DNA of 64,000 nucleotides, taken from positions 124,001 through 188,000 of the forward strand of contig CANGUU010000001.1 in assembly GCA_947457195.1 (NCBI GenBank), read 5' to 3'. The translations under genes and the position numbers were made by a program. The stretch is from Gammaproteobacteria bacterium (GTDB taxonomy: Bacteria; Pseudomonadota; Gammaproteobacteria; Pseudomonadales; Pseudohongiellaceae). The notes beneath the pieces are model-generated. The model searched no databases. It saw nothing but the letters and a program-made list of their open reading frames with translations, and was not told where the DNA came from. The stretch's first letter is position 1, and the number at the start of each line of letters is the position of its first letter. Positions 1 to 64,000 of the stretch are shown one piece after another.

Positions 1-375
1 CTGCACGCGGCAACCGAGATGCGCCAGCACAAGCGCATCGCGCCCCAGACCGGCCGTGGCATCCAGCACCTGCAGCGAGGCAGCGGGCGGCAGTTTGTCC
101 AGACCGACGGCCTTGCCAATGCCTTGTCGTTTGCCAGACGTGCGCAGGCGATGCTGCAGGGACGGATCGCAGAAATCCACCCGGGTAGGCGCGGCGCGCG
201 GTGCACCGCGATCCTGCAGACAAAGCCCGGCGGCGTCGGCTCGCAGGAGAAAGGCAGCCTGCTGCCCGGCGGCCGAGGCGGTCGGGACGAGGCCGAGACG
301 CTGGGCCAGGGCGGACATGGCCTCCGGGTCGGGGTGGTCGGTCAGTTCGAAGGCGATTGCGGAGTGGGCATGCAT
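1..375 (-). CDS. rsmJ: 16S rRNA m2G1516 methyltransferase RsmJ (partial)
   Basis: SAM-dependent methyltransferase predicted to modify G1516 of 16S rRNA in the small subunit. Only the first 125 codons are present; the frame runs off the left edge of the window without a stop. The visible part holds the N-terminal region followed, near the edge, by the SAM-binding motif DATAGLGRDALVLA, which closely matches the motif typical of RsmJ/YhiQ. A VDF tripeptide and a GKAVG stretch shortly before it also fit the family. The start is the first of two overlapping ATGs (373-375); only this one is in frame with the SAM motif. It is divergent from the MFS gene at 569. The catalytic C-terminal half lies outside the window. 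Confidence 0.85.
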   Translation of the reverse strand, partial: MHAHSAIAFELTDHPDPEAMSALAQRLGLVPTASAAGQQAAFLLRADAAGLCLQDRGAPRAAPTRVDFCDPSLQHRLRTSGKRQGIGKAVGLDKLPPAASLQVLDATAGLGRDALVLAHLGCRVQ

Positions 376-568
376 TCGACCACTGTACTGCCAACGCCGC
401 CAAGATTCGACGCAGCTCCCGGCAGAGTTTGGGCGTGCGGCCTTGCCCGGCTGCCCAGCTTGCACGGCAACGCCTCGCCGCAAATTTCCGCGCGAAATCC
501 GGCCGGCCGGCTAGACTGGCACTGAAGGGCCCTTGGGCCCCGGTCCGTCTCGGTTCAAGGAGGAACCC

Positions 569-1870
569 ATGGTCCGTTCCCTGCTGGCCAGTTTGCGCCG
601 CGATCGCCGCTACGTACTCTGTCTGCTTTGGCTGGTGGCCCTGTTCCGCTTCGTGGACCTGCAGATACTTGTCGTGCTGCTGGAGCCGATCAAGCGTGAG
701 TTCGGCCTCAGCGACACTGAGCTTGCGCTGCTCACCGGACTGGCTTTCGCGCTGTTCTACGGTGTGCTGGGTCTGCCCATCGCATGGTTGGCGGAGCGCT
801 GGCATCGCGGGCGTCTGATCGCGGTGGCTGTCACACTGTGGAGCACCATGACGGCCCTCTGCGGGCAGGCGAGCGGCTTCACGACCCTGTTTCTGGCCCG
901 CATGGGCGTAGGCATCGGCGAAGCCGGAGCCTACCCGCCCAGCACGTCGCTGCTGGCCGACCATTTTCCGCGCCACGAGCGTGGCCTCGCGCAAGGGGTA
1001 CTGGCATCGGCCATACCAGCGGGCGTGTTCGTTGGCTTCCTGCTCGGTAGCTTCATCAGCGAGATCTGGGGCTGGCGGGCCGCGCTGCAGGTGGTGGGGC
1101 TGCCCGGCATCGCGCTCGGGTTGTTGCTGTGGTACACCCTCGATGATCCCCGCGACGCGCCGCCTCCGTCGGTTGCGGCAGCGGCGTGGTCGAGACGGGC
1201 ACTCTGGGGCGAGTGTTGCACACTCTGGCGTCAGCCCGCCTACCGCTGGGTAGTGGTGGCTGCCTGTCTGTTCACCACGGGCGCCATGGGTTCCGGTGTG
1301 TGGATTCCTTCGTTCTTCTTACGCCAGCACGGGCTGGAGCCACTCGAGACGGGGCGCTGGATGGCCCTGCTCTACGGCGGCGGCGGGCTTTTGGGCGCGC
1401 TGAGCGGTGGCTGCCTGGCCGCACGCGGCGACCGCGACGGCTCGGCCCGCGCCTTCGCGCGACTATGCCAGTACTCGCTGCTGGCCATCCTGCCGCTGCT
1501 GCCCCTGCTGTTTCTCGCGGATTCCGTGTCGGCGGCGCTGGCTGGACTGGCCCTCATGACCGTCCTGATGCACATGAACGGCGGACCGGTACTCACGCTG
1601 CTGCAGGTCACTGGCGGTGCCGGGCGCCGCGCCCTCGCCCACGCACTGTCGGTCCTGGTGAGCAACGTGATCGCCCTGCCGCTCGGTCCTTTGCTGGTGG
1701 CCGTGCTCAGCGATGCCTGGTCACCCTCAGCGGGACCGGCAGCGCTCGGCTGGGCCATTGCTCTGCTGCTCTTCAGCTGCTGGGCCTGCGCTGCCTGGTG
1801 CTTCGGCCGTGCGGCTCGTCTGCTGACGGCTGTACCGGCAACAGCGGTGGCACTGCCTCGCTCCGGCTGA
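569..1870 (+). CDS. MFS transporter, spinster-like
   Basis: A 433-residue major facilitator superfamily protein of the inner membrane with about 12 hydrophobic segments. The N-terminal FVDLQILVVLLEPIKREF segment and the GIGEAGAYPPSTSLLADHF stretch with a following RG pair are typical of the spinster-like MFS group, whose substrates are mostly unknown. The ATG at 569 is preceded by a strong AAGGAGGA ribosome site at 557-564; an in-frame ATG at 533 lacks one. The gene lies 79 nt upstream of a molybdenum hydroxylase pair on the same strand, so it could move that enzyme's substrate or product, but this is inference from position only. A GGGCCC-TT-GGGCCC repeat sits in the leader at 527-540. Confidence 0.85.
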   Translation: MVRSLLASLRRDRRYVLCLLWLVALFRFVDLQILVVLLEPIKREFGLSDTELALLTGLAFALFYGVLGLPIAWLAERWHRGRLIAVAVTLWSTMTALCGQASGFTTLFLARMGVGIGEAGAYPPSTSLLADHFPRHERGLAQGVLASAIPAGVFVGFLLGSFISEIWGWRAALQVVGLPGIALGLLLWYTLDDPRDAPPPSVAAAAWSRRALWGECCTLWRQPAYRWVVVAACLFTTGAMGSGVWIPSFFLRQHGLEPLETGRWMALLYGGGGLLGALSGGCLAARGDRDGSARAFARLCQYSLLAILPLLPLLFLADSVSAALAGLALMTVLMHMNGGPVLTLLQVTGGAGRRALAHALSVLVSNVIALPLGPLLVAVLSDAWSPSAGPAALGWAIALLLFSCWACAAWCFGRAARLLTAVPATAVALPRSG

Positions 1871-1949
1871 GCGCTGCGTTTCCCGTGGCGGGGGCTGTAC
1901 CGTAACATGCCGCGCAGACTGCCCATTTGCCCTTGCTGCGGAGATCCCC

Positions 1950-2456
1950 ATGGCCGAGTCCACCACGCTGCGCCTGAATGGCAGCGTCGTCAGCGTGACA
2001 TCCACGCCCGACACGCCCCTGCTTTACGTGCTCACCGACGAACTGCAGCTGCAGGGACCGCGTTTCGGTTGCGGACTCGCCCAGTGCGGGGCCTGCTCCG
2101 TGCTCGTCGATGGCCGCGAACTGCGCTCCTGCGTGACGCCGCTTGCCGCCATCGGCGCCGGCGCCGTTACCACCCTTGAGGGGCTGCCAGCCCTGCTCGC
2201 CGAGCGTCGGCAGCTGGCGCAGGTGCCGGAGTTCACCCCGCTCCAACAGGCGCTGATCGCTGTCCAGGCCATACAGTGTGGTTACTGCAGCAACGGCATG
2301 CAGATCAAGGCGACCGAGCTGCTCATGCAGAACCCCGCCCCCACCGAAGCGGTCATCCGTAGCGCGCTCGACGGTCATCTGTGCCGCTGCGGCACCTACC
2401 CCAAGATCCTCGAGGCGATCCAACGGGCCGCGCAAGCGCCGGGGGGTGCTGTATGA
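1950..2456 (+). CDS. (2Fe-2S)-binding subunit of a molybdenum hydroxylase (IorA-like)
   Basis: Small electron-transfer subunit (168 residues) of a xanthine-oxidase-family hydroxylase. The N-terminal plant-type ferredoxin domain has CGLAQCGAC followed by a fourth Cys in the RSC segment. The C-terminal [2Fe-2S] domain has CGYCSNGM and CRCGT. This length and two-cluster layout match the isoquinoline 1-oxidoreductase alpha / nicotinate dehydrogenase small-subunit group. Electrons would pass from the molybdopterin in the downstream subunit through these clusters. Its stop codon overlaps the start of the large subunit in an ATGA, so translational coupling is likely. The substrate cannot be read from the sequence. 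Confidence 0.9.
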   Translation: MAESTTLRLNGSVVSVTSTPDTPLLYVLTDELQLQGPRFGCGLAQCGACSVLVDGRELRSCVTPLAAIGAGAVTTLEGLPALLAERRQLAQVPEFTPLQQALIAVQAIQCGYCSNGMQIKATELLMQNPAPTEAVIRSALDGHLCRCGTYPKILEAIQRAAQAPGGAV

Positions 2457-4660
2457 CACGCGTCACCCTCACCCGCCGTCAGCTGCTGCAGGCGGGCGGC
2501 ACGCTGGTAGTCAGCTTTCCATTCCTGGCGCAGGCCCAGAGCCGCGAAGCGCAGGCAGGTCCACCGCCGGCTGACCAGATCGACAGCTGGATTGCCATCC
2601 ATGCCGACAACACGGCCACCGTCTTCATCGGCTTTGCCGAGTTGGGGCAGGGTTGCTCGACCGCGCTGCTGCAGGTGGCCGCCGAGGAACTCGACCTCGG
2701 CATGGACCAGGTGCGCAGTGTGGGTCTCGATACCCATGTCACGCCCAATCAGGGGGGAACCTACTCGAGCCAGGCCATGCGCCGGGGCGGGCCGCAGGTA
2801 CAGAGGGCGGCAGCCGAGGCCCGGCAGGCACTGCTGGCGCTGGCCGCCGAGCGCCTGCAACTGCCCGTGAGTAGGCTGCGCGTCGAAAACGGCGTGGTGT
2901 CCGGCAGCGGTGACGACAACGCCTTCGTGACCTATGGCGAACTGATCGGCGACCGGCGCTTCGAGCTGGCGTTCAGCGGCACGGCGCCCGTCAAGTCGCC
3001 CGCCAGCTACAAGCTGGTCGGTCGGCCGCTGCCGCGGCACGACATTCCACCCAAGGTAAAAGGCAGCTATGGATTCATGCACCACCAGCGCCTGCCGGGC
3101 ATGTTACACGGCCGCATCGTGCGCCCACGCGGGCAAGGAGCCTACAAGGACGGCGTGCAGATCCGCAGCGTAGATGCGAGCTCCATCGCGGGCATGCCGG
3201 GTGTGCGCGTGCTCCGGCAAGGCAACTTTCTCGGTGTGGTGGCGCCACGGGAATGGGACGCGGTGCAGGCGGCGGCACGCCTGCGCGTGGAATGGCAGCA
3301 GCCGGCCAGCCTGCCCGGCAACGACGCTCTGTTCGCCCGCATGGAGCAGTCACCGCCAGACGATCGTATCGCCCGCGAACAAGGCGATCTCGCCGCCCTC
3401 GCCGGTGCCCGCGTCGTCAGCGAGTTCACCGGTCAGGGCCCCTACCAGGCCCATGCTCCTTTCGCGCCGAACTGCGCGCTCGCCGACGTGCGTGCCGACA
3501 GCGCCCTGGTGCTCTGCTCCACCCAGGATGTCTATGGAACCCGGGGCAAGCTGGCGGCCCTGCTCGGTTTGCCGGTTCCCGCCGTGAGGGTGCAGTACTT
3601 CGAAGGAGCCGGCACCTTCGGCCATTCGTGCTGGGACGATGCGGCACAAGCCGCTGCCCTGCTCTCGCAGCTGGCCTCGGCGCCGGTGCGCGTGCAGTTC
3701 ATGCGCTGGGACGAACTGGGCTGGGACACCTACGGTCCTGCCCACCTCGGCAAGGTCCGGGTCAGTGCTGATGCCGATGGCAAACTACTGACCTACGAGT
3801 ACGAGGGCTGGCAGCACCACTGGGCGCTGGTGGAGACCACCGAACAGAGTGCCAAGGGCACGCCCGCTGCCGAGTGGCCCGCCATGGCGGCGCAGCAAAT
3901 CAATCCGCTGGTGCTCGGGGGCCAGTACCGCATTCCGCACCTCAAGCTGCTCAACCACCACGTGCCCGGCGTGGACTACCTGAAAGGGGCCTGGCTACGC
4001 TCGCCACTCGACCTGTCGCTGGCCTTTGTATCGGAGCAGGCCATCGACGATCTGGCCTTCCAGCTGGGTCTCGACCCGTGGCAGTTCCGCCAGCGGAACA
4101 TTCTCGATGAGCGCTGGGCCGGTGTGCTCGATGCCGCTGCCAGGGCGGCCGGCTGGCAACCGCGCCCCGCGCAGAGCGTCGCTGGTGCTGGCCCGCTGCG
4201 GCGGGGCCGCGGCATCGGCCTCGGTACCCACCTCGCGTCCTGGGGCGGCGCGGTGGCGGAAGTGGAAGTCGATATGGGCACGGGACGCGTGCGGGTGCTG
4301 CACCTGGTAGGCGCCATCGACGCGGGCCGCGTCGTCAATCCCTCCAACGTCGAGCACCAGATCATCGGTCAGCTGGTGCAGACCGCCAGTCGCCTGCTAC
4401 ACGAGGAAGTGCTGTTCGACACGCAGCAGGTGACCAGCACCGACTGGGCCAGCTACCCCATCCTGCGCTTCGCCGACGCGCCACGCGTCACACCGGTGAT
4501 CGTGCAGCGGCTCGAGGAACCCTCGCTCGGTGCTGGCGAGGAAGTCATGGCAGCCGCAGCCGCTGCCATCGCCAATGCCTTCTTCGATGCCACCGGCAAG
4601 CGCATGAGCGCCTACCCCTTCACCCCGGCACGCGTGCTTGCCACGCTGGGACGAGTCTGA
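2453..4660 (+). CDS. Molybdopterin-binding subunit of an isoquinoline-oxidoreductase-like hydroxylase (IorB-like)
   Basis: Catalytic subunit of 735 residues. The N-terminus (TRRQLLQAGG followed by a hydrophobic stretch ending at AQA) looks like a twin-arginine signal, so the folded cofactor-loaded enzyme is probably exported, with the small subunit carried along. Aldehyde/xanthine dehydrogenase-type molybdenum-binding regions follow. GAGEEV near residue 700 supplies the expected catalytic Glu, and the GKRMSAYPF-type C-terminus fits the family. The usual GGGFGRR-type motif is replaced here by GAGTFGHSCWDDAAQAAA, so this belongs to a divergent subgroup and the reaction is uncertain. The start overlaps the preceding stop (ATGA), and the end overlaps the next gene by 1 nt. 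No cytochrome subunit is adjacent. Confidence 0.85.
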   Translation: MTRVTLTRRQLLQAGGTLVVSFPFLAQAQSREAQAGPPPADQIDSWIAIHADNTATVFIGFAELGQGCSTALLQVAAEELDLGMDQVRSVGLDTHVTPNQGGTYSSQAMRRGGPQVQRAAAEARQALLALAAERLQLPVSRLRVENGVVSGSGDDNAFVTYGELIGDRRFELAFSGTAPVKSPASYKLVGRPLPRHDIPPKVKGSYGFMHHQRLPGMLHGRIVRPRGQGAYKDGVQIRSVDASSIAGMPGVRVLRQGNFLGVVAPREWDAVQAAARLRVEWQQPASLPGNDALFARMEQSPPDDRIAREQGDLAALAGARVVSEFTGQGPYQAHAPFAPNCALADVRADSALVLCSTQDVYGTRGKLAALLGLPVPAVRVQYFEGAGTFGHSCWDDAAQAAALLSQLASAPVRVQFMRWDELGWDTYGPAHLGKVRVSADADGKLLTYEYEGWQHHWALVETTEQSAKGTPAAEWPAMAAQQINPLVLGGQYRIPHLKLLNHHVPGVDYLKGAWLRSPLDLSLAFVSEQAIDDLAFQLGLDPWQFRQRNILDERWAGVLDAAARAAGWQPRPAQSVAGAGPLRRGRGIGLGTHLASWGGAVAEVEVDMGTGRVRVLHLVGAIDAGRVVNPSNVEHQIIGQLVQTASRLLHEEVLFDTQQVTSTDWASYPILRFADAPRVTPVIVQRLEEPSLGAGEEVMAAAAAAIANAFFDATGKRMSAYPFTPARVLATLGRV

Positions 4661-5259
4661 TGACCGATTTACTGCAACCCCTGACCGCTGCCGAACTGCA
4701 GGCACTCGACGACTTCCTGCGTGAACACGCCGACGACCTGCACGAGGCTGATCCGGATGCCGATCCCGGCGTCCTCAACCTTTCCGAGTGCGACGGCATG
4801 CTCTGTGCGCTGGTCAGTGGTCCGACACTGGTGAAGACCGCCGAGTGGGTACCGGCCCTGTGGGGCGACGAAGAACCGGAGTGGCGCAGCGAGGCTGAAT
4901 TCGACCGCATCGTGCAGTTGCTGCAGCGCCACATGAATACCCTCGCAGCCACGCTGCAGGAGGCACCGGACGACTACCAACCCCTGTTCCTCTACGAAGA
5001 CGATGACGGTACGACCTACACGATCGTCGATGACTGGTGTGAGGGCTACCTGCGCGGCGTGCGGCTGGGGGGCAAGGCCTGGAATGCCGGCAAGCCGCTG
5101 ATCGGCAAGCTGCTCGATCCCATACGGGCTTTCAGCAGCGAAACCGAATGGCGCGGCCATGAGCTGTCGGCCGACGACAGCGATCGGCTGAGCGACGCCC
5201 TCGCCCCCAATGCAAGGGCCATCCATGGCTTCTGGCTGGAGCGCCGCCGCAAAACCTGA
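4660..5259 (+). CDS. YecA/UPF0149 family protein
   Basis: Cytoplasmic protein of 199 residues. The LSECDGMLCALVSGP segment near residue 42, the EW-rich central part and the DDWCEGYLRG motif are characteristic of the UPF0149/YecA family. No C-terminal SEC-C metal-binding motif is present, unlike longer YecA members. Its ATG overlaps the TGA of the hydroxylase large subunit by one base, so the two are co-translated. Whether it has a role in maturation of that enzyme is unknown; the coupling is suggestive only. Family function is not established. Confidence 0.8.
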   Translation: MTDLLQPLTAAELQALDDFLREHADDLHEADPDADPGVLNLSECDGMLCALVSGPTLVKTAEWVPALWGDEEPEWRSEAEFDRIVQLLQRHMNTLAATLQEAPDDYQPLFLYEDDDGTTYTIVDDWCEGYLRGVRLGGKAWNAGKPLIGKLLDPIRAFSSETEWRGHELSADDSDRLSDALAPNARAIHGFWLERRRKT

Positions 5260-5313
5260 GCGGCGGCAAGGCAGACGGGCAGCGAAGTCGCTTGCCGGCG
5301 TCGACCGGCTATC

Positions 5314-5333
5314 TGTATCATTTTCGTGATACA
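5314..5333. promoter_or_regulatory. Perfect GntR-type palindromic operator candidate
   Basis: TGTATCA (5314-5320), six bases, then TGATACA (5327-5333) form a perfect 7-bp inverted repeat centred 26 bp upstream of the ATG at 5350. Spaced TGTA/TACA-type palindromes are typical sites for short GntR (YtrA-like) regulators, and the gene just downstream begins with a GntR-type winged helix. Autoregulation is the simplest reading. No second copy was noticed by eye elsewhere in the window. Confidence 0.7.
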
Positions 5334-5349
5334 GAACTGCGGAGCTGCC

Positions 5350-6804
5350 ATGAAACTGAAGATCACCGCCGGATCAGCCACGCCGGCCTTCCAGCAAATC
5401 GTCGAACAGCTGCACTTCCAGATCAGCAGTGGCGAACTGCCCGCCGGCAGCAAGTTGCCCTCCCTGCGCGCACTGGCGAAAAAACACGGTCTCGCCATCA
5501 ACACCGTCGCCAAGGCCCTGCGCCAGCTCGAATTCCGCGGCATGCTGGCGGCGCAACCGCGCAGCGGTTATCGCGTGGTAACCCAGGATACGAGCGTCGG
5601 TCGCTACCAGGCACGCGGTGTTTCCAGCGACAAGACCGAAGTCCACAAAGTGGTCGACAAGCTCGATCACGGTCTGTTCCCCCATGCCTTCTGCAAAATT
5701 ACCGAAGACTTTCTCACCGGCAATCCAGAGTGCTGCAACGTCATCCATGCCGACGGCAGCGGAACCAAGTCGATCATCGCCTACCTCGCCTACAAGGAAA
5801 CCGGCGATGCCTCGGTATTCCACGGCATTGCGCAGGACTCGATCGTCATGAACCTCGACGACCTGCTCTGCGTCGGCGTCAATGGCCGCATCCTCATCGC
5901 CAATACCGTGAACCGCAATGCGCTCAACTGTCCCGGAGAAGTGGTGGCGGCGCTGATCGAGGGCAGCGAGCGCTTCCTGGCCACCCTGCGAGGCCTTGGC
6001 GTGCGCATCTACAGCGGTGGCGGTGAGACAGCAGACGTCGGTGACCTCACCGGCACTCTCGTGGTCGACAGCACTGCAGTGGCGGTGTTGCGCAAGCAGG
6101 ACGTCCTGACGGCCGCCACCATCCGGCCGGGGCTTGCCATCGTGGGGCTGTCGTCCACCGGTCAGGCCAGCTATGAATCCCGGGAAAACAGCGGCATTGG
6201 CAGCAATGGGCTGACCAGTGCCCGCCACGAGCTGCTCAGCTCCTGGTATGCCGAGCAGTATCCGGAGACCTTCGACAGCAACGTGGATCCAAGCCTGCGT
6301 TACTGTGGCCCCTACCGCCTCGAAGATCCGCTGCCCGGTAGCAGCCTCAGCATCGGCGAAGCCCTGCTGTCACCCACCCGTACCTATGCGCCGGTCATCC
6401 AGGCGCTGCTCGACGAGCACCCGGGCCTCATCAAGGGCCTCATCCACTGCTCCGGCGGCGCGCAGACCAAGTGCCTCAAGTTCGGCGAGGGCATCCACTT
6501 CATCAAGGACCGACTGTTTCCGATACCGCCCTTGTTCAAGGTCATCCAGAAGGTCAGCGGTACGGCGTGGAAGGAGATGTACAAGGTCTTCAACATGGGC
6601 CACCGCATGGAGGTCTACTGCCTGCCCCGCGAGGCCAAGACCGTCATCCAGCTGGCGAAGCGCTTCGGCATCGATGCGCGCGTGATCGGTCGCACCGAAG
6701 CCTCCCGGCGCGGCAACCGTCTTAGCCTCAGCCACCGGGGACAGGTCTTCGAATACGGTGATCACCCCACCACCCCGCGCCGTCGGCGCCGCACGTCGAC
6801 ATAG
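5350..6804 (+). CDS. GntR winged-helix domain fused to AIR synthase (PurM-like) domain
   Basis: A 484-residue two-domain protein. Residues about 8-75 form a GntR-type winged helix ([28 protein letters not shown], then a recognition-helix region with [10 protein letters not shown] and a GYRV wing). From about residue 85 the rest matches AIR synthase (phosphoribosylformylglycinamidine cyclo-ligase) of the Bacteroidetes type: [28 protein letters not shown] (133-140), [19 protein letters not shown] (223-232), [10 protein letters not shown] and SPTRTYAP. PurM converts FGAM plus ATP to AIR in purine synthesis. Here the fusion suggests a regulator that senses a purine-pathway ligand, or an enzyme that controls its own gene. 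A perfect palindrome lies just upstream. ATG 5350 was chosen because the in-frame ATG at 5326 lies inside that palindrome. Confidence 0.85.
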
Positions 6805-6890
6805 GCCCGCGGGTCGCTACGGCAACTGGCACTGCCGGTGAAAGCGACTATGTTGGGTAGGCGCCCTGTCTTCGCTGCGGAGTCCCCCCC

Positions 6891-8678
6891 ATGGATGCTT
6901 CCTCCTCCGGCCGGCCTGTGCTGGCCCAGATCCTGCGGATACTCGCCGCAGCACCGGAGTCCACCGCCATCCTCTGTGGCGGCAAGACCTGCAGCAACGG
7001 CGCGCTGCTGGAGAGGACCCAGCAGATTGCCGGGCACCTGCGCAGCCTGGGCGTGGGGCCAGGCCAGTGTGTCGGCGTTGCCATGCGGCGCAGCGCCGAG
7101 GCCGTGGCGGCGCTGCTGGCCTGCTGGTGCTGCGGCGCTGTTTATCTGCCCCTCGATCTGCGACTGCCGCGCCAGCGGCTACTGCGCATGGTGGTACAGA
7201 CCGAGCCCGCCCTGCTGCTGACCCAGCCAGCGCTGCAGGATCATGTCGGCCACTTGCCCGTGCCCTGGCTTGCGGTGCTGCCGGCCGAGGCGGGGCTTTC
7301 GACCTCCTCGCCCGACCCCGCGTGGCAGGAAGAGCCCGCCGCCGGGGCGCCGGCCTACCTGATGTTTACCTCGGGCAGCAGCGGCGAGCCCAAGGGGGTG
7401 CTGCTCAGCCACGGCAATCTGGCGTGCTTTTTCGAGGCTGCCCTGCAGTTGCTGGTGCTGGGGCCGGGCTGGCCGACGCTCGGCTGTGCCGCCTGCAGTT
7501 TCGACATCTGCCTGTTCGAGTGGTTGGCACCGCTGCTGACCGGTGGTGCGTTGGTGCTGGCGACCGACGAGGAGCAGCAGGCGCCCGGTGCCCTGCAGGA
7601 CCTGATCGACCGCTACCGCGTCGGCGTGGTGCAGGCCACGCCTTCGCAGTGGCAGCTGCTGCTGCAGGACTGGAGCCCAGCGCAGCCACTGCAGCTCGCG
7701 CTCAGCATCGGGGAGCCGCTGCCGAAGGGACTGGCCCGCCGGCTGTGCGCCGTGAGTGAGGCCGCGTGGAACCTTTACGGACCCACCGAATGCACCATCT
7801 GGGCCAGCGCCCAACGGCTGGGGCCGTCGCAACTCCACGCGACGGCGCCGAGCGTGGTGGGTCTGGGCCGCGCCCTGCCCGGCTACGGCATCTGCGCGAG
7901 CGGGCCTGACGGCGAGGCGAGTGAACTGCTGATCAGCGGACCTGCCGTAGCGCTTGGCTACTGGCGCCATGCCGAGGCCAGCGAGTCGCGTTTCAGTGGG
8001 ACGCCGGGCACGGCCGAGCGCTGCTACCGCAGTGGCGACTTCTGTCGCCAGGATGCCGAGGGGGGCTGGCACTTCCTCGGTCGGCAAGACAACCAGATCA
8101 AGTGGCAGGGCCACCGCATCGAGCTTGACGAGATCAGCAATCAGTTACTCCGCCACGACTCGATCGCGCAGGCCGCGTGCCTGCTGCGACCGCTTGCCGG
8201 CGACCCGCCAGCGCAGCAGCTGCTCGCCGCCATCGTCTGCCGCCGCGGCGCCCTCAACAAGAACGCCCAGTCCTTCAACCACTGGCTCGCCCAAGAACTG
8301 CCAGCATGGATGCTGCCGCAGCGCTACCTCGTGCTAGACCGACTGCCGCTGACCGCCAACGGCAAGCTCGATCGCAGCGCCTTACTGGCGCTGGCGGCCG
8401 AGCAGCCCCGACCGGAGATCGCGGGGGACTCGCTGGTCAGCCAATTGACCGCCCTTTTCTGTGAAATTCTTGACTTGCCCGCCGTGGCTACCACCGACAG
8501 CTTCTTCGATCTCGGCGGCTCATCCATGCTCAGCGCGACGCTGGTGCTGGCCATGAATCAACGTTTCGGTTGTCGGCTCACCCTGCGCCAGGTACTGCAG
8601 ACGCCTCCCACGGTGCTGTCGCTGGCCAGACTGCTGGAGGAGTCCGGCATCAGCGCCAGCTTGCCAGCACGGCGCTGA
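6891..8678 (+). CDS. NRPS-like adenylation-carrier protein (A-T)
   Basis: A 595-residue protein with an adenylation domain (about 10-500) and one peptidyl-carrier domain (about 515-590). Adenylation motifs are intact: FTSGSSGEPKG, SFDICLFEW (the Asp that binds the amino group is present, so an alpha-amino acid is likely), NLYGPTECTIW, a GD..R segment, GRQDNQIKWQGHRIEL, and the C-terminal catalytic lysine in LTANGKLDR. The carrier motif FFDLGGSSM places the phosphopantetheine serine at residue 545. There is no condensation, thioesterase or reductase domain. GGAG at 6876 gives a plausible ribosome site. The 3' end overlaps the opposing carrier-condensation gene by 29 bp. The substrate code was not resolved. 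Confidence 0.9.
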   Translation: MDASSSGRPVLAQILRILAAAPESTAILCGGKTCSNGALLERTQQIAGHLRSLGVGPGQCVGVAMRRSAEAVAALLACWCCGAVYLPLDLRLPRQRLLRMVVQTEPALLLTQPALQDHVGHLPVPWLAVLPAEAGLSTSSPDPAWQEEPAAGAPAYLMFTSGSSGEPKGVLLSHGNLACFFEAALQLLVLGPGWPTLGCAACSFDICLFEWLAPLLTGGALVLATDEEQQAPGALQDLIDRYRVGVVQATPSQWQLLLQDWSPAQPLQLALSIGEPLPKGLARRLCAVSEAAWNLYGPTECTIWASAQRLGPSQLHATAPSVVGLGRALPGYGICASGPDGEASELLISGPAVALGYWRHAEASESRFSGTPGTAERCYRSGDFCRQDAEGGWHFLGRQDNQIKWQGHRIELDEISNQLLRHDSIAQAACLLRPLAGDPPAQQLLAAIVCRRGALNKNAQSFNHWLAQELPAWMLPQRYLVLDRLPLTANGKLDRSALLALAAEQPRPEIAGDSLVSQLTALFCEILDLPAVATTDSFFDLGGSSMLSATLVLAMNQRFGCRLTLRQVLQTPPTVLSLARLLEESGISASLPARR

Positions 8679-10257
8679 AATCCTGCAGCAGGCGGGCGAT
8701 CTGCTGCTCCGACAGCTCGTCGCTGGCGTAGTCGCAGCAGAGCTCGACCGCGGCGTGTCCGGGGACCACGTCGAGCCGCAGCGGATGCTGGCCCAATACC
8801 GGAGGCAGCCAGTGGACCAGCAGCCGTGCATCGGGAACCTCGAGCCGGGCATGGGGAAAGTTCTGCAGCGCCAGCAGTACGTCGCTGAAGGCGTTGCCGC
8901 TCGGCAAGCGGGCGGTCTGCGTCTCCGCCAGTGCCGGTACGGCCAGGGCTTCCGCGAGGCTACGCTGCAGCGCCGCCTCGACCTCCGCCAGCAAAGGCGG
9001 CAGGCCCGCGGCGGATATCTCCACCCTGCCCTCAGGCCTGGCCAGTCCGACCGGCAGCCGCACCGGTACCACCAGCACTTGCATGAAGCAGCCCACGCTT
9101 TGCTCCTCGGCAGCTGACCGGTTCGCGTGGGGAAACTGGATCAGGTCCCCCTGACCCGGCCACTGCCGTGCCAGAGCCAGACGCAGCGCGGTGAGCAAGA
9201 GTGCAAAAGGACTCACGGCATGGCGTGCGGCGCTGCGCAGCACATGGCGCCACCAGCGAACAGGTAGACGGCGCCGCTGCGACGCCAGCCGAAAGGGCCC
9301 GCGTCGACAAGCCATTTGCAGCGGCTGCACCAGGTCCGCGCCACGCGAAGCGCGCGCCGGGCCCGCCGCAGAGGCGAGGCAGTGGCGCGCAAAGCCCTCC
9401 GCGGGCGCGGGAGCAGTCAGCCTGCGTAGCACGGCCCCGGCATAGGCAGTGACCAGATCCTGCAGCAGGACCGCGCCAGACCAACCGTCGACCAGCAGGT
9501 GCTGGGCCTCCAGCACCAGCAGCGGTGCGCGCCGCCTCCGCTGCAGCAAGCCGGCGGCAAACAGCTGCCGCTGCCAGTCCTGCCGGGTCGGCAAGGCGTC
9601 GAGCGCGTGGGCGAGCGGTACACCGGTCGGCAGGGAGACCAACACCGGCCGGGGCCCGCCGCGGCAGAGGCGCGGGCCGCGGCTGGCCAGGTCGAATTCG
9701 ACGACGCCCGCGAGCAGGGGATGCCGCTGCAGCAACCAGTCGAGCGCCTCGCGTAGCGCGACCTCCTGCACGCCACCGTGCCACTGGAGGACAACGGTGC
9801 CTCGGTAGAGGCCGGCTCCCTGCGCCAGCGCTTCACCGAACCACAGGCCGCGCGCGGTGGCAGGCAGCAAGACGCCGGCCGGAGCTACCGTGGCAGGCGT
9901 TGTTGCTGCCGCCGCTGTGTCGGCCTCAATGCGCGCCACGCCGGCGGCCTCGCTGCCGGCTTGAGCCGTCGCCCTGCCAGCCAAGGCAGACTGTGCTGCC
10001 AGCGCCTGCCCTTGCGCCCACATGCGGTGTGGCGTGCTGCAGTCGGCCAAATGCGTCAGGGCCAGCCGCCAGCCCCAGCGGTCCTGCAGCCGGCTGATCA
10101 AACGGGCGAACTGCAGGGAGTCTCCGCCCACCAGAAAGAAGTGACTGTCGGCATCGATGTCCTCGGTGCCGAGCAGCTGGCGCCACAGCGCAATCAACCT
10201 GTCGAGGGAGGGTTCATCGCTGGCCGGGCCCGTTGTGCCGCTGTCTTCAGCCGTCAT
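8650..10257 (-). CDS. NRPS-like carrier-condensation protein (T-C)
   Basis: A 535-residue protein. Residues 15-90 form a carrier domain with FFLVGGDSL (modification serine at 47), followed by an Ala-rich linker (about 90-128). Residues about 128-535 form a condensation domain. The catalytic motif reads QHLLVDG (252-258): the second, catalytic His is present but the first is Gln. Downstream C-domain features such as NRS and a GCFMQVL stretch are present. The start ATG overlaps the end of the AMP ligase gene by 11 bp, so the two are one transcription unit. The domain could join an acyl group loaded by that ligase to the amino acid on the opposing A-T protein. This is inferred from architecture. 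Confidence 0.85.
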   Translation of the reverse strand: MTAEDSGTTGPASDEPSLDRLIALWRQLLGTEDIDADSHFFLVGGDSLQFARLISRLQDRWGWRLALTHLADCSTPHRMWAQGQALAAQSALAGRATAQAGSEAAGVARIEADTAAAATTPATVAPAGVLLPATARGLWFGEALAQGAGLYRGTVVLQWHGGVQEVALREALDWLLQRHPLLAGVVEFDLASRGPRLCRGGPRPVLVSLPTGVPLAHALDALPTRQDWQRQLFAAGLLQRRRRAPLLVLEAQHLLVDGWSGAVLLQDLVTAYAGAVLRRLTAPAPAEGFARHCLASAAGPARASRGADLVQPLQMACRRGPFRLASQRRRLPVRWWRHVLRSAARHAVSPFALLLTALRLALARQWPGQGDLIQFPHANRSAAEEQSVGCFMQVLVVPVRLPVGLARPEGRVEISAAGLPPLLAEVEAALQRSLAEALAVPALAETQTARLPSGNAFSDVLLALQNFPHARLEVPDARLLVHWLPPVLGQHPLRLDVVPGHAAVELCCDYASDELSEQQIARLLQDFSAVLASWR

Positions 10258-11788
10258 GTGGCGGCGCCGCAGCCAGGGACTGCAGGTACTGCCGCTGCAG
10301 TGTGTCGCGAATGCGCGGCCGGTCGAACTTGCCGGCGGCGTTGCAGGGCAGGGTTTCCCAGAACTCGAGCCAGGAAGGCGTGACATACGCTGCCCCGTGG
10401 CGCAGGTAGAAATCGAGCAGTTCACTGGCGCCGAGCGAGTAGCCCGGCTGCAACTGCACCGCGGCCGCCAGTCGGATTCGCCCATCGTGCAGGCAGAGCG
10501 CAGAAACGACGACCTGCCGCACGGCAGGATGCTGCAGCAGCACCGCCTCGACTTCGCGCGGGTACACGTTGCGCCCGTGGATAACGCAGAGGCTGTCCAC
10601 GCGACCAACGTAAAAGTAGTAGCCGTCGGCGTCGCGGCGCAGACGATCACCAGTATGGAACCAGCCGTCGCGGTAACGCGCCGCCAGCAGAGCGGCCTCG
10701 GCATAGCAGGGTGTGGTGGTGGCGTTGCGCACACAGAGCTCCCCTTCGTCGGCCGGCCTGCCGGTGGTATCGAGCAGGACGGCCTCGCCGAAACGCAGAC
10801 GCCCCACACTGCCCAAGGGCAGTGACGGGTCGTCATGGCGGTTGTATATGCCGGTGAGGCACTCACTCAGGCCATAGGCGTTGTAGACGCGCGCACTGAG
10901 GCGTGCCTGTACCGCGCGAAGCTGCTCCAGGCTCACAGCCTCCCCCATCGCCAGACAGTGCTGCAGCGCGGGCAGCACACCAGTACCCGGGGCCACCGCC
11001 AGCAACTCGGTGAGCAGTCCGGGGACCAGCAGCAGCAACTGTGCGCCGGTCTCCTGCAGCAGCGCCAGGTGATCGCGCGGGTCGCTGCTCTGCAGGAGGT
11101 ACAGGGGTCTGCCCTCCAGCAGGGTCTGCAGGCAGAAGCTGAGCCCCCCCCAGTGCGTCCACGGCAGGATATTCACCCGCGCCGAAGGCCCGGCCACCGT
11201 CGCGCACTTGTCGGGAAAGGCCGCATACAGTTCGGCGAGCATGCTGAGGAAGACCGCCAGTGAGCGCCGGCTGTAGCGCAGCGCCTTCGCCGCGCCCGTG
11301 GAACCGGCGCTATGAAACAACAGGGCGAGATCCGTATGCCGAGCGACGGACGCGGCGACAGCGGGCGCCACGGGCTGTAACCAGCGCAGCCGGCCGGGCT
11401 CGAGTTGCCAGAGTGGACAGCGCAGAGCAGCCAGCCAGTGCTTGCCCGGTAGACTGGCCTCCCGAATGAGCAGCGCCGGGCGCCAGCGCTCCAGCAACTC
11501 CTGCAGCATGGTATCGGACACGTCAGGATGTACGGGCAGCAGCGCGATGCCCTCGCCAAGAGCCGCCAGCAGCAGCGCAAAGCAGTGCGGCAGATTGCTG
11601 CTCTGTACCAGCAGGCAGTCACCGCTGCCGATACCGGCCTCGCGCAGCCAATCTGCCGCCGCATGGCGCGCCTGCTGCAGCGCCTGCCAGCTCCACTGCA
11701 ACCGCTGCTGCCTGCCCTGCACCAGCACGAGGGCTGTGGCGGTCGAGCAGCGCGTGAGCAGTTCCGTCAGTGGATCGACAAAGTCCAT
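10247..11788 (-). CDS. AMP-dependent acyl/aryl ligase
   Basis: Stand-alone ANL-superfamily ligase, 513 residues. Recognisable motifs are a phosphate-binding loop HSAGSTGAAKA (variant of the TSGSTGxPKG consensus), AYGLSEC, GWFHTGDRLRRDADG, GRVDSLCVIHGRNVYPREVE, and the terminal lysine motif NAAGKFDR. The form is closer to acyl- or aryl-CoA/acyl-carrier ligases than to amino-acid adenylation domains. It probably activates a carboxylic acid and loads the carrier domain of the gene that overlaps it downstream. The ATG at 11786-11788 has a good AGGAGG site 11 nt upstream. The exact acid is unknown. Confidence 0.85.
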   Translation of the reverse strand: MDFVDPLTELLTRCSTATALVLVQGRQQRLQWSWQALQQARHAAADWLREAGIGSGDCLLVQSSNLPHCFALLLAALGEGIALLPVHPDVSDTMLQELLERWRPALLIREASLPGKHWLAALRCPLWQLEPGRLRWLQPVAPAVAASVARHTDLALLFHSAGSTGAAKALRYSRRSLAVFLSMLAELYAAFPDKCATVAGPSARVNILPWTHWGGLSFCLQTLLEGRPLYLLQSSDPRDHLALLQETGAQLLLLVPGLLTELLAVAPGTGVLPALQHCLAMGEAVSLEQLRAVQARLSARVYNAYGLSECLTGIYNRHDDPSLPLGSVGRLRFGEAVLLDTTGRPADEGELCVRNATTTPCYAEAALLAARYRDGWFHTGDRLRRDADGYYFYVGRVDSLCVIHGRNVYPREVEAVLLQHPAVRQVVVSALCLHDGRIRLAAAVQLQPGYSLGASELLDFYLRHGAAYVTPSWLEFWETLPCNAAGKFDRPRIRDTLQRQYLQSLAAAPPHDG

Positions 11789-11907
11789 GGGGCCAGGCGC
11801 CTCCTGCGCTACCACCGGCAGCGCGCACCTGCCCGGTGGCCCTGCCTGCAGGATCAGCCTAGTACAGCGCGTGTGCTTTGCCAGAAAAAACCGGCAGCGC
11901 GCCCGCC

Positions 11908-12471
11908 TCAGGTCGGTCGCCGCAGCGGTAGACGGACGACGACGATCACGCCCGGCTCCTCCAAGAGATTCTCGGCGTAGATGCTGCCGCCGTGGAAGTC
12001 GGTGATCAGACGGGCAATGTGCAGACCCAGACCGAGGTGCGGCTGGGTCTGCTGACCCTGCGGCCGCGCCGAGACCATCGAATCGAAGATGCGGTCCTGC
12101 ATTCCCGGGTCGAGCGAGGGCCCCTGATTGCTTACACTCAACACGGCGTCGCCATTGTCGCTGTCGGCCCGCAGGCAGATCGGCTGTCCCGGCGTGGAAA
12201 ACTCCACGGCATTGGCGACCAGCTTGTCGAGCAGTTGCACGAGGTGCTCGGCACTGCCCTCGATGAGCAGCGCCTCGCTGGCGCGCTGCAGTCTGAAGTC
12301 CACCGCAGGGGAGATCTGCCGGCTTTGCTCCACGCAGGCTACCAGCCACTGGTCGAGCAGCATTGGCTGCTTTTCGCAGCGCTGCAGCAGCTGTTCCAGA
12401 CGGGTAGCTTCGCTCATGTTGCCGAGGATCAGGGTCAGGCGACTGATGCCCTCCTCTCTCGTCGCGACTTC
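11908..12471 (-). pseudogene. Truncated sensor histidine kinase (ATPase half only), PdsS-like
   Basis: The recognisable sequence starts at TREEGISRLTLILGNMSEATRLEQ, the end of a dimerisation helix, and continues through a complete HATPase domain: an N box (LLDKLVANAVEFS), SNQGPSLDPGMQDRIFDSMVS, and a G2-type HLGLGLHIARLITDFHGG. The phosphoacceptor His box, sensor region and membrane segments are absent, and only about 200 bp separate it from the next gene. The frame stays open upstream to 12729, but that stretch is low-complexity and runs through a terminator hairpin and the receptor's 3' end. It resembles the kinase of the proteobacterial dedicated sortase system, from memory. A deletion remnant is most likely. 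Confidence 0.7.
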
Positions 12472-12641
12472 GCGCCGCCATCGAGGGCTGGCTGAGGCGG
12501 CCCGCGCAGCAGCGGCGCGTACTGCGGTTGCAGCAAGCCAACACGCAGCACCCCCCGACAGACCGTCGCCGGGGAGCGCCGCGAGGTGCGCTACGCCAAG
12601 GCCAGTTGACTTGCCTCGTGAGAGCGTCAGTGCGAAGGAAT

Positions 12642-12667
12642 CCGGCAGCGCACCAGTGCGCTGCCGG
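12642..12667 (-). terminator. Hairpin terminator after TonB receptor
   Basis: Perfect 11-bp inverted repeat (CCGGCAGCGCA / TGCGCTGCCGG) with a 4-nt loop, starting 7 nt downstream of the receptor stop codon at 12674. The following sequence in the direction of transcription is only mildly T-rich, so it is a strong hairpin with a weak U tract. Confidence 0.65.
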
Positions 12668-12673
12668 CCATCA

Positions 12674-15253
12674 TCAGAAGCGCCGACGCAGGCTGAGGCC
12701 GTAGGTACGCGGCTCACGCGGATAGGCACTCAGCTTGCCATCCTGCAGCGGCGTATCGAACACGGTACCGAACCAGCTTTCGTCAGCCAGGTTACGACCC
12801 CACAGCAGCAACTCGTAACCACCCGCCGTCTGCAGCATGGCGTTGATGTTGAGCAGGCTGCGCGCACCCTGCGCGGCGAAGGGATCGTTGTTGCTGTGCA
12901 TGATGGCGTCGGAGTAGTAGACATATTCCACCGCGATCTGGGCGTCGTAGTCGGCCAGGCGGAACTGCTTGGCCACGTTCAGTGACGTGAAATGCTCAGG
13001 CACGTTGCCCACGCGGTCACCGTTGCGATTGCAGTAGCCCTTGCTGTCTTTCTGGGCCGCCTCGGCCGGCGCACCGGTGTGGAAGATGTTGGAAAGCTGG
13101 CAGTTGCCTTTGTCGAATTCACCGAAGGTGGCATCCGTGTAGGCGTAGGCCAAGCGCGTGTCGAGACCCTCGATCGGCGACCACCACACCTCCGCTTCCA
13201 CACCCTGCACGTCCACCTTGCCGGCGTTCTGCAGGTTGAAGGCGGTGCCGGTGAAGGTATTGGTCTGCAGGTCGTCGACCTGCATGTCGTAGACGGCGAG
13301 GTTCAGCCGCAGCGCCGAGGAGAAGTCGTGCTTCACACCGATTTCCACGTTGGTGGTGTCTTCGGCATTGAAGACGGTGTCGAAACCGAGACCGATGCGA
13401 TCGGTATTGGTGCCTCCGGACTTGTAGCCGGTGCCATAGGACACATAGACCAGCGTGCTGTCCACCGGACGATAAGACAGGCCGGCGTTGCCGGTGACCC
13501 GCTCATCGTCGAGGGTGGCGTCGATGTCGGGCCGCGGGCAGAAACGGGCGGTGACCGAGCAGGTCGCCCAGCCCGGCTGGAACAGCACGCCCAGCGCCGG
13601 GATGAAGGGAGCCGGGTTCAGCCCTGCCAACGCGGCATTGTGGGTTACACCGGTGCCATCACCGGGAGGTGCGCCAAGCAAGCGCTTGTACTGCGCTTCG
13701 GCGATGGCGAAGGCGGTGCCGACCGCCGTCACATTGAGCGCCGTCGGACCCGGCGTGGGCACCGATTCGCGGAAGGTGCTGGTCATGGTCTTGCTTTCGT
13801 CAGTGTAGCGCAGGCCGAGGTTCAACTGCAGTTGATCGGTGAGATCGAAATCCACGCTACCAAACAGCGCCACCGCCTCATGCTGCTGGTCGCTGCTGTC
13901 GTGGATGCGATTACCGGGGACCACCACTGGCGCAAAGCTGGTGGGGAATCGCTGGCCCCAAGCCTGATTGATGAACGGCAGCAACGGCTGGGCCGCCACC
14001 AGTTTGCCCAGGGTGTTGGGTGCCGCGGCAACGACATAGTTCGGCAGGCGGGTGCCAAGCGAGAGGAAGTCGTTGCTGTCGATGTCCTGACGGTAGAGGA
14101 ACAGGCCGCCGAGGAAGCGCACACGCTCGGAGGTGTCGGAGGAAAGGCGGAATTCCTGGGACAGCATGCGCTGGTCGGCGCCGTATTCCCGGCTCGCCAG
14201 GTCGACGTTGGTAAAGTCGGCGTCGATCGAGTCGTCGGTGTCGAAGGTGCGCAGCGCACTGATCGAAACGAAATCCAGATCGCCGAGACGCTTGTTCACC
14301 TGCAGCGACAGGCCGCTGTCCGTGGCTTCCGAGCGCGGCAACTGGTTGAGGCTCATGCGGTAGTCATCGAAACTGCCGGTGCGGTAGATGGTGCCGCCAA
14401 GTTGCTGCACGATGGCATCGCTGCCAGGGATCGGTGCCGTGCCGTTGCGACGGTCGGAGGCGAACAGGCTGTCTTTCACGGTGAGGGCTGCGCAGCAGAC
14501 TTCCTCGATCTTCGCGTAGTCGGCGATCAGGCGCACACTGAGGTCATCGTCTCCCTCGTAGAGGAATTGCTGGCGCAGGCCCCAGCGCTTGCGGTCGTTG
14601 AGTTCATCACCGAGGCCGGCGTCCACGAAACCGTCGCGATTGCTGGTGAACACGGTGGACCTGGCCGACAGTCGCTCACCCAGCTGGAAATTGCCGGCGG
14701 CACTGAAGTTGACCAGTGAGAGATTGCCAACCGTCACATCCACGAACCCGTTCTTTTCATCGGAGGGCTTGACCGTCCTGATCAGCAAGGCGCCGGACGC
14801 CGAATTCTTGCCGAACAGCGTACCCTGCGGACCACGCAGGATCTCCACGGCTTCCACGTCCACCAACTGGTTGATGATGGAGCTCTGACGGGCCCGGTAG
14901 ACGCCATCGACGTACAGACCGACCGACGACTCCAGACCGAAGTTCTGGGCGCCGGTGCCAACACCGCGGATCGAGAAATTGCCGGTGCTGGAGCTCTGGT
15001 TGGTCCCTACCAGCAAACTGGGCACGCTGGTCATCATTTCCACCACGTCCTTCAGCGAGGCTTCGTCGAGTGTCTTGCCGGACACGGCAGTCACCGCCAG
15101 CGGCACTTGCTGGATGTTCTCTTCACGCAACTGGGCCGTTACCGTGATTTCTTCGAGCTGCTGGGCAGAAAGCGCTGACGAACCCACGCCCCCCCCAAGC
15201 GCAAGCAAGGCCGCTCCGTGATTTACCGCTACTGCAAGTCTGGAAACACCCAT
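12674..15253 (-). CDS. TonB-dependent outer membrane receptor
   Basis: 859-residue receptor with an N-terminal signal peptide ending near AQQLEEITVTAQ. It has a plug domain (PLAVTAVSGKTLDEAS, SIRGVGT, YVDGVYRARQ, EILRGPQGTLFGKNS) and a 22-strand-type barrel ending in aromatic YGLSLRRRF, the outer membrane insertion signal. TonB receptors import large scarce nutrients such as siderophores, vitamin B12, glycans or lipophilic compounds; the ligand here cannot be told. The ATG at 15253 has an AAGGA site 7 nt upstream; longer in-frame starts lack one. It stands alone, closed by a hairpin terminator. The 202-nt stretch up to tRNA-Ser holds no gene that I can see. Confidence 0.9.
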   Translation of the reverse strand: MGVSRLAVAVNHGAALLALGGGVGSSALSAQQLEEITVTAQLREENIQQVPLAVTAVSGKTLDEASLKDVVEMMTSVPSLLVGTNQSSSTGNFSIRGVGTGAQNFGLESSVGLYVDGVYRARQSSIINQLVDVEAVEILRGPQGTLFGKNSASGALLIRTVKPSDEKNGFVDVTVGNLSLVNFSAAGNFQLGERLSARSTVFTSNRDGFVDAGLGDELNDRKRWGLRQQFLYEGDDDLSVRLIADYAKIEEVCCAALTVKDSLFASDRRNGTAPIPGSDAIVQQLGGTIYRTGSFDDYRMSLNQLPRSEATDSGLSLQVNKRLGDLDFVSISALRTFDTDDSIDADFTNVDLASREYGADQRMLSQEFRLSSDTSERVRFLGGLFLYRQDIDSNDFLSLGTRLPNYVVAAAPNTLGKLVAAQPLLPFINQAWGQRFPTSFAPVVVPGNRIHDSSDQQHEAVALFGSVDFDLTDQLQLNLGLRYTDESKTMTSTFRESVPTPGPTALNVTAVGTAFAIAEAQYKRLLGAPPGDGTGVTHNAALAGLNPAPFIPALGVLFQPGWATCSVTARFCPRPDIDATLDDERVTGNAGLSYRPVDSTLVYVSYGTGYKSGGTNTDRIGLGFDTVFNAEDTTNVEIGVKHDFSSALRLNLAVYDMQVDDLQTNTFTGTAFNLQNAGKVDVQGVEAEVWWSPIEGLDTRLAYAYTDATFGEFDKGNCQLSNIFHTGAPAEAAQKDSKGYCNRNGDRVGNVPEHFTSLNVAKQFRLADYDAQIAVEYVYYSDAIMHSNNDPFAAQGARSLLNINAMLQTAGGYELLLWGRNLADESWFGTVFDTPLQDGKLSAYPREPRTYGLSLRRRF

Positions 15254-15455
15254 CGTTTTATCCTTGATGTTGTTATTGAATCCGAGAGGTACGAAAGCCG
15301 TGGGATAGTGATCACGCCGGCACACAGCGAGCCGGGCTATTGCGCCCGCGCCGTGTCATGGAAATTAACAGCTCGGCGACCGCCGAGCGTGACAATGCTG
15401 CGTCAAATTGGCTGTGCGGGCAACAGCAAGACATCACTGTGACAACAACGAGATA

Positions 15456-15546
15456 TGGCGGTGAGGGAGGGATTCGAACCCTCGATACGTGATTAGCGTA
15501 TACACACTTTCCAGGCGTGCTCCTTCAACCGCTCGGACACCTCACC
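15456..15546 (-). tRNA. tRNA-Ser (GGA)
   Basis: 91 nt including an encoded CCA. Acceptor stem GGTGAGG/CCTCACC, long variable arm typical of serine tRNAs, GGTTCGAATCC T arm, and a CTGGAAA anticodon loop giving GGA. Confidence 0.95.
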
Positions 15547-15591
15547 GGGACCTGGGAACACAGCGACTGCTGTATGGTCGAAAGAGCGCGC

Positions 15592-15620
15592 ACTGTAGCG
15601 GATGGCCTTGGCAAACTCAA
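15592..15620 (-). promoter_or_regulatory. Sigma-70 promoter for tRNA-Ser
   Basis: On the minus strand: TTGAGT, 17-nt spacer, TACAGT, followed by a GC-rich discriminator (GCGCGC). Transcription would begin about 40 nt upstream of the mature tRNA. Such discriminators are typical of stringently controlled stable-RNA promoters. Confidence 0.6.
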
Positions 15621-15683
15621 GCCGCCCTCGCTGAAATGTGCCGCAATTACCGGCAGTTACAGGGCCTTGCTGGTATGCGGCTC

Positions 15684-16229
15684 TCAGGCGGGCCAACGCT
15701 GCACGAAGTCGGAGAGTTTGTGCTCGGGAACAGGCCGCTCGCTGAATGTGGCGGTGCCTATATGCAGGAAACCCACGATCTCGTCAGTTTCCCTTAGGCC
15801 CAGCGCCAGTTTCACGCGATTGTCGTAAGCGACTTGGCCGGTGAGCCAGATCGACGCAAAGCCCAGGGCATGGCAGGCCACCGACATGTTCTGGATTGCA
15901 GCGGCGGTCGAGCAGACCTGCTCGCTCGGGCGTATCTTGCCCTCCTTGATAGTGGCCACGGCCACGATGATGAGCGGCGCACGCAGCGGCGTGCTGAGCA
16001 GCTTCTGCCGACGCTCCTCGCTGTCGGGCTGCGTGACATCCACCAGCAGCTGACCAAGCTTCTGTCGCCCCTCTCCTTCTACCACCAGGAATTTCCACGG
16101 CCGCAGCATGCCGTGATCGGGCGCACGCAGGCCGGCCTTCAGAATCTGCTCGAGCTGTCCGGCATCGGGTGCCGGCTCGGTGAGTCGGGGGGCGGCTGTG
16201 CGGGTTTGCAGGGCGGTCAGGGCATCCAC
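15684..16229 (-). CDS. NAD(P)H nitroreductase, YdjA-like
   Basis: 181-residue FMN-dependent nitroreductase-family protein, cytoplasmic. Visible features are R-T-A near the N-terminus, GLRAPDHGMLRPWKF (flavin-binding segment typical of YdjA), and GFASIWLTG and LGL segments near the C-terminus. YdjA-type enzymes are short, single-domain flavoproteins with unknown physiological substrates. It is 22 nt downstream of queF on the same strand and is probably the last gene of that unit; no functional link to queuosine synthesis is implied. Confidence 0.85.
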   Translation of the reverse strand: MDALTALQTRTAAPRLTEPAPDAGQLEQILKAGLRAPDHGMLRPWKFLVVEGEGRQKLGQLLVDVTQPDSEERRQKLLSTPLRAPLIIVAVATIKEGKIRPSEQVCSTAAAIQNMSVACHALGFASIWLTGQVAYDNRVKLALGLRETDEIVGFLHIGTATFSERPVPEHKLSDFVQRWPA

Positions 16230-16251
16230 GGGGGCTGGTCTCCAAAGAGGT

Positions 16252-17085
16252 TCACTGGCGGTTGTAGCGTGGCAACAATACGTAATCCATCATCTCGTGC
16301 GTGCTGCGCACGGGGTTGATGTCGAGCCCCCCGCGCCGCGTGAAATTCGCCTCGACCGACAGTTCCTGCGGCCGGCAGCGCTCGGCAATGTCACACCAGA
16401 GGCGCTCGACACAGTTTTCGTGGAAATCCTGGTGCCGACGGTATGACACGAGATAGCGCAGCAGCGCAGCCCGGTCGATGCGTGGACCCCGGTAACACAC
16501 GGTAATGGTCGCCCAATCCGGCTGCGCAGTGATCGGGCACAGCGAACGGAACAAGTCGGTGTACAGTACCTCGTCCACCACTTCCTCGAACGGCGCGGCG
16601 GCATCGGCGAGATGCAGCAAGCCAGCGTCGACTTCATATACGGAGCAGGCCACGTCCAGACGATCGAGACTGTCGCCAGTGGGGGCATCGAGCACTTCCT
16701 GCATGCCACTGAAGCGCTGTAGCAGCACCTCGACCTCGCCACCGCTGGCGCTGGCAAGATCGCGCAGCAGGCAATCACGTACCGCGTCGAGATCGCTGAA
16801 ACTCTCCTGATTGAGCGAATTCAGGTACAGCTTCAGGCTTTTGGACTCGACGATGCAGGGACTGGTACAGGGAAAGATGAAGCGCGCCCTGGCAACCTGC
16901 GGGAGACCCTGCGGGTCCAGCCAGGACAGCTCGTAGGCGTTCCACACATCCGCCCCGGTAAAGGGCAGCCTGCTGCCGTCGAGACCGAGCGCACCGCGGT
17001 TGCTGCTGCGCGGGATGGGTGCCAGTAGCGCAGCGTCGTAGCGCTCCGGATAAGCAACCTGTTTGCCGAGCGGAAAGCTGCTCAT
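16252..17085 (-). CDS. queF: NADPH-dependent 7-cyano-7-deazaguanine reductase
   Basis: 277 residues, the two-repeat (bimodular) proteobacterial form of QueF, which reduces preQ0 to preQ1 in queuosine biosynthesis. The QueF motif ESKSLKLYLNS lies at 80-90. The catalytic Cys is C183 in SLCPITAQPDW, and the C-terminal RGPRIDRAALLRYLVSYRRHQDFHENCVER is strongly conserved. The ATG overlaps the stop of the ABC permease gene by one base, indicating translational coupling. QueD, acting earlier in the same pathway, is encoded about 33 kb away in this window. No preQ1 riboswitch was recognised. Confidence 0.95.
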   Translation of the reverse strand: MSSFPLGKQVAYPERYDAALLAPIPRSSNRGALGLDGSRLPFTGADVWNAYELSWLDPQGLPQVARARFIFPCTSPCIVESKSLKLYLNSLNQESFSDLDAVRDCLLRDLASASGGEVEVLLQRFSGMQEVLDAPTGDSLDRLDVACSVYEVDAGLLHLADAAAPFEEVVDEVLYTDLFRSLCPITAQPDWATITVCYRGPRIDRAALLRYLVSYRRHQDFHENCVERLWCDIAERCRPQELSVEANFTRRGGLDINPVRSTHEMMDYVLLPRYNRQ

Positions 17086-17888
17086 CAGCTGCGCAGCCCC
17101 TTGCCGGTGTACAGCAGCCGCAGCGCAACCGCGAACATGACTACGGTGAGCAGGATCAGCAGAGACATGGCCAGCACGATGTCGACATCACTCACGCCCA
17201 GGATGCCGTAGCGGAATGCATTGATCATGTAGAAAATCGGATTGAAGTGGGAAATCGTCTGGGCGAACGCAGGCAGCGATTCCACCGAGTAGAAAACACC
17301 GCCCAGATAGATGAGCGGCTGCAGGATGAAGGTGGGCACGATGGAAATATCATCGAAATTGCGGGCGAAGATGGCGTTGATGAAGCCCCCAAGCGAAAAC
17401 ACCACGGAAGCCAGCAGAATGACCAGGACCGTAATCAGGATGTTGTGCATGTGGACCCCGCTGAACAGCAGGGAAATCAGCGATGCGATCACCCCCACGC
17501 ACAAACCGCGCGCCACGCCACCCGTAACGAAGCCGAGCAGGATGATCTGGTTCGGCACCGGGGAAACCAGCAGCTCTTCGATACTCTTCTGGAACTTCTG
17601 ACTGAAAAAAGACGACACCACGTTGGCATAGGCATTGTTGATGACGCTCATCATGATCAGGCCCGGCACGATGAACTCCATGTAGCTGTAGCCACCCATT
17701 TGGCCAATGCGCGACCCGATCAGATTGCCGAAAATGATGAAATACAGCGCGATGGTGATGACCGGCGGCACCAGCGTCTGCACCCAGATGCGCAGAAAGC
17801 GCCGGACTTCCTTGGTGACGAGGGTAATGAAAGCCGTCCAGAGATAGGTACTCTGCATGGCACGGGCGCCGGTCGCGTAGTTGGTCAT
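17085..17888 (-). CDS. ABC-2 type permease, YadH-like
   Basis: 267-residue inner-membrane permease with about six hydrophobic segments. RIWVQTLVPPVITIALYFIIFGNLIGSRIG, GFVTGGVARG, and a C-terminal GLRS ending closely follow E. coli YadH. It pairs with the ATPase encoded just upstream, 13 nt away, to form an ABC exporter of unknown substrate. The chosen ATG is the first in the frame; an alternative start at MQSTYLW (residue 11) is possible. Confidence 0.9.
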   Translation of the reverse strand: MTNYATGARAMQSTYLWTAFITLVTKEVRRFLRIWVQTLVPPVITIALYFIIFGNLIGSRIGQMGGYSYMEFIVPGLIMMSVINNAYANVVSSFFSQKFQKSIEELLVSPVPNQIILLGFVTGGVARGLCVGVIASLISLLFSGVHMHNILITVLVILLASVVFSLGGFINAIFARNFDDISIVPTFILQPLIYLGGVFYSVESLPAFAQTISHFNPIFYMINAFRYGILGVSDVDIVLAMSLLILLTVVMFAVALRLLYTGKGLRS

Positions 17889-17901
17889 GCTGGCTGGCTC
17901 C

Positions 17902-18828
17902 TCACTTGCCCTGGGACGGTTTTTTCAGCAGCGAAACGAACAGTTGCTCGAGCCGATTCGACTTGTTGCGCATGCTCTTGACATGGATGTCGCGCGCGCT
18001 GAGTTGTGCAAACACCTCATTCAGGTCCTGCCCCTTTTCTACAGCCACTTCGAGCGTCGTCTCATCGATCAGCGTCACCGGGAAGCCACTCAACACTGGT
18101 ACAGCGGCCAGGGGGGCGCAGAGGTCGAGCACGAAAAGCTCCTGATGCAAGGTCTGCAGCAACTGCTTCATGCTGGTGTTCACCACGATTTCGCCCTTGT
18201 CGATCATGGCGATGTTGCGGCACAGGGATTCGGCTTCCTCGAGGTAGTGCGTGGTAAGGATGATGGTGGTCCCGGCGCGATTGATCTCCTGCAGAAAGTC
18301 CCAGGTCGAGCGACGCAGTTCGATATCCACTCCGGCGGTGGGCTCGTCGAGGATGAGCAGACGCGGCTCGTGTACCAGGGCCCGGGCGATGAGCAGACGG
18401 CGCTTCATGCCCCCGGACAGCACACGGGCCTGCTGGTTGTGCTTTTCCCACAAACCGAGCTGGTGCAGGTATTTTTCGGCTCGCTCGCGGGCCAGCTTGG
18501 CCGGCAGGCCATAGTAGCCGGCCTGCGTCACACAGATGTCAAAAACCTTTTCGAACTGATGGAAGTTGATTTCCTGCGGCACGATGCCGAGATTGAGCTT
18601 GGTTTCGTACACGTGGGTTTCGACGTTCTGCCCGAACACCTCCACGCTGCCGGAGGTCTTGCGTACCAGCGTGGCGATGATGCCGATCGTGGTCGATTTG
18701 CCGGCTCCGTTGGCCCCGAGTAACGCAAAGAAGTCCCCCTGCTGCACTTCGAGGGAAATACCCTTCAGGGCGCGGTGGCCATTGGCATAGGTCTTGTGGA
18801 GGTCGCGGATAGAGATGGCAGGCGTCAT
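17902..18828 (-). CDS. ABC transporter ATP-binding protein, YadG-like
   Basis: 308-residue cytoplasmic ATPase. Walker A GANGAGKST, signature LSGGMKRR, and Walker B LLILDEPTAGVD are all intact, followed by a C-terminal extension of about 80 residues as in YadG. It energises the permease encoded downstream. ATG 18828 gives MTPAISIRDLHKTY, the expected start of the domain; the in-frame ATG at 18870 would add an unneeded tail. Confidence 0.9.
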   Translation of the reverse strand: MTPAISIRDLHKTYANGHRALKGISLEVQQGDFFALLGANGAGKSTTIGIIATLVRKTSGSVEVFGQNVETHVYETKLNLGIVPQEINFHQFEKVFDICVTQAGYYGLPAKLARERAEKYLHQLGLWEKHNQQARVLSGGMKRRLLIARALVHEPRLLILDEPTAGVDIELRRSTWDFLQEINRAGTTIILTTHYLEEAESLCRNIAMIDKGEIVVNTSMKQLLQTLHQELFVLDLCAPLAAVPVLSGFPVTLIDETTLEVAVEKGQDLNEVFAQLSARDIHVKSMRNKSNRLEQLFVSLLKKPSQGK

Positions 18829-19140
18829 GGAGCGGCAGGTGCTGGACAAGAAGGCGCGCAAGCATAACAAACTTGGCTGCTGCCGTGGCGGCGGCCTGCG
18901 TCGCGAGCGGCGTGTGGCGCCGAGCGGGGGAAGCGGCGCCGGAATGCTCCGACGCCGCTACTCTTCCCTGATGCAACATGTCCCTATGTGCCTTGGCAAC
19001 ATAGCCAGCCGTTAACGCTTTCGCCAAGGAATTGGCAGATGACGCCGGTGCACGGAGCGTCACGGGACGCCAGCGGCGCGCGGCTGCTAGAATTCTGATG
19101 CCCTTTGCCAGCCGGGCACCCCAACTGCTCAGGAGTCTGC
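18829..19140. other. Intergenic region between yadG and the dUTPase gene
   Basis: 312 bp with no gene that I can support. It must hold divergent control signals: a TAGAAT hexamer at 19088-19093 could be the dUTPase -10 but has no good -35. Two short inverted repeats are visible: GGCGCC copies around 18915-18940 and GCCAA-GGAA-TTGGC at 19023-19036. No clear terminator. Confidence 0.5.
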
Positions 19141-19794
19141 ATGCTGACCGAAGCCCAAGCCACTACGATGCTGCGCCTGCAGACGGAGATGAATGCCAAG
19201 GTGAATCCAGCGTGGATTAAGGCGGCCTATCCCTACCTGCGCGCCGTGGTGGTCGAGGGGGCCGAGGCCATGGAGCACCGGGGTTGGAAATGGTGGAAAA
19301 AGCAGGACTGCGACCTCAGCCAGTTGCAGATGGAACTGGTGGACATCTGGCATTTCACACTATCGCATCTGCTGCTGGTGCACGGTGGGGATCAGCAACA
19401 CGCACTGGGGGAACTGCTTGCCGCACACACGGCCGACAGCGTCACTTTCGATGGCCTCGAGTACCGGATTGCCGATCTCGATCTGGTGGCAAAACTGGAG
19501 CTGAACATAGGACTCGCCGCGGCGCGCCGCATCAGCTTGCCACTCTTTTCTGCCCTGCTGAGGGACTGCGGGTTGGACTGGCAGTCACTGTATTGCCAGT
19601 ACGTCGGCAAGAACGTGCTGAACTTCTTCCGGCAGGACCATGGATACAAGGCGGGCACCTATCGGAAACTATGGGGTGGACGGGAAGACAACGAGCATCT
19701 GGTCGACATCATGCGGACGCTGGACAGCACCGCCGCAGATTTCCAGCACCAGCTCTACACCAGCCTGCAAGACCGCTACCAGCGGGCACGCTGA
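19141..19794 (+). CDS. Dimeric dUTPase-like nucleotide pyrophosphatase
   Basis: 217 residues of the all-alpha NTP pyrophosphatase superfamily. EGAEAMEHRGWKWWKK and QLQMELVDIWHF supply the ExxE / ExxD metal-binding pairs of dimeric dUTPases, and the C-terminal GKNVLNFFRQDHGYKAGTYRKLWGGREDN carries the conserved nucleotide-binding lysine and asparagines. Predicted to hydrolyse dUTP to dUMP and pyrophosphate, keeping uracil out of DNA; ung elsewhere in the window acts on the same problem. The start at 19141 has an AGGAG site 8 nt upstream; an in-frame ATG at 19105 lacks one. Confidence 0.85.
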   Translation: MLTEAQATTMLRLQTEMNAKVNPAWIKAAYPYLRAVVVEGAEAMEHRGWKWWKKQDCDLSQLQMELVDIWHFTLSHLLLVHGGDQQHALGELLAAHTADSVTFDGLEYRIADLDLVAKLELNIGLAAARRISLPLFSALLRDCGLDWQSLYCQYVGKNVLNFFRQDHGYKAGTYRKLWGGREDNEHLVDIMRTLDSTAADFQHQLYTSLQDRYQRAR

Positions 19795-19807
19795 AGAACA
19801 GTGCCTC

Positions 19808-19842
19808 GCCCGCGCACTGCTCTCGAAGGTGGCCTCAAGGCC
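19808..19842. repeat. Direct repeat copy 1
   Basis: 35-bp unit starting GCCCGCGCACTGCTCTCGAA and ending in GGCCTCAAGGCC. It recurs 79 bp downstream with one mismatch. It lies in the gap between the dUTPase gene and the 3' end of tRNA-His. Confidence 0.8.
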
Positions 19843-19886
19843 CCATCGTGAAGGAGCGCCCGCGGCGCTCGAAGCAACACCACGCC

Positions 19887-19921
19887 GCCCGCGCACTGCT
19901 CTCGAAGATGGCCTCAAGGCC
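19887..19921. repeat. Direct repeat copy 2
   Basis: Second copy of the 35-bp unit at 19808-19842, 34 of 35 bases identical. The end of each copy is a short self-complementary GGCCT-CA-AGGCC. This suggests a local tandem duplication of a 79-bp segment, or a small intergenic element; only two copies exist, so it is not a CRISPR. Confidence 0.8.
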
Positions 19922-19931
19922 TGTTCATGAA

Positions 19932-20008
19932 TGGGGTGACCGACGGGGCTCGAACCCGCGACAACCAGAATCACAATCTGGGACTCTACCAACTGAGCTA
20001 CGGTCACC
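19932..20008 (-). tRNA. tRNA-His (GTG)
   Basis: 77 nt with encoded CCA. An eight-pair acceptor stem (GGTGACCG/CGGTCACC) includes the extra G-1:C73 pair diagnostic of histidine tRNAs; anticodon loop ATTGTGA gives GTG. A queuosine-substrate tRNA (G34). Last of three tRNAs in one operon. Confidence 0.95.
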
Positions 20009-20056
20009 ATCGAACGGTGGATACGCTACCTGGACTGCCACACCCGAGCAGCGGAG

Positions 20057-20133
20057 TGGCGCGCCCGGCAGGATTCGAACCTGCTACCACCGGCTTAGAA
20101 GGCCGATGCTCTATCCAGATGAGCTACGGGCGC
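20057..20133 (-). tRNA. tRNA-Arg (TCT)
   Basis: 77 nt with encoded CCA. Acceptor GCGCCCG/CGGGCGC, anticodon loop CTTCTAA giving TCT. Middle gene of the Pro-Arg-His operon. Confidence 0.95.
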
Positions 20134-20206
20134 AAACTCAAGACCAGCGGAACGGAAGGACTGCCTGCAGGGCAGTCGATCGACGGAACTAGGCTGGTGT
20201 GGGAGT

Positions 20207-20283
20207 TGGTCGGGGTAGAGGGATTCGAACTCTCGACATTCTGCTCCCAAAGCAGACGCGCTACCAGGCTGCGCTATACCCCG
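20207..20283 (-). tRNA. tRNA-Pro (TGG)
   Basis: 77 nt with encoded CCA. Acceptor CGGGGTA/TACCCCG, anticodon loop TTTGGGA giving TGG. The T stem (GAGAG/CCCTC) contains one A-C mismatch at position 52-62, which is unusual for an otherwise canonical tRNA. First gene of the operon. Confidence 0.93.
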
Positions 20284-20308
20284 ATTTGTCTCCAACCAGC
20301 GGGCGGGC

Positions 20309-20337
20309 ATGTTACTGGCGCCCCCTTTTGCGGTCAA
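20309..20337 (-). promoter_or_regulatory. Sigma-70 promoter for the tRNA-Pro/Arg/His operon
   Basis: On the minus strand: TTGACC, 17-nt spacer, TAACAT, then a GC-rich discriminator (GCCCGCCCGC) about 20 nt before tRNA-Pro. It lies between the cysS stop and the first tRNA, and is one of the best promoter matches in the window. Confidence 0.75.
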
Positions 20338-20370
20338 TCGCCAATGCGGCGAAAGCCGTGCCATGCGCCG

Positions 20371-21759
20371 TCATTCGAGGCTGCGGTCGATGCGCCAACT
20401 GCTCACGCCCTGACGGTCCTCCACCACAACGTGCAGGGCCTTCAACTGGGCCCGAATGCGATCCGCTTCCGCCCAGTCCTTGGCGGCCCGCGCCGCCAGT
20501 CGGGCAGCCAGCAGGGATTCGACGAGCGCCGCATCGACTGCGCCGCCCTCGCGCAGGAAAGATTCGGCCGAGGCCTGCAACAGGCCCAGTATCCCACCGA
20601 GCCGGCGCAGCAGCGCCGCATGGGCCGCAGCGGCAGCCGGTGCCGCTGTGCGGAGACGGTTGATCTCGCGGGCCAGGTCGAACAACACCGCCAGCGCCTC
20701 CGGTGTTCCGAAGTCATCCTGCATGGCCTCATGGAAGCGCTGCTCCCACGCGGTGCCCGCGGCGGCGGCCACCGAGACATCCAGTCCCTTGAGCGCGTGG
20801 TAGAAGCGCTCGAGGGCGTCGTAGCCATGCTGCAGGGTTTCTTCCGAATAACTGATGGCACTGCGGTAATGACTCGCGACGAGGAAGTAACGCACCACTT
20901 CCGCCGGGTACTTTTGCAGCACCTCGCGGACGGTGAAAAAGTTGTTGAGTGACTTCGACATCTTTTCGTCGTTCACGCGCACCGGACCGTTGTGCATCCA
21001 CAGGTTGACGAACCTGTGTCCCGTTGCGGCTTCGGACTGGGCGATTTCGTTGTCGTGGTGTGGAAACATGAGGTCACTGCCGCCACCGTGGATGTCGAAG
21101 GTGTGGCCCAGACAGGTGGTGGACATGGCCGAGCACTCGATGTGCCAACCGGGGCGACCAAAACCCCACGGTGAAGGCCAGCCGGGCTCCTCGGGCTTGG
21201 CGGCCTTCCACAGGGCGAAGTCGCGTACATCACGCTTGCTCTCTCCCACCTCGATGCGGGCCCCCGCCAACAGCTCGTCGGGATTCTTGCGTGACAGGCG
21301 CGCGTAGTGGGCAAAGCTTGGTACCGAGAAGTAGACGTCGCCATTGTCGGCCGCGTAGGCATGACCCCGACCGATCAGCAGACTGGTCATGGCGATGATC
21401 TCGGCGATGTGCCCAGTGGCCCTCGGCTCCAGATCCGGCCTCTGGATGCCGAGCGCCGCCTCGTCCTCGTGGGTAAAGCGAATGAAGCGCTCGGTGAGCT
21501 CGCCGACCGACTCGCCGTTTTCGGCAGCACGCCTGATGATCTTGTCGTCGATATCGGTGATGTTGCGGACGTAGGTCACGGCATACCCGGCGGCACGCAG
21601 GTAACGGACGATCACGTCGAAGGCCACCAGCATGCGGGCATGGCCGATATGCGCAAAGTCGTAGGTCGTCAGCCCGCAGACATACAGGCGCACCTTGCCT
21701 GGCTCGAGCGGAACGAAAACTTCCTTTTGCTGGGTGAGCGTGTTGTAGATCTTCAGCAC
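20371..21759 (-). CDS. cysS: Cysteinyl-tRNA synthetase
   Basis: Class I aminoacyl-tRNA synthetase charging tRNA-Cys. [17 protein letters not shown] carries the zinc-ligand Cys28 and the HIGH motif (37-40), and [10 protein letters not shown] is the KMSKS loop. The C-terminal helical domain is complete. I chose a GTG start at 21759 because it gives [11 protein letters not shown] right after the initiator and 462 residues, the usual family length. A TTG at 21789 would add ten residues and almost touch glnS. It lies 35 nt downstream of glnS. Confidence 0.95.
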
Positions 21760-21794
21760 AGGTACTCTCGTACGGACAGGGTCGGCCAAGCCGG

Positions 21795-23465
21795 TCAGGG
21801 CTTGGTCCAGGAATCCTTCAAACCGATGGTCAGGTTGAACACCAGCGCATCTGGCCGGCTGTCGAAGCGATCGACCACGAAATAGCCCTCACGCTCGAAC
21901 TGGAAACGCTGCTCGGGCACTGCGGCCGCCAGCGAAGGCTCGACCAAGGCGTCCCGCAGCACCTGCAGCGAATCCGCATTGATGTGATCTCGGTAGTCAC
22001 CTTCTGCGGCATCTGGCGCCGGATGGTTGAACAGTCGATCGTACAGACGCACCTCGACCGGAATGGCCTCGGCAGCGGGCACCCAGTGGATGACACCCTT
22101 GACCTTGCGCCCCTCGGCATTCTTGCCAAGCGTGGCGAGATCACAGCTGCAGCGCAGCTCGCTGACACGACCGGCCGCATCCTTGACCACGTCGTCACAA
22201 CGGATGATGTAGGCACCGCGCAGACGGACTTCACCACCGGGCACCAGGCGCTTGAAGCCTGCCGGCGGCACTTCTTCGAAATCGCTCCGATCGATGAAGA
22301 GTTCCCGCCCGAACGGAATCTCCCGCTCCCCCAGTGCCGGATTCTTCGGATGACGGGGCAACACCAGACGCTCGGCGTGCTCAGCCGGCACATTGGTGAG
22401 CGTCACCCGCAGCGGACGCAGGACCGCCATGGCGCGTGGCGCGGTGGCATCGAGGAATTCCCGCAGGCAAAACTCGAGCTGACCGACTTCCACCAGGCTG
22501 TTGGACTTGGTTACGCCCACCATGTCGACGAAGTGGCGTATGGCCTCCGGGGCGTAGCCGCGGCGCCGCAAACCCTCGAGCGTAGGCATGCGCGGATCAC
22601 TCCAGCCGCTGACCAGACCTTCGTCGACCAACTGCTTGAGCTTGCGCTTGCTCATCACGGTGTAATCGATGTTGAGCCGGGCAAACTCGATTTGCTGCGG
22701 ATGTGCCGGAACGTCGAGCTGGTCGAGTACCCAATCGTAGAGTGGCCGGTGATCCTCGAATTCCAGGGTACAGAGCGAATGGGTGATACGCTCGAGGGCA
22801 TCGGAAATGCAATGCGTATAGTCGTACATCGGATAGATGCACCAGGTGTCGCCGGTCTGGTGGTGATGCTGATGCTTGATGCGGTAAATCACCGGGTCAC
22901 GCAGGTTGATGTTCGGCGAGGCCATGTCGATGCGCAGCCTCAGGGTGAAGGCGCCATCGGGAAACTCGCCGCTCTTCATGCGGGAAAAAAGCGCGAGATT
23001 CTCCTCGATGGAGCGTTCGCGGTCAGGACTTGGGCGACCCGGCTCGGTGAGCGTGCCACGGTACTCGCGTGCCTGCTCCGGGGTGAGGCTGCACACGTAG
23101 GCCTTGCCCTGCCGGATGAGCGCGATCGCGTACTCGTACAGTTGGTCGAAGTAGTCCGACGCGTAGTAGAGCCTGTCGTCCCAGTCGAAGCCCAGCCACT
23201 TCACACTGGCCTTGATCGACTCTACGTATTCGAGATTTTCCTTTTCGGGATTGGTGTCATCGAAACGCAGGTTGCAAAGACCACCGTACTTCTGCGCCGT
23301 GCCGAAATTGAGGCAAATCGACTTGGCATGGCCGATGTGCAGGTAGCCATTCGGCTCCGGCGGAAAGCGGGTATGCACCCTGCCTGAGTGCTTGCCACTG
23401 GCGAGGTCGTCATTGATGATCTGGTGGATGAAATTCACCGGGGTATTGCTGGCGGACTCGGACAT
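21795..23465 (-). CDS. glnS: Glutaminyl-tRNA synthetase
   Basis: 556-residue class I synthetase charging tRNA-Gln. The catalytic core has [16 protein letters not shown] (HIGH motif) and VMSKRKL (KMSKS equivalent); the C-terminal beta-barrel anticodon-binding domains are complete. The start MSESASNTP at 23465 is preceded by an appropriate leader with a TATAAT hexamer. Gene order lpxH-ppiB-glnS-cysS matches what I recall for Pseudomonas. Confidence 0.97.
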
Positions 23466-23504
23466 GGTTGCGCTACTGATGGGCTCGGGCCGAAAAGACG
23501 CGGC

Positions 23505-23510
23505 ATTATA
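23505..23510 (-). promoter_or_regulatory. -10 element (TATAAT) for glnS
   Basis: A perfect TATAAT on the minus strand, 40 nt upstream of the glnS ATG. The -35 region at the proper spacing (TCGGCC) is poor, so activation or a weak promoter is likely. Confidence 0.45.
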
Positions 23511-23569
23511 GCTGGCGAAGCGGCGAGGGCCGAGTAGAATTGCCGCCACTTCACTCCCAGGGATTTTCC

Positions 23570-24079
23570 ATGATCACCTTGCATACCAACCATGGCGACA
23601 TCGTACTCGAGCTCGACTTCGCCAAGGCGCCCCTCACCGCAGCGAATTTTCTCCAGTACGCCCAGGACGGCCACTATGACGGGACCGTGTTCCACCGGGT
23701 CATCAGCAATTTCATGATCCAGGGCGGCGGCTTCGAACCGGGCCTCAAGCAGAAAAAGACCCGTGCTCCGGTGCAAAACGAAGCAGACAACGGGCTGCGC
23801 AACGACATCGGCAGCATCGCCATGGCCCGGACCAGCGATCCCCATTCGGCCTCCTGCCAGTTCTTCATCAATGTCGCCCCCAACGACTTCCTCAACTTCC
23901 GCAGCAAGACACCACAGGGCTGGGGTTACTGCGTGTTCGGTCATGTGGTAGACGGCATGGACGTCGTCAATCAGATCAAGGCGGTACCCACCGGCAACAA
24001 ACAGGGCCACGGCGACGTGCCGATCGAAGACGTGGTGATCACGTCGGTCAGCATCGACAGCAGCAAGCTGCCGGCCTGA
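23570..24079 (+). CDS. ppiB: Cyclophilin-type peptidyl-prolyl isomerase B
   Basis: 169-residue cytoplasmic cyclophilin that catalyses cis-trans isomerisation of prolyl bonds. The active-site segments [30 protein letters not shown] and [15 protein letters not shown] are intact. No signal peptide, so it is the cytoplasmic PpiB type. The ATG at 23570 begins [15 protein letters not shown], the normal family start. Divergent from glnS and 16 nt upstream of lpxH, with which it is probably co-transcribed. Confidence 0.95.
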
Positions 24080-24095
24080 GCCTGCCCCGAGTGCC

Positions 24096-24848
24096 ATGGG
24101 CGCCGCACCCCGCATCCTGCTGATCTCTGATCTGCACCTCGAGGAAGCACGCCCTGCCCTCACCGACGCCTTCCTGCGCTTCCTCGTCACCGAGGCGCAG
24201 ACTGCCTCGTCGCTCTACATCCTCGGTGATCTCTTCAATGTCTGGCTCGGCGACGACGATGATCGGCCGCTGCGCGCCACTGTCGTGACGGCACTGCGGG
24301 AGGCGAGCCAGCGAGGCCTCGTGATCCGGCTGTTGCACGGCAATCGGGACTTTCTGCTGGGTGAGCGCTTCGCGACCGACTGCGGCGCCCTGCTGTTGGA
24401 GTCACCCTGCCTGCTCGGGCACGGTGAGCGCCGCTTCGTGCTTACGCACGGCGATGAGCTGTGCACCCGCGACACGGACTACCAGGCGTTTCGCCGGCAG
24501 GTACGAGACCCGGTCTGGCAGGGCAGCTTCCTGGCCCGTCCGCTGGAAGAACGGCGCGCCTTTGCCGAGCAGGCCCGCGCACGCAGCCGGACCATGAACA
24601 GCAACAAGGCGGCAGACATCATGGATGTGAGTCAGGAGGAAGTCGCGGCCCTGCTCCTGCGCCTGGACTGCCGCTCGCTGATCCATGGCCATACCCACCG
24701 GCCCGGCCACCACCACTTCCCACTCGGCGACAGCTACGCGGAGCGCCTCGTGCTGGGCGACTGGGGCGACTTCGGGTGGTACGCCGAGCTCGGCAGCGCA
24801 CTGCAGTTGTATCGATTCCCCATCCCGGCGTCCCGCCCTGACGCCTGA
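24096..24848 (+). CDS. lpxH: UDP-2,3-diacylglucosamine diphosphatase
   Basis: 250-residue metallophosphoesterase that cleaves UDP-2,3-diacylglucosamine to lipid X, the fourth step of lipid A synthesis, at the inner face of the membrane. The metal-binding motifs are all there: SDLHLEE (Asp12, His14), GDLFNVWLGDDD, HGNRD, HGDELC and HGHTHRPG. Its presence supports a Gram-negative host with standard LPS. It follows ppiB closely and ends in a large inverted repeat shared with the convergent ABC gene. Confidence 0.95.
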   Translation: MGAAPRILLISDLHLEEARPALTDAFLRFLVTEAQTASSLYILGDLFNVWLGDDDDRPLRATVVTALREASQRGLVIRLLHGNRDFLLGERFATDCGALLLESPCLLGHGERRFVLTHGDELCTRDTDYQAFRRQVRDPVWQGSFLARPLEERRAFAEQARARSRTMNSNKAADIMDVSQEEVAALLLRLDCRSLIHGHTHRPGHHHFPLGDSYAERLVLGDWGDFGWYAELGSALQLYRFPIPASRPDA

Positions 24849-24897
24849 GCGCCAGTCCAGTCTCGCGCCGAACCCTGCGCGAAGAAGGGCGCTCAGG
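24844..24897. terminator. Bidirectional terminator between lpxH and ABC exporter gene
   Basis: Perfect 10-bp outer arms (CCTGAGCGCC at 24844-24853 and its complement at 24888-24897) enclose an inner 6-bp stem (TCGCGC 24863-24868 / GCGCGA 24877-24882). Both convergent stop codons lie inside the outer arms. No U tract on either side. Confidence 0.65.
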
Positions 24898-26650
24898 AAT
24901 GCTTTTTCTGATGCAGCAATAGCTCTACGGCCTGCTGCATGCTGGCCGCGTGGGTCAAGGTGCTGCCGCTGACGAAGAAGATTTCATCGGCGCTTTCGAT
25001 GGTGTTGAGACGGTGCGCGATCACGACCCGCGTGGTTTGCGCCGGCAAGCGCTGCAGGATCTGCTCGAGTGCCTGCTCCGTGACGGTGTCGATGTTGGCG
25101 GTGGCCTCGTCGAGGATCAGCAGGTCGGGCTGGCGCAGGACGGCGCGCATGAAGGCGATCAGCTGGCGCTGACCGAGCGACAGGTTGTCACCTCCACCCA
25201 CCACCGGTGCCTGCAGGCCCCCGTCGAAACGCTGCAACAGCGGCGCCAATCCCTGCTGCGTGAGCAGCGCAGCCAGGTCAGCTTCCGGCAGTTTCACCAG
25301 TTCCGGTGCTCCGTAGAGCAGGTTGTCGCGCACACTGCCGCTGAACAGCACCGGCTCCTGCAGGATGAAGCCGATACGACGCGCCCGCTCTGCGGCCGGA
25401 ACGCTGCGCAGATCCCGACCCTCGAACAGCACGGTTCCGTCGTCGGGATCGTAGAGCCTCGCCATCAGAGAGGCCGTGGTGGTCTTGCCTCCTCCGGTCG
25501 GGCCGACCAGCGCGTAGGTCTTGCCGCGTGCGAGCTGCAGACTGAGGTCACGCAGCACCGGCCGTCCCGGCAGGTAACCGAACGACACGCCGCGCAGCTC
25601 CAGCAACGGCGCCTGCGCACGCGGCGGTAGCACGGACAACTGCGGCAGCAGAGAGCGCAGATCGAGAATGGTCTCGATGCGATCCCAGCTGGCCAGCGCC
25701 ACTTGGAAGTTCGACCACAGCAACGCCAGCTGCCGCAGCGGGTTGTAGAAGTACGTGACGTAGCTGAGATAGCTGATCAGCAGTCCCGCCGACAGTTCTC
25801 CGGCCGCAATCAGGCCGACACCTCCTACCAGCACCAACAGCTGCGCGAGCACGGCGGCCAGACCGAACACCGGAGTAAAGACCTGGTTGGCCAGCCCTGC
25901 CTGGAGAGCACTGGCGTAGTTCTGCCGATTGGCCTGCTCGAGCCGCTGGCGAAAAAAGTCCCGGCGGTTGAAGGCAACGATCACCCGGAAATTGCCGAGA
26001 CTTTCTGCCACCTCGGCAGACAGCGTGCCGGTGGCAGCCATGGCCGCTGCATTGCGGCGCTTGACCAAGGGGGACAGGACACGGGTGAACAGTACTAGCA
26101 ACAGCGCGGGCGCCAGCGCTGCCATACCGAGCAGCGGATTGAGCAGCAGCAGGAACAGGCCCGCTCCCGTCATGATCACGATGGAGCCCATGAACTGCAC
26201 CAGCGTGTGGGAGAAGAATGCGTTGAGCTTGTCGGTATCGTTGTTGATACGGGAAATCAGGTCCCCGGTCTTGTTGGCGTGGAAGAACGCCACCGGCAAC
26301 TCCTGCAGTTTGGAAAAGATGCGCGACCTTACCGAAAACAGCACGCGCTGCCCCACCCCACCCATCAGCCGCGTGTGCAGATAGCTGGTACAGAGGCCGA
26401 GCAAATAGAGCAGCAATAGCAGCCCCGCGTAGTGCAGCACGCCGTCGAACTGACCCACCAGCAGATAGCTGTCCACCACGTGCGCCACCAGCAGCGGGGC
26501 GCTGAGGTTGACGAGGGCATTGCCGAGTGTCGCCAGCGAGGAATACAGCAGACTGAGCTGCTCGCCTTGCAGCAACGGAAACAGCTCGCGCGCGGCTTGC
26601 CAGGCCGAGAGCTTCGGTCGTGGTGGCTGAGACTCAAGCGCGTAGTTCAT
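24893..26650 (-). CDS. ABC exporter half-transporter, MdlB/SmdB-like
   Basis: 585-residue half-transporter with an N-terminal six-helix membrane domain and a C-terminal ATPase. Walker A GPTGGGKTT and Walker B LLILDEATANID with the catalytic Glu are canonical, while the signature is LSLGQ rather than LSGGQ. It overlaps the upstream gene by 17 nt and almost certainly forms a heterodimer with its product, as MdlA/MdlB do. Substrate unknown; the family exports lipids, peptides or drugs. The start MNYALES at 26650 was preferred; MPMNY at 26656 is an alternative. Confidence 0.88.
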   Translation of the reverse strand: MNYALESQPPRPKLSAWQAARELFPLLQGEQLSLLYSSLATLGNALVNLSAPLLVAHVVDSYLLVGQFDGVLHYAGLLLLLYLLGLCTSYLHTRLMGGVGQRVLFSVRSRIFSKLQELPVAFFHANKTGDLISRINNDTDKLNAFFSHTLVQFMGSIVIMTGAGLFLLLLNPLLGMAALAPALLLVLFTRVLSPLVKRRNAAAMAATGTLSAEVAESLGNFRVIVAFNRRDFFRQRLEQANRQNYASALQAGLANQVFTPVFGLAAVLAQLLVLVGGVGLIAAGELSAGLLISYLSYVTYFYNPLRQLALLWSNFQVALASWDRIETILDLRSLLPQLSVLPPRAQAPLLELRGVSFGYLPGRPVLRDLSLQLARGKTYALVGPTGGGKTTTASLMARLYDPDDGTVLFEGRDLRSVPAAERARRIGFILQEPVLFSGSVRDNLLYGAPELVKLPEADLAALLTQQGLAPLLQRFDGGLQAPVVGGGDNLSLGQRQLIAFMRAVLRQPDLLILDEATANIDTVTEQALEQILQRLPAQTTRVVIAHRLNTIESADEIFFVSGSTLTHAASMQQAVELLLHQKKHS

Positions 26651-28388
26651 AGGCATTGGTGGAACGCTGGGACTCGAGGATCTGTACGTACTCCGGGGAG
26701 CACTGCAGCAGTTCGGCGTGGGTACCACGGGCCAGTACCTCACCCTCCATCAAGAGCACGATCTGGTCATAGTCCTGCACCGGGGCCACTTTCTGGGTAA
26801 TGGAGACCAGCGTGAGCCCCGGGTACTCATGCGCCAGGTTGGCCAGGATGCGTTGCTCGGTACTGGCATCTACACGGGCCGTGAAGTCATCGAGGAACAG
26901 GATGCGCGGACGGCGTGCCAGTGCCCTGGCCAGCATGATGCGCTGCTTCTGCCCGCCCGAAAGGGAGGTACCGCGCTCCGAAACAGGGGTATCGAGGCCG
27001 AGCGGCAGCGTGGCAACGAAGTCGGTCAGCTCGGCCACCTCAAGGGCCCGCTCCAGATCGGCTGCGTCCAGCGCGACACCGAAGGCGATGTTCTCGCGCA
27101 GGGTGGTACTGAACAGGACGCTGTCCTGGAACACGAGGCCGATCTGCGCGAAAAAATCGAGGGGGTCCAGATCGGCGAGCGCGTACCCTTCATAAGTGAT
27201 GCTACCGCTGTGCAGCGGTGTAAGGCCGGCGAGCAGGTTCAGCAACTGCGTCTTGCCGGCGGCGGTCGGTCCGAGAATGGCTGTGCGTGAACCCGGCGCA
27301 ATGTCGAGCGTGACCCCACGTAACACCGGCTTGCCCCCCAGCACCAGACCCAAGTCCCGGACCTGGATGGCTCCTTTCAATGCCGCCCGCTGCTTGCCGG
27401 CCTCCGGCGGGTCGGCCGCTGTCAGCACCTCGCGCAGGCGGGCATGGGACGCCGAGGCTTGAGCGATCAGGTTGCTCATGAAGCCGATCATGAGGATGGG
27501 GAATATCAACAGGGCGAGGTAGCTATTGAATGCCGTGAAGGTGCCGAGCGTCATCGAACCGCTAGTGACATAGCGGCCACCAAGCACCACCACCACCAGT
27601 GTGCCCATGCCCGACACGAACGTGATGATGGGCGTCAGCAGCGAGAACAGCCCGACGATTCGCAGGCCCAGTGCGCGGCTCTGCTGGTTGACCTGATTGA
27701 ATTTGTCGAGTTCGCCGCGACCGCTGTCGAGGACTCGGATAAGCGCGGCACCGAGGATGTTCTCCCGTATCACCCGGTTGAGGCGGTCGATGTTTTCCCG
27801 GCCCTGCAGGAACAGCGGACGCAGCTTGCGCATGAGCAGGAAGAACGTGCCACCCAAGAGGGGAATTACCAGCAGCACCAGCGACGCCAGGTGCCAGTCG
27901 AGCATCAGCAGAATGGCGGCCGTGCCGAGGATGACGACCACCGATGTGACCTGCGTGGGTATCACCTGCGAAACGAACAGTTTCACCGCATCGATGTCGG
28001 ACGTGAGGTTGGTGAGCAGCCGCGCCGGCGTTCGCTCGTCGATGAAGCGGTAGCCTTGGCCGGCGAGCTTGTCGGCCAACTGGCGGCGCAGGTCACGCGC
28101 CACTTTTTCCGAAACCAGCGTCTGCAGCACGTTCTGGCCGGCGGTGAACAGCAACACCAGCGCCGCAACCCCGAGGATGGACACCACCGACTCGCGCGCC
28201 ACGAACTGCCCCGCGAGAAAGGCGTCGATACCAGAGGCGATCAGGCGAGGTACCAGCAAGGACGTGCCATTGGCAAGCAGCGCGAGCAGCATCAGCAGCA
28301 GCACGTCGCGTCGATAGGGTCCCAGCAGACTGAGGAGGCCCGGTGCTCGCGGGCGCGGGGCGGTGGCGACTGGAGCGGAACGGCGCAT
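26634..28388 (-). CDS. ABC exporter half-transporter, MdlA/SmdA-like
   Basis: 584 residues: a six-helix membrane domain (about 25-310) and an ATPase domain. Walker A GPTAAGKTQ and signature LSGGQKQR are good, but after Walker B the catalytic Glu is replaced by Asp (FLDDFTARVD). Together with its partner this gives one canonical and one degenerate ATP site, as expected for a heterodimeric exporter. The start MRRSAPVATAP at 28388 was chosen; the frame stays open to 28568, but that stretch overlaps the region upstream of the divergent dehydrogenase gene. Confidence 0.88.
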   Translation of the reverse strand: MRRSAPVATAPRPRAPGLLSLLGPYRRDVLLLMLLALLANGTSLLVPRLIASGIDAFLAGQFVARESVVSILGVAALVLLFTAGQNVLQTLVSEKVARDLRRQLADKLAGQGYRFIDERTPARLLTNLTSDIDAVKLFVSQVIPTQVTSVVVILGTAAILLMLDWHLASLVLLVIPLLGGTFFLLMRKLRPLFLQGRENIDRLNRVIRENILGAALIRVLDSGRGELDKFNQVNQQSRALGLRIVGLFSLLTPIITFVSGMGTLVVVVLGGRYVTSGSMTLGTFTAFNSYLALLIFPILMIGFMSNLIAQASASHARLREVLTAADPPEAGKQRAALKGAIQVRDLGLVLGGKPVLRGVTLDIAPGSRTAILGPTAAGKTQLLNLLAGLTPLHSGSITYEGYALADLDPLDFFAQIGLVFQDSVLFSTTLRENIAFGVALDAADLERALEVAELTDFVATLPLGLDTPVSERGTSLSGGQKQRIMLARALARRPRILFLDDFTARVDASTEQRILANLAHEYPGLTLVSITQKVAPVQDYDQIVLLMEGEVLARGTHAELLQCSPEYVQILESQRSTNAYELRA

Positions 28389-28566
28389 GGACCGGTAAAC
28401 CAACGGGGCAGAGGCGGCCGCATGGTAGCGCACCTCGCTGCGGTGGCAAGTCACGTCGGCGTGGAAAACCCCGAGATTCTGCGTGCAGACCGGTGTCTCT
28501 TCCAGGACTGGTTCCGGGCACGCCAGCCGTACTATCTTGCAACTACGTTCACAGCGAGCCTCTGCC

Positions 28567-30063
<1,497 letters not shown>

Positions 30064-30110
30064 CACGACCAGCCGCACAGGCACCCACCAGACAGAGTCG
30101 AGGGTCTTAC

Positions 30111-31577
30111 ATGGCAACTTCTCCCCGTGGCAGCGACTTCTTTGCTCCCATGCGCTTCGAAGCCGAGGTCCTCGACTGCGAGGTAGAAGGCAGACTGCCG
30201 AGCGCCCTGCAGGGCAGCTTTTACCGCAGCTGCGCCGATCGTCGTTTTCCCGCCCTCTACCCGCAGGATACGCCCTACAATGCCGACGGTGCCGTGGACC
30301 TGTTCCGCTTCTACGACGGCCATGTCGACTTCCGCTCGCGCTACGTAAGAACGCAGCGCTTTCTTGCTGAGCGCAAGGCCCACCGGGCGCTGTTCGGCCT
30401 CTATCGCAATCGTTCGACCTCCGACCCCAGCGTGCGCGACCTCAGCCACAACACCGCCAACACAACACCCATCGTGCACGCCGGCCTGTTGTTCAGCATG
30501 AAGGAAGAGAGCCTGCCTACCCGTCTCGATCCTCATACGCTGGAGACCCTTGGCGAGTGGGATTTCGACGGCGCGCTGCGCTCCCGGTCCTTTACGGCGC
30601 ATCCGAAACTCGATCCTTTCACCGGGGAAATGCTCGCCTTCGCCTACGAGGCCACGGGAGACTGCAGCGACGACCTGGCCGTCTTCGAATTCGACCCCCA
30701 GGGCCAGCTGAGCAACGAGATCTGGTTCAAGACACCGGTCGTGTCGATGATGCATGACATGGCGATCACCGACCGCCACGTCATTCTGCCGACCACGGCC
30801 ATGGTGACCTCCCGGGAGCGCCTCGCACGCGGCGAGCTGCACTGGGCCCACGACCCGGGCGTCGCCGCCCATGTCGCGATCGTGCCGCGCGGCGGCCGGG
30901 CCAGTGATGTCCGCTGGTTCCACGGCCGGCCGGACCAGGCGATGCTGATCCATACGCTGAATGCCTGGAGCGAGGGGGACAAGGTCATTCTCGAAGCGCC
31001 GGTCGCCGGCGAGAACTTCCACCCCTACTTTCCGCGTACCGACGGCTCGCGTTCCGACCCGGCCCTTTATGTACCGACGCTGCGCCGCTGGACCTTCGAC
31101 CTCGCCGCCGACGGTGACACCTGGAATGAGGAAATCCTGTTCGGTGGCATGAAGGTCACGACATTCACCCGCATGGACGACCGCTTCCTCACCCGACCGC
31201 AGCGCTACAGTTTCATGCTGACGAGTGACCCGGGCCTGCCGATCAACCGCGATTTCGCCGACATGCTCGCGGTGCGTGTGTCGAATGCGTGGTATCGCTT
31301 CGATCACCACACAGGCAGCATCGACAAGTTTTCGGCCGGTGATGCGCACGGACTTTCCGAGCCGCAGTTCGTGCCACGCAGCCCGGACGCTGCCGAGGGC
31401 GATGGCTACCTGATCGGCGTGGTCAACGACTTCCGCGGCCTGCGCTCGGAGCTGGTGGTGGTCTCAGCGATGGATCTGGCAGGCGGTGCGCTGGCGCGGG
31501 TCAAGCTGCCGTTCCGGCTCCACATGCAGGTGCATGGCTGGTGGGTACCACGTGACGTGTTGCCCTTCGAGGCCTGA
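30111..31577 (+). CDS. Carotenoid oxygenase family protein
   Basis: 488-residue member of the carotenoid cleavage / lignostilbene dioxygenase family, soluble and iron-dependent. The seven-bladed propeller's four iron-binding histidines can be placed in SFTAHPKLD, MMHDMAITD, LIHTLNAW and the C-terminal MQVHGWW. Such enzymes split a C=C bond in carotenoids, apocarotenoids or stilbenes; the substrate cannot be read here. The N-terminus shows no signal peptide. Likely co-transcribed with the upstream mmsA-like gene. Confidence 0.9.
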   Translation: MATSPRGSDFFAPMRFEAEVLDCEVEGRLPSALQGSFYRSCADRRFPALYPQDTPYNADGAVDLFRFYDGHVDFRSRYVRTQRFLAERKAHRALFGLYRNRSTSDPSVRDLSHNTANTTPIVHAGLLFSMKEESLPTRLDPHTLETLGEWDFDGALRSRSFTAHPKLDPFTGEMLAFAYEATGDCSDDLAVFEFDPQGQLSNEIWFKTPVVSMMHDMAITDRHVILPTTAMVTSRERLARGELHWAHDPGVAAHVAIVPRGGRASDVRWFHGRPDQAMLIHTLNAWSEGDKVILEAPVAGENFHPYFPRTDGSRSDPALYVPTLRRWTFDLAADGDTWNEEILFGGMKVTTFTRMDDRFLTRPQRYSFMLTSDPGLPINRDFADMLAVRVSNAWYRFDHHTGSIDKFSAGDAHGLSEPQFVPRSPDAAEGDGYLIGVVNDFRGLRSELVVVSAMDLAGGALARVKLPFRLHMQVHGWWVPRDVLPFEA

Positions 31578-31586
31578 GACTGCCTC

Positions 31587-31605
31587 AGGCGCGTGCGCGG
31601 CGCCT
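31587..31605. terminator. Small hairpin between convergent genes
   Basis: AGGCGC (31587-31592), 7-nt loop, GCGCCT (31600-31605), located between the carotenoid-oxygenase stop and the DUF1289 gene stop. Perfect 6-bp arms, no T run. Confidence 0.35.
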
Positions 31606-32044
31606 ACTGGCGGAAGTAGCGCTCATGGTGCGCCTCGCTCAGCGCCTGCAGTTCCTCGTTGATCTGCAGCAGCAGGTCGCGCAGATCACGGCCCCGCAGA
31701 GCCGGGACGAGTTCTACCCCAATCTCGGCAAGACCCTGCAGGCGGTAGAGATGTTTCTGCAGCAACTGGTGAAGCCAGAAGTACGGCGAAAGATCGGGGT
31801 CGTAGAAGACGCGGAAATCCTGCAGCACCTGTTCGAGCTTCTGCCGTGAAACGATGCGGAACTTGCTCGCCATCAACTGCTCGGTGAATTGGTTGATGCG
31901 GGCCTGCACGGCCTGCTTCTGAGGTTCGGTGAAGGCGTTCCAGTGTATGACCTCGTGACTGAAGCGCTTGCAGCCACGGCAGATCCGGTCACCGAGCGAG
32001 GTGGTGGAGCATACGCCGATGCAGGGGGTTCTGACGGGTTTCAT
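31604..32044 (-). CDS. DUF1289 family protein with C-terminal extension
   Basis: 146 residues. The first 50 carry the DUF1289 signature PCIGVCS...CRGCKRF...W, a four-cysteine arrangement suggesting metal or Fe-S binding. The remaining two thirds are helical and rich in Gln, Leu and charged residues, and I do not recognise a domain there. Most DUF1289 proteins are only about 60-100 residues, so this is a long member. Convergent with the carotenoid oxygenase and divergent from acnB. Function not known. Confidence 0.75.
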   Translation of the reverse strand: MKPVRTPCIGVCSTTSLGDRICRGCKRFSHEVIHWNAFTEPQKQAVQARINQFTEQLMASKFRIVSRQKLEQVLQDFRVFYDPDLSPYFWLHQLLQKHLYRLQGLAEIGVELVPALRGRDLRDLLLQINEELQALSEAHHERYFRQ

Positions 32045-32195
32045 GGTCGGTCGGGTTCGGGGCGAGGTAGGCGGTGCTTATTGTACGGTGGCTCGGGCAC
32101 ACGCACGCAACTGGCGGTGGTCGGCGCCCCTGCGTCTGGCCTAAAATGGCACCCGCATCCGTCTTCCCTACTTTCCCGTCATCGAGGTAATTGCC

Positions 32196-34790
32196 GTGCT
32201 TGAAGCCTATCGCAAACACGTGGCCGAACGCGCCGCGCTGGGCGTCGTTCCGAAACCCCTGGATGCAGCCCAGACTGCCGCCGTGGTTGAGCTCCTGAAG
32301 AGCCCGCCGCAGGGCGAAGAAGCCTTTCTGGTCGACCTGCTCTCCAATCGCGTTCCAGCAGGTGTGGATGAAGCCGCCTATGTGAAGGCTGGCTTTCTCA
32401 CGGCGCTCGCCAAGGGCGAGGTCCAGTCGCCGCTGCTGACGAAGCGGCAGGCAACCAAGCTGCTGGGGACCATGCTCGGCGGCTACAACATCTCTGCCCT
32501 GGTCGACCTGCTCGACGACAACGAGCTCGGTGCTGAAGCTGCCTCTCAACTCTCACACACGCTGCTCATGTTCGATGCCTTTCACGATGTGGCCCAGAAG
32601 GCCAAGGCCGGCAATCCCCACGCCAAGAAAGCCCTGCAGTCCTGGGCAGATGCCGACTGGTTCACCTCGCGCGGCAAGGTGCCGGAGGTGCTGACCGTGA
32701 CGGTCTTCAAGGTGCCGGGTGAAACCAATACCGACGACCTTTCCCCGGCCCCCGATGCCTGGTCACGGCCAGACATCCCCCTGCACGCCAAGGCCATGTA
32801 CAAGATGCCGCGCGAGGGCATCACCCAGGCCGAGCAGCAAATCGAGGAACTGAAGAAACAAGGCTTTCCCGTGGCACTGGTCGGCGATGTGGTGGGTACC
32901 GGTTCCTCGCGCAAATCCGCCACCAACTCGGTGCTCTGGTACATCGGCAACGATATTCCGCACATCCCCAACAAGCGTGATGGTGGCGTCTGCATCGGGG
33001 GGCAGATCGCCCCGATCTTCTTCAACACCATGGAAGACGCCGGTGCCCTGCCGATCGAGTGTGATGTCAGCCGCATGAACACCGGTGACGTCATCGACAT
33101 CCACCCCTACTCCGGCAAGGTGCTGCGCCACGGCAGTGGCGAATTGATCGCCGAATTCAAGTTGAAGACCGACATCATCCTGGATGAAGTGCAGGCCGGT
33201 GGCCGTATTCCCCTGATCGTCGGCCGTGGCCTCACCGACAAAGCCCGCGCGGAACTCGGCCTCTCGGCATCCCCGGTGTTTCGTCGTCCGGTCGCACCGG
33301 TGTCGACGGGCAAGGGCTTCACCCTCGCTCAGAAGATGGTCGGTCTGGCCTGCGGCGTCGACGGCGTGCGGCCCGGCACCTATTGCGAACCCAAGATGAC
33401 CACGGTCGGTTCCCAGGACACCACGGGACCGATGACGCGTGATGAATTGAAGGACCTGGCCTGCCTCGGCTTCTCGGCCGAGTTGGTGATGCAATCGTTC
33501 TGTCATACGGCGGCCTACCCGAAGCCGGTGGATATCCAGACCCAGCACACGCTGCCGGACTTCATCCGTAACCGTGGCGGCGTCTCGCTGCGCCCGGGCG
33601 ACGGTATCATCCACAGCTGGCTGAACCGCATGCTGCTGCCGGACACCTGTGGCACCGGCGGTGACTCTCATACCCGCTTTCCGATCGGCATTTCGTTCCC
33701 GGCCGGTTCCGGCCTCGTGGCCTTCGCGGCTGCCACCGGTGTGATGCCGCTCGACATGCCCGAGTCGGTACTGGTGCGCTTCAAGGGCAAGATGCAGCCC
33801 GGCATTACGCTGCGCGATCTGGTCAATGCCATCCCGTATGCGGCGATCCAGAGGGGTTTGCTGACCGTCGAGAAGAAGGGCAAGAAAAACATCTACTCCG
33901 GCAACATCCTGGAAATCGAAGGGCTGCCAGACCTCAAGATAGAGCAGGCCTTCGAACTATCGGATGCCTCTGCCGAGCGCTCCGCCTCAGGCTGCACCAT
34001 CAAACTCAATCCGGCACCGATCATCGAGTACCTGACCTCCAATGTGGTCCTGCTGCGCTGGATGATCAGTGAGGGCTACGGCGATCCGCGTACGCTGGAA
34101 CGCCGCGCACAAGCCATGGAGGCCTGGCTCGCCAATCCGCAGTTGCTGGAGGCCGACCCGGATGCCGAGTACAAGGAAATCATCGAGATCGATCTGGAAC
34201 AGATCAAGGAGCCGCTGCTGGCCTGCCCGAACGATCCGGACGATATCAAACCGCTGTCGGCGGTGGCCGGCACCAAGATCGACGAGGTATTCATCGGATC
34301 CTGCATGACCAACATCGGTCACTTCCGTGCCGCGGCCACCGTGCTCGGTCAGAGCAAGGGCGCCATCCCGACGCGCCTGTGGATCTCGCCGCCCACCAAG
34401 ATGGATCAGCACCAACTCACCGAGGAGGGAGTCTACGGCGTGTTCGGTGTCGCCGGTGCCCGCACCGAAATGCCGGGCTGCTCACTGTGCATGGGCAACC
34501 AGGCACGGGTGGCGGCAAAGTCGACCGTGGTCTCCACGTCCACCCGCAACTTCCCCAATCGTCTCGGCGATGGAGCCAACGTTTTTCTGGCGTCAAGCGA
34601 ACTGGCGGCGGTCTGCTCACTGCTCGGCAAGATCCCGACCATGGACGAGTACATGCAGTACATGGGCAAGCTCGATACCCTGTCATCGACGATCTACCGC
34701 TACCTGAACTTCAACGAAGTAGCGTCGTTCATGAAGGGCGCTGAGCGGGCCAAAACCATTCCGTTGGCCAACGTGGTCGAGGCGGTCTAG
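32196..34790 (+). CDS. acnB: Aconitate hydratase B
   Basis: 864-residue [4Fe-4S] enzyme that interconverts citrate and isocitrate in the TCA cycle and can also act as an iron-responsive RNA-binding protein. The N-terminal HEAT-like domain ([23 protein letters not shown]) identifies the B type. Cluster-binding cysteines lie in the GSCMTNIGH and [12 protein letters not shown] segments; [12 protein letters not shown] and [17 protein letters not shown] are also typical. The start is GTG at 32196, fixed by the family N-terminus LEAYRKHV. Upstream, TAAAAT near 32140 may be a -10 but lacks a clear -35. Confidence 0.97.
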
Positions 34791-34835
34791 CCCCGTCCTC
34801 CCCACACGTCCCGGACGCCTGGGAGGGTCTTGTGG

Positions 34836-35735
34836 TCAGGGGCTGACGATGATGTCGCTGCGACGACGGCTCCAGTCGTCGCGGCCGTTGCCGCTCTGTG
34901 CGTCAACATTCCACCGAACCTGCAGCTCGGCGCCGCCCGGAACACCGAACATGCGCGTCACCTGCTCGAGTTCCCTGGCCCGACGCTCCGCGATGGCAGG
35001 AAGCTCCTGCAGCTGCGTCCCGTCGGACAACAGCACGCTGCCACGATGGCTGACGATTGCGATGCTTTTTGCACCGATGTCGGCCGCATAGCGCAGCGCT
35101 TCCTGCAGACCGTTGATGGTGAGACCGGCCAGCTCGGAGTCAAACTCGTAGTACAGCTCGAAGGTCTTCGCCGTGAACGGGGGCTTCGGCTTGGCGGCCT
35201 CGGCGCGGGCTGCTGCTTCGCGCTGGGCCGTGGCAATCTGCTCGGGCGTGCGTGGCGGCTGCGCCGGGCTGGGACCGGGTCCGCGACGCGGCTCCAGCGT
35301 ATTGAAGGCCGGGTTCTCCGGCAGCATGGTACGGCAGTTATTGTCGAGTTCGCGCAGCGGCGAGGTCACCGGCGGCTGCGGAAGGTCCACGCCGGCCGAC
35401 TTACCCGACGGTCGCTTGTCGAAGGCGGTTTTACCCGCCGAGGTCAGCACCAAACCACCGCAGACCCGCGGCTGCTCACTGATGACGCCTTCCACGAGCA
35501 CCTTGTGCCCGAGCAGCGGCGGCGACCAGCCACCGGAATCGGTCTGGATGCCCAGAAAATAAGTCTCCCCGTCGTACTCGGCTACCCAGCAAGGCACGGT
35601 GTTGGTGTCCTGAAAGACCGGACAAGCCACGAAATTGAGGTGCTTCGCCTCGGCTGCCATGGCTGCAGAACCTATCAGCGTGCCGAGCAGGCTGGCAACG
35701 AACAGGGGGGGAGAAATCGCTGGTTTCATGATCAT
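34836..35735 (-). CDS. Periplasmic protein with degenerate OmpA-like domain
   Basis: 299 residues with an N-terminal signal peptide (hydrophobic core ending at AMAAEAKH). The N-terminal half has several Cys and Trp residues and is not recognised. A proline-rich linker follows (about 160-190). The C-terminal 110 residues (FELYYEFDSELAGLTINGLQEALRYAADIGAKSIAIVSHRG, then RRARELEQV and RRRSDIIV) look like an OmpA-type peptidoglycan-binding fold, though weakly. Last gene of a minus-strand unit with a di-heme cytochrome (17 nt upstream) and a TonB receptor. Role unknown. ATG 35735 was chosen for its GGGGA site; 35729 is an alternative. Confidence 0.65.
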   Translation of the reverse strand: MIMKPAISPPLFVASLLGTLIGSAAMAAEAKHLNFVACPVFQDTNTVPCWVAEYDGETYFLGIQTDSGGWSPPLLGHKVLVEGVISEQPRVCGGLVLTSAGKTAFDKRPSGKSAGVDLPQPPVTSPLRELDNNCRTMLPENPAFNTLEPRRGPGPSPAQPPRTPEQIATAQREAAARAEAAKPKPPFTAKTFELYYEFDSELAGLTINGLQEALRYAADIGAKSIAIVSHRGSVLLSDGTQLQELPAIAERRARELEQVTRMFGVPGGAELQVRWNVDAQSGNGRDDWSRRRSDIIVSP

Positions 35736-35751
35736 CAGTCCCCAGGGTGGC

Positions 35752-37287
35752 TCAGAGCACACTCAAAAAGTTGGTCAGGTCCTGCTTCTCCTGCTCGGAG
35801 TAGCCGATGTTGAAGCGGCGGTCATAGAAGTCCACGAGATCGCGCAGCGACGCGGCCGAGCCGTTGGAGAAATAGGGTGCCCGAGCGGCCAGACCACGGA
35901 ACTGCCCCATCACGATGGACCCGACATCCACGCAACGACCGGAAATCAGGGCCCGACCCGGGTCCTGCGTATAGATGACGCGGCCCAGGAACGGATGCGG
36001 TCGCGCCTCGTCATGGCAGGTGATCTTGAACAGCGGCAGTTCGTGCCTGGTGTCGCTCCACGGGTTTTCGAAAGACTGCCGGGCGTAGGGCAGATTGTTG
36101 GTGCCGACATCGACCCAGCCCGCCGACAGGTCCGTCCCGACCATGCTGGAATTGTGGCAGGTGGCGCAGGTGCGCTTCATGGGATTGCCCATGCCAACCG
36201 TGTTTATGTGCGCCGTGTCGCTGATGTAGAACGGGCGAATGAAGAACACATCATGCCCGCGGGCGACCGACTCCCGGAAGTCGCGCTGCATCTGGGTTTC
36301 GCCGGGTGCCGGGCGCCACATCTCGAAAGAACGGAACAGCGGAACCCCGAAGTTGTCTCCGAGGCCACGCTCCTGCTGCTGCAGATTGCGCGGACCGAGG
36401 GCGAGTGGTCCCCCCTGCTCCACCAGCGAGCCTCCATGACTGTCGGCGACCTGAGCGGCGTACAGTTGGCTTTCGAAGGCCACGATGCGATCGAGCACCT
36501 CATCCGTCAGCGGCTCACGGACCTGCATGTGGTCGCGGGCAGCACTGATCGCCTGCGTGCGCAGCGACGGCTCGCGGGCATCGGACATGATGTTCATGCT
36601 CATGTACTTGCCGGTGAAGGGATCCCGATCATTCACCATGGCCAGGCGCTTGGCATTGAAGGCCCCGACTTCGTAGCTGACGTACTTGAGATTGGCCGCA
36701 ACGCGGGGGCGGCGGTACACCGACACGGTCGGCTTGTCGCTGTCGAGCCCATAGACCGGGTCGGTGTTGCAGCCGGTCGGGTCGCGCACGACCTCGATGC
36801 TGAACTCCGGCTCGATGGGCACGCCATTGCGGGGCTTGGGCGGCCAGGCGATGCCTACCCGAATGAGACCCCGCTCGAGCAGCAGCGAATGCGATGCCGC
36901 TGCATCCCGCGGCAGGTTCGGGCAATTGGCACCATCGATGGGATCGAACAACGGGTCGCGCCCGCCGGTGGCAACCCACTGTTGCCGGATCGAGGCCAAC
37001 GAAAGCCCCATCGAATCGGCCGGCTGGTGGCAGGTCACGCAAGCGCGGCCATTGCTGCCGAGCGGCTCGAAGAACGGGTGCCCCTTCATGTCTACGGCAC
37101 CGCCGGCATTGACGATGCCGAGCCCCCCCAGTGCATTGCCGAAGGTTTTCTCGGCCGGCAGCGTGCCTGCGGTACCCGCGGCGATCCATTCCCGTGCATC
37201 TGCCGGCTGGGCCTGCACCGACTCCGCGGCCAGCAAGACGCCCAGTGCCAAAACCCGACCAAGTACTGCTCTGTTCAGCTTGTCCAT
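35752..37287 (-). CDS. Di-heme cytochrome c, peroxidase/MauG-like
   Basis: 511-residue exported protein (signal peptide ending at VQAQP). Two haem c attachment sites are visible: CVTCHQ near residue 83 and CATCHN near residue 376. The C-terminal RAPYFSNGSAASLRDLVDFYDRRFNIGYSEQEKQDL is the typical end of cytochrome c peroxidase / MauG-family proteins. It is longer than standard bacterial CCPs (about 330 residues), with a long insertion between the haems. Probably a periplasmic oxidoreductase. It sits between a TonB receptor (upstream) and an OmpA-like protein (downstream), so it may process something brought in by the receptor; this is inference. Confidence 0.85.
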   Translation of the reverse strand: MDKLNRAVLGRVLALGVLLAAESVQAQPADAREWIAAGTAGTLPAEKTFGNALGGLGIVNAGGAVDMKGHPFFEPLGSNGRACVTCHQPADSMGLSLASIRQQWVATGGRDPLFDPIDGANCPNLPRDAAASHSLLLERGLIRVGIAWPPKPRNGVPIEPEFSIEVVRDPTGCNTDPVYGLDSDKPTVSVYRRPRVAANLKYVSYEVGAFNAKRLAMVNDRDPFTGKYMSMNIMSDAREPSLRTQAISAARDHMQVREPLTDEVLDRIVAFESQLYAAQVADSHGGSLVEQGGPLALGPRNLQQQERGLGDNFGVPLFRSFEMWRPAPGETQMQRDFRESVARGHDVFFIRPFYISDTAHINTVGMGNPMKRTCATCHNSSMVGTDLSAGWVDVGTNNLPYARQSFENPWSDTRHELPLFKITCHDEARPHPFLGRVIYTQDPGRALISGRCVDVGSIVMGQFRGLAARAPYFSNGSAASLRDLVDFYDRRFNIGYSEQEKQDLTNFLSVL

Positions 37288-37328
37288 CGGTATCTTCCTC
37301 CGCCGTAAGAAACAGCCAAATGCGCGCC

Positions 37329-40145
37329 TCAGAGGCTGAAGCGCAGTCCGAGACGATAGCCGCGACCGTTGTTGTCGTTGAAGGCGCTGCGCAGCGGGAA
37401 TGGCGGGTCGCGATCAAACAGGTTATCGACGCGGAAGAACAGGTTGCCGTCCCAGCCTTCGATGAGTCCGGACACGTCGTAGCTGAGATTCAGGCTGGTG
37501 TAGTTCACGGCGGACAGTTCGTTGATGTTGGCGCCCTGTACGCCGGCAAAGCCCTCGATGCGCTGATTGCTGAGCTTGCCACCGCCATACCAGCGCCAGT
37601 CGATGAGCGCACTGAATTTGCCGATGCTGTAGCGGGCCTGCACGAAGTGCTTCCAATGCGGGTTGGTGAACTCACCGGCCGTGTCCTGCGTGGTGCCACC
37701 GATCTTGAAAGTCGTCTCGCGCTTGTCGACCCAGGTGCTGGTCAGCCGAAGGTTGAGGTCGCCATTCCACACCGGCAGTGACCAGGCAGTGAGGATATCC
37801 ACGCCGCTGGTCTCGAAACTGTTGAGATTGAGGAAGGAGTTGTTGATGCGGGTAATCACGCCGTTGGCATCGTTCTCGATGCGGCTGCAGAACTCGTCCT
37901 CCTTGTTCAGATAGCAGAGATCGACGATGTTCTGCGGAGTCACGGACCCGATCTGGCCGGCGATGTCGATGCTGTAGTAGTCGACTGACAGCTGGAGGTT
38001 GTCCACGAACGCGGGCTCGAGCACCAGACCGGCGGTGAAGGTATCGGCTTCCTCCGGCGCCAGCGTGGGGTTACCGGTCGTCACGGTCTGAACCGGGACG
38101 CGCACACTGGTGATGGGATTGTTGACGTTGCCCAGCGCGACCGCAGTCGGCGTGTAAAGTTCACCGATGTTGCCGGCGCGGATATCCCGGGACTGGCTGA
38201 GTCGAAAACGCACCTGTTCATCGAGGTCCCAGGTAAAGCCGGCTTTCCAGGTGGTCACCGAACCCGAACTGCTGTAGTCGGTATTGCGGGCCGCCAGATT
38301 GAGGTCGAGGTTGTCGGCGAAGGCCGTGTCCCCGAGCAGCGGGACAAGCAGTTCAGCATAAATCTCCTTCACGTCGTAGTCCCCGCGCAGACCTTTGCGA
38401 TTGCTGGTCTGCCACAGATTCCGCTCGGAATCGGGGTCTGCCACGGCAGCGAGCTCTTCCTTGCGGTACTCCACACCAAACGCCGAGGTGATGGGACCGG
38501 CCCAACCCTCGAGCAAATCCCCGCGCACGTTGGCGGCGACCACCGTCTGGGTGATATCCATGTCCAGACTCGAAGTGCCGGTGACATAACGCATGGCGGC
38601 GTCGGATGGCGAGCCGGCACCGAACATGTTGAAGGGTACGCAGCCCGCGTCATCATTGGTGGTGACGGCATCGGTATTGAGGCGGCAGGCGATCTGGCCA
38701 TTGGCAGGGTTCAGTACGGCATCGATGGCATTCTGGAAACGTACGCTGTGGATGTTGCCTTCACGGCGCTGCTGGAACGAGGACTCGCCGCGCTGTACGT
38801 AGGCATCCCAGGTCCAGGATCCGGCCAGCTTGCCCTCCAGACCGGTCACGAAGCGGCGGATGTTCGGGGAACCCTCGCCGGTACGGAACAGCCCCAGGCC
38901 CTCCTCGCGGAAAGTTCTTCCGAAGTTGAAACAGTTCACTCTGGCCGCTTGCATGGCACTGCGCACCGAGGCCGGCAGGAAGGCATTGTCGATACTGACG
39001 TTGATGTTGCCGAAGAAACTGCCGCTGTAACCCGTGCGCGTGCACCCGGTGTTGTTGGTGGTGGCACCCTGGTTGCGCGGCATCACGGAGAGTCCGTTGG
39101 ACAGGGACTGGCTGTAGTTGAATTCTGCGAAGCCACTCAACGAATCGCTGAAGTCGTAGCTGGCCCGTGTGAGGAAGGAGTCACGCTCGTAGGGTGGTGC
39201 AATGTCGCCCCCCGGATCCGGTGCCTCGAAGGGGTTCGAACCACCACCGATCATATTGTTGTTGTACACCTGACCGTACTGGAACTGACCAGTTTGCCCG
39301 CCCGGCAGGAAGATGGTGCCGCGCAGCGGACCGCTGGTAATCAGCCCTCCGTCGTGAACGTCGGCGCGGCGTACATCCTCCGCAAAGATGAACTGCGGCA
39401 GCCCGGTCGAAAAATTGCCGTTGGTGACAGAGCTGCGGCCGGCCACGTTCGGGCGCGAAACGTCTGGCCACAGGTAGGTGGCGATACCCTTGGATTCTGC
39501 CTTCTCGATACCGGCAATGATGTGACCGCGGCCACCGGCAAAGGCCGTCCCACCGGCAAAAGACGCGCTGAAGCTCTTATCGTCGCTGTATTTGGATTGG
39601 CCATACTGGACGTTGCCCTGCACGCCTTCCAAATTCTCGTTGAGTATGAGGTTGACCACACCGGATACAGCATCGGAACCCCAGGATGCCGATGCTCCCC
39701 CGGTGACGAACTCCGTTCGCTGCACCAGTGCGGTGGGAATGGTGGTCAGATCCACCACACCGGACGAAAACGTCGGCACGTGGCGCCGGCCGTCAAGCAG
39801 CACCAAGGTGCGCTCGGACCCGATGTTGCGGAGGTTGGCGTAGACGACAGCCGTGGATGACTGGCCGGCGGTGGAAAACTGGGGCAATTGCAGGAGCGAC
39901 TCTCCCACGTTCACTGGCGCCACTGCCTGGATCTGCTCCTGCGACAGCATCACCACCGGTGTCGGTGCCGAGAAGCCGTCGGCGCGGATACGACTTGCCG
40001 TGATGGAAATCTCCTCGACGTTGGCGGGTTGCTGCGCTTCGGCAACAGCGGCCGCGAGTACCGTCAAGGAAAGTAAACCCCGGCCCAACAGAAGGCGACG
40101 GGAGGGTCCGTGAAGACCGCTACTGCGCAAGTGAATGTGAGTCAT
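37329..40145 (-). CDS. TonB-dependent outer membrane receptor
   Basis: 938 residues. A signal peptide (RRLLLGRGLLSLTVLAAAVAEAQ) is followed by a TonB-box-like EEISITASRI and a plug with VNVGESLLQLPQF, LRNIGSERTLVLLDGRR and GGASASWGSDAVSGVVNLILN. A long barrel ends in YRLGLRFSL, the C-terminal aromatic insertion signal. The plug sequence fits the group of receptors used by gammaproteobacteria and sphingomonads for glycans, peptides or aromatic polymers rather than classical siderophore receptors; the ligand is unknown. First gene of a unit with a di-heme cytochrome 41 nt downstream. ATG 40145 was chosen. Confidence 0.9.
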   Translation of the reverse strand: MTHIHLRSSGLHGPSRRLLLGRGLLSLTVLAAAVAEAQQPANVEEISITASRIRADGFSAPTPVVMLSQEQIQAVAPVNVGESLLQLPQFSTAGQSSTAVVYANLRNIGSERTLVLLDGRRHVPTFSSGVVDLTTIPTALVQRTEFVTGGASASWGSDAVSGVVNLILNENLEGVQGNVQYGQSKYSDDKSFSASFAGGTAFAGGRGHIIAGIEKAESKGIATYLWPDVSRPNVAGRSSVTNGNFSTGLPQFIFAEDVRRADVHDGGLITSGPLRGTIFLPGGQTGQFQYGQVYNNNMIGGGSNPFEAPDPGGDIAPPYERDSFLTRASYDFSDSLSGFAEFNYSQSLSNGLSVMPRNQGATTNNTGCTRTGYSGSFFGNINVSIDNAFLPASVRSAMQAARVNCFNFGRTFREEGLGLFRTGEGSPNIRRFVTGLEGKLAGSWTWDAYVQRGESSFQQRREGNIHSVRFQNAIDAVLNPANGQIACRLNTDAVTTNDDAGCVPFNMFGAGSPSDAAMRYVTGTSSLDMDITQTVVAANVRGDLLEGWAGPITSAFGVEYRKEELAAVADPDSERNLWQTSNRKGLRGDYDVKEIYAELLVPLLGDTAFADNLDLNLAARNTDYSSSGSVTTWKAGFTWDLDEQVRFRLSQSRDIRAGNIGELYTPTAVALGNVNNPITSVRVPVQTVTTGNPTLAPEEADTFTAGLVLEPAFVDNLQLSVDYYSIDIAGQIGSVTPQNIVDLCYLNKEDEFCSRIENDANGVITRINNSFLNLNSFETSGVDILTAWSLPVWNGDLNLRLTSTWVDKRETTFKIGGTTQDTAGEFTNPHWKHFVQARYSIGKFSALIDWRWYGGGKLSNQRIEGFAGVQGANINELSAVNYTSLNLSYDVSGLIEGWDGNLFFRVDNLFDRDPPFPLRSAFNDNNGRGYRLGLRFSL

Positions 40146-40227
40146 TGATCCCCTCATTATTTTTGAAGAAGGCCATTGCTTCCCTCGCGGGAAGACACGA
40201 CCTCCATGAACAGGCGAAAGCGCCGGC

Positions 40228-40257
40228 AGAATAGGGGAACGCTTCGACGGTTGGCAA
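40228..40257 (-). promoter_or_regulatory. Candidate promoter for the TonB-cytochrome unit
   Basis: On the minus strand: TTGCCA, 18-nt spacer, TATTCT, about 83 nt upstream of the receptor ATG. The leader also contains a hairpin, CTTCCC-TCGC-GGGAAG at 40179-40194. Confidence 0.4.
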
Positions 40258-40352
40258 CGCTGCCGTCTGGGCTGCACATTATTTGTGATTTGCTGCAGAA
40301 AACAGCCGCGAGAACTGCCGAGACAGGCAAGCAGCTCCGCTATCGTCCGGTG

Positions 40353-41066
40353 TCAAAGTTCGACGTTGTGGTAGACCTTCTGGACGTCATCGTTGTCGTT
40401 AAGCATGCCTATGAACTTTTCGAAGGTCGCCATGTCTTCACCGGCCAGCGTGGTGTAGCTCTGCGGGATGAACTGGATCTCGTCCATTTCGTAGTCGATC
40501 TCACCGAAGGCCGCTGCCAGAGCAGCCTTGGCCTTGGCATATTCGTTGTGGGGAGCCAGGACCGTGACTCTACCTTCCTCGCTTTCAATTTCGGAGACAT
40601 TCACGTCGGCGCCGAGCAGCGCTTCCATCACAGCCTCTTCGTCGCCCTTGAAGATGAAGATCAGGCTGTGGCTGAACATGTGGCTGACCACACCCTGCGT
40701 GCCGAGCTTGCTGTTTGTCTTGTTGAAACAGACCCGCACGTCGCCGAAGGTACGATTCGGGTTGTCGGTCAGACATTCGACGATGACCATGCAGTTCCCC
40801 GGACCGAAGCCCTCGTAACGCGTGATCGAGTAGTCCTCGCCGCCACCGCCGCGCGCCTTTTCCAGCGCCTTTTCGATGACGTGGGTCGGCACCTGATCCC
40901 GCTTGGCACGGTCGATGATGCTGCGCAAGGCCAAGTTGCCGTTCGGATCCATGCCCCCACTCTTGGCCACTACATAGATTTCACGCCCGTACTTGCCGTA
41001 CACCTTCGACTTGTGTGCCGAGGTCTTGGCCATCGCTTCTTTGCGATTTTGATAGTCTCTGCCCAT
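40353..41066 (-). CDS. YebC/PmpR family protein, YeeN-like
   Basis: 237-residue cytoplasmic protein of the YebC/TACO1 family. The N-terminus MGRDYQNRKEAMAKTSAHKSKVYGKYGREIY lacks the AGHSKW start of true YebC and fits the YeeN branch. The mid region YEGFGPGNCMVIVECLTDNPNRT and the C-terminal DNDDVQKVYHNVEL are strongly conserved. Family members are described as transcription regulators (PmpR) or as helpers of translation at proline stretches. Stands alone between a TonB receptor and an MFS gene. Confidence 0.9.
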   Translation of the reverse strand: MGRDYQNRKEAMAKTSAHKSKVYGKYGREIYVVAKSGGMDPNGNLALRSIIDRAKRDQVPTHVIEKALEKARGGGGEDYSITRYEGFGPGNCMVIVECLTDNPNRTFGDVRVCFNKTNSKLGTQGVVSHMFSHSLIFIFKGDEEAVMEALLGADVNVSEIESEEGRVTVLAPHNEYAKAKAALAAAFGEIDYEMDEIQFIPQSYTTLAGEDMATFEKFIGMLNDNDDVQKVYHNVEL

Positions 41067-41141
41067 GCTGCTCTCAATTCACTGCCGGTGTTCAATAGTG
41101 TGCTGCGACGTGCCGGTGTCTGCCATGACTGCGGTCCACGC

Positions 41142-42470
41142 TCAGGAACGCGCCGGCTGACCTGCGGCCGGTCCACTTCCCCACTGCAACCAGATGAGTG
41201 CAGCAAAGGCCAGGATGGATCCCATACTCATCAGTACGCTCAGCAGCGGAAGCTGCATGCCACCCTGCAGGAACAGGCCTGCCACGATCGGTGAGAGCAC
41301 AGAGCCGCCGCGTCCCACCCCGATGGCGAAGCCGGTGCCCGAGGCTCGCACATGCGTCGGAAACACCTGCGCGATCAGCGAGTACATGCCGACGATGCCG
41401 GAGTTGATGAAATAGCCCGCGATCACTACCAGCAATGACAGGGTGCCGAGATCGGCTGTGGTCTGACCGAACAGGATCGTGCCGAGGCAGGAGAACACAA
41501 ACATGAACAGCGTCAGCTTCTTGAGATCGAAAAAGCGCGTGAGGTACCCGAAAGTCAGGCAGCCGACTGCTCCGCCAACGCTGGCCCAGGTGAGCACACC
41601 CCCGGCAGAAGCAGGCGAAAAACCCATGTCCACCACCAGCTTCGGTACCCACTTCAGAATGTAGTAGAAGGTGACGATGTGCAGGAAGTAGGCCATGGTA
41701 ACGATGAAGGTGGTTGCCAGCAGTGACTTGCTGAAGATATCGATCCAGGCGCGGGCTCTGAGCGCCTCCTGCAGGGCCGGCAGAGCCGGAGTGGCCGCAT
41801 GCCCGAACCTGGCCAGCGTCGTGTTGATGCGCTGCAGGGCGCCTTCCGGGCGCTTGCGCACCAGCCAATGCACGGACTCCGGCATGAGCCAGAGGACGAG
41901 CGGGATCATGAGGGCGGTCATGGCGGTACCGAAGTAGAAAACGAAACGCCAGTCGTGCGTCTTCAGCAGTTGGGTGACCACCATACCGCCCACGACTCCA
42001 CCGATCGGGTAGCCAGCCGACATCAGGGCAATCGCCAGTGCCCGGTTGCGCTGATTGGAGAATTCGGCAGCCTGCGCGTTGATCGCGGCCAGCATGCCGC
42101 CGATACCGAGCCCGGTAACGAAGCGCCAGGCCGACAGAACCTGCAGGCTTGGCGTCGTCGTGACCAGGTACATGCCGGTCGTCATCATCACGAGACAGCC
42201 GAGGATGGTCGGGCGACGCCCGATCATGTCGGCGATACCACCGAGCAGGATTGAACCGACTGCCATGCCCCACAATTCCATCGACAGGATGAGACCGAGA
42301 CCGGCCTGCGTAGTCTGCCATTCGGCCGCGATGCCGGGGGATGCGAAGCTGATGGCCATCACGTCGAACCCGTCCAGGGCATTGAGGGCAATGGTGAGTC
42401 CGACGATGACATACTGCAGCCGCGACATGGCGGACTGCTCCAGCGTCTCGCGCGGGTCGCTGTGGGTCAT
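41142..42470 (-). CDS. MFS transporter, aromatic acid:H+ symporter (AAHS) type
   Basis: 442-residue inner-membrane transporter with 12 predicted helices. The first helix carries the DGFDVMAISFASPGIAAEW motif (aspartate typical of AAHS proteins such as PcaK), and the loop after helix 2 has GGIADMIGRRP, the MFS signature. Such transporters take up benzoate-type or hydroxylated aromatic acids; that assignment here comes from family resemblance only. No aromatic-degradation genes are adjacent. The start MTHSDP at 42470 is the first ATG. Confidence 0.85.
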   Translation of the reverse strand: MTHSDPRETLEQSAMSRLQYVIVGLTIALNALDGFDVMAISFASPGIAAEWQTTQAGLGLILSMELWGMAVGSILLGGIADMIGRRPTILGCLVMMTTGMYLVTTTPSLQVLSAWRFVTGLGIGGMLAAINAQAAEFSNQRNRALAIALMSAGYPIGGVVGGMVVTQLLKTHDWRFVFYFGTAMTALMIPLVLWLMPESVHWLVRKRPEGALQRINTTLARFGHAATPALPALQEALRARAWIDIFSKSLLATTFIVTMAYFLHIVTFYYILKWVPKLVVDMGFSPASAGGVLTWASVGGAVGCLTFGYLTRFFDLKKLTLFMFVFSCLGTILFGQTTADLGTLSLLVVIAGYFINSGIVGMYSLIAQVFPTHVRASGTGFAIGVGRGGSVLSPIVAGLFLQGGMQLPLLSVLMSMGSILAFAALIWLQWGSGPAAGQPARS

Positions 42471-42530
42471 GCTGGGCCCTCGATGCAGGCGTGGAAGGTT
42501 GTTCGTCGACGCTCGGCGTAAGCGCTGGCT

Positions 42531-42546
42531 CCGCCGCAGGCGGCGG
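42531..42546 (-). terminator. Hairpin after pepN
   Basis: CCGCCG-CAGG-CGGCGG, 6-bp perfect arms with a tetraloop, 18 nt downstream of the pepN stop and upstream of the MFS gene. No clear U run. Confidence 0.4.
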
Positions 42547-42563
42547 CATTGTCGCAGTTTGGC

Positions 42564-45233
42564 TCAGTCCTGCAAACTTTTCGACACGACCTCGAAGACG
42601 TCTGGCGAAAGCCTGGGCTCCTCCTGGAAACGCCGCAGCTCGGCCTTCATGAGTTCCTGACGGGCTGGATCGTATTTGCGCCAGCGCGTGAGCGGCGTGA
42701 GCTGACGTGCCGCGATCTGGGGGTTGCTCGCATTCAGCTTGATCACATGGTCGGCGAGGAAACGGTAGCCACTGCCATCAGCCTGGTGGAAACCCACGAG
42801 GTTGGCGTTGCAGAAGGCGCCGATCACGGAACGCACCTTGTTGGGGTTGCGCAGATCGAAGGCCTCGTGCTCGAGCAGGCGACGGACGCTCGGCAGGTTA
42901 CCCGCTACCGGCGCGGCACTCTGCAGCGACAGCCACTGCTCCACCACCAGGGTTTCATGCTTCCACTGCTCGTAGAACGCAGCCACCAGCTCGTCACGGA
43001 TACCGGCATTGGCTGGCGAAGGATTGTTGACGAAGGCGCGTAGCGCTGCACTCTGGTCGGTCATGTTTGAAGCCGTCAGGTACTGCTGGCGTGCCACGAA
43101 GAACCAGCTTTCCTCATCCAGCAGCATCAGGTAGTTGAGCACGGTGTTCTTGAGCGAGCGCCTGGCGATGGCGCCGGCCTCGTAGCGGTAGGGTTCATTG
43201 CTGACTGTCGCCCGGTACACGGCGCCGAGTTCGGCGCTGAGCTCACGTGCCAAGGCGCGTCGAAGCGTCTCGCGCACCGCATGGATACCATCCACGTCGA
43301 CCGGCGTGCCCAGTTCGGCGATGTAGGCCTCTGCTGGCAACAGCAGCAAATTTGCCAGCATGGCCTTGTCTGCCGTCTGGTCCTGCAGCGCGGCAGACAG
43401 TACGGCCCGGTAGGCACTGACCAGCTGCGGGTCGACCGACACGGCCCTGCCCTCCCGCCGGGCCAGCAGCCCGTCGTTGATCACCGCCAGCGCGAGTTGC
43501 TGGCCAGCCTCCCAACGCACGAAACCATCACTGTCGTGGCTCATCAGGAAGGATAGTTCCTCCCGCGTGTAGTCGCAGAACAGACGTACCGGGGCAGAAA
43601 ATCCCCGCAGAAGGGCTGGTACCGGCGGCTCATCGATGCCGAGAAACGTGAAGCGCTGCTCCGACTCGGTAACCCGCAGCACCTGGTGGGTAGCCGCAGG
43701 GTCTTCGGCAGTAAGCTGCAGCGGCAATTCGCGACCTTGGCTGTCGAGCAATCCCACGGCAACGGGAATGAGGAAGGCTTCCTTGGTCGGCTGGCGCGGT
43801 GTGGGTGGGCAGGTCTGGCGGAAGGTGAGCGAGAAACTTCGCGCCACGGCATCATAGTGGCGGGTCACCCGTAGCTCGGGCGTGCCTGCCTGCGTATACC
43901 AGCGGCGGAACTGGCCGAGGTCCATGCCACTGACCTCCTCCATGCAGCGCACGAAGTCTTCGGTGGTCACGGCCTGTCCGTCGAATCTGGCGAAGTAGAG
44001 GTCAGTCCCTGCACGGAACCGCGCCGGCCCCAGCAGGTTGGCGAGCATACGCACCACCTCGGCGCCCTTTTCGTAGATCGTCACCGTGTAGAAATTGGAG
44101 ATCTCCATGTACGACTCGGGTCTCACCGAGTGGGCCATGGGACCGCTGTCCTCGGCAAACTGCACAGTGCGCAGCAGGCCCACGTCTTCGATGCGGTTGA
44201 CCGCCCGCGAACCCATGTCGGCGGAAAATTCAGCATCCCGAAACACCGTGAAGCCCTCTTTCAGGCTCAACTGGAACCAGTCCCGGCAGGTCACCCGGTT
44301 GCCTGACCAGTTGTGGAAGTACTCGTGTGCCACGATGGCTTCGATACGTGAAAACGAAAAATCGGTGGAGGTCTCCGGCTTGGCCAGCACGCAGGACGAA
44401 TTGAAGATATTGAGTCCCTTGTTTTCCATGGCGCCCATGTTGAAGTCATCGACGGCAACAATCATGAAGATGTCGAGATCGTATTCACGTCCATACACCT
44501 CCTCGTCCCAGCGCATGGCTCTTTTCAGCGCATCCATGGCGAAGTCGCACTTGTCGAGATCCTTCGCCTCGACATAGATGCGCAGGTCAACGGGGCGGCC
44601 ACTCGCGGTGGTGAAGGTATCCGCCACATGCGCCAGATCACCGGCTACCAGGGCGAACAGGTACGAGGGCTTGCGGAAGGGATCCTGCCACGTAGCAAAG
44701 TGCCGACCCCCACCGAGCTCGCCGCTGGCGATCAGATTGCCGTTCGACAACAGCACCGGATAGCGGGATTTTTCTGCTTCAATGCGGGTAGTGAAGCTGC
44801 TCAGCACATCCGGTCGGTCCAGGTAGTAGGTGATCTTGCGGAAACCCTCTGCCTCGCATTGCGTACAGAACATGACGCGTGACTTGTAGAGGCCTTCCAG
44901 AGAGGTGTTCTCCTGAGGTTTGAGACGGGTACGGGTTTCCAGCAGAAAGGCGGCGGGCACCTTGGTGATACAGAGTTGCTCGTCGTCGACCAGATACTCC
45001 TCCGCCGCAAGCACACGACCCTCCACCCTCACATCCAGCAACTCAAGGGCACGGCCGTGCAGCGCCAGCGGTGCATTCGGTGCCCCTGCCGCCGGGTTGC
45101 GGCGCAGTCGCAGGCGCGCGGTTACCAAGGCCTCATGCTCGAACAATTCGACGACCAACTGGGTCTCGTCGATCAGAAAATCGGGCACGCGGTAATCGCT
45201 GAGAAATACGGTCTTGCCTGCAGATTCTTTCAT
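42564..45233 (-). CDS. pepN: Aminopeptidase N (M1 family)
   Basis: 889-residue zinc aminopeptidase that removes N-terminal residues from peptides in the cytoplasm. GAMENKG (substrate-binding) and the zinc motif HEYFHNW (303-309) with the downstream Glu are intact. The C-terminal DUF3458-type domains are complete, and the length agrees with gammaproteobacterial PepN (about 870-890). No signal peptide. It lies just downstream of the nadK-rhomboid-YeaC-DUF2797 run, with a 53-nt gap after DUF2797, an order I recall from Pseudomonas. Confidence 0.97.
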   Translation of the reverse strand: MKESAGKTVFLSDYRVPDFLIDETQLVVELFEHEALVTARLRLRRNPAAGAPNAPLALHGRALELLDVRVEGRVLAAEEYLVDDEQLCITKVPAAFLLETRTRLKPQENTSLEGLYKSRVMFCTQCEAEGFRKITYYLDRPDVLSSFTTRIEAEKSRYPVLLSNGNLIASGELGGGRHFATWQDPFRKPSYLFALVAGDLAHVADTFTTASGRPVDLRIYVEAKDLDKCDFAMDALKRAMRWDEEVYGREYDLDIFMIVAVDDFNMGAMENKGLNIFNSSCVLAKPETSTDFSFSRIEAIVAHEYFHNWSGNRVTCRDWFQLSLKEGFTVFRDAEFSADMGSRAVNRIEDVGLLRTVQFAEDSGPMAHSVRPESYMEISNFYTVTIYEKGAEVVRMLANLLGPARFRAGTDLYFARFDGQAVTTEDFVRCMEEVSGMDLGQFRRWYTQAGTPELRVTRHYDAVARSFSLTFRQTCPPTPRQPTKEAFLIPVAVGLLDSQGRELPLQLTAEDPAATHQVLRVTESEQRFTFLGIDEPPVPALLRGFSAPVRLFCDYTREELSFLMSHDSDGFVRWEAGQQLALAVINDGLLARREGRAVSVDPQLVSAYRAVLSAALQDQTADKAMLANLLLLPAEAYIAELGTPVDVDGIHAVRETLRRALARELSAELGAVYRATVSNEPYRYEAGAIARRSLKNTVLNYLMLLDEESWFFVARQQYLTASNMTDQSAALRAFVNNPSPANAGIRDELVAAFYEQWKHETLVVEQWLSLQSAAPVAGNLPSVRRLLEHEAFDLRNPNKVRSVIGAFCNANLVGFHQADGSGYRFLADHVIKLNASNPQIAARQLTPLTRWRKYDPARQELMKAELRRFQEEPRLSPDVFEVVSKSLQD

Positions 45234-45286
45234 CGGTCACCTCGTACTGTGGTCATGAATGGAAGCCCGGAGGCCAGCCGACGCCT

Positions 45287-46111
45287 TCAAATGGCCAGTT
45301 CGCACTCATGGCCGCTGTACTTGCGTACGTTGAGGACGCCGGAATCAAACAACAGGTATTGCCCTCGGATCCCGAGCAGCCGGCCACTGAATGGCTGGGC
45401 AGCATCGAGATCCAGCGACGTGAGCCTGTCTGGCAGCGACTGCACCGGGTAGTCGATCCGAAGCGCATCGACACCGTTCAGCACACTCAGCGCCTGCACG
45501 CCGAAGCGCTGTTGCAGCGCCTTGAGCCCCTCGCGGCACAAGGCAAGCAGACGGGCCCGCTCCGCCGTCAGATCGAGCAGGGGCTGCTCCCCCTTGAGCA
45601 TGGCCCGCCAATTGGTACGATCCGCCACATGCTCGCGCAGCAGCGCCTCGCAGAATCCGGCCTGCTGCCGACTACGGGTTCGCAGAATGGCGAGCCCTTG
45701 GCTTGCCCCCTGGTCGATCCAGCGCGTTGGTACTTGTGATGCGCGGGTGATTCCTACCTTGAGCCCGGACGAGTTGGCCAGATAGACGATGTGATCCTGC
45801 ATGCAGAAATGGTCGGCCCAGACCGGCTCGCGGCAAGTACCGTGCTCGTAGTGGCATTGCTCTGGCGCCACGATGCAGCCGTCGCACTGCGCGAGCCGGG
45901 TGAAGCAACGGTAGCAGTAGCCCTGATTGAAGCTCTTGTGGGTCAGTGTTCCGCAGTGCACGCAGAAGATCTTGCCCGTCACGCGCAACGACAGGGGCTG
46001 CCCCAGTAACGCCGACACCTCGACCCGTTGCTGCCCCAGCGGCAGCCAGTAGCGAACCGGCTGCTCGAGCCGGCTTTCGAGTTTTCTGAGCGGACCGCTG
46101 AAGTCAGTCAT
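45287..46111 (-). CDS. DUF2797 family protein
   Basis: 274 residues. The N-terminal half is cysteine-rich with CVHCG, CYRCF, CDGC and CHYEHGTCREP, which suggests a zinc-binding region. It is followed by HIVYLANSSGLKVGITRASQVPTRWIDQGA, which resembles a GIY-YIG-like strand-helix core. Both are hallmarks of DUF2797, whose function is not established. ATG 46111 was chosen; the gene overlaps the end of the YeaC-like gene by 8 nt. Part of a tightly packed minus-strand unit running from nadK. Confidence 0.85.
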   Translation of the reverse strand: MTDFSGPLRKLESRLEQPVRYWLPLGQQRVEVSALLGQPLSLRVTGKIFCVHCGTLTHKSFNQGYCYRCFTRLAQCDGCIVAPEQCHYEHGTCREPVWADHFCMQDHIVYLANSSGLKVGITRASQVPTRWIDQGASQGLAILRTRSRQQAGFCEALLREHVADRTNWRAMLKGEQPLLDLTAERARLLALCREGLKALQQRFGVQALSVLNGVDALRIDYPVQSLPDRLTSLDLDAAQPFSGRLLGIRGQYLLFDSGVLNVRKYSGHECELAI

Positions 46112-46340
46112 CACAGTGGCTTTTCTTCAGGCCCTCGCGGTCGATGAAGGCCGTACGCTGCTCCTGGGGCAGATAGAGTTGGTCGTAGGCGATGATGGCC
46201 TGCAGCGAATGCTCCCGCTGTGCCGCCGTGAGTTTGTCGCCGTTGGGCCAACGACCGGTTTCCACGGCATTTTTCAGGCTCTGGTGTAACTCGGGTGTAA
46301 GCGTAGCCACGAGTTCACGCCAGCTTTGCGGCTTTTCCAT
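46104..46340 (-). CDS. YeaC family protein (DUF1315)
   Basis: Small protein of 78 residues. LVATLTPELHQSLKNAVETGRWPNGDKLTAAQREHSLQAII matches the DUF1315/YeaC pattern (TPE...L..AVE.G.WP.G..LT..Q.E..LQ). No catalytic motif can be seen and the function is unknown. Its ATG overlaps the rhomboid gene's stop by one base, and its end overlaps the DUF2797 start by 8 bases, so expression is translationally linked on both sides. Confidence 0.85.
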   Translation of the reverse strand: MEKPQSWRELVATLTPELHQSLKNAVETGRWPNGDKLTAAQREHSLQAIIAYDQLYLPQEQRTAFIDREGLKKSHCDD

Positions 46341-47224
46341 CAAGGCGTCCTCTGCCGGGCGGCACGCCTGATACGACTGACCAGCGCTGTCAGCGCACCG
46401 ATCAGGAGACCGGTGAAAAAGCCGCCAAGATGGGCCGCATTGGCGATCATGCCAAGATCGAGATAGGTGAACAGCGCCAGTGACGCGAGCATGAAGAGGA
46501 TGAGCGACCCCTGCAGCGCGAGACCCTGCCGTGGATCGAGCAGCTGCCAGAGCCAGATATAGGCAAACAGCCCGTAAATCACCCCAGACATGCCGCCGAA
46601 GTTCGTGCTTCCACCCCACAGGTACTGGATGCTGTTGGAGCACAGGGCGATGAAGAGGATGACCAGCGCCAAAGTCAGGGTACTTTGCTGCCGCTCGATG
46701 CGGCGCCCCAACTCCCACAACCAGCTCATGTTGAACAACAGGTGCAACAAGCCGCCGTGCAACAGCATTGGCGTGAGCATACGCAGCAGGTCGGCCAACG
46801 AGAATTGCTCCCACACCCGGGACAGGATGATAAAGCCGCCCCCGTAGCTGAAATCAGGAAAGCGCAGCGCCTGGGTCAGTGCTGTGGGTCGGGCCAGCGG
46901 CGCCAGCAGCAGCAACAGCGCACAGAGGGCGATCAACAGCAGGGTGAGTGGATAGCGCTGCAGGGCGCCGAGCAGATCACCGAGCAGGCGTCCGCGATCC
47001 AGGTAGCCCGTCAGTGCACTGGAGTCCTGCTCGGAGGGGCTGATCTGCCCTGCCTGCCAGCGCTGGAATAGCTCGCGGGCTCGCGCGACGTCATTTCGGT
47101 CGGCCACGACCACGAACTGGCGGCCATCCTGCTCCCCGATCTGGTGGGCAATCTTCTGCTGCCACAGCAGTCGGCCGTACTCGGCCAGATCCAGGTCAGC
47201 GACTGCTTCCAGGGCCAGAAACAT
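46340..47224 (-). CDS. Rhomboid family intramembrane serine protease
   Basis: 294-residue inner-membrane protease, GlpG-like in layout: a cytoplasmic N-terminal domain of about 95 residues, then six or more transmembrane helices. The catalytic pair is Ser213 in GGMSGVIYG and His265 in NAAHLGGF; the HGGLLHLLFNM segment in helix 2 supplies the oxyanion His/Asn. It cleaves transmembrane substrates within the bilayer; physiological targets cannot be told. ATG 47224 is 1 nt past the nadK stop, so it is translated from the same mRNA. Confidence 0.92.
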   Translation of the reverse strand: MFLALEAVADLDLAEYGRLLWQQKIAHQIGEQDGRQFVVVADRNDVARARELFQRWQAGQISPSEQDSSALTGYLDRGRLLGDLLGALQRYPLTLLLIALCALLLLLAPLARPTALTQALRFPDFSYGGGFIILSRVWEQFSLADLLRMLTPMLLHGGLLHLLFNMSWLWELGRRIERQQSTLTLALVILFIALCSNSIQYLWGGSTNFGGMSGVIYGLFAYIWLWQLLDPRQGLALQGSLILFMLASLALFTYLDLGMIANAAHLGGFFTGLLIGALTALVSRIRRAARQRTP

Positions 47225-47225
47225 G

Positions 47226-48110
47226 TCAGCTCCGCACGGGGCGCTGGGACCAGCCCAGCTTGCTGCGGCAGGTCGCGTAATAATCGTAGTCGTTGGGGTG
47301 CAACAGCAGCAGGTGGCGTGATTTCTTGCGAATGGTGAACGTGTCGCCAACGCTCGAGGTGTGCACGACCGTACCGTCGCAGCTTATCTGGGGTGCGGTG
47401 TGGTGACGTTCGCCGATGACAAGTCTGATGCTGCTGTTGCTGTCTACCACGATTGGACGGCTGCTCAGGCTGTGAGGGTACATGGGGACCAGCGCCAGCA
47501 CCTCCAGCTTGGGGTGCATGATGGGTCCCCCAGCCGACAGGGAATAGGCGGTAGAGCCGGTGGGAGTCGCGATGATCAAGCCGTCGGAGGCCTGATGGCA
47601 AACGAACTGACCGTCCACGTAGAGATCGAATTCGATCATCTGCGCCGCGATGCCCGGATGCAGTACAACGTCGTTCATCGCCGAGCCGAGCGGCCGCTCT
47701 CCGCCCCCCTCGTTGGCAACGACTTCGAGCAAAAAGCGCGGCTCGGCGCGGTATTCGCCCTTGAGGATGCGCGTCATCGCAGCCTCGATATCGTCTGGCA
47801 CGATGTCAGTCAGAAAACCGAGCCGACCCCGATTCACACCAACCACGGGCACGCCCTGCTCGGCAAGCTGCGTCGCCGCCTTGAGCATGCTGCCATCGCC
47901 ACCGACCACGATGACGAGCTCGCAATGGCGGCCGATCTGCTCCCTCGCCACCACGGCGAAGCCATGGGTGCCAAGCAGCCCGCCCACCGACTCGTCGACC
48001 ACGAGGGTAATGCCCTGCTTCACCAGAAAGTTGACGAGGGACAGCAGCGTATCGACGATGTCGCGGTTGTCGCGACGGCTGATGAGACCAATGGTTGAGA
48101 ACTGCGGCAT
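47226..48110 (-). CDS. nadK: NAD kinase
   Basis: 294-residue cytoplasmic enzyme that phosphorylates NAD to NADP using ATP. GGDG (70-73) in VIVVGGDGSMLKAA is the diagnostic motif; NDVVLH, TPTGSTAYSLSAGGP and a C-terminal ISCDGT segment complete the fold. The ATG at 48110 begins MPQFSTIGLISR, the usual family start. It heads a compact run of rhomboid, YeaC and DUF2797 genes. Confidence 0.96.
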   Translation of the reverse strand: MPQFSTIGLISRRDNRDIVDTLLSLVNFLVKQGITLVVDESVGGLLGTHGFAVVAREQIGRHCELVIVVGGDGSMLKAATQLAEQGVPVVGVNRGRLGFLTDIVPDDIEAAMTRILKGEYRAEPRFLLEVVANEGGGERPLGSAMNDVVLHPGIAAQMIEFDLYVDGQFVCHQASDGLIIATPTGSTAYSLSAGGPIMHPKLEVLALVPMYPHSLSSRPIVVDSNSSIRLVIGERHHTAPQISCDGTVVHTSSVGDTFTIRKKSRHLLLLHPNDYDYYATCRSKLGWSQRPVRS

Positions 48111-48162
48111 CACGGGGACTTGGTGGAAAACGGGCCGGCAGTATATCACTCGGCCCTGTCCC

Positions 48163-49056
48163 TCAGGCCGACCCGTCGAGCGAACGCCGGCCCTGCAAGC
48201 CTCCGCCGTGCACCAGCAGCACCTTGGCACCCGACGGGAAGTAACCGTCGGCAACGAGTGCCGCGGTGGCGCTGACCAGTTTGGCGCCATAGACCGGATC
48301 CAGCGGTATACCGCTGTCCGCCTCGAAACGATGCATCAGCGCGAGCAAGTCGGGCGACCAACGGCCGTAACCGCCCGCATGAAAACCATCGAGCACCTGC
48401 CAGGGACACTGGGCACGCAGACCGTGTACCTGGAGCAGACGGGCTACCTCGGCCTGCAAGTAGCCGGCGCCTTTCAAGACCTGTACGCCGATCAGTGGCT
48501 GCTGACTGACGGTGGAAAGTCCGGCCAATGTGGCCCCTGTCCCACAGGCCAGCATCACGTGACTGTGATCCGTGGTGGTAGGCAGGAGCGCTCGACAGCC
48601 GGTGATGCCTGCCAAATTGGCACCGCCCTCCGGAATGCACCAGACCTTGCCGTAGTGCTCACGCCAGGCGTCCAGGAAGCTCGGTTCAGCACGTCGCCGA
48701 TAAGCGGTACGACTGATGAAGTGCAGGTGCATGCCCCAGCGCACGGCGTCAGCCAGGCAGGCCGTAGACTGCGGCTCGCCTCTCACCAGACCGACAGTCT
48801 GAAACCCGTAACGGGCGCCGGCTGCTGCCAGTGCATGCAGATGGTTGGACCAAGGCCCCCCGAAGCTCAGCAGCACATTGCTGCCAGCCTTGCGTGCCGC
48901 CGCCAGGTTGGGAAGCAACTTGAAGTACTTGTTGCCGGAAAGCTGCCTATCGATCAGGTCAGCGCGTAGTACCTCGATGACGACGCGGTCGCGATGCAAC
49001 CAGCGCGCTGCCACGCGCTGAATCGGGATGCGTTCAATTGAGGACGGCGTAACCAC
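48163..49056 (-). CDS. PLP-dependent ACC deaminase / D-cysteine desulfhydrase family protein
   Basis: About 297 residues of the tryptophan-synthase-beta superfamily. LRADLIDRQLSGNKYFKL holds the PLP-binding lysine (SGNK), followed by FGGPWSNHLHALAAAG (substrate-binding SNH), CIPEGGANLAGITG, and CGTGATLAG which binds the cofactor phosphate. Members deaminate ACC or break down D-cysteine; this one is not assignable more precisely. The start is uncertain: GTG at 49056 overlaps the upstream lipoprotein gene by 23 nt, while ATG at 49083 would overlap by 50. Either way the two genes are coupled. Confidence 0.82.
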   Translation of the reverse strand: MVTPSSIERIPIQRVAARWLHRDRVVIEVLRADLIDRQLSGNKYFKLLPNLAAARKAGSNVLLSFGGPWSNHLHALAAAGARYGFQTVGLVRGEPQSTACLADAVRWGMHLHFISRTAYRRRAEPSFLDAWREHYGKVWCIPEGGANLAGITGCRALLPTTTDHSHVMLACGTGATLAGLSTVSQQPLIGVQVLKGAGYLQAEVARLLQVHGLRAQCPWQVLDGFHAGGYGRWSPDLLALMHRFEADSGIPLDPVYGAKLVSATAALVADGYFPSGAKVLLVHGGGLQGRRSLDGSA

Positions 49057-49411
49057 GGTTTCGGAGGCAGTTGCGCAGCACATGTTGCCGATCCTGCAAG
49101 CCCCCGGCGGCACCGCGCAAGGTTCCTGTGGCTGCACCGACGCCGGCACCACGACTGGCGGTTCGACTGTCACCGATCACTGCCCCCACCACGGCGCCGG
49201 TGGCAGCACCGGCGACGGCCCCGGTGGCAGCCTGTCGACCCACCGGAACCTGATCTGCATAGAGCCGACACTCGGTCAGATCCTGTTCGAACTGGGCTAC
49301 ATTCACCCCATGCATGTCGACTATCGGCTCCTGGCCTGTCAGGCGCTCGACACCGCTGCAGCCAGCACAGCCCAGCAGCATCCCCAACCCGCCCACGATC
49401 AACCTGTTCAT
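49034..49411 (-). CDS. Glycine-zipper lipoprotein
   Basis: 125-residue exported protein. MNRLIVGGLGMLLGCAGCSG is a short lipoprotein-like signal with two candidate cysteines. The mature part has an N-terminal segment with a Cys (TECRLYADQV) and then a long glycine zipper (GAVAGAATGAVVGAVIGDS ... GAGVGAATGTLRGAAGG), followed by CLRNRGY. Glycine zippers insert into or span membranes; the family (e.g. OmpA-like/YMGG types) is poorly characterised. ATG 49411 has a GGAGG site 9 nt upstream; the other in-frame ATG (49420) directly abuts it. Confidence 0.8.
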   Translation of the reverse strand: MNRLIVGGLGMLLGCAGCSGVERLTGQEPIVDMHGVNVAQFEQDLTECRLYADQVPVGRQAATGAVAGAATGAVVGAVIGDSRTASRGAGVGAATGTLRGAAGGLQDRQHVLRNCLRNRGYAVLN

Positions 49412-49640
49412 GTCTGGCATCCTCCGTCACACCGTCATTGGCCAGCCAAGCATGACTGCGGCGACTGAATCGATGCTGAACCTGCTCAGCACGCAGCGCA
49501 CTGCATACCTGCCGCAAGCGGAAGGCATTGGGAGGGTCGGACGAGGATGACCAGAGGCCGTGCGCAGCACCACAACCGGATTGGTTCAGGCGGATGCCGA
49601 TGACAAATGCAGCTGGAAATTGATACTTGCTGCCAAAAAA

Positions 49641-49717
49641 TGGCGACCCGGACGGGACTTGAACCCGTGACCTCCGCCGTGACAGGGCGGCATTCTAACC
49701 AACTGAACTACCGGGCC
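49641..49717 (-). tRNA. tRNA-Asp (GTC)
   Basis: 77 nt with encoded CCA. Acceptor GGCCCGG/CCGGGTC with one G-T pair, anticodon loop CTGTCAC giving GTC. Queuosine-substrate tRNA. A T6 run (minus strand, 49635-49640) directly follows the CCA and may serve as terminator. Confidence 0.95.
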
Positions 49718-49763
49718 ACTTGCAACAAACCGTCGATTCCGACGGCCTGGAAGGGGCAGCGTT

Positions 49764-49839
49764 TGGTGGGTGAAGAGGGGATCGAACCCCCGACATTCGC
49801 CTTGTAAGGGCGACGCTCTACCAGCTGAGCTATTCACCC
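49764..49839 (-). tRNA. tRNA-Val (TAC)
   Basis: 76 nt with encoded CCA. Acceptor GGGTGAA/TTCACCC, anticodon loop TTACAAG giving TAC. First gene of a two-tRNA operon with tRNA-Asp, 46 nt apart. Confidence 0.95.
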
Positions 49840-49856
49840 AAACGCCGAGGCTGCGC

Positions 49857-49884
49857 ATTTTACTGAGCGAAGCCCGAGAGTCAA
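49857..49884 (-). promoter_or_regulatory. Sigma-70 promoter for tRNA-Val/Asp operon
   Basis: On the minus strand: TTGACT, 16-nt spacer, TAAAAT, then GC-rich sequence, about 17 nt upstream of tRNA-Val. Divergent from queD. Confidence 0.7.
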
Positions 49885-49943
49885 TAAAATTTCCGGCACC
49901 GTGCAGGACGTGTACAGCCAGAACTTACGTGTTTACCATGCGC

Positions 49944-49959
49944 GCCTCGCCGGCGAGGC
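49944..49959. promoter_or_regulatory. Palindrome over the queD ribosome-binding site
   Basis: GCCTCGCC/GGCGAGGC is a perfect 16-bp palindrome ending 6 nt before the queD ATG. The GAGG in its right half is the only plausible Shine-Dalgarno sequence, so base-pairing or a bound protein could limit translation. Confidence 0.4.
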
Positions 49960-49965
49960 TTCGGG

Positions 49966-50322
49966 ATGGATATCTACAAGCAATTCAGTTTTGAGGCGGC
50001 GCATTTTTTGCCAAACGTGCCGGCTGGGCACAAGTGTGGCCGACTGCATGGCCACTCCTTCCAGGTACAAGTCCATGTGCGCGGACCGCTCGACAGCACA
50101 CTGGGCTGGGTCATGGACTACGCCGATATCAAGGCGGTCGTGAAGCCGGTCATCGCCCGGCTCGACCACTACTACCTCAACGACATCCCGGGGCTGGAAA
50201 ATCCGACCAGCGAAGTGATTGCACGCTGGCTGTGGCAGCAATTGCAACCCGTGCTGCCCTCGCTCTGCCGCATCGTGGTGAATGAAACCTGTACCAGTGG
50301 TTGCATCTACGAGGGTGACTGA
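49966..50322 (+). CDS. queD: 6-carboxy-5,6,7,8-tetrahydropterin synthase
   Basis: 118-residue enzyme that converts dihydroneopterin triphosphate to carboxytetrahydropterin, an early step towards preQ0 and queuosine. Zinc ligands His13, His28 and His30 and the catalytic Cys24 ([10 protein letters not shown]) are present; the C-terminal PTSEV and [10 protein letters not shown] segments fit. The length is standard for QueD. It faces away from the tRNA-Val/Asp operon, and its 3' end overlaps the convergent ung gene by 16 bp. Confidence 0.95.
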
Positions 50323-51029
50323 GGCAGTTGCCAATCTATCGCTGTCCTGCCATGGTCCTGCAGCCAGTCATTGGTGCGAGAAAAATGACCAGAGCCAAGA
50401 AAGCCACGATGGGCAGACAGCGGTGATGGATGCGCAGCCTCCAGTACCAGGTGACGACTTCGGCTGATGTGCTGGCCCTTCTTTTGCGCCTGAGTGCCCC
50501 ACAGCAGGAACACCAGGCGATCGCTTCGCTCATTCAAGATCTGCACGATACGATCAGTGAATATCTCCCAGCCTCGGCCTTGGTGAGATGCCGGCCGTGA
50601 CCGCTCGACGGTGAGTACGGCATTCAGCAACAGCACTCCCTGCGCAGCCCAGCTCTGCAGATTGCCCTGGCGCGGTACCGGCAGGCCAAGGTCTCGTGAC
50701 AACTCCTTGAAGATGTTCTGCAGTGACGGCGGCGGTTCGACACCGGCGGGCACGGAAAAACTCAGACCGTGCGCCTGACCCGGATTATGGTATGGATCCT
50801 GACCGAGAATGACGACCTTTACAGCGGGCAGCGGAGTGGCGTTGAGCGCCTGAAAGATGAGTGCTCCCGGTGGATAGATTTGCTTGCCGGCAGCCTTCTC
50901 CTGCTGCAGGAAGGCGCGCAGCGCCTGAAGGTAGGGCTTGCGAAACTCGTCGGCCAAGACCGCACGCCAGGAGGGCTCAAGTTGCACCAGGCGTTCGGCC
51001 GTTTCAGCGACTTGATCGGTGGTCGACAT
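50307..51029 (-). CDS. ung: Uracil-DNA glycosylase
   Basis: 240-residue family-1 enzyme that excises uracil from DNA. The water-activating loop GQDPYH lies at 76-81 (catalytic Asp78), LLNAVLTVE follows, and the Leu-loop [11 protein letters not shown] with catalytic His is present near the C-terminus. Cytoplasmic, standard length. The start MSTTDQ at 51029 is preceded by the end of lysS on the same strand 36 nt away, so co-transcription is possible. It overlaps queD tail to tail. Confidence 0.96.
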
Positions 51030-51065
51030 GGGCGAAGGACCTCGGCAGGCGCCCGCTGGCGTGGC

Positions 51066-52562
51066 TCAACTGTGCAAGGGACGCATGTGTGGAAAAAGCA
51101 GGACGTCACGGATCGACGGTGAGTCGGTATAGAGCATCACGAGCCGATCGATGCCGATACCCTCGCCCGCTGTCGGTGGCAAGCCATATTCGAGCGCCGT
51201 GATGTAGTCGCTGTCAAAGTGCATGGCCTCGTCATCGCCCGCATCCTTGGCGGCAACCTGCGCATGGAACCGCCCGGCTTGATCCTCGGCGTCATTGAGC
51301 TCCGAGAAGCCGTTGGCGATCTCCCGACCCGCAATGAAAAGTTCGAAGCGATCGGTGATGTCCGGATTGTGGTCGTTGCGACGGGCAAGGGGCGAAACCT
51401 CGGTCGGATACTCGACGATGAACGTAGGCTGCTGCAGTTCATGCTCGACCTTCAGCTCGAAGACCTCCAGCAGGAGCTTGCCACTGCCCCACTCGGGCCT
51501 AGCCTCGCTGCCGCAACGACGCGCCAGTGCACGCAGACCATCAAGGGATGCGAGTTCTGCCTCCGCAGTCCCCGGCACATGGCGCAGGATGGCCTCGGGA
51601 ATACTCATGCGCTGGAAGGGCTGCGCGAAATCCAGCGTCAATCCCTGATACACAAGCAAGGTACTACCGAGCACTTCCTGCGCCACCGTGCGTAGCAGGG
51701 ACTCGGTCAGGTCCATTAGTTCGCGGTAATCGCTGTAGGCCTGATAGAACTCCAGCATGGTGAACTCCGGGTTATGGCGGGTCGAGAGTCCTTCGTTGCG
51801 GAAATTGCGATTGATTTCGTAGACACGCTCGAACCCGCCTACCACCAGTCGCTTGAGATACAGCTCGGGGGCGATGCGCAAGTACATGGCCTGGTCGAGC
51901 GCATTGTGGTGGGTGACGAAGGGCCTTGCCACGGCGCCACCCGGGATGGCCTGCATCATTGGTGTCTCGACCTCCATGAACTGCCGGGCATTCATGAAGC
52001 GGCGGATACTGTCGATGATGCGTGAGCGCAGCACGAAGGTCCGCCGCGTCGACTCGTTGGCGATCAGATCGACGTAGCGCTGCCGGTAGCGTACTTCGGT
52101 GTCGTGCAGTCCGTGGTACTTGTCCGGCAGAGGTCGCAAGGCCTTGGTCAGCAGCCGCAGTTGCCTGATCCAGACCGAAAGCTCGCCCTTGCCGGTGCGG
52201 AAAACCGTGCCGCTGATGCCCACGATGTCGCCGAGATCCAGCGTCTTGTTGAGTGCGTTCTGGGACTCGGTGTATTCCTTGTGATTGAGATAGAGCTGGA
52301 TCTGACCACTACCGTCCTGCAGCACAAGAAAGGGTCCACGCATGCGGACGAGGCGACCTGCCAGGCAAACCTGCCGACTGGCAGCCTCCAGTGACTCTTT
52401 GCTCGATTCACCATGCTGCGCGTGCAGGTCGGCGGCCAGTGTGTCCCGCCGGAAGTCATTCGGGAAGGCGGCACCGCCAGCCCGAAGTTCCTGCAGCTTC
52501 TCCCGGCGGTGGGCGATCAACTTGTTTTCGTCATGCGGTGGCGGTGCAGTCTGGTCTGTCAT
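51066..52562 (-). CDS. lysS: Lysyl-tRNA synthetase, class II
   Basis: 498-residue class II synthetase charging tRNA-Lys. An N-terminal OB-fold anticodon-binding domain (about 55-150) is followed by the catalytic core with motif 2 ([28 protein letters not shown]) and motif 3 (GIGIDRLVM) near the C-terminus. The start [15 protein letters not shown] at 52562 matches family starts. It lies 67 nt downstream of prfB, the conserved prfB-lysS order. Confidence 0.97.
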
Positions 52563-52629
52563 GGCCTTCCTCGGGAATTCGCAGCTGGGATGGCAGACGC
52601 ACGCGCCCGGCCCCCGGCCCTGGTGCTTG

Positions 52630-53728
52630 CTACAGCCCCTGCTTGAGGCTGGCCTCCATGAAACGGTCGAGATCACCATCGAGTACGGCTCCGGTGTTGG
52701 AATTCTCGATCCCGGTACGGAGGTCCTTGATGCGTGACTGATCGAGAACATAGGAGCGAATCTGGTGGCCCCAGCCGATGTCGGACTTCTCGTCCTCGAT
52801 CTTCTGCAGGGTTTCACGTTTCTTCTGCATCTCCATCTCGTACAGCTTGGCCTTCAACTGCTTGATGGCCATATCGCGGTTCTTGTGCTGGGAGCGTTCG
52901 CTCTGACACTGGACGACGATGCCAGTAGGTTCGTGCGTCATGCGGATTGCCGAATCGGTTTTGTTGACGTGCTGACCACCTGCACCGCTTGCCCGATAGG
53001 TATCGACCCGCACCTTGCTCATATCGAGGTCGATCTGGATGCTGTCGTCGATCTCGGGCGACACGAACACCGAGGCGAAAGAGGTATGTCGCCGGTTACC
53101 GGAATCGAAGGGCGACTTGCGGACTAGACGATGGATACCCGTTTCGGTCCTTAACCAGCCGTAGGCATACTCACCCTGAAACAGTACGGTTGCACTCTTG
53201 ATGCCGGCCACCTCACCCGGCGACGCCTCCATGAGGTCGGCCTTGAAGCCATGTTTGTCGCCCCACTTGAGATACATGCGCAGCAGCATCTCGGCCCAGT
53301 CCTGCGCTTCCGTGCCACCCGAGCCCGCCTGTATGTCGAGGTAGGCATTACTGGGATCCAGTTCGCCGGCAAACATGCGGCGAAACTCCAGTTGTTCAAG
53401 CGAGGCTACCGCCTGATCGAGATCCCGCAGGGCAGCGGTGAAGAGCCCGTCGTCCTGATCTTCGCCGGCAAGCGTGATCAGCTCGTTGCAATCGGCGAAC
53501 TGCCTTTGCAGCGCAAGGATGGTACCTACCACCCGCTCCAGTTCCGCACGCTCACGGCCAAGTGCCTGTGCATGCTCGGGCTTGTCCCAGACATTGGACT
53601 CGGCCAGCTCTGCCTCGACCTCTGTCAGACGATCCTGCTTGTGATCGAAGTCAAAGATACCCCCTGAGCACCAAGAGGCGCTCAGAACAGTCCTTGATGC
53701 GTTGCAGCGGGGCGTTGATTTCCAGCAT
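52630..53728 (-). CDS. prfB: Peptide chain release factor 2, expressed by programmed +1 frameshift
   Basis: RF2 releases peptides at UGA and UAA codons. Frame 0 runs from ATG 53728 through 25 codons to an in-frame TGA (53651-53653). The site reads AGGGGGTATCTTTGAC, the classical internal Shine-Dalgarno plus CTT-TGA-C slippage site. Skipping one base (53653) joins the 340-codon downstream frame, giving 365 residues, the E. coli length. The codon-recognition tripeptide SPF ([14 protein letters not shown]) and the catalytic GGQ ([14 protein letters not shown]) are intact. Low RF2 favours frameshifting, so the gene is autoregulated. It precedes lysS. Confidence 0.97.
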
Positions 53729-53872
53729 GAGATGACTCCATCGCGAGGCCGACATTCTAGCGGATGGCAGCAGCACTGCCTATGCAAATGCCGCCCAGCC
53801 GCTACACTGCTCCTCCCTGCCCTGCCGCGCATTACCGGCGGGTTTCTTGCACACCAGCACGGTATCCACGTC

Positions 53873-55717
53873 TTGACCGGTCCACTCCGCAATGCTCGCC
53901 TGGTCTGGGAAGACGGCCTCCCCAGATCAGTCGAGTATGGTGACATATACTACTCACGCGCCGACGCGTTGGGTGAAAGTCAGTACGTCTTCCTGCACGG
54001 CAATAACCTGCCGGCGCGCTTCGCCACCGCTTCCATGCGCTCCTTCGTGATTGGGGAACTGGGATTCGGCGCTGGTCTCAACTTTCTCGCCACCTGCCAG
54101 CTGTGGTGCAAGACCGCCAGCAGCCGGTCCACGCTGCACTACCTCGCCTGCGAGCTAAATCCCTTCGCACTCGACGACCTGCGGCGCCTTTACAGCCACT
54201 TTCATTCGCTGCAGACCCTCAGCGAAACCTTCCTCTGCCAGTACCCGGACCATACCGCCGGGGTTCACCAGATGACTCTGCTGTTCGATCAGCACCGCGT
54301 CGTGCTCACCCTGCTGTATGGCGATGCTCGGACACAATTGCCGGATCTGCTCGCCCACACCGCGCTCAGGGTTGATGCCTGGTTCTTGGATGGCTTCTCA
54401 CCGCGCTGCAATCCAGCACTCTGGGAACCGGCCTTGCTGGCTTGTATTGGTGACTTCTCTGGGCCCGGTACGACACTCAGCACCTACTCGGCCGCTTCCG
54501 CGGTTCGCGTCAACCTGCAGGCCGCTGGTTTTGAGGTAATGCGGCTACAGGGCTTCGCTGGCAAACGCCACATGGTGACAGCCCGCTGGCAAGCCGGAGC
54601 AGGAGACACGCGCGCTTCCCCTTCTTCTGCGCGGCGGGCATTGGTGGTCGGCGGCGGCTTGGCGGGCTGCTGCACCGCCTGGACACTGGCTGGACTGGGT
54701 TGGCAGGTCGATTTGCTGGAAAAGCACAGTCAGCTGGCGACGGCGGGCTCTGGCAATCGTCAGGCCGTGCTGCACTGCAAACCCGGCACTGCGCAGACCC
54801 CCGACAACCACTTCAATCTGCATGCCTATGTCCATGCCTTCCGCCACTACCGATTGCTGCGGCAACTCGGCTTTGCCTGGCACGAATGCGGCATGCTGCA
54901 CTTGGGTTTCAACGACGAGCAACGGCGCCGCTTCGAGCGACTGGCGGCGTGTGAGCGTTTCCACCCCAGCGTGATGCAACAGGTTGACAAAGAGGCAGCC
55001 AGTTCCCTGGCTGGCGTTGCTGTGGAGCATCCGGCCCTGTACTTCCCGCAGTCCGGTTGGTTATCCCCACGGGCGCTCTGTGATTTCTACCGGGAGCAAT
55101 CTGGTTTTCGCGTCCACACCGACGTAGCCGTTACCGCCCTGCAGCGTACGGCAGAAGGCTGGTACTTGCAGGATGCCCGCGGGCAACAATTTGCCGCCGA
55201 GGTGGTCATCCTTTGTGCCGCTGGCGACCTCTACGATTTTCCACCCTGCCATGGCCTCCCGCTCATCGCCAATCGCGGTCAGGTCGATGTCTATGCTGCG
55301 CAGCCGCAGACGACCCTGCGCGCGGTTCTGTGTGGGCAAGGCTATCTCACACCGGAAAGTGCTGGGCTACAAAGCCTAGGGGGCAGCTTTCATGCGGCCG
55401 CGCTCAGCCTGGAGCAAAACCGCCAGCAGCACCTGGCACTGCTCTCGCGCATGGATGTCGCACTGGCGGATACCCTCGCGAAACAGCGCCCGGTCGAGCA
55501 GCGCAGTGGACTGCGCTGCCAGACGCCAGATCGCATGCCGCTGGTAGGCCCCGTGTCGGCAGAGTTGCCTGGGCTTTTCGTTAACGCAGCCCATGGCTCC
55601 AACGGACTGGCCCGCATTCCCGTGGCTGCCGCCTTGCTGGCCAGTCTGATCGAAGGCACACCACCACCACTGCCCGCCAGCCTGCGCCGCCTCGTCGACC
55701 CTGAACGCTTTCGCTGA
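53873..55717 (+). CDS. mnmC: Bifunctional tRNA mnm5s2U modification protein MnmC
   Basis: Two-domain enzyme for the wobble uridine of several tRNAs. The N-terminal methyltransferase ([14 protein letters not shown], and [17 protein letters not shown]) methylates nm5s2U. The C-terminal FAD oxidoreductase ([26 protein letters not shown], dinucleotide-binding; [10 protein letters not shown] near the end) removes the carboxymethyl group of cmnm5s2U. The start is doubtful: a TTG at 53873 puts the normal 20 or so residues before [10 protein letters not shown] (614 residues). ATG 53732 would leave only 3 bp to the divergent prfB start and no room for promoters. Confidence 0.9.
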
Positions 55718-55818
55718 GCCCTGGCGCCGGCGGTATTCAAGGACTGAGTGGGCTGGAAACGGCGGATTGTTGGGCAGCGAGATTCAGGGACGCCGCGTCA
55801 GAAAGACCAGCGGTGATT

Positions 55819-55837
55819 AGGCGGCCAGCGGCCTCCT
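55819..55837 (+). terminator. Imperfect hairpin after mnmC
   Basis: AGGCGGCC (55819-55826), AGC loop, GGCCTCCT (55830-55837) with one mismatch, followed by TTC. It sits in the 133-bp gap between the convergent mnmC and M18 peptidase genes. Confidence 0.35.
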
Positions 55838-55850
55838 TTCGCGCGCGGGA

Positions 55851-57158
55851 TCAGCGGGATCCGTGTGAATAGAAGCGCGTCAGCACGCGAGCCAGCAGGT
55901 CGGCATCTCGACTACCCGCCAGCTCCCGAATGGAGTGCATGGCGAAAGTGGGTACGCCGAGGTCCACCGTCTCGATGCCAAGTTCGGTCGCAATCAGTGG
56001 TCCTATGGTCGATCCGCAACCCATGTCACTGCGCACCACAAAGCTCTGCAGTGGAACGTCGATCTCGGCGCAGAGCTGTCTCAGCATGGCGCTGCCACGA
56101 CTGTTGGTCGCGTAACGCTGGTTGGCATTGAATTTGAGCACAGGACCAGCATTCAACAACGGGCCATGTTTGCTGTCATGCTTGTCGGCGAAATTCGGAT
56201 GGATGCCATGTGCGTTGTCGACTGAAAGCAGCAGACTCTGCTGCAGTAGCCGCTGCCAGTTTTCTTCGCTACCGGCAGCTCGCTTGTCATGGATACGCGC
56301 CAGCACGGACTGCAGGAAAGGTCCAGCAGCACCTGACGCGCTGGCACTGCCTACTTCTTCGTGATCGGTACAGACCAACAGGTTGTCGGCGACAGCTTCG
56401 CAAGCGATCAGCGCCTGTAGACCCACGAAACAACTGAGCAAGTTGTCCAGACGGGCACTGGCGATGAACTCTCCGTTGATGCCCACCAGCGCCGGTGGCT
56501 GCGTATCGTAAAGGCAGATTTCGAAGTCGAGCACGTTCGCCACGCCAGCGCCGGGTCTCTCGAGACGCAGCCAGTCCGCGAGTTGGCTTCGGAGATCCAG
56601 TGAGCCACCCTCGGCAATCTGCATCACGATCGGGGGCAGATCGCTCTGGGCATTGATGCTGCGCTTTTGATTGACCTCACGGTCGAGGTGGATGGCAAGA
56701 CTCGGAATGACCGCCACCGGCCGGCGCAGATCGATGAGCGAAGACTGCAGCTGGCCAGCGTCATCGACGTAGAACACCCGGCCAGCCAGCGACAGATCGC
56801 GGTCGAACCATGGACCGAGCAAGGCGCCACCGTACACTTCGACCCCAAGCTGGCCATAGCCTTGTCGGAGCAACTCCGGCTGCGGCTTCACCTTCAAGCA
56901 GGGGCTGTCGGTGTGGGCACCGACCATGCGCCAGCCCGCCGGGACACTGCCCTCCGACGCCAGCGTGAAGGCGATCAGCGAACTCTGATTGCGCGTGACA
57001 TAGTAGCGACCGCCAGCCTGCAAGGCCCACGCGGCCGCCTCGGCAAGAGGCGTGAAGCCGGCCTTTTCGAGCGTGGCAGCCATATTGGCCACGGCATGGA
57101 AGGGCGTGGGAGACGCCCCGAGGAAGTCGCAAAGCCCCTGGTTGAGAACAGACGCCAT
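55851..57158 (-). CDS. M18 family aminopeptidase
   Basis: 435-residue zinc aminopeptidase of the aspartyl-aminopeptidase type (ApeB-like), forming large tetrahedral oligomers in the family. Metal-ligand regions are [39 protein letters not shown], and the C-terminal [12 protein letters not shown]. Predicted to remove acidic or other N-terminal residues from cytoplasmic peptides. Its ATG overlaps the FKBP gene's stop by one base, so the two are translationally coupled. Confidence 0.93.
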
Positions 57159-57865
57159 TACTGGGCGGCAGGAGGCTCGATGGCCAACAATTCCACGTCG
57201 AAAATCAGGGTGGAGTTGGGCGGAATAGGACCTGCGCCGTTGGCTCCGTACCCGAGATCAGAGGGAATGAAGAGCCGGAATTTGTCACCGACCTTCATCA
57301 ACTGCAGACCCTCGGTCCAGCCGGGGATGACACCATTCAGCGGGAACGAAATCGGCTCACCGCGCTCGACCGAGCTGTCGAACACCGACCCGTCGATGAG
57401 TGTGCCGTGATAGTGAACCCGGACAGTGTCCGTTTCTTTGGGGCTCGGTGCCGACGCATCGGCGCCATTCGTCACCACGAGATACTGCAGACCGCTGGCC
57501 GTAGTCTTGACCCCGGCTGCGGCGGCATTCTTGGCAAGGAAGTCCTTGCCGGCCTGTGCCTCGGCCTCCAAGGCAGCTTGCTGCCGCGCCTGCACGGTGG
57601 CCGACAACTGCTCGATGGCTGATTGCAGCTCCTCCGGCGGGAGCTTCGGCTCGACGCCGGCCAAGGCATCCTGCAAACCCTGCACGAGAGCTGCCACGTC
57701 GAGGTCCTGTTCGAGGCCCTGGCTGCGCAGTCCGCCGCCAATATTTGCACCGACCGCATAACCAGCTTTTTGCTGCGGCGTCGTCAGGTCCTGGGCGAAG
57801 CCCAGCGAGGTCAGGGAAAGGGCCAAGGCAGCGCCAAGGACGGTACGGCTGGGAAGAAGCGTCAT
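57158..57865 (-). CDS. FKBP-type peptidyl-prolyl isomerase, exported
   Basis: 235 residues: a signal peptide ([20 protein letters not shown], cut near GFAQ), an N-terminal helical dimerisation domain (about 25-125), and a C-terminal FKBP domain ([60 protein letters not shown]). The layout matches FkpA/Mip-type periplasmic foldases. ATG 57865 was chosen because longer in-frame starts add a non-signal tail. It lies opposite an LRR lipoprotein gene (58026) across 160 bp. Confidence 0.93.
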
Positions 57866-58025
57866 AGGAGAATCCTGGAAGGGGTCAGAAGCGGTTCTAG
57901 GGAGGTGTCCACGCGTTTGCGGTGACTGGAAAATCCAGTGCCAAAGGAAAAAGCAAGCGCCGCATACTACCGGGAGCGTCCAGGAATTACTACCATGCTG
58001 CTCCGACTGCGAGGCTGCGTTTCCC

Positions 58026-58556
58026 ATGCTTATCCCGGCTTTTTGCCGCCACTTTCTGACCAGCCTGCTGATGGCATCTGGGCTGACAGGTTGCCACGGC
58101 GGCTACACCTACACCTTCAATGATTCGGTGGTCTACAACCCTGCCGACAATCGTCGGCCCAACACGGGGCTACTGCGCGATGCCTCGCTGCAGGCCTGCC
58201 TCAACCAGTACCTTGGTGGACCGAGTGCACCCACCAGTCTTGGAGAGATCACCTTGCTGGCCTGCCCGGCCAGCGGGGTCGAAAGTCTTGCTGGCATAGA
58301 GATTTTGGCCGGACTCGAGCAACTCGAAATCAGCGACAATCGCGTAGGTGATCTTGGTCCTCTGCGCAGTTTGCGCAATCTGCGCGTCCTTGGCGTCCGC
58401 AACAACTCCCTGACCGATGTCAGCATGTTGAGTGATCTACCCCTCCTCCGCTTCATCTCGCTGCAGGGGAACGATGCACTGCCTTGCAGTCAGATCGCAT
58501 CGCTGCGAGAGCGGCTCGGCAATACGCTGGGAGCACCGGTGCAGTGCAGGGACTGA
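58026..58556 (+). CDS. Putative lipoprotein with leucine-rich repeats
   Basis: 176 residues. The N-terminus is a lipoprotein signal with lipobox LTGC (Cys at 23). The mature protein has a Cys-containing segment (ACLNQYLGG) and then about three leucine-rich repeats of roughly 22 residues (LAGIEILAGLEQLEISDNRVGDL, LRSLRNLRVLGVRNNSLTDV, LSDLPLLRFISLQGND), capped by a Cys-containing end. This resembles internalin-like or LRR_4 proteins. Probably membrane-anchored and protein-binding. Function unknown; no neighbour suggests one. Confidence 0.75.
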   Translation: MLIPAFCRHFLTSLLMASGLTGCHGGYTYTFNDSVVYNPADNRRPNTGLLRDASLQACLNQYLGGPSAPTSLGEITLLACPASGVESLAGIEILAGLEQLEISDNRVGDLGPLRSLRNLRVLGVRNNSLTDVSMLSDLPLLRFISLQGNDALPCSQIASLRERLGNTLGAPVQCRD

Positions 58557-58569
58557 GCCGCACCAAGAC

Positions 58570-59199
58570 TTACTGCAGAGTGTAGTCTGCCGCGGGGACG
58601 CCACTGTGGAAACGGAACGCCGGATCCTCTCCGAGGACCAGCTGCTGCTCGAGTTCCGCGAAGAAGGCCACTCTCGGCGTCAGATCTTCGTCCGTATAGA
58701 GTCGGGCAAGCTCCAGATAATCGGCAAAATGCCTTGCCTCGGAGCGTAGCAGTGATTGATAGAACTTACCGAGTACTGGATCAAGCAACGGAGCCAGCCT
58801 GGCGAAGCGCTCGCAGGATCGCGCCTCGACGAAGGCACCGACCAGCATCAGATCGACCAGTCTCTCTGGCTCCCGGCTGCGCAAGTGGTCACGCAGGCCA
58901 CCGGCATAGCGCGCAGGACCAAGGTGTCGATAAGGGATCCCACGTGACTGCAGCAGCCCTACCACCTGCTCGAAGTGCAGCAATTCCTCCCGCGCCAGCT
59001 GTGACATCTTCTGCAGCAACTCGGGACGATCGACATAGCGGTACATCAAATTCATCGCGGTCGCGGCGGCCTTCTTTTCACAGTTGGCATGGTCTACCAG
59101 CAGGGTAGGAATTTCCCGGACGGCCACATCCAACCAAGCCGCAGGGGTTTCACAGAGGAGTAAGGTGTGGGGCGCAGCCGGTTCACGCACTGCTGTCAC
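58570..59199 (-). CDS. miaE: tRNA 2-methylthio-N6-isopentenyl adenosine hydroxylase
   Basis: 209-residue di-iron ferritin-like monooxygenase that hydroxylates ms2i6A at position 37 of tRNAs to ms2io6A. Iron ligands are in DHANCEKKAA, REELLHFEQV and SEARHFADY, with a further Glu in the VGAFVEARSCERF helix. The length matches the family. Its start overlaps the 3' end of rmuC by 17 nt on the same strand. Confidence 0.92.
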   Translation of the reverse strand: MTAVREPAAPHTLLLCETPAAWLDVAVREIPTLLVDHANCEKKAAATAMNLMYRYVDRPELLQKMSQLAREELLHFEQVVGLLQSRGIPYRHLGPARYAGGLRDHLRSREPERLVDLMLVGAFVEARSCERFARLAPLLDPVLGKFYQSLLRSEARHFADYLELARLYTDEDLTPRVAFFAELEQQLVLGEDPAFRFHSGVPAADYTLQ

Positions 59200-60529
59200 C
59201 CGTGGGCAACATATCTTCGTCGTCGTCAGTATCGGGCAGCTGTTTGCTGGTTCTCGCCCCCAGCTTCTTCAGTTTTTCCACTCGCGTCAGCAGGCTCCCG
59301 CGGCCGCCATACACTTTGTTGCGTGCAGCATTCCATTCATTCTGTGCCTGACCAAGGCGGTCGCCGACCTTGTCGAGATCCTGCAAGAGTGCGGCAAATT
59401 TGTCGTAGAGCTTGCCCGCCTGATCGGCGATCTCCCGGGCATTCTTGCTCTGATACTCGTAGCGCCAGATGTTATGGATGGTGCGCAAGGTCGCCAACAA
59501 GGTCGACGGACCGACCAGAATGATGTTGTGCTGGAACGCTTCGGTGAAGAGTCCTTCCTCATGTTGTATGGCCACGGTGAAGGCTGCCTCGACCGGCAGG
59601 AACAGCAGTACATAATCGAGCGTACGCAGACCCGCAAGGCCCTGATAGTTTTTGCCAGTGAGGTTGCGGATATGGCTGCGGATAGACGCGATATGCTGCC
59701 GCAGGAATTCGGCCCGCTGGTCCTCATCGCTGGCACTGAAATACGCTTCGTAGGCAGTCAATGACACTTTGGAATCAATCACGACGTCCTTGGACTCGGG
59801 CAGGTGCACGACCACGTCGGGTTGTCCCCGTCTGCCCTCGTCATCCTTGAGGCTGACCTGTAGCTCATACTCCCGGCCACGTTCCAAGCCGGAGCGCTCC
59901 AGTACCCTCTCGAGAATCACTTCCCCCCAGGTGCCCTGAGTTTTGCTTTCTCCCTTGAGGGCGGCGCTGAGCCGGTTCGCGTCCGCGCTGATGCGGCTGT
60001 TGAGCTCCTGAAGATTACGCACCTCCTTTTCAAGCGAGAATCGCTGTTGCGCCTCTTTGTCGTAGGTGTCGTCCACCTTCTTCTCGAAGGCCTGCAACTT
60101 TTCACCAAGGGGGGCCAGTAACTGGGAAAGCTGTTGTTGGCTGGTTTCACCAAGACTTTTACCTTTCTGCTCAAGAATATCCGAGGCTAGTTGCTTGAAC
60201 TGCAGCGACATCTGCTCCCGGGCTTCCTGCAACAGCATCAGCTTCTCCTGCTGCGCTAAGCGCTCACTCTCCCGCTGGGTCTCCAGACGCGCCTGCTGTT
60301 CGCGAAGGTCGCTCCACTGTCGTTGCACGCTCTGCAGTTCAATTCGCAAGGACTCACCTTCACGCAAGGCGAGCGTCAGGGACGTTTCCGCGGACGCCAG
60401 ACGGGCAGCCTGCGACAGCGCTTCGCTGCGTGCACGGCCCAATTCACGGCTGTTGCGCAGCAGCCAGCCAAGGGCGGCTGCCAAGAGCAGTAACAGCACA
60501 CCTATCTGCAGCCACAGCAGGGTCTCCAC
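59183..60529 (-). CDS. rmuC: DNA recombination protein RmuC
   Basis: 448 residues. One N-terminal transmembrane helix (WLQIGVLLLLLAAALGWLL) is followed by a long coiled coil (about 30-185) and the RmuC nuclease-like domain (EVILERVLERSGLERGREYE, PDVVVHLPESKDVVIDSKVSL, DYVLLFLPVEAAF). RmuC limits DNA rearrangements at inverted repeats in E. coli; the biochemical role is unclear. It lies 13 nt from purC and overlaps miaE. Confidence 0.93.
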   Translation of the reverse strand: METLLWLQIGVLLLLLAAALGWLLRNSRELGRARSEALSQAARLASAETSLTLALREGESLRIELQSVQRQWSDLREQQARLETQRESERLAQQEKLMLLQEAREQMSLQFKQLASDILEQKGKSLGETSQQQLSQLLAPLGEKLQAFEKKVDDTYDKEAQQRFSLEKEVRNLQELNSRISADANRLSAALKGESKTQGTWGEVILERVLERSGLERGREYELQVSLKDDEGRRGQPDVVVHLPESKDVVIDSKVSLTAYEAYFSASDEDQRAEFLRQHIASIRSHIRNLTGKNYQGLAGLRTLDYVLLFLPVEAAFTVAIQHEEGLFTEAFQHNIILVGPSTLLATLRTIHNIWRYEYQSKNAREIADQAGKLYDKFAALLQDLDKVGDRLGQAQNEWNAARNKVYGGRGSLLTRVEKLKKLGARTSKQLPDTDDDEDMLPTGDSSA

Positions 60530-60542
60530 GGAGAGTCCGTAT

Positions 60543-61256
60543 TCAGTCGAATTTCATGCCAAGTCGTGCGCCGACTTCCTTATAGGACTCGATGACAGAG
60601 CCCAGATCCTGACGGAAGCGGTCCTTGTCCATCTTCTTGCGCGTGGTCGCATCCCAGATACGGCAGCCATCCGGACTGAACTCGTCGCCCAGCAGCAGTT
60701 CACCCTTGTGCATGCCGAACTCCAGCTTGTAGTCCACCAGCAGTAGACCTGCATCAGCAAACAGCTGCTTGAGAACGGCATTGACGCGGAAGCTCAGCTC
60801 CTTCATGGCGACGATCTGTGCAGCCGTGGCCCAGCCGAAGGAAATGATGTGGTAGTCATTGATCATCGGGTCATGCAGCGCATCGTTCTTGAGGAAGAAC
60901 TCGAACGTGGGAGGATTGAGCTCGGTGCCTTCAATCACCGCGTAGCGACGACAAATACTGCCAGCCGCCAGATTCCGCACAACGCACTCTACCGGGATCA
61001 TGTCGAGCCGGTGGACCAGCGAATCCGTGTCACTGAGCAGCCGAACGAAATGCGAGCGAATACCCGCCGTGCCCAGCTTCTCCATGATGAAGGCATTGAA
61101 GAGGTTGTTGACGCGACCCTTGTCGGTCAGTTTCTCCACCTTCTTACCATCGAAGGCCGAGGTATCGTTGCGATAGTGCATGACGAAGAGATCCGGATCA
61201 TCGGTCCGGAACACGCTCTTCGCCTTGCCTTTGTAGATCTCTTCACGCTTTTCCAT
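60543..61256 (-). CDS. purC: Phosphoribosylaminoimidazole-succinocarboxamide synthase
   Basis: 237-residue enzyme joining aspartate to CAIR in purine synthesis. The N-terminal [37 protein letters not shown] and [30 protein letters not shown] are hallmark segments. The ATG at 61256 (MEKREEIY) is the usual start. It is the same pathway as the PurM-like domain at 5350, but far away; the ordinary purM must be elsewhere. It lies 50 nt downstream of bamC. Confidence 0.97.
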
Positions 61257-61306
61257 GCAAAACTCCAACGGCATAGGGGGATGTGCCAGAATGTGGCGCA
61301 GCCACG

Positions 61307-62449
61307 TCAGGCAATGGTATTGCGCAGCATTTCCAGCAGGCTGTTGCCGACTTCCTGACCCTCTGGATCTTGGGGGTCGGGTGTGGCAAGGACCTCGACG
61401 GCATCGCCCGTGCGCAACAACTGCAGGTGGAGGGCATGGCCACCCTCGTTGCCATCCCGTCCCAGCAAACCGTAGAGGGTCACCAGATTGTGGAAGAATC
61501 CTGGCTCCTCCTCACTGCCGGTACCCTGCTGCCCCGGAACGTAAACCAGATCGAAGGCTCCCTGATTGATGTCCTGGGCTACCACCTGGACTCCAGCACG
61601 TTGCAGGGCGCGACCCAAGGCGGCCCAGCACCGGTTGTAGTCAGCTTCCAGTCGCAGAACCTGCGATCCAGCCGGAGTCTGTAGCAAGGACGCCTTGCCC
61701 GTACTGTCGATGTTGCCGGCAAGCAAGGAGACCGAAGAGGCCTGGTAGAGGTTGGCCACATCGGCGAGGTAACTGGACAGGGAGCTCAGCACCGTGAACT
61801 CTGTTTCCGGGTTCATGGAGCTGGCCGGAAACGGTCTCTGCACGATGACGGGAGTCGCCTGGGGAGCATCCATGTGCAACAGACGTATTTCTGCGCTGTT
61901 GTCCTGGAACCCGGTGTCAACGGTGACCCGGAACTTTTCTTGGGTGACCACGTTGCCGTCCAGCGTGAACCAGCCTGTCTCCATAACGCCGGTCGTGGGA
62001 TTCTCTGTGGTGATCACCACGTTGTTCTCCCGCCAATAGTCGCGAATGCGGGGCCATACCTGACTGGGACTGACATCCACGATGATCCAGCTGCGATTGT
62101 CCATCCGCTGGATTACCACCTCGCGGTCGGAACGCCCCTCGATGGGTCGCGGGCGAGGTGGATCAAGGAAAGCCTGCTCCGGCGTCGCAGGCGGCAAGTC
62201 CGGAATGACCAGCAGATCGTCGATCACGAAGCTGTCGAGGGAAGCAGGAATACTGGTCCGGGGAATTGTTGCGGCCTTCAGGTAGTCGCCTTTGCGGTCC
62301 CGGAACATGCCGTTTTCACCCGTGAGTTTGTCCATGCCAGGCACCTTCACGTCCGGGATATCAGGCAACATCGAACAGCCAGCCAGACCACCCAACAGCA
62401 ATAGGATGGCGAACCCGGAGCAAGACCAGCGGTAACTGCGATGCTTCAT
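61307..62449 (-). CDS. bamC: Outer membrane assembly lipoprotein BamC
   Basis: 380-residue lipoprotein of the BAM complex, which inserts beta-barrel proteins into the outer membrane. The signal peptide ends at lipobox LAGC. The mature N-terminus is the unstructured, proline-rich BamD-binding lasso (DIPDVKV through PPATPEQ). It is followed by two helix-grip domains ([40 protein letters not shown]). The start overlaps the dapA stop in an ATGA, as is typical of the dapA-bamC pair. Confidence 0.93.
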
Positions 62450-63351
62450 AAAACCCCACAAGCTTCGAGGGTGCCGCGCAACCTGGACTGCAGAGCGACA
62501 TCAAGTTCCACGAGTGGCAGACGCAGGGTGTCTCCGATCCGTCCAGTTCGAGCCAGCGCCCACTTGACCGGAACCGGATTGCCCTCAAGGAAGAGGTCGC
62601 GGTGTAAGGCGGCCAGACTTTCGTTGAGCCGACGGGCTTCCGCGGCCAGCGTACTCGCCTGCTCTCCCTGACTTTTTGCGGCCTGCAGACCAAGGCTGCA
62701 GATGCGCGCCATCTGAGCGGGCAACACATTGGCGGTCACGGAAATGTTGCCCCTTGCCCCGAGCAGGATCAGTTCGAGGGCCGTGGCATCGTCGCCGGAA
62801 TAGACCGCAAAGTCTGCCGGCTTTCGGGCCAGTATTTCCTGACCCCGTGCCAAGTTGCCCGTGGCTTCCTTGATGCCGACGATGTTCGGCACACGGGCAA
62901 GTTCCAGTACGGTCGCGGGCAGCATGTCGCAGGCTGTGCGTGCAGGAACGTTGTAGAGGATCTGGGGAATGTTCACGGACTCGGCAATTCGCACATGATG
63001 GGCGATGAGTCCCCGCTGGCTCGGCTTGTTGTAGTACGGCGTCACCAGTAAACAGGCATCGGCCCCGGCCTCTTTTGCGGCTTGGGTGAGCTCTACGGCT
63101 TCACTGGTCGAATTGGCCCCGGTCCCGGCGATGATGGGCACCCGCCCGCCGGCTACCTGCACGGTCTGGCGGATGACATCACAGTGCTCTTCAACGCTCA
63201 GCGTCGCAGACTCCCCGGTGGTACCGACGGCCACTATCGCGTTGGTGCCGCTGGCAATATGCCAGTCGACGAGTCTTGCCAGGGCGGCATAGTCCACGGA
63301 CCCATCGGAGACCATGGGGGTCACCAGGGCGACGATACTGCCTTCAATCAT
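62446..63351 (-). CDS. dapA: 4-hydroxy-tetrahydrodipicolinate synthase
   Basis: 301-residue enzyme condensing pyruvate with aspartate semialdehyde, the first step of lysine and diaminopimelate synthesis. The Schiff-base Lys161 (GIKEATG), Tyr133 (LYNVPART) and the GTTGES loop near residue 43 are in place. The ATG at 63351 begins MIEGSIVALVTPM; the frame stays open further upstream without a family match. Heads the dapA-bamC-purC order. Confidence 0.97.
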   Translation of the reverse strand: MIEGSIVALVTPMVSDGSVDYAALARLVDWHIASGTNAIVAVGTTGESATLSVEEHCDVIRQTVQVAGGRVPIIAGTGANSTSEAVELTQAAKEAGADACLLVTPYYNKPSQRGLIAHHVRIAESVNIPQILYNVPARTACDMLPATVLELARVPNIVGIKEATGNLARGQEILARKPADFAVYSGDDATALELILLGARGNISVTANVLPAQMARICSLGLQAAKSQGEQASTLAAEARRLNESLAALHRDLFLEGNPVPVKWALARTGRIGDTLRLPLVELDVALQSRLRGTLEACGVL

Positions 63352-63502
63352 GCCAACCTCGATTGGATTGTTCGCGTTGTAGCCGCGGCGGCCACGGAAT
63401 TGCAGCAAGGGGCCGGGCGGGCGGCGTCTGGCGCCGTATGTGGCCGGCGATTCTAGCGCATGCCGGTGGGCTTGGCACGGTTAGTGACCCAGGGACAAGC
63501 AG

Positions 63503-63739
63503 TCAGGACTTCTGCAGGACGAAACGGTAAACGCCATCAACCTGTTCAGCTTGCAGCAAGCGGTTTCCGCTCTGTTCGGCGAACACCCGAAAATCCCGCT
63601 CTGCCGCCGGATCGGTAGCCAGCACGCGAAGAACTGCACCAGCAGCCAGCCGATTCAATGCCTGCTTCGTCTTCAATAGAGGCATGGGGCAGGTCAGCCC
63701 CGAGAGATCGAGTTCAAGCGAAATTTCAGGCGTCATCAT
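63503..63739 (-). CDS. TusA/SirA-family sulfur carrier protein
   Basis: 78 residues with the persulfide-carrying motif SGLTCPMPLLKTKQALNRL (Cys17), then the VLRVLATDPAAERDFRVF strand typical of TusA/SirA/YedF proteins. It probably relays sulfur for tRNA thiolation or molybdenum-cofactor enzymes; MnmC acts on such thiolated tRNAs. Divergent from the partial protease gene on the right edge. Confidence 0.85.
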   Translation of the reverse strand: MMTPEISLELDLSGLTCPMPLLKTKQALNRLAAGAVLRVLATDPAAERDFRVFAEQSGNRLLQAEQVDGVYRFVLQKS

Positions 63740-63776
63740 GCCGTCGATTCTAGCAACCCAAACTGGAAAAACCGAG

Positions 63777-63803
63777 TTACCACCCCCAGTAATCAGTTAT
63801 GAT
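63777..63803 (+). promoter_or_regulatory. Candidate promoter of the BepA-like gene
   Basis: TTACCA, 15-nt spacer, TATGAT, about 35 nt upstream of the ATG at 63839. The spacing is short, so the match is moderate. Confidence 0.35.
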
Positions 63804-63838
63804 TCCAGCAATTTCGCGTTCAAGACGCTACGGATCCG

Positions 63839-64000
63839 ATGCACAGACCCGACCGAACACGCAAGTTACTGCTGCTCGCCTGCGCCCTGGCAGCGGCTTT
63901 GGCGGTGCCGGTATTGGCCCAGGTCAACCTGCCAGTCCTTGGCGACAGCGTTTCTGGTACGGTCTCCTCGCAGGATGAATACAACTTTGGCCGTGAGTTT
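63839..64000 (+). CDS. BepA-like M48 metalloprotease (partial)
   Basis: First 54 codons of an exported protein, running off the right edge. A signal peptide (RTRKLLLLACALAAALAVPVLAQ) is followed by VNLPVLGDSVSGTVSSQDEYNFGREF, which fits the start of the BepA/YfgC-type M48 protease, a periplasmic chaperone-protease for the BAM complex. The catalytic HEXXH lies outside the window, so this rests on the N-terminus and on the neighbouring tusA-dapA-bamC order that I recall from Pseudomonas. Confidence 0.65.
   Translation, partial: MHRPDRTRKLLLLACALAAALAVPVLAQVNLPVLGDSVSGTVSSQDEYNFGREF

Follow-up and report, generated by a model that had tools for sequence, protein, structure and literature searches.

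A GntR-PurM fusion that is probably both the AIR synthase of its cell and the repressor of its own gene

Introduction

What is the function of a protein that begins as a GntR DNA-binding domain and continues as an AIR synthase (PurM)? Such a fusion is encoded in the window analysed here, a stretch of 64,000 nucleotides (positions 124,001 to 188,000 of contig CANGUU010000001.1, assembly GCA_947457195.1) from a gammaproteobacterium of the Pseudohongiellaceae. A sequence-only reading of the window had proposed either a regulator that may sense a purine intermediate or the enzyme itself. Enzymes doubling as gene regulators are, to our knowledge, few, with examples in the metabolism of vitamins, proline or NAD. 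In the open-licence literature we have found no description of a GntR domain and an AIR synthase in a single protein; judged by title, the papers mentioning both "AIR synthase" and "GntR" deal with a Pseudomonas that degrades cyanide (three papers) and with the proteome of a milk culture (one). The results described below indicate that the fusion is probably a bifunctional "trigger enzyme," which serves the cell as AIR synthase and is at the same time a repressor dedicated to the gene that encodes it, with a design resembling that of Group II BirA.

Results

Architecture of the fusion

The gene and its parts are the following:

5350..6804, + strand: GntR-PurM fusion gene, 484 aa (ORF translation, Pfam, alignment)
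5392..5577, + strand: GntR winged helix-turn-helix, residues 15-76 (Pfam PF00392, E 5.7e-14)
5578..5601, + strand: short linker, residues 77-84, of variable length among relatives and without separate dimerisation helices (alignment)
5602..6756, + strand: AIR synthase (PurM) domain, residues 85-469, Bacteroidota/Verrucomicrobiota type (PDB sequence matches, Foldseek)

Translation of 5350-6804 (+) gave 484 aa with no internal stop, which bore out the earlier claim of one continuous frame. A GTG at 5326, 24 bases upstream of the ATG at 5350 and in the same open frame, is an alternative start; conservation among the relatives begins at ATG 5350, which has a GGAG 5 bases upstream. In hmmscan the head scored 52 bits against a Pfam gathering cut-off of 27, and it was followed by AIRS (residues 128-246, E 8e-7) and AIRS_C (residues 259-455, E 1.4e-8), all three matches exceeding their gathering cut-offs. 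The winged helix was therefore present as proposed, its Pfam match covering residues 15-76 instead of about 8-75. The AIR synthase motifs quoted earlier were also located in the protein (HADGSGTK at 133-140, DDLLCVG at 170-176 and a third at 223-232).

An AlphaFold2 model of the fusion, built from 62 window and locus sequences, had a mean pLDDT of 90.8 and a pTM of 0.83, with pLDDT values of 67-69 across residues 81-100. Pfam, the model and Foldseek agreed on complete AIRS N and C domains and a PurM fold.

Type and relatives of the PurM domain

In the PDB sequence search, the C-terminal 380 residues matched the Bacteroidota structures 3mdo (E 3.1e-136) and 3kiz (E 2e-133), the best E among other PurM chains being 1.6e-16. 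The same two structures, annotated as "AIR synthase related protein" or putative PurM, were the best Foldseek matches of the AlphaFold2 model, the structure prediction that had been suggested for this protein (ranks 1-4, TMt 0.96-0.98, 51-53% identity to the PurM domain). They resemble the PurM domain of the fusion end to end and differ in having no DNA-binding head; the unfused genes examined also lacked a comparable operator. Canonical AIR synthase structures ranked after them, at 18-26% identity. The structures thus agreed with the earlier description of the domain as Bacteroidetes-type, whereas among the best 80 loci the nearest unfused relatives were from Verrucomicrobiota (60-66% identity) and from three gammaproteobacterial loci (63-64%), ahead of the more distant Bacteroidota (54-57%). 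"Verrucomicrobiota/Bacteroidota type" is the safer label for these sequences.

The PurM-domain tree was computed with 89 rows, after dropping L002, L003, L034 and near-identical rows, and included 12 of 30 canonical PurM. It separated canonical PurM from the type of the fusion by a 100/100 split of about 10 changes per site (branch lengths of 5.49 and 4.51 either side of the midpoint root). The phylogeny proposed for the C-terminal domain hence placed it far from canonical PurM, and a grouping with ordinary proteobacterial PurM, which would have spoken against the earlier reading, was not observed. With the equivalog model TIGR00878 the window protein reached 102 bits, below the cut-off of 236. 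A Bacteroides ihuae control matched this model at E 0.001 and was lost at 1e-60; therefore, TIGR00878 seems to miss the PurM subtype of the fusion.

Despite their low identity and the deep split, the fusion and canonical PurM (TIGR00878) have fold and motifs in common. Across 30 canonical PurM, 136 columns are fixed to 95% or more; 49 of these were identical in the window protein, among them DGxGTK, GGETA, SNG (N286), PT..Y and H366. Wherever data exist, the canonical motifs were fixed in 34 fusion rows (one partial) and 54 unfused rows, L066 being left out of this count, and N286 and H366 were present in 34/34 fusion rows. By hand count along the 9vnw alignment, these residues correspond to N186 and H239 of the Pyrococcus (P. 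abyssi) AIR synthetase, whose N186A and H239A mutants are named in PDB titles. In canonical PurM, these motifs belong to the active site.

Recurrence of the fusion

We have collected 34 distinct fusion genes, two of them from Myxococcota-labelled genomes (L024, with a Polyangiaceae title, and L025, with a Deltaproteobacteria title, both falling in Myxococcota). The fusion was present in 22/95 genomes of the relatives sample (split over two contig pieces in G002 and covering up to residue 427 in G058) and in 8/390 genomes of the order-wide sample, in families f1 and f40, the single unfused homologue in f40 being that of G379; the two samples have five fusion- or homologue-bearing genomes in common. 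Among the best 80 of 583 contig stretches encoding a relative, a collection that overlaps the relatives sample in some genomes, there were 24 fusion loci and 55 unfused ones. Twenty-three of the fusions were full length (L004-L025, L064); in L066 the N-terminal fusion was present and the C-terminal part was unalignable, running into the contig end. The fusion thus recurs in many genomes and is not a sequencing or assembly artefact, so the possibility that an error had joined two genes was discarded.

Could the gene encode a plain enzyme with a vestigial GntR head, left by a fusion accident? The abundance of unfused homologues (the 55 above) indicates that the head is dispensable for the persistence of the domain. 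However, GntR (PF00392) was matched in all 25 fusions scanned, together with AIRS in 25 and AIRS_C in 22. In the alignment of the 25 fusions the HTH hallmarks and the PurM motifs were invariant or nearly so, and the invariant GntR residues persisted in proteins down to 59% identity. Moreover, a palindrome described below is kept before fused genes and not before unfused ones. We consider a vestigial head very improbable.

Some candidates needed individual inspection. L034, which tblastn suggested to be an Opitutia fusion (12-454), was rejected when its frames showed an unfused gene. L026 had been labelled unfused in the tree, but its sequence starts where the contig does, and a truncated fusion is most likely. 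Six plasmid records matched, all from about residue 64-86 on and at <60% identity, and no fusion was seen among them. G445, which carries locus L066, has two frames of the same PurM type, of 482 and 406 codons; the 406-codon frame, with its unalignable C-terminal part reaching the contig end, could be a second copy, a decayed copy or an assembly fault.

Replacement of canonical purM

The source genome, which comprises 2.8 Mb in 139 contigs and has a completeness rating of 100%, contained no second match to the fusion protein and nothing above the TIGR00878 cut-off. A profile search for PurN, PurL (long form) and PurH found all three above cut-off. The check for a normal purM, suggested by the sequence-only reading, hence recovered none that was recognisable, which favours the fusion being the enzyme itself.

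The same pattern was found in related genomes. In the 390-genome order sample, canonical purM occurred in 0/9 genomes with the PurM type of the fusion (8 fused, 1 unfused) vs 374/381 others, and neither form was seen in G114, G117, G124, G125, G230, G244 and G347. Among the relatives, canonical purM was present in 2/22 fusion genomes (G040, G058) vs 70/73 others; G006, G032 and G060 had neither canonical purM nor fusion, G006 and G032 belonging to genera whose other members carry the fusion. Fisher tests of this exclusion gave p values of 2e-14 and 2e-15, for two overlapping samples and with kinship ignored. Thirteen further fusion genomes, from among the 24 fusion loci, were checked and canonical purM was present in two, those of L018 and L025; it was recognised in 0/5 genomes carrying the unfused type. 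These distributions suggest that the fusion takes the place of canonical purM, in an exclusion that is near mutual, the fusion not always being the sole copy. G040 has retained its canonical purM beside an apparent purN (by eye) and looks like an intermediate state of the replacement.

Two genomes of family f40, G347 (98% complete, single contig) and G244 (97% complete), had neither canonical purM nor the type of the fusion at E 1e-60; they are perhaps purine auxotrophs or users of another PurM form.

No other recognisable purM accompanies purL, purN and purH in the genome, and we infer from this that the C-terminal domain of the fusion catalyses the conversion of FGAM to AIR. With the TIGR00878 match below cut-off, the proposed activity depends on a remote relationship with known enzymes. 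The PurM domain might instead be non-catalytic and sense a purine intermediate on behalf of the GntR head. There is a model for such repurposing in the MocR/GabR regulators, which carry a GntR head on a large enzyme-like domain of aminotransferase-like fold and sensory function (PMC5320631), and the best NCBIfam matches of the head include MocR-type models. The fusion differs in that its C-terminal domain is AIRS with the PurM motifs kept, those in common with canonical PurM being invariant in fusions. In addition, such a repurposing would leave the genome, which has no second purM, without a recognisable AIR synthase despite purL, purN and purH, and the five checked genomes with unfused relatives also lack canonical purM. 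A purely sensory domain is therefore quite improbable, and we favour a working AIR synthase.

A palindrome over the predicted promoter

The elements upstream of the gene are the following:

5292..5297, + strand: predicted -35 hexamer TTGCCG (consensus scan, 9 of 12 matches, 18-bp spacer)
5313..5334, no strand: candidate operator, perfect palindrome CTGTATCA-TTTTCG-TGATACAG (motif scan, conservation before fusion genes)
5316..5321, + strand: predicted -10 hexamer TATCAT, within the left operator arm (consensus scan)

The candidate operator, CTGTATCATTTTCGTGATACAG, forms a perfect palindrome of 8-6-8 layout and is separated from ATG 5350 by 15 bp. TTGCCG-18-TATCAT was the only sigma-70-like promoter in 5240-6950, a prediction that is weak alone (shuffles gave a mean of 0.4); TTG-type hexamers at 17-18 bp occur in some relatives and not in others. 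When up to 3 mismatches were allowed, the palindrome had one match in the window vs a mean of 0.05 in shuffles. In the source genome, the palindrome before the fusion was the only site with at most 2 mismatches, and the next-best sites had 3 mismatches (n=5 vs 2 in the reversed control).

A related site was found before 34/34 distinct fusion genes (one row per distinct 60-bp upstream stretch, L066 included), scoring 10-14 of 14 arm positions: 14 in 22, 13 in 8, 12 in 2, 11 in L019 and 10 in L023. With spacers of 3-9 tried in the 34 upstream regions, the best spacer was always 6, and 6800 mononucleotide shuffles reached a score of 12 three times and never exceeded it. The 55 unfused homologues were searched more widely, over 350 bp upstream plus 30 and with spacers of 4-8, and none scored 12 or more. 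Their best scores were 8-11, so that by score alone the fused and unfused genes overlap (L033 and L073 at 11; L019 at 11 and L023 at 10). In each of the 22 fusion genomes a single site had at most 1 mismatch, and this site immediately preceded the fusion gene; zero such sites were found in G006 and G032, which have no fusion gene.

L040, L042, L043 and L176 (G379) are unfused gammaproteobacterial relatives of the same PurM type. In the upstream regions of the first three, no operator comparable to that of the fusion genes was seen; possibly the head was lost or the gene was acquired separately.

We have also considered a pathway regulon. In 24 genomes every site beyond that of the fusion itself had 2 mismatches, and with one site per genome there is therefore no pathway-wide regulon. 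Of the 2-mismatch sites, the one that recurs in genus g3 (G033, G023, G028) was inspected and rejected as regulatory, since it lies inside a long coding frame. Rfam, at the gathering threshold, found six tRNAs and no riboswitch in the whole window.

The GT and AC of the operator were conserved in the 32 aligned sites and also in L024 and L025, which are omitted from the base counts because their sites are too close to the start codon. The T that completes TATCAT was retained in 28/32 sites and its mirror A on the right side in 7/32, a difference that fits a left arm serving also as -10 box. Binding over the -10 box should block RNA polymerase. The conserved operator on its own promoter supports a regulatory role for the fusion. 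With a DNA-binding head on the enzyme and a matching palindrome over the promoter, repression of the gene by its own product is very probable. The palindrome could also be bound by a different regulator.

One natural variant bears on this point. The L023 site is a perfect palindrome with altered arms (TGTACTA-N6-TAGTACA), and among the 34 it is the only one with T-to-C in both arms and the only one whose protein has Asp for Asn51. We take residue 51 of the fusion to be HTH position 39, as mapped through FadR numbering. PMC4494728 describes position 39 as a specificity position, which correlates with inner motif bases in YtrA regulators, Asp at this position correlating with G/C in HutC. The joint change in L023 is a hint, from a single event, that ties the head to the palindrome.

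Descent and possible transfer

Within its PurM type, the fusion label requires at least 3 changes on the tree, a number partly due to the mislabelled L026. A branch without support (61/0) had all the gammaproteobacterial fusions on the same side, and they may form one clade; a single clade of all fusions was not rejected (p-AU 0.165). The two Myxococcota fusions grouped with Cerasicoccus (95/87) and have the same kind of operator, which scores 13 of 14 in both. Joint transfer of gene and operator as a unit would therefore be the simpler reading.

Comparison with known regulators

Among the PDB matches of the head are three YtrA-like structures, 6sbs, 3by6 and 4ham. We assign the head to the GntR family on the winged helix, above cut-off, and on the palindrome with conserved GT/AC. 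In YtrA operators the palindrome is long and its GT and AC stand well away from the centre, and YtrA regulators mostly control a single operon (PMC4494728); the GT-N14-AC of the fusion resembles this layout. The C-terminal part of YtrA regulators consists of two helices (about 50 residues) and their targets are mostly ABC-transporter operons (same paper), whereas the fusion lacks the two-helix C-terminal domain and passes from the wing through a short linker to PurM. For the MocR subfamily, this paper reports that no common palindrome was found.

The closest parallel in design is Group II BirA, an enzyme fused to a DNA-binding domain; biotin protein ligase exists with (Group II) and without (Group I) this domain (PMC4016012). 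BirA is an unrelated enzyme and regulates biotin synthesis and transport genes, while the only operator found for the fusion sits on its own gene.

Discussion

The preferred explanation can be described as a sequence of steps. The C-terminal domain would act as the working AIR synthase of the cell (FGAM + ATP to AIR + ADP + Pi). The PurM body is a dimer in known members, and two GntR heads would be paired through it, YtrA-type helices being absent. The paired heads would bind the palindrome over their own -10 box and repress transcription, and the amount of AIR synthase would thus be set by AIR synthase itself (negative autoregulation). Catalysis, dimerisation, DNA binding and repression are deduced here from comparisons of sequences and models.

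Sequence supports both halves of such a trigger enzyme, the catalytic and the regulatory one. Ligand control of DNA binding is a guess: FGAM and ATP would release the DNA, with derepression when the purine pathway runs. A fuller picture would be that of a self-governing sole AIR synthase, which leaves its own -10 region when loaded with FGAM/ATP and so reads the flux in mid-pathway, and of enzyme and operator as one portable, self-regulated gene able to displace an essential gene of its hosts in different lineages (two families of Gammaproteobacteria, and Myxococcota). We find this picture quite possible, if short of probable. Autoregulation by amount alone, with no ligand, would retain the preferred explanation minus the switch and is also possible. 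It is consistent with a single site over the -10 box, and nothing was found that points to a ligand switch. On the other side stands BirA, similarly designed, which switches with ligand state, a counterpoint that is not decisive.

If true, a built-in repressor on a mid-pathway purine enzyme would be a new wiring of a much-studied pathway. A distant form equipped with control of its own would have replaced an essential core gene, and this may help to explain how replacements of this kind succeed. The case lends itself unusually well to testing, since the operator is defined to 22 bp, there is one target, the head can be removed and unfused controls exist in nature.

A further alternative is that the fusion activates its own gene, or that it also controls a neighbour. 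In 12/25 fusion loci compared (L013, L015-L023, L064, L066), hisH-hisF lie upstream on the opposite strand, and IGP synthase releases AICAR, a purine intermediate. HisH and HisF of L015 and HisH of L022 passed NCBIfam cut-offs. The gaps were estimated at about 100-290 bp, with 2.2 kb in L018, which usually places the operator within the shared intergenic region, where a TATAAT-like box directed towards hisH was seen by eye. However, an operator over the predicted -10 box fits repression rather than activation, hisHF are absent from the neighbours of the gene in the window, and no second site was seen by eye in the intergenic stretches inspected. We regard activation or neighbour control as unlikely and retain repression by the fusion of its own gene.

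Besides hisHF, no other purine-related genes were recognised among the annotated neighbour clusters common to at least 4 of the 25 loci. In the window, the region beside the fusion (6891-12544) contains NRPS-like genes, with AMP-binding and carrier protein frames on the + strand and AMP-binding, carrier and condensation-like frames on the - strand, and showed no sign of a tie to the fusion. On its other side, 1950-4660 encodes a [2Fe-2S]-binding protein and a molybdopterin-binding protein, as in xanthine-dehydrogenase-like oxidases, and a relative of the large protein of this region was found near the fusion in four other loci (L004, L005, L007, L011).
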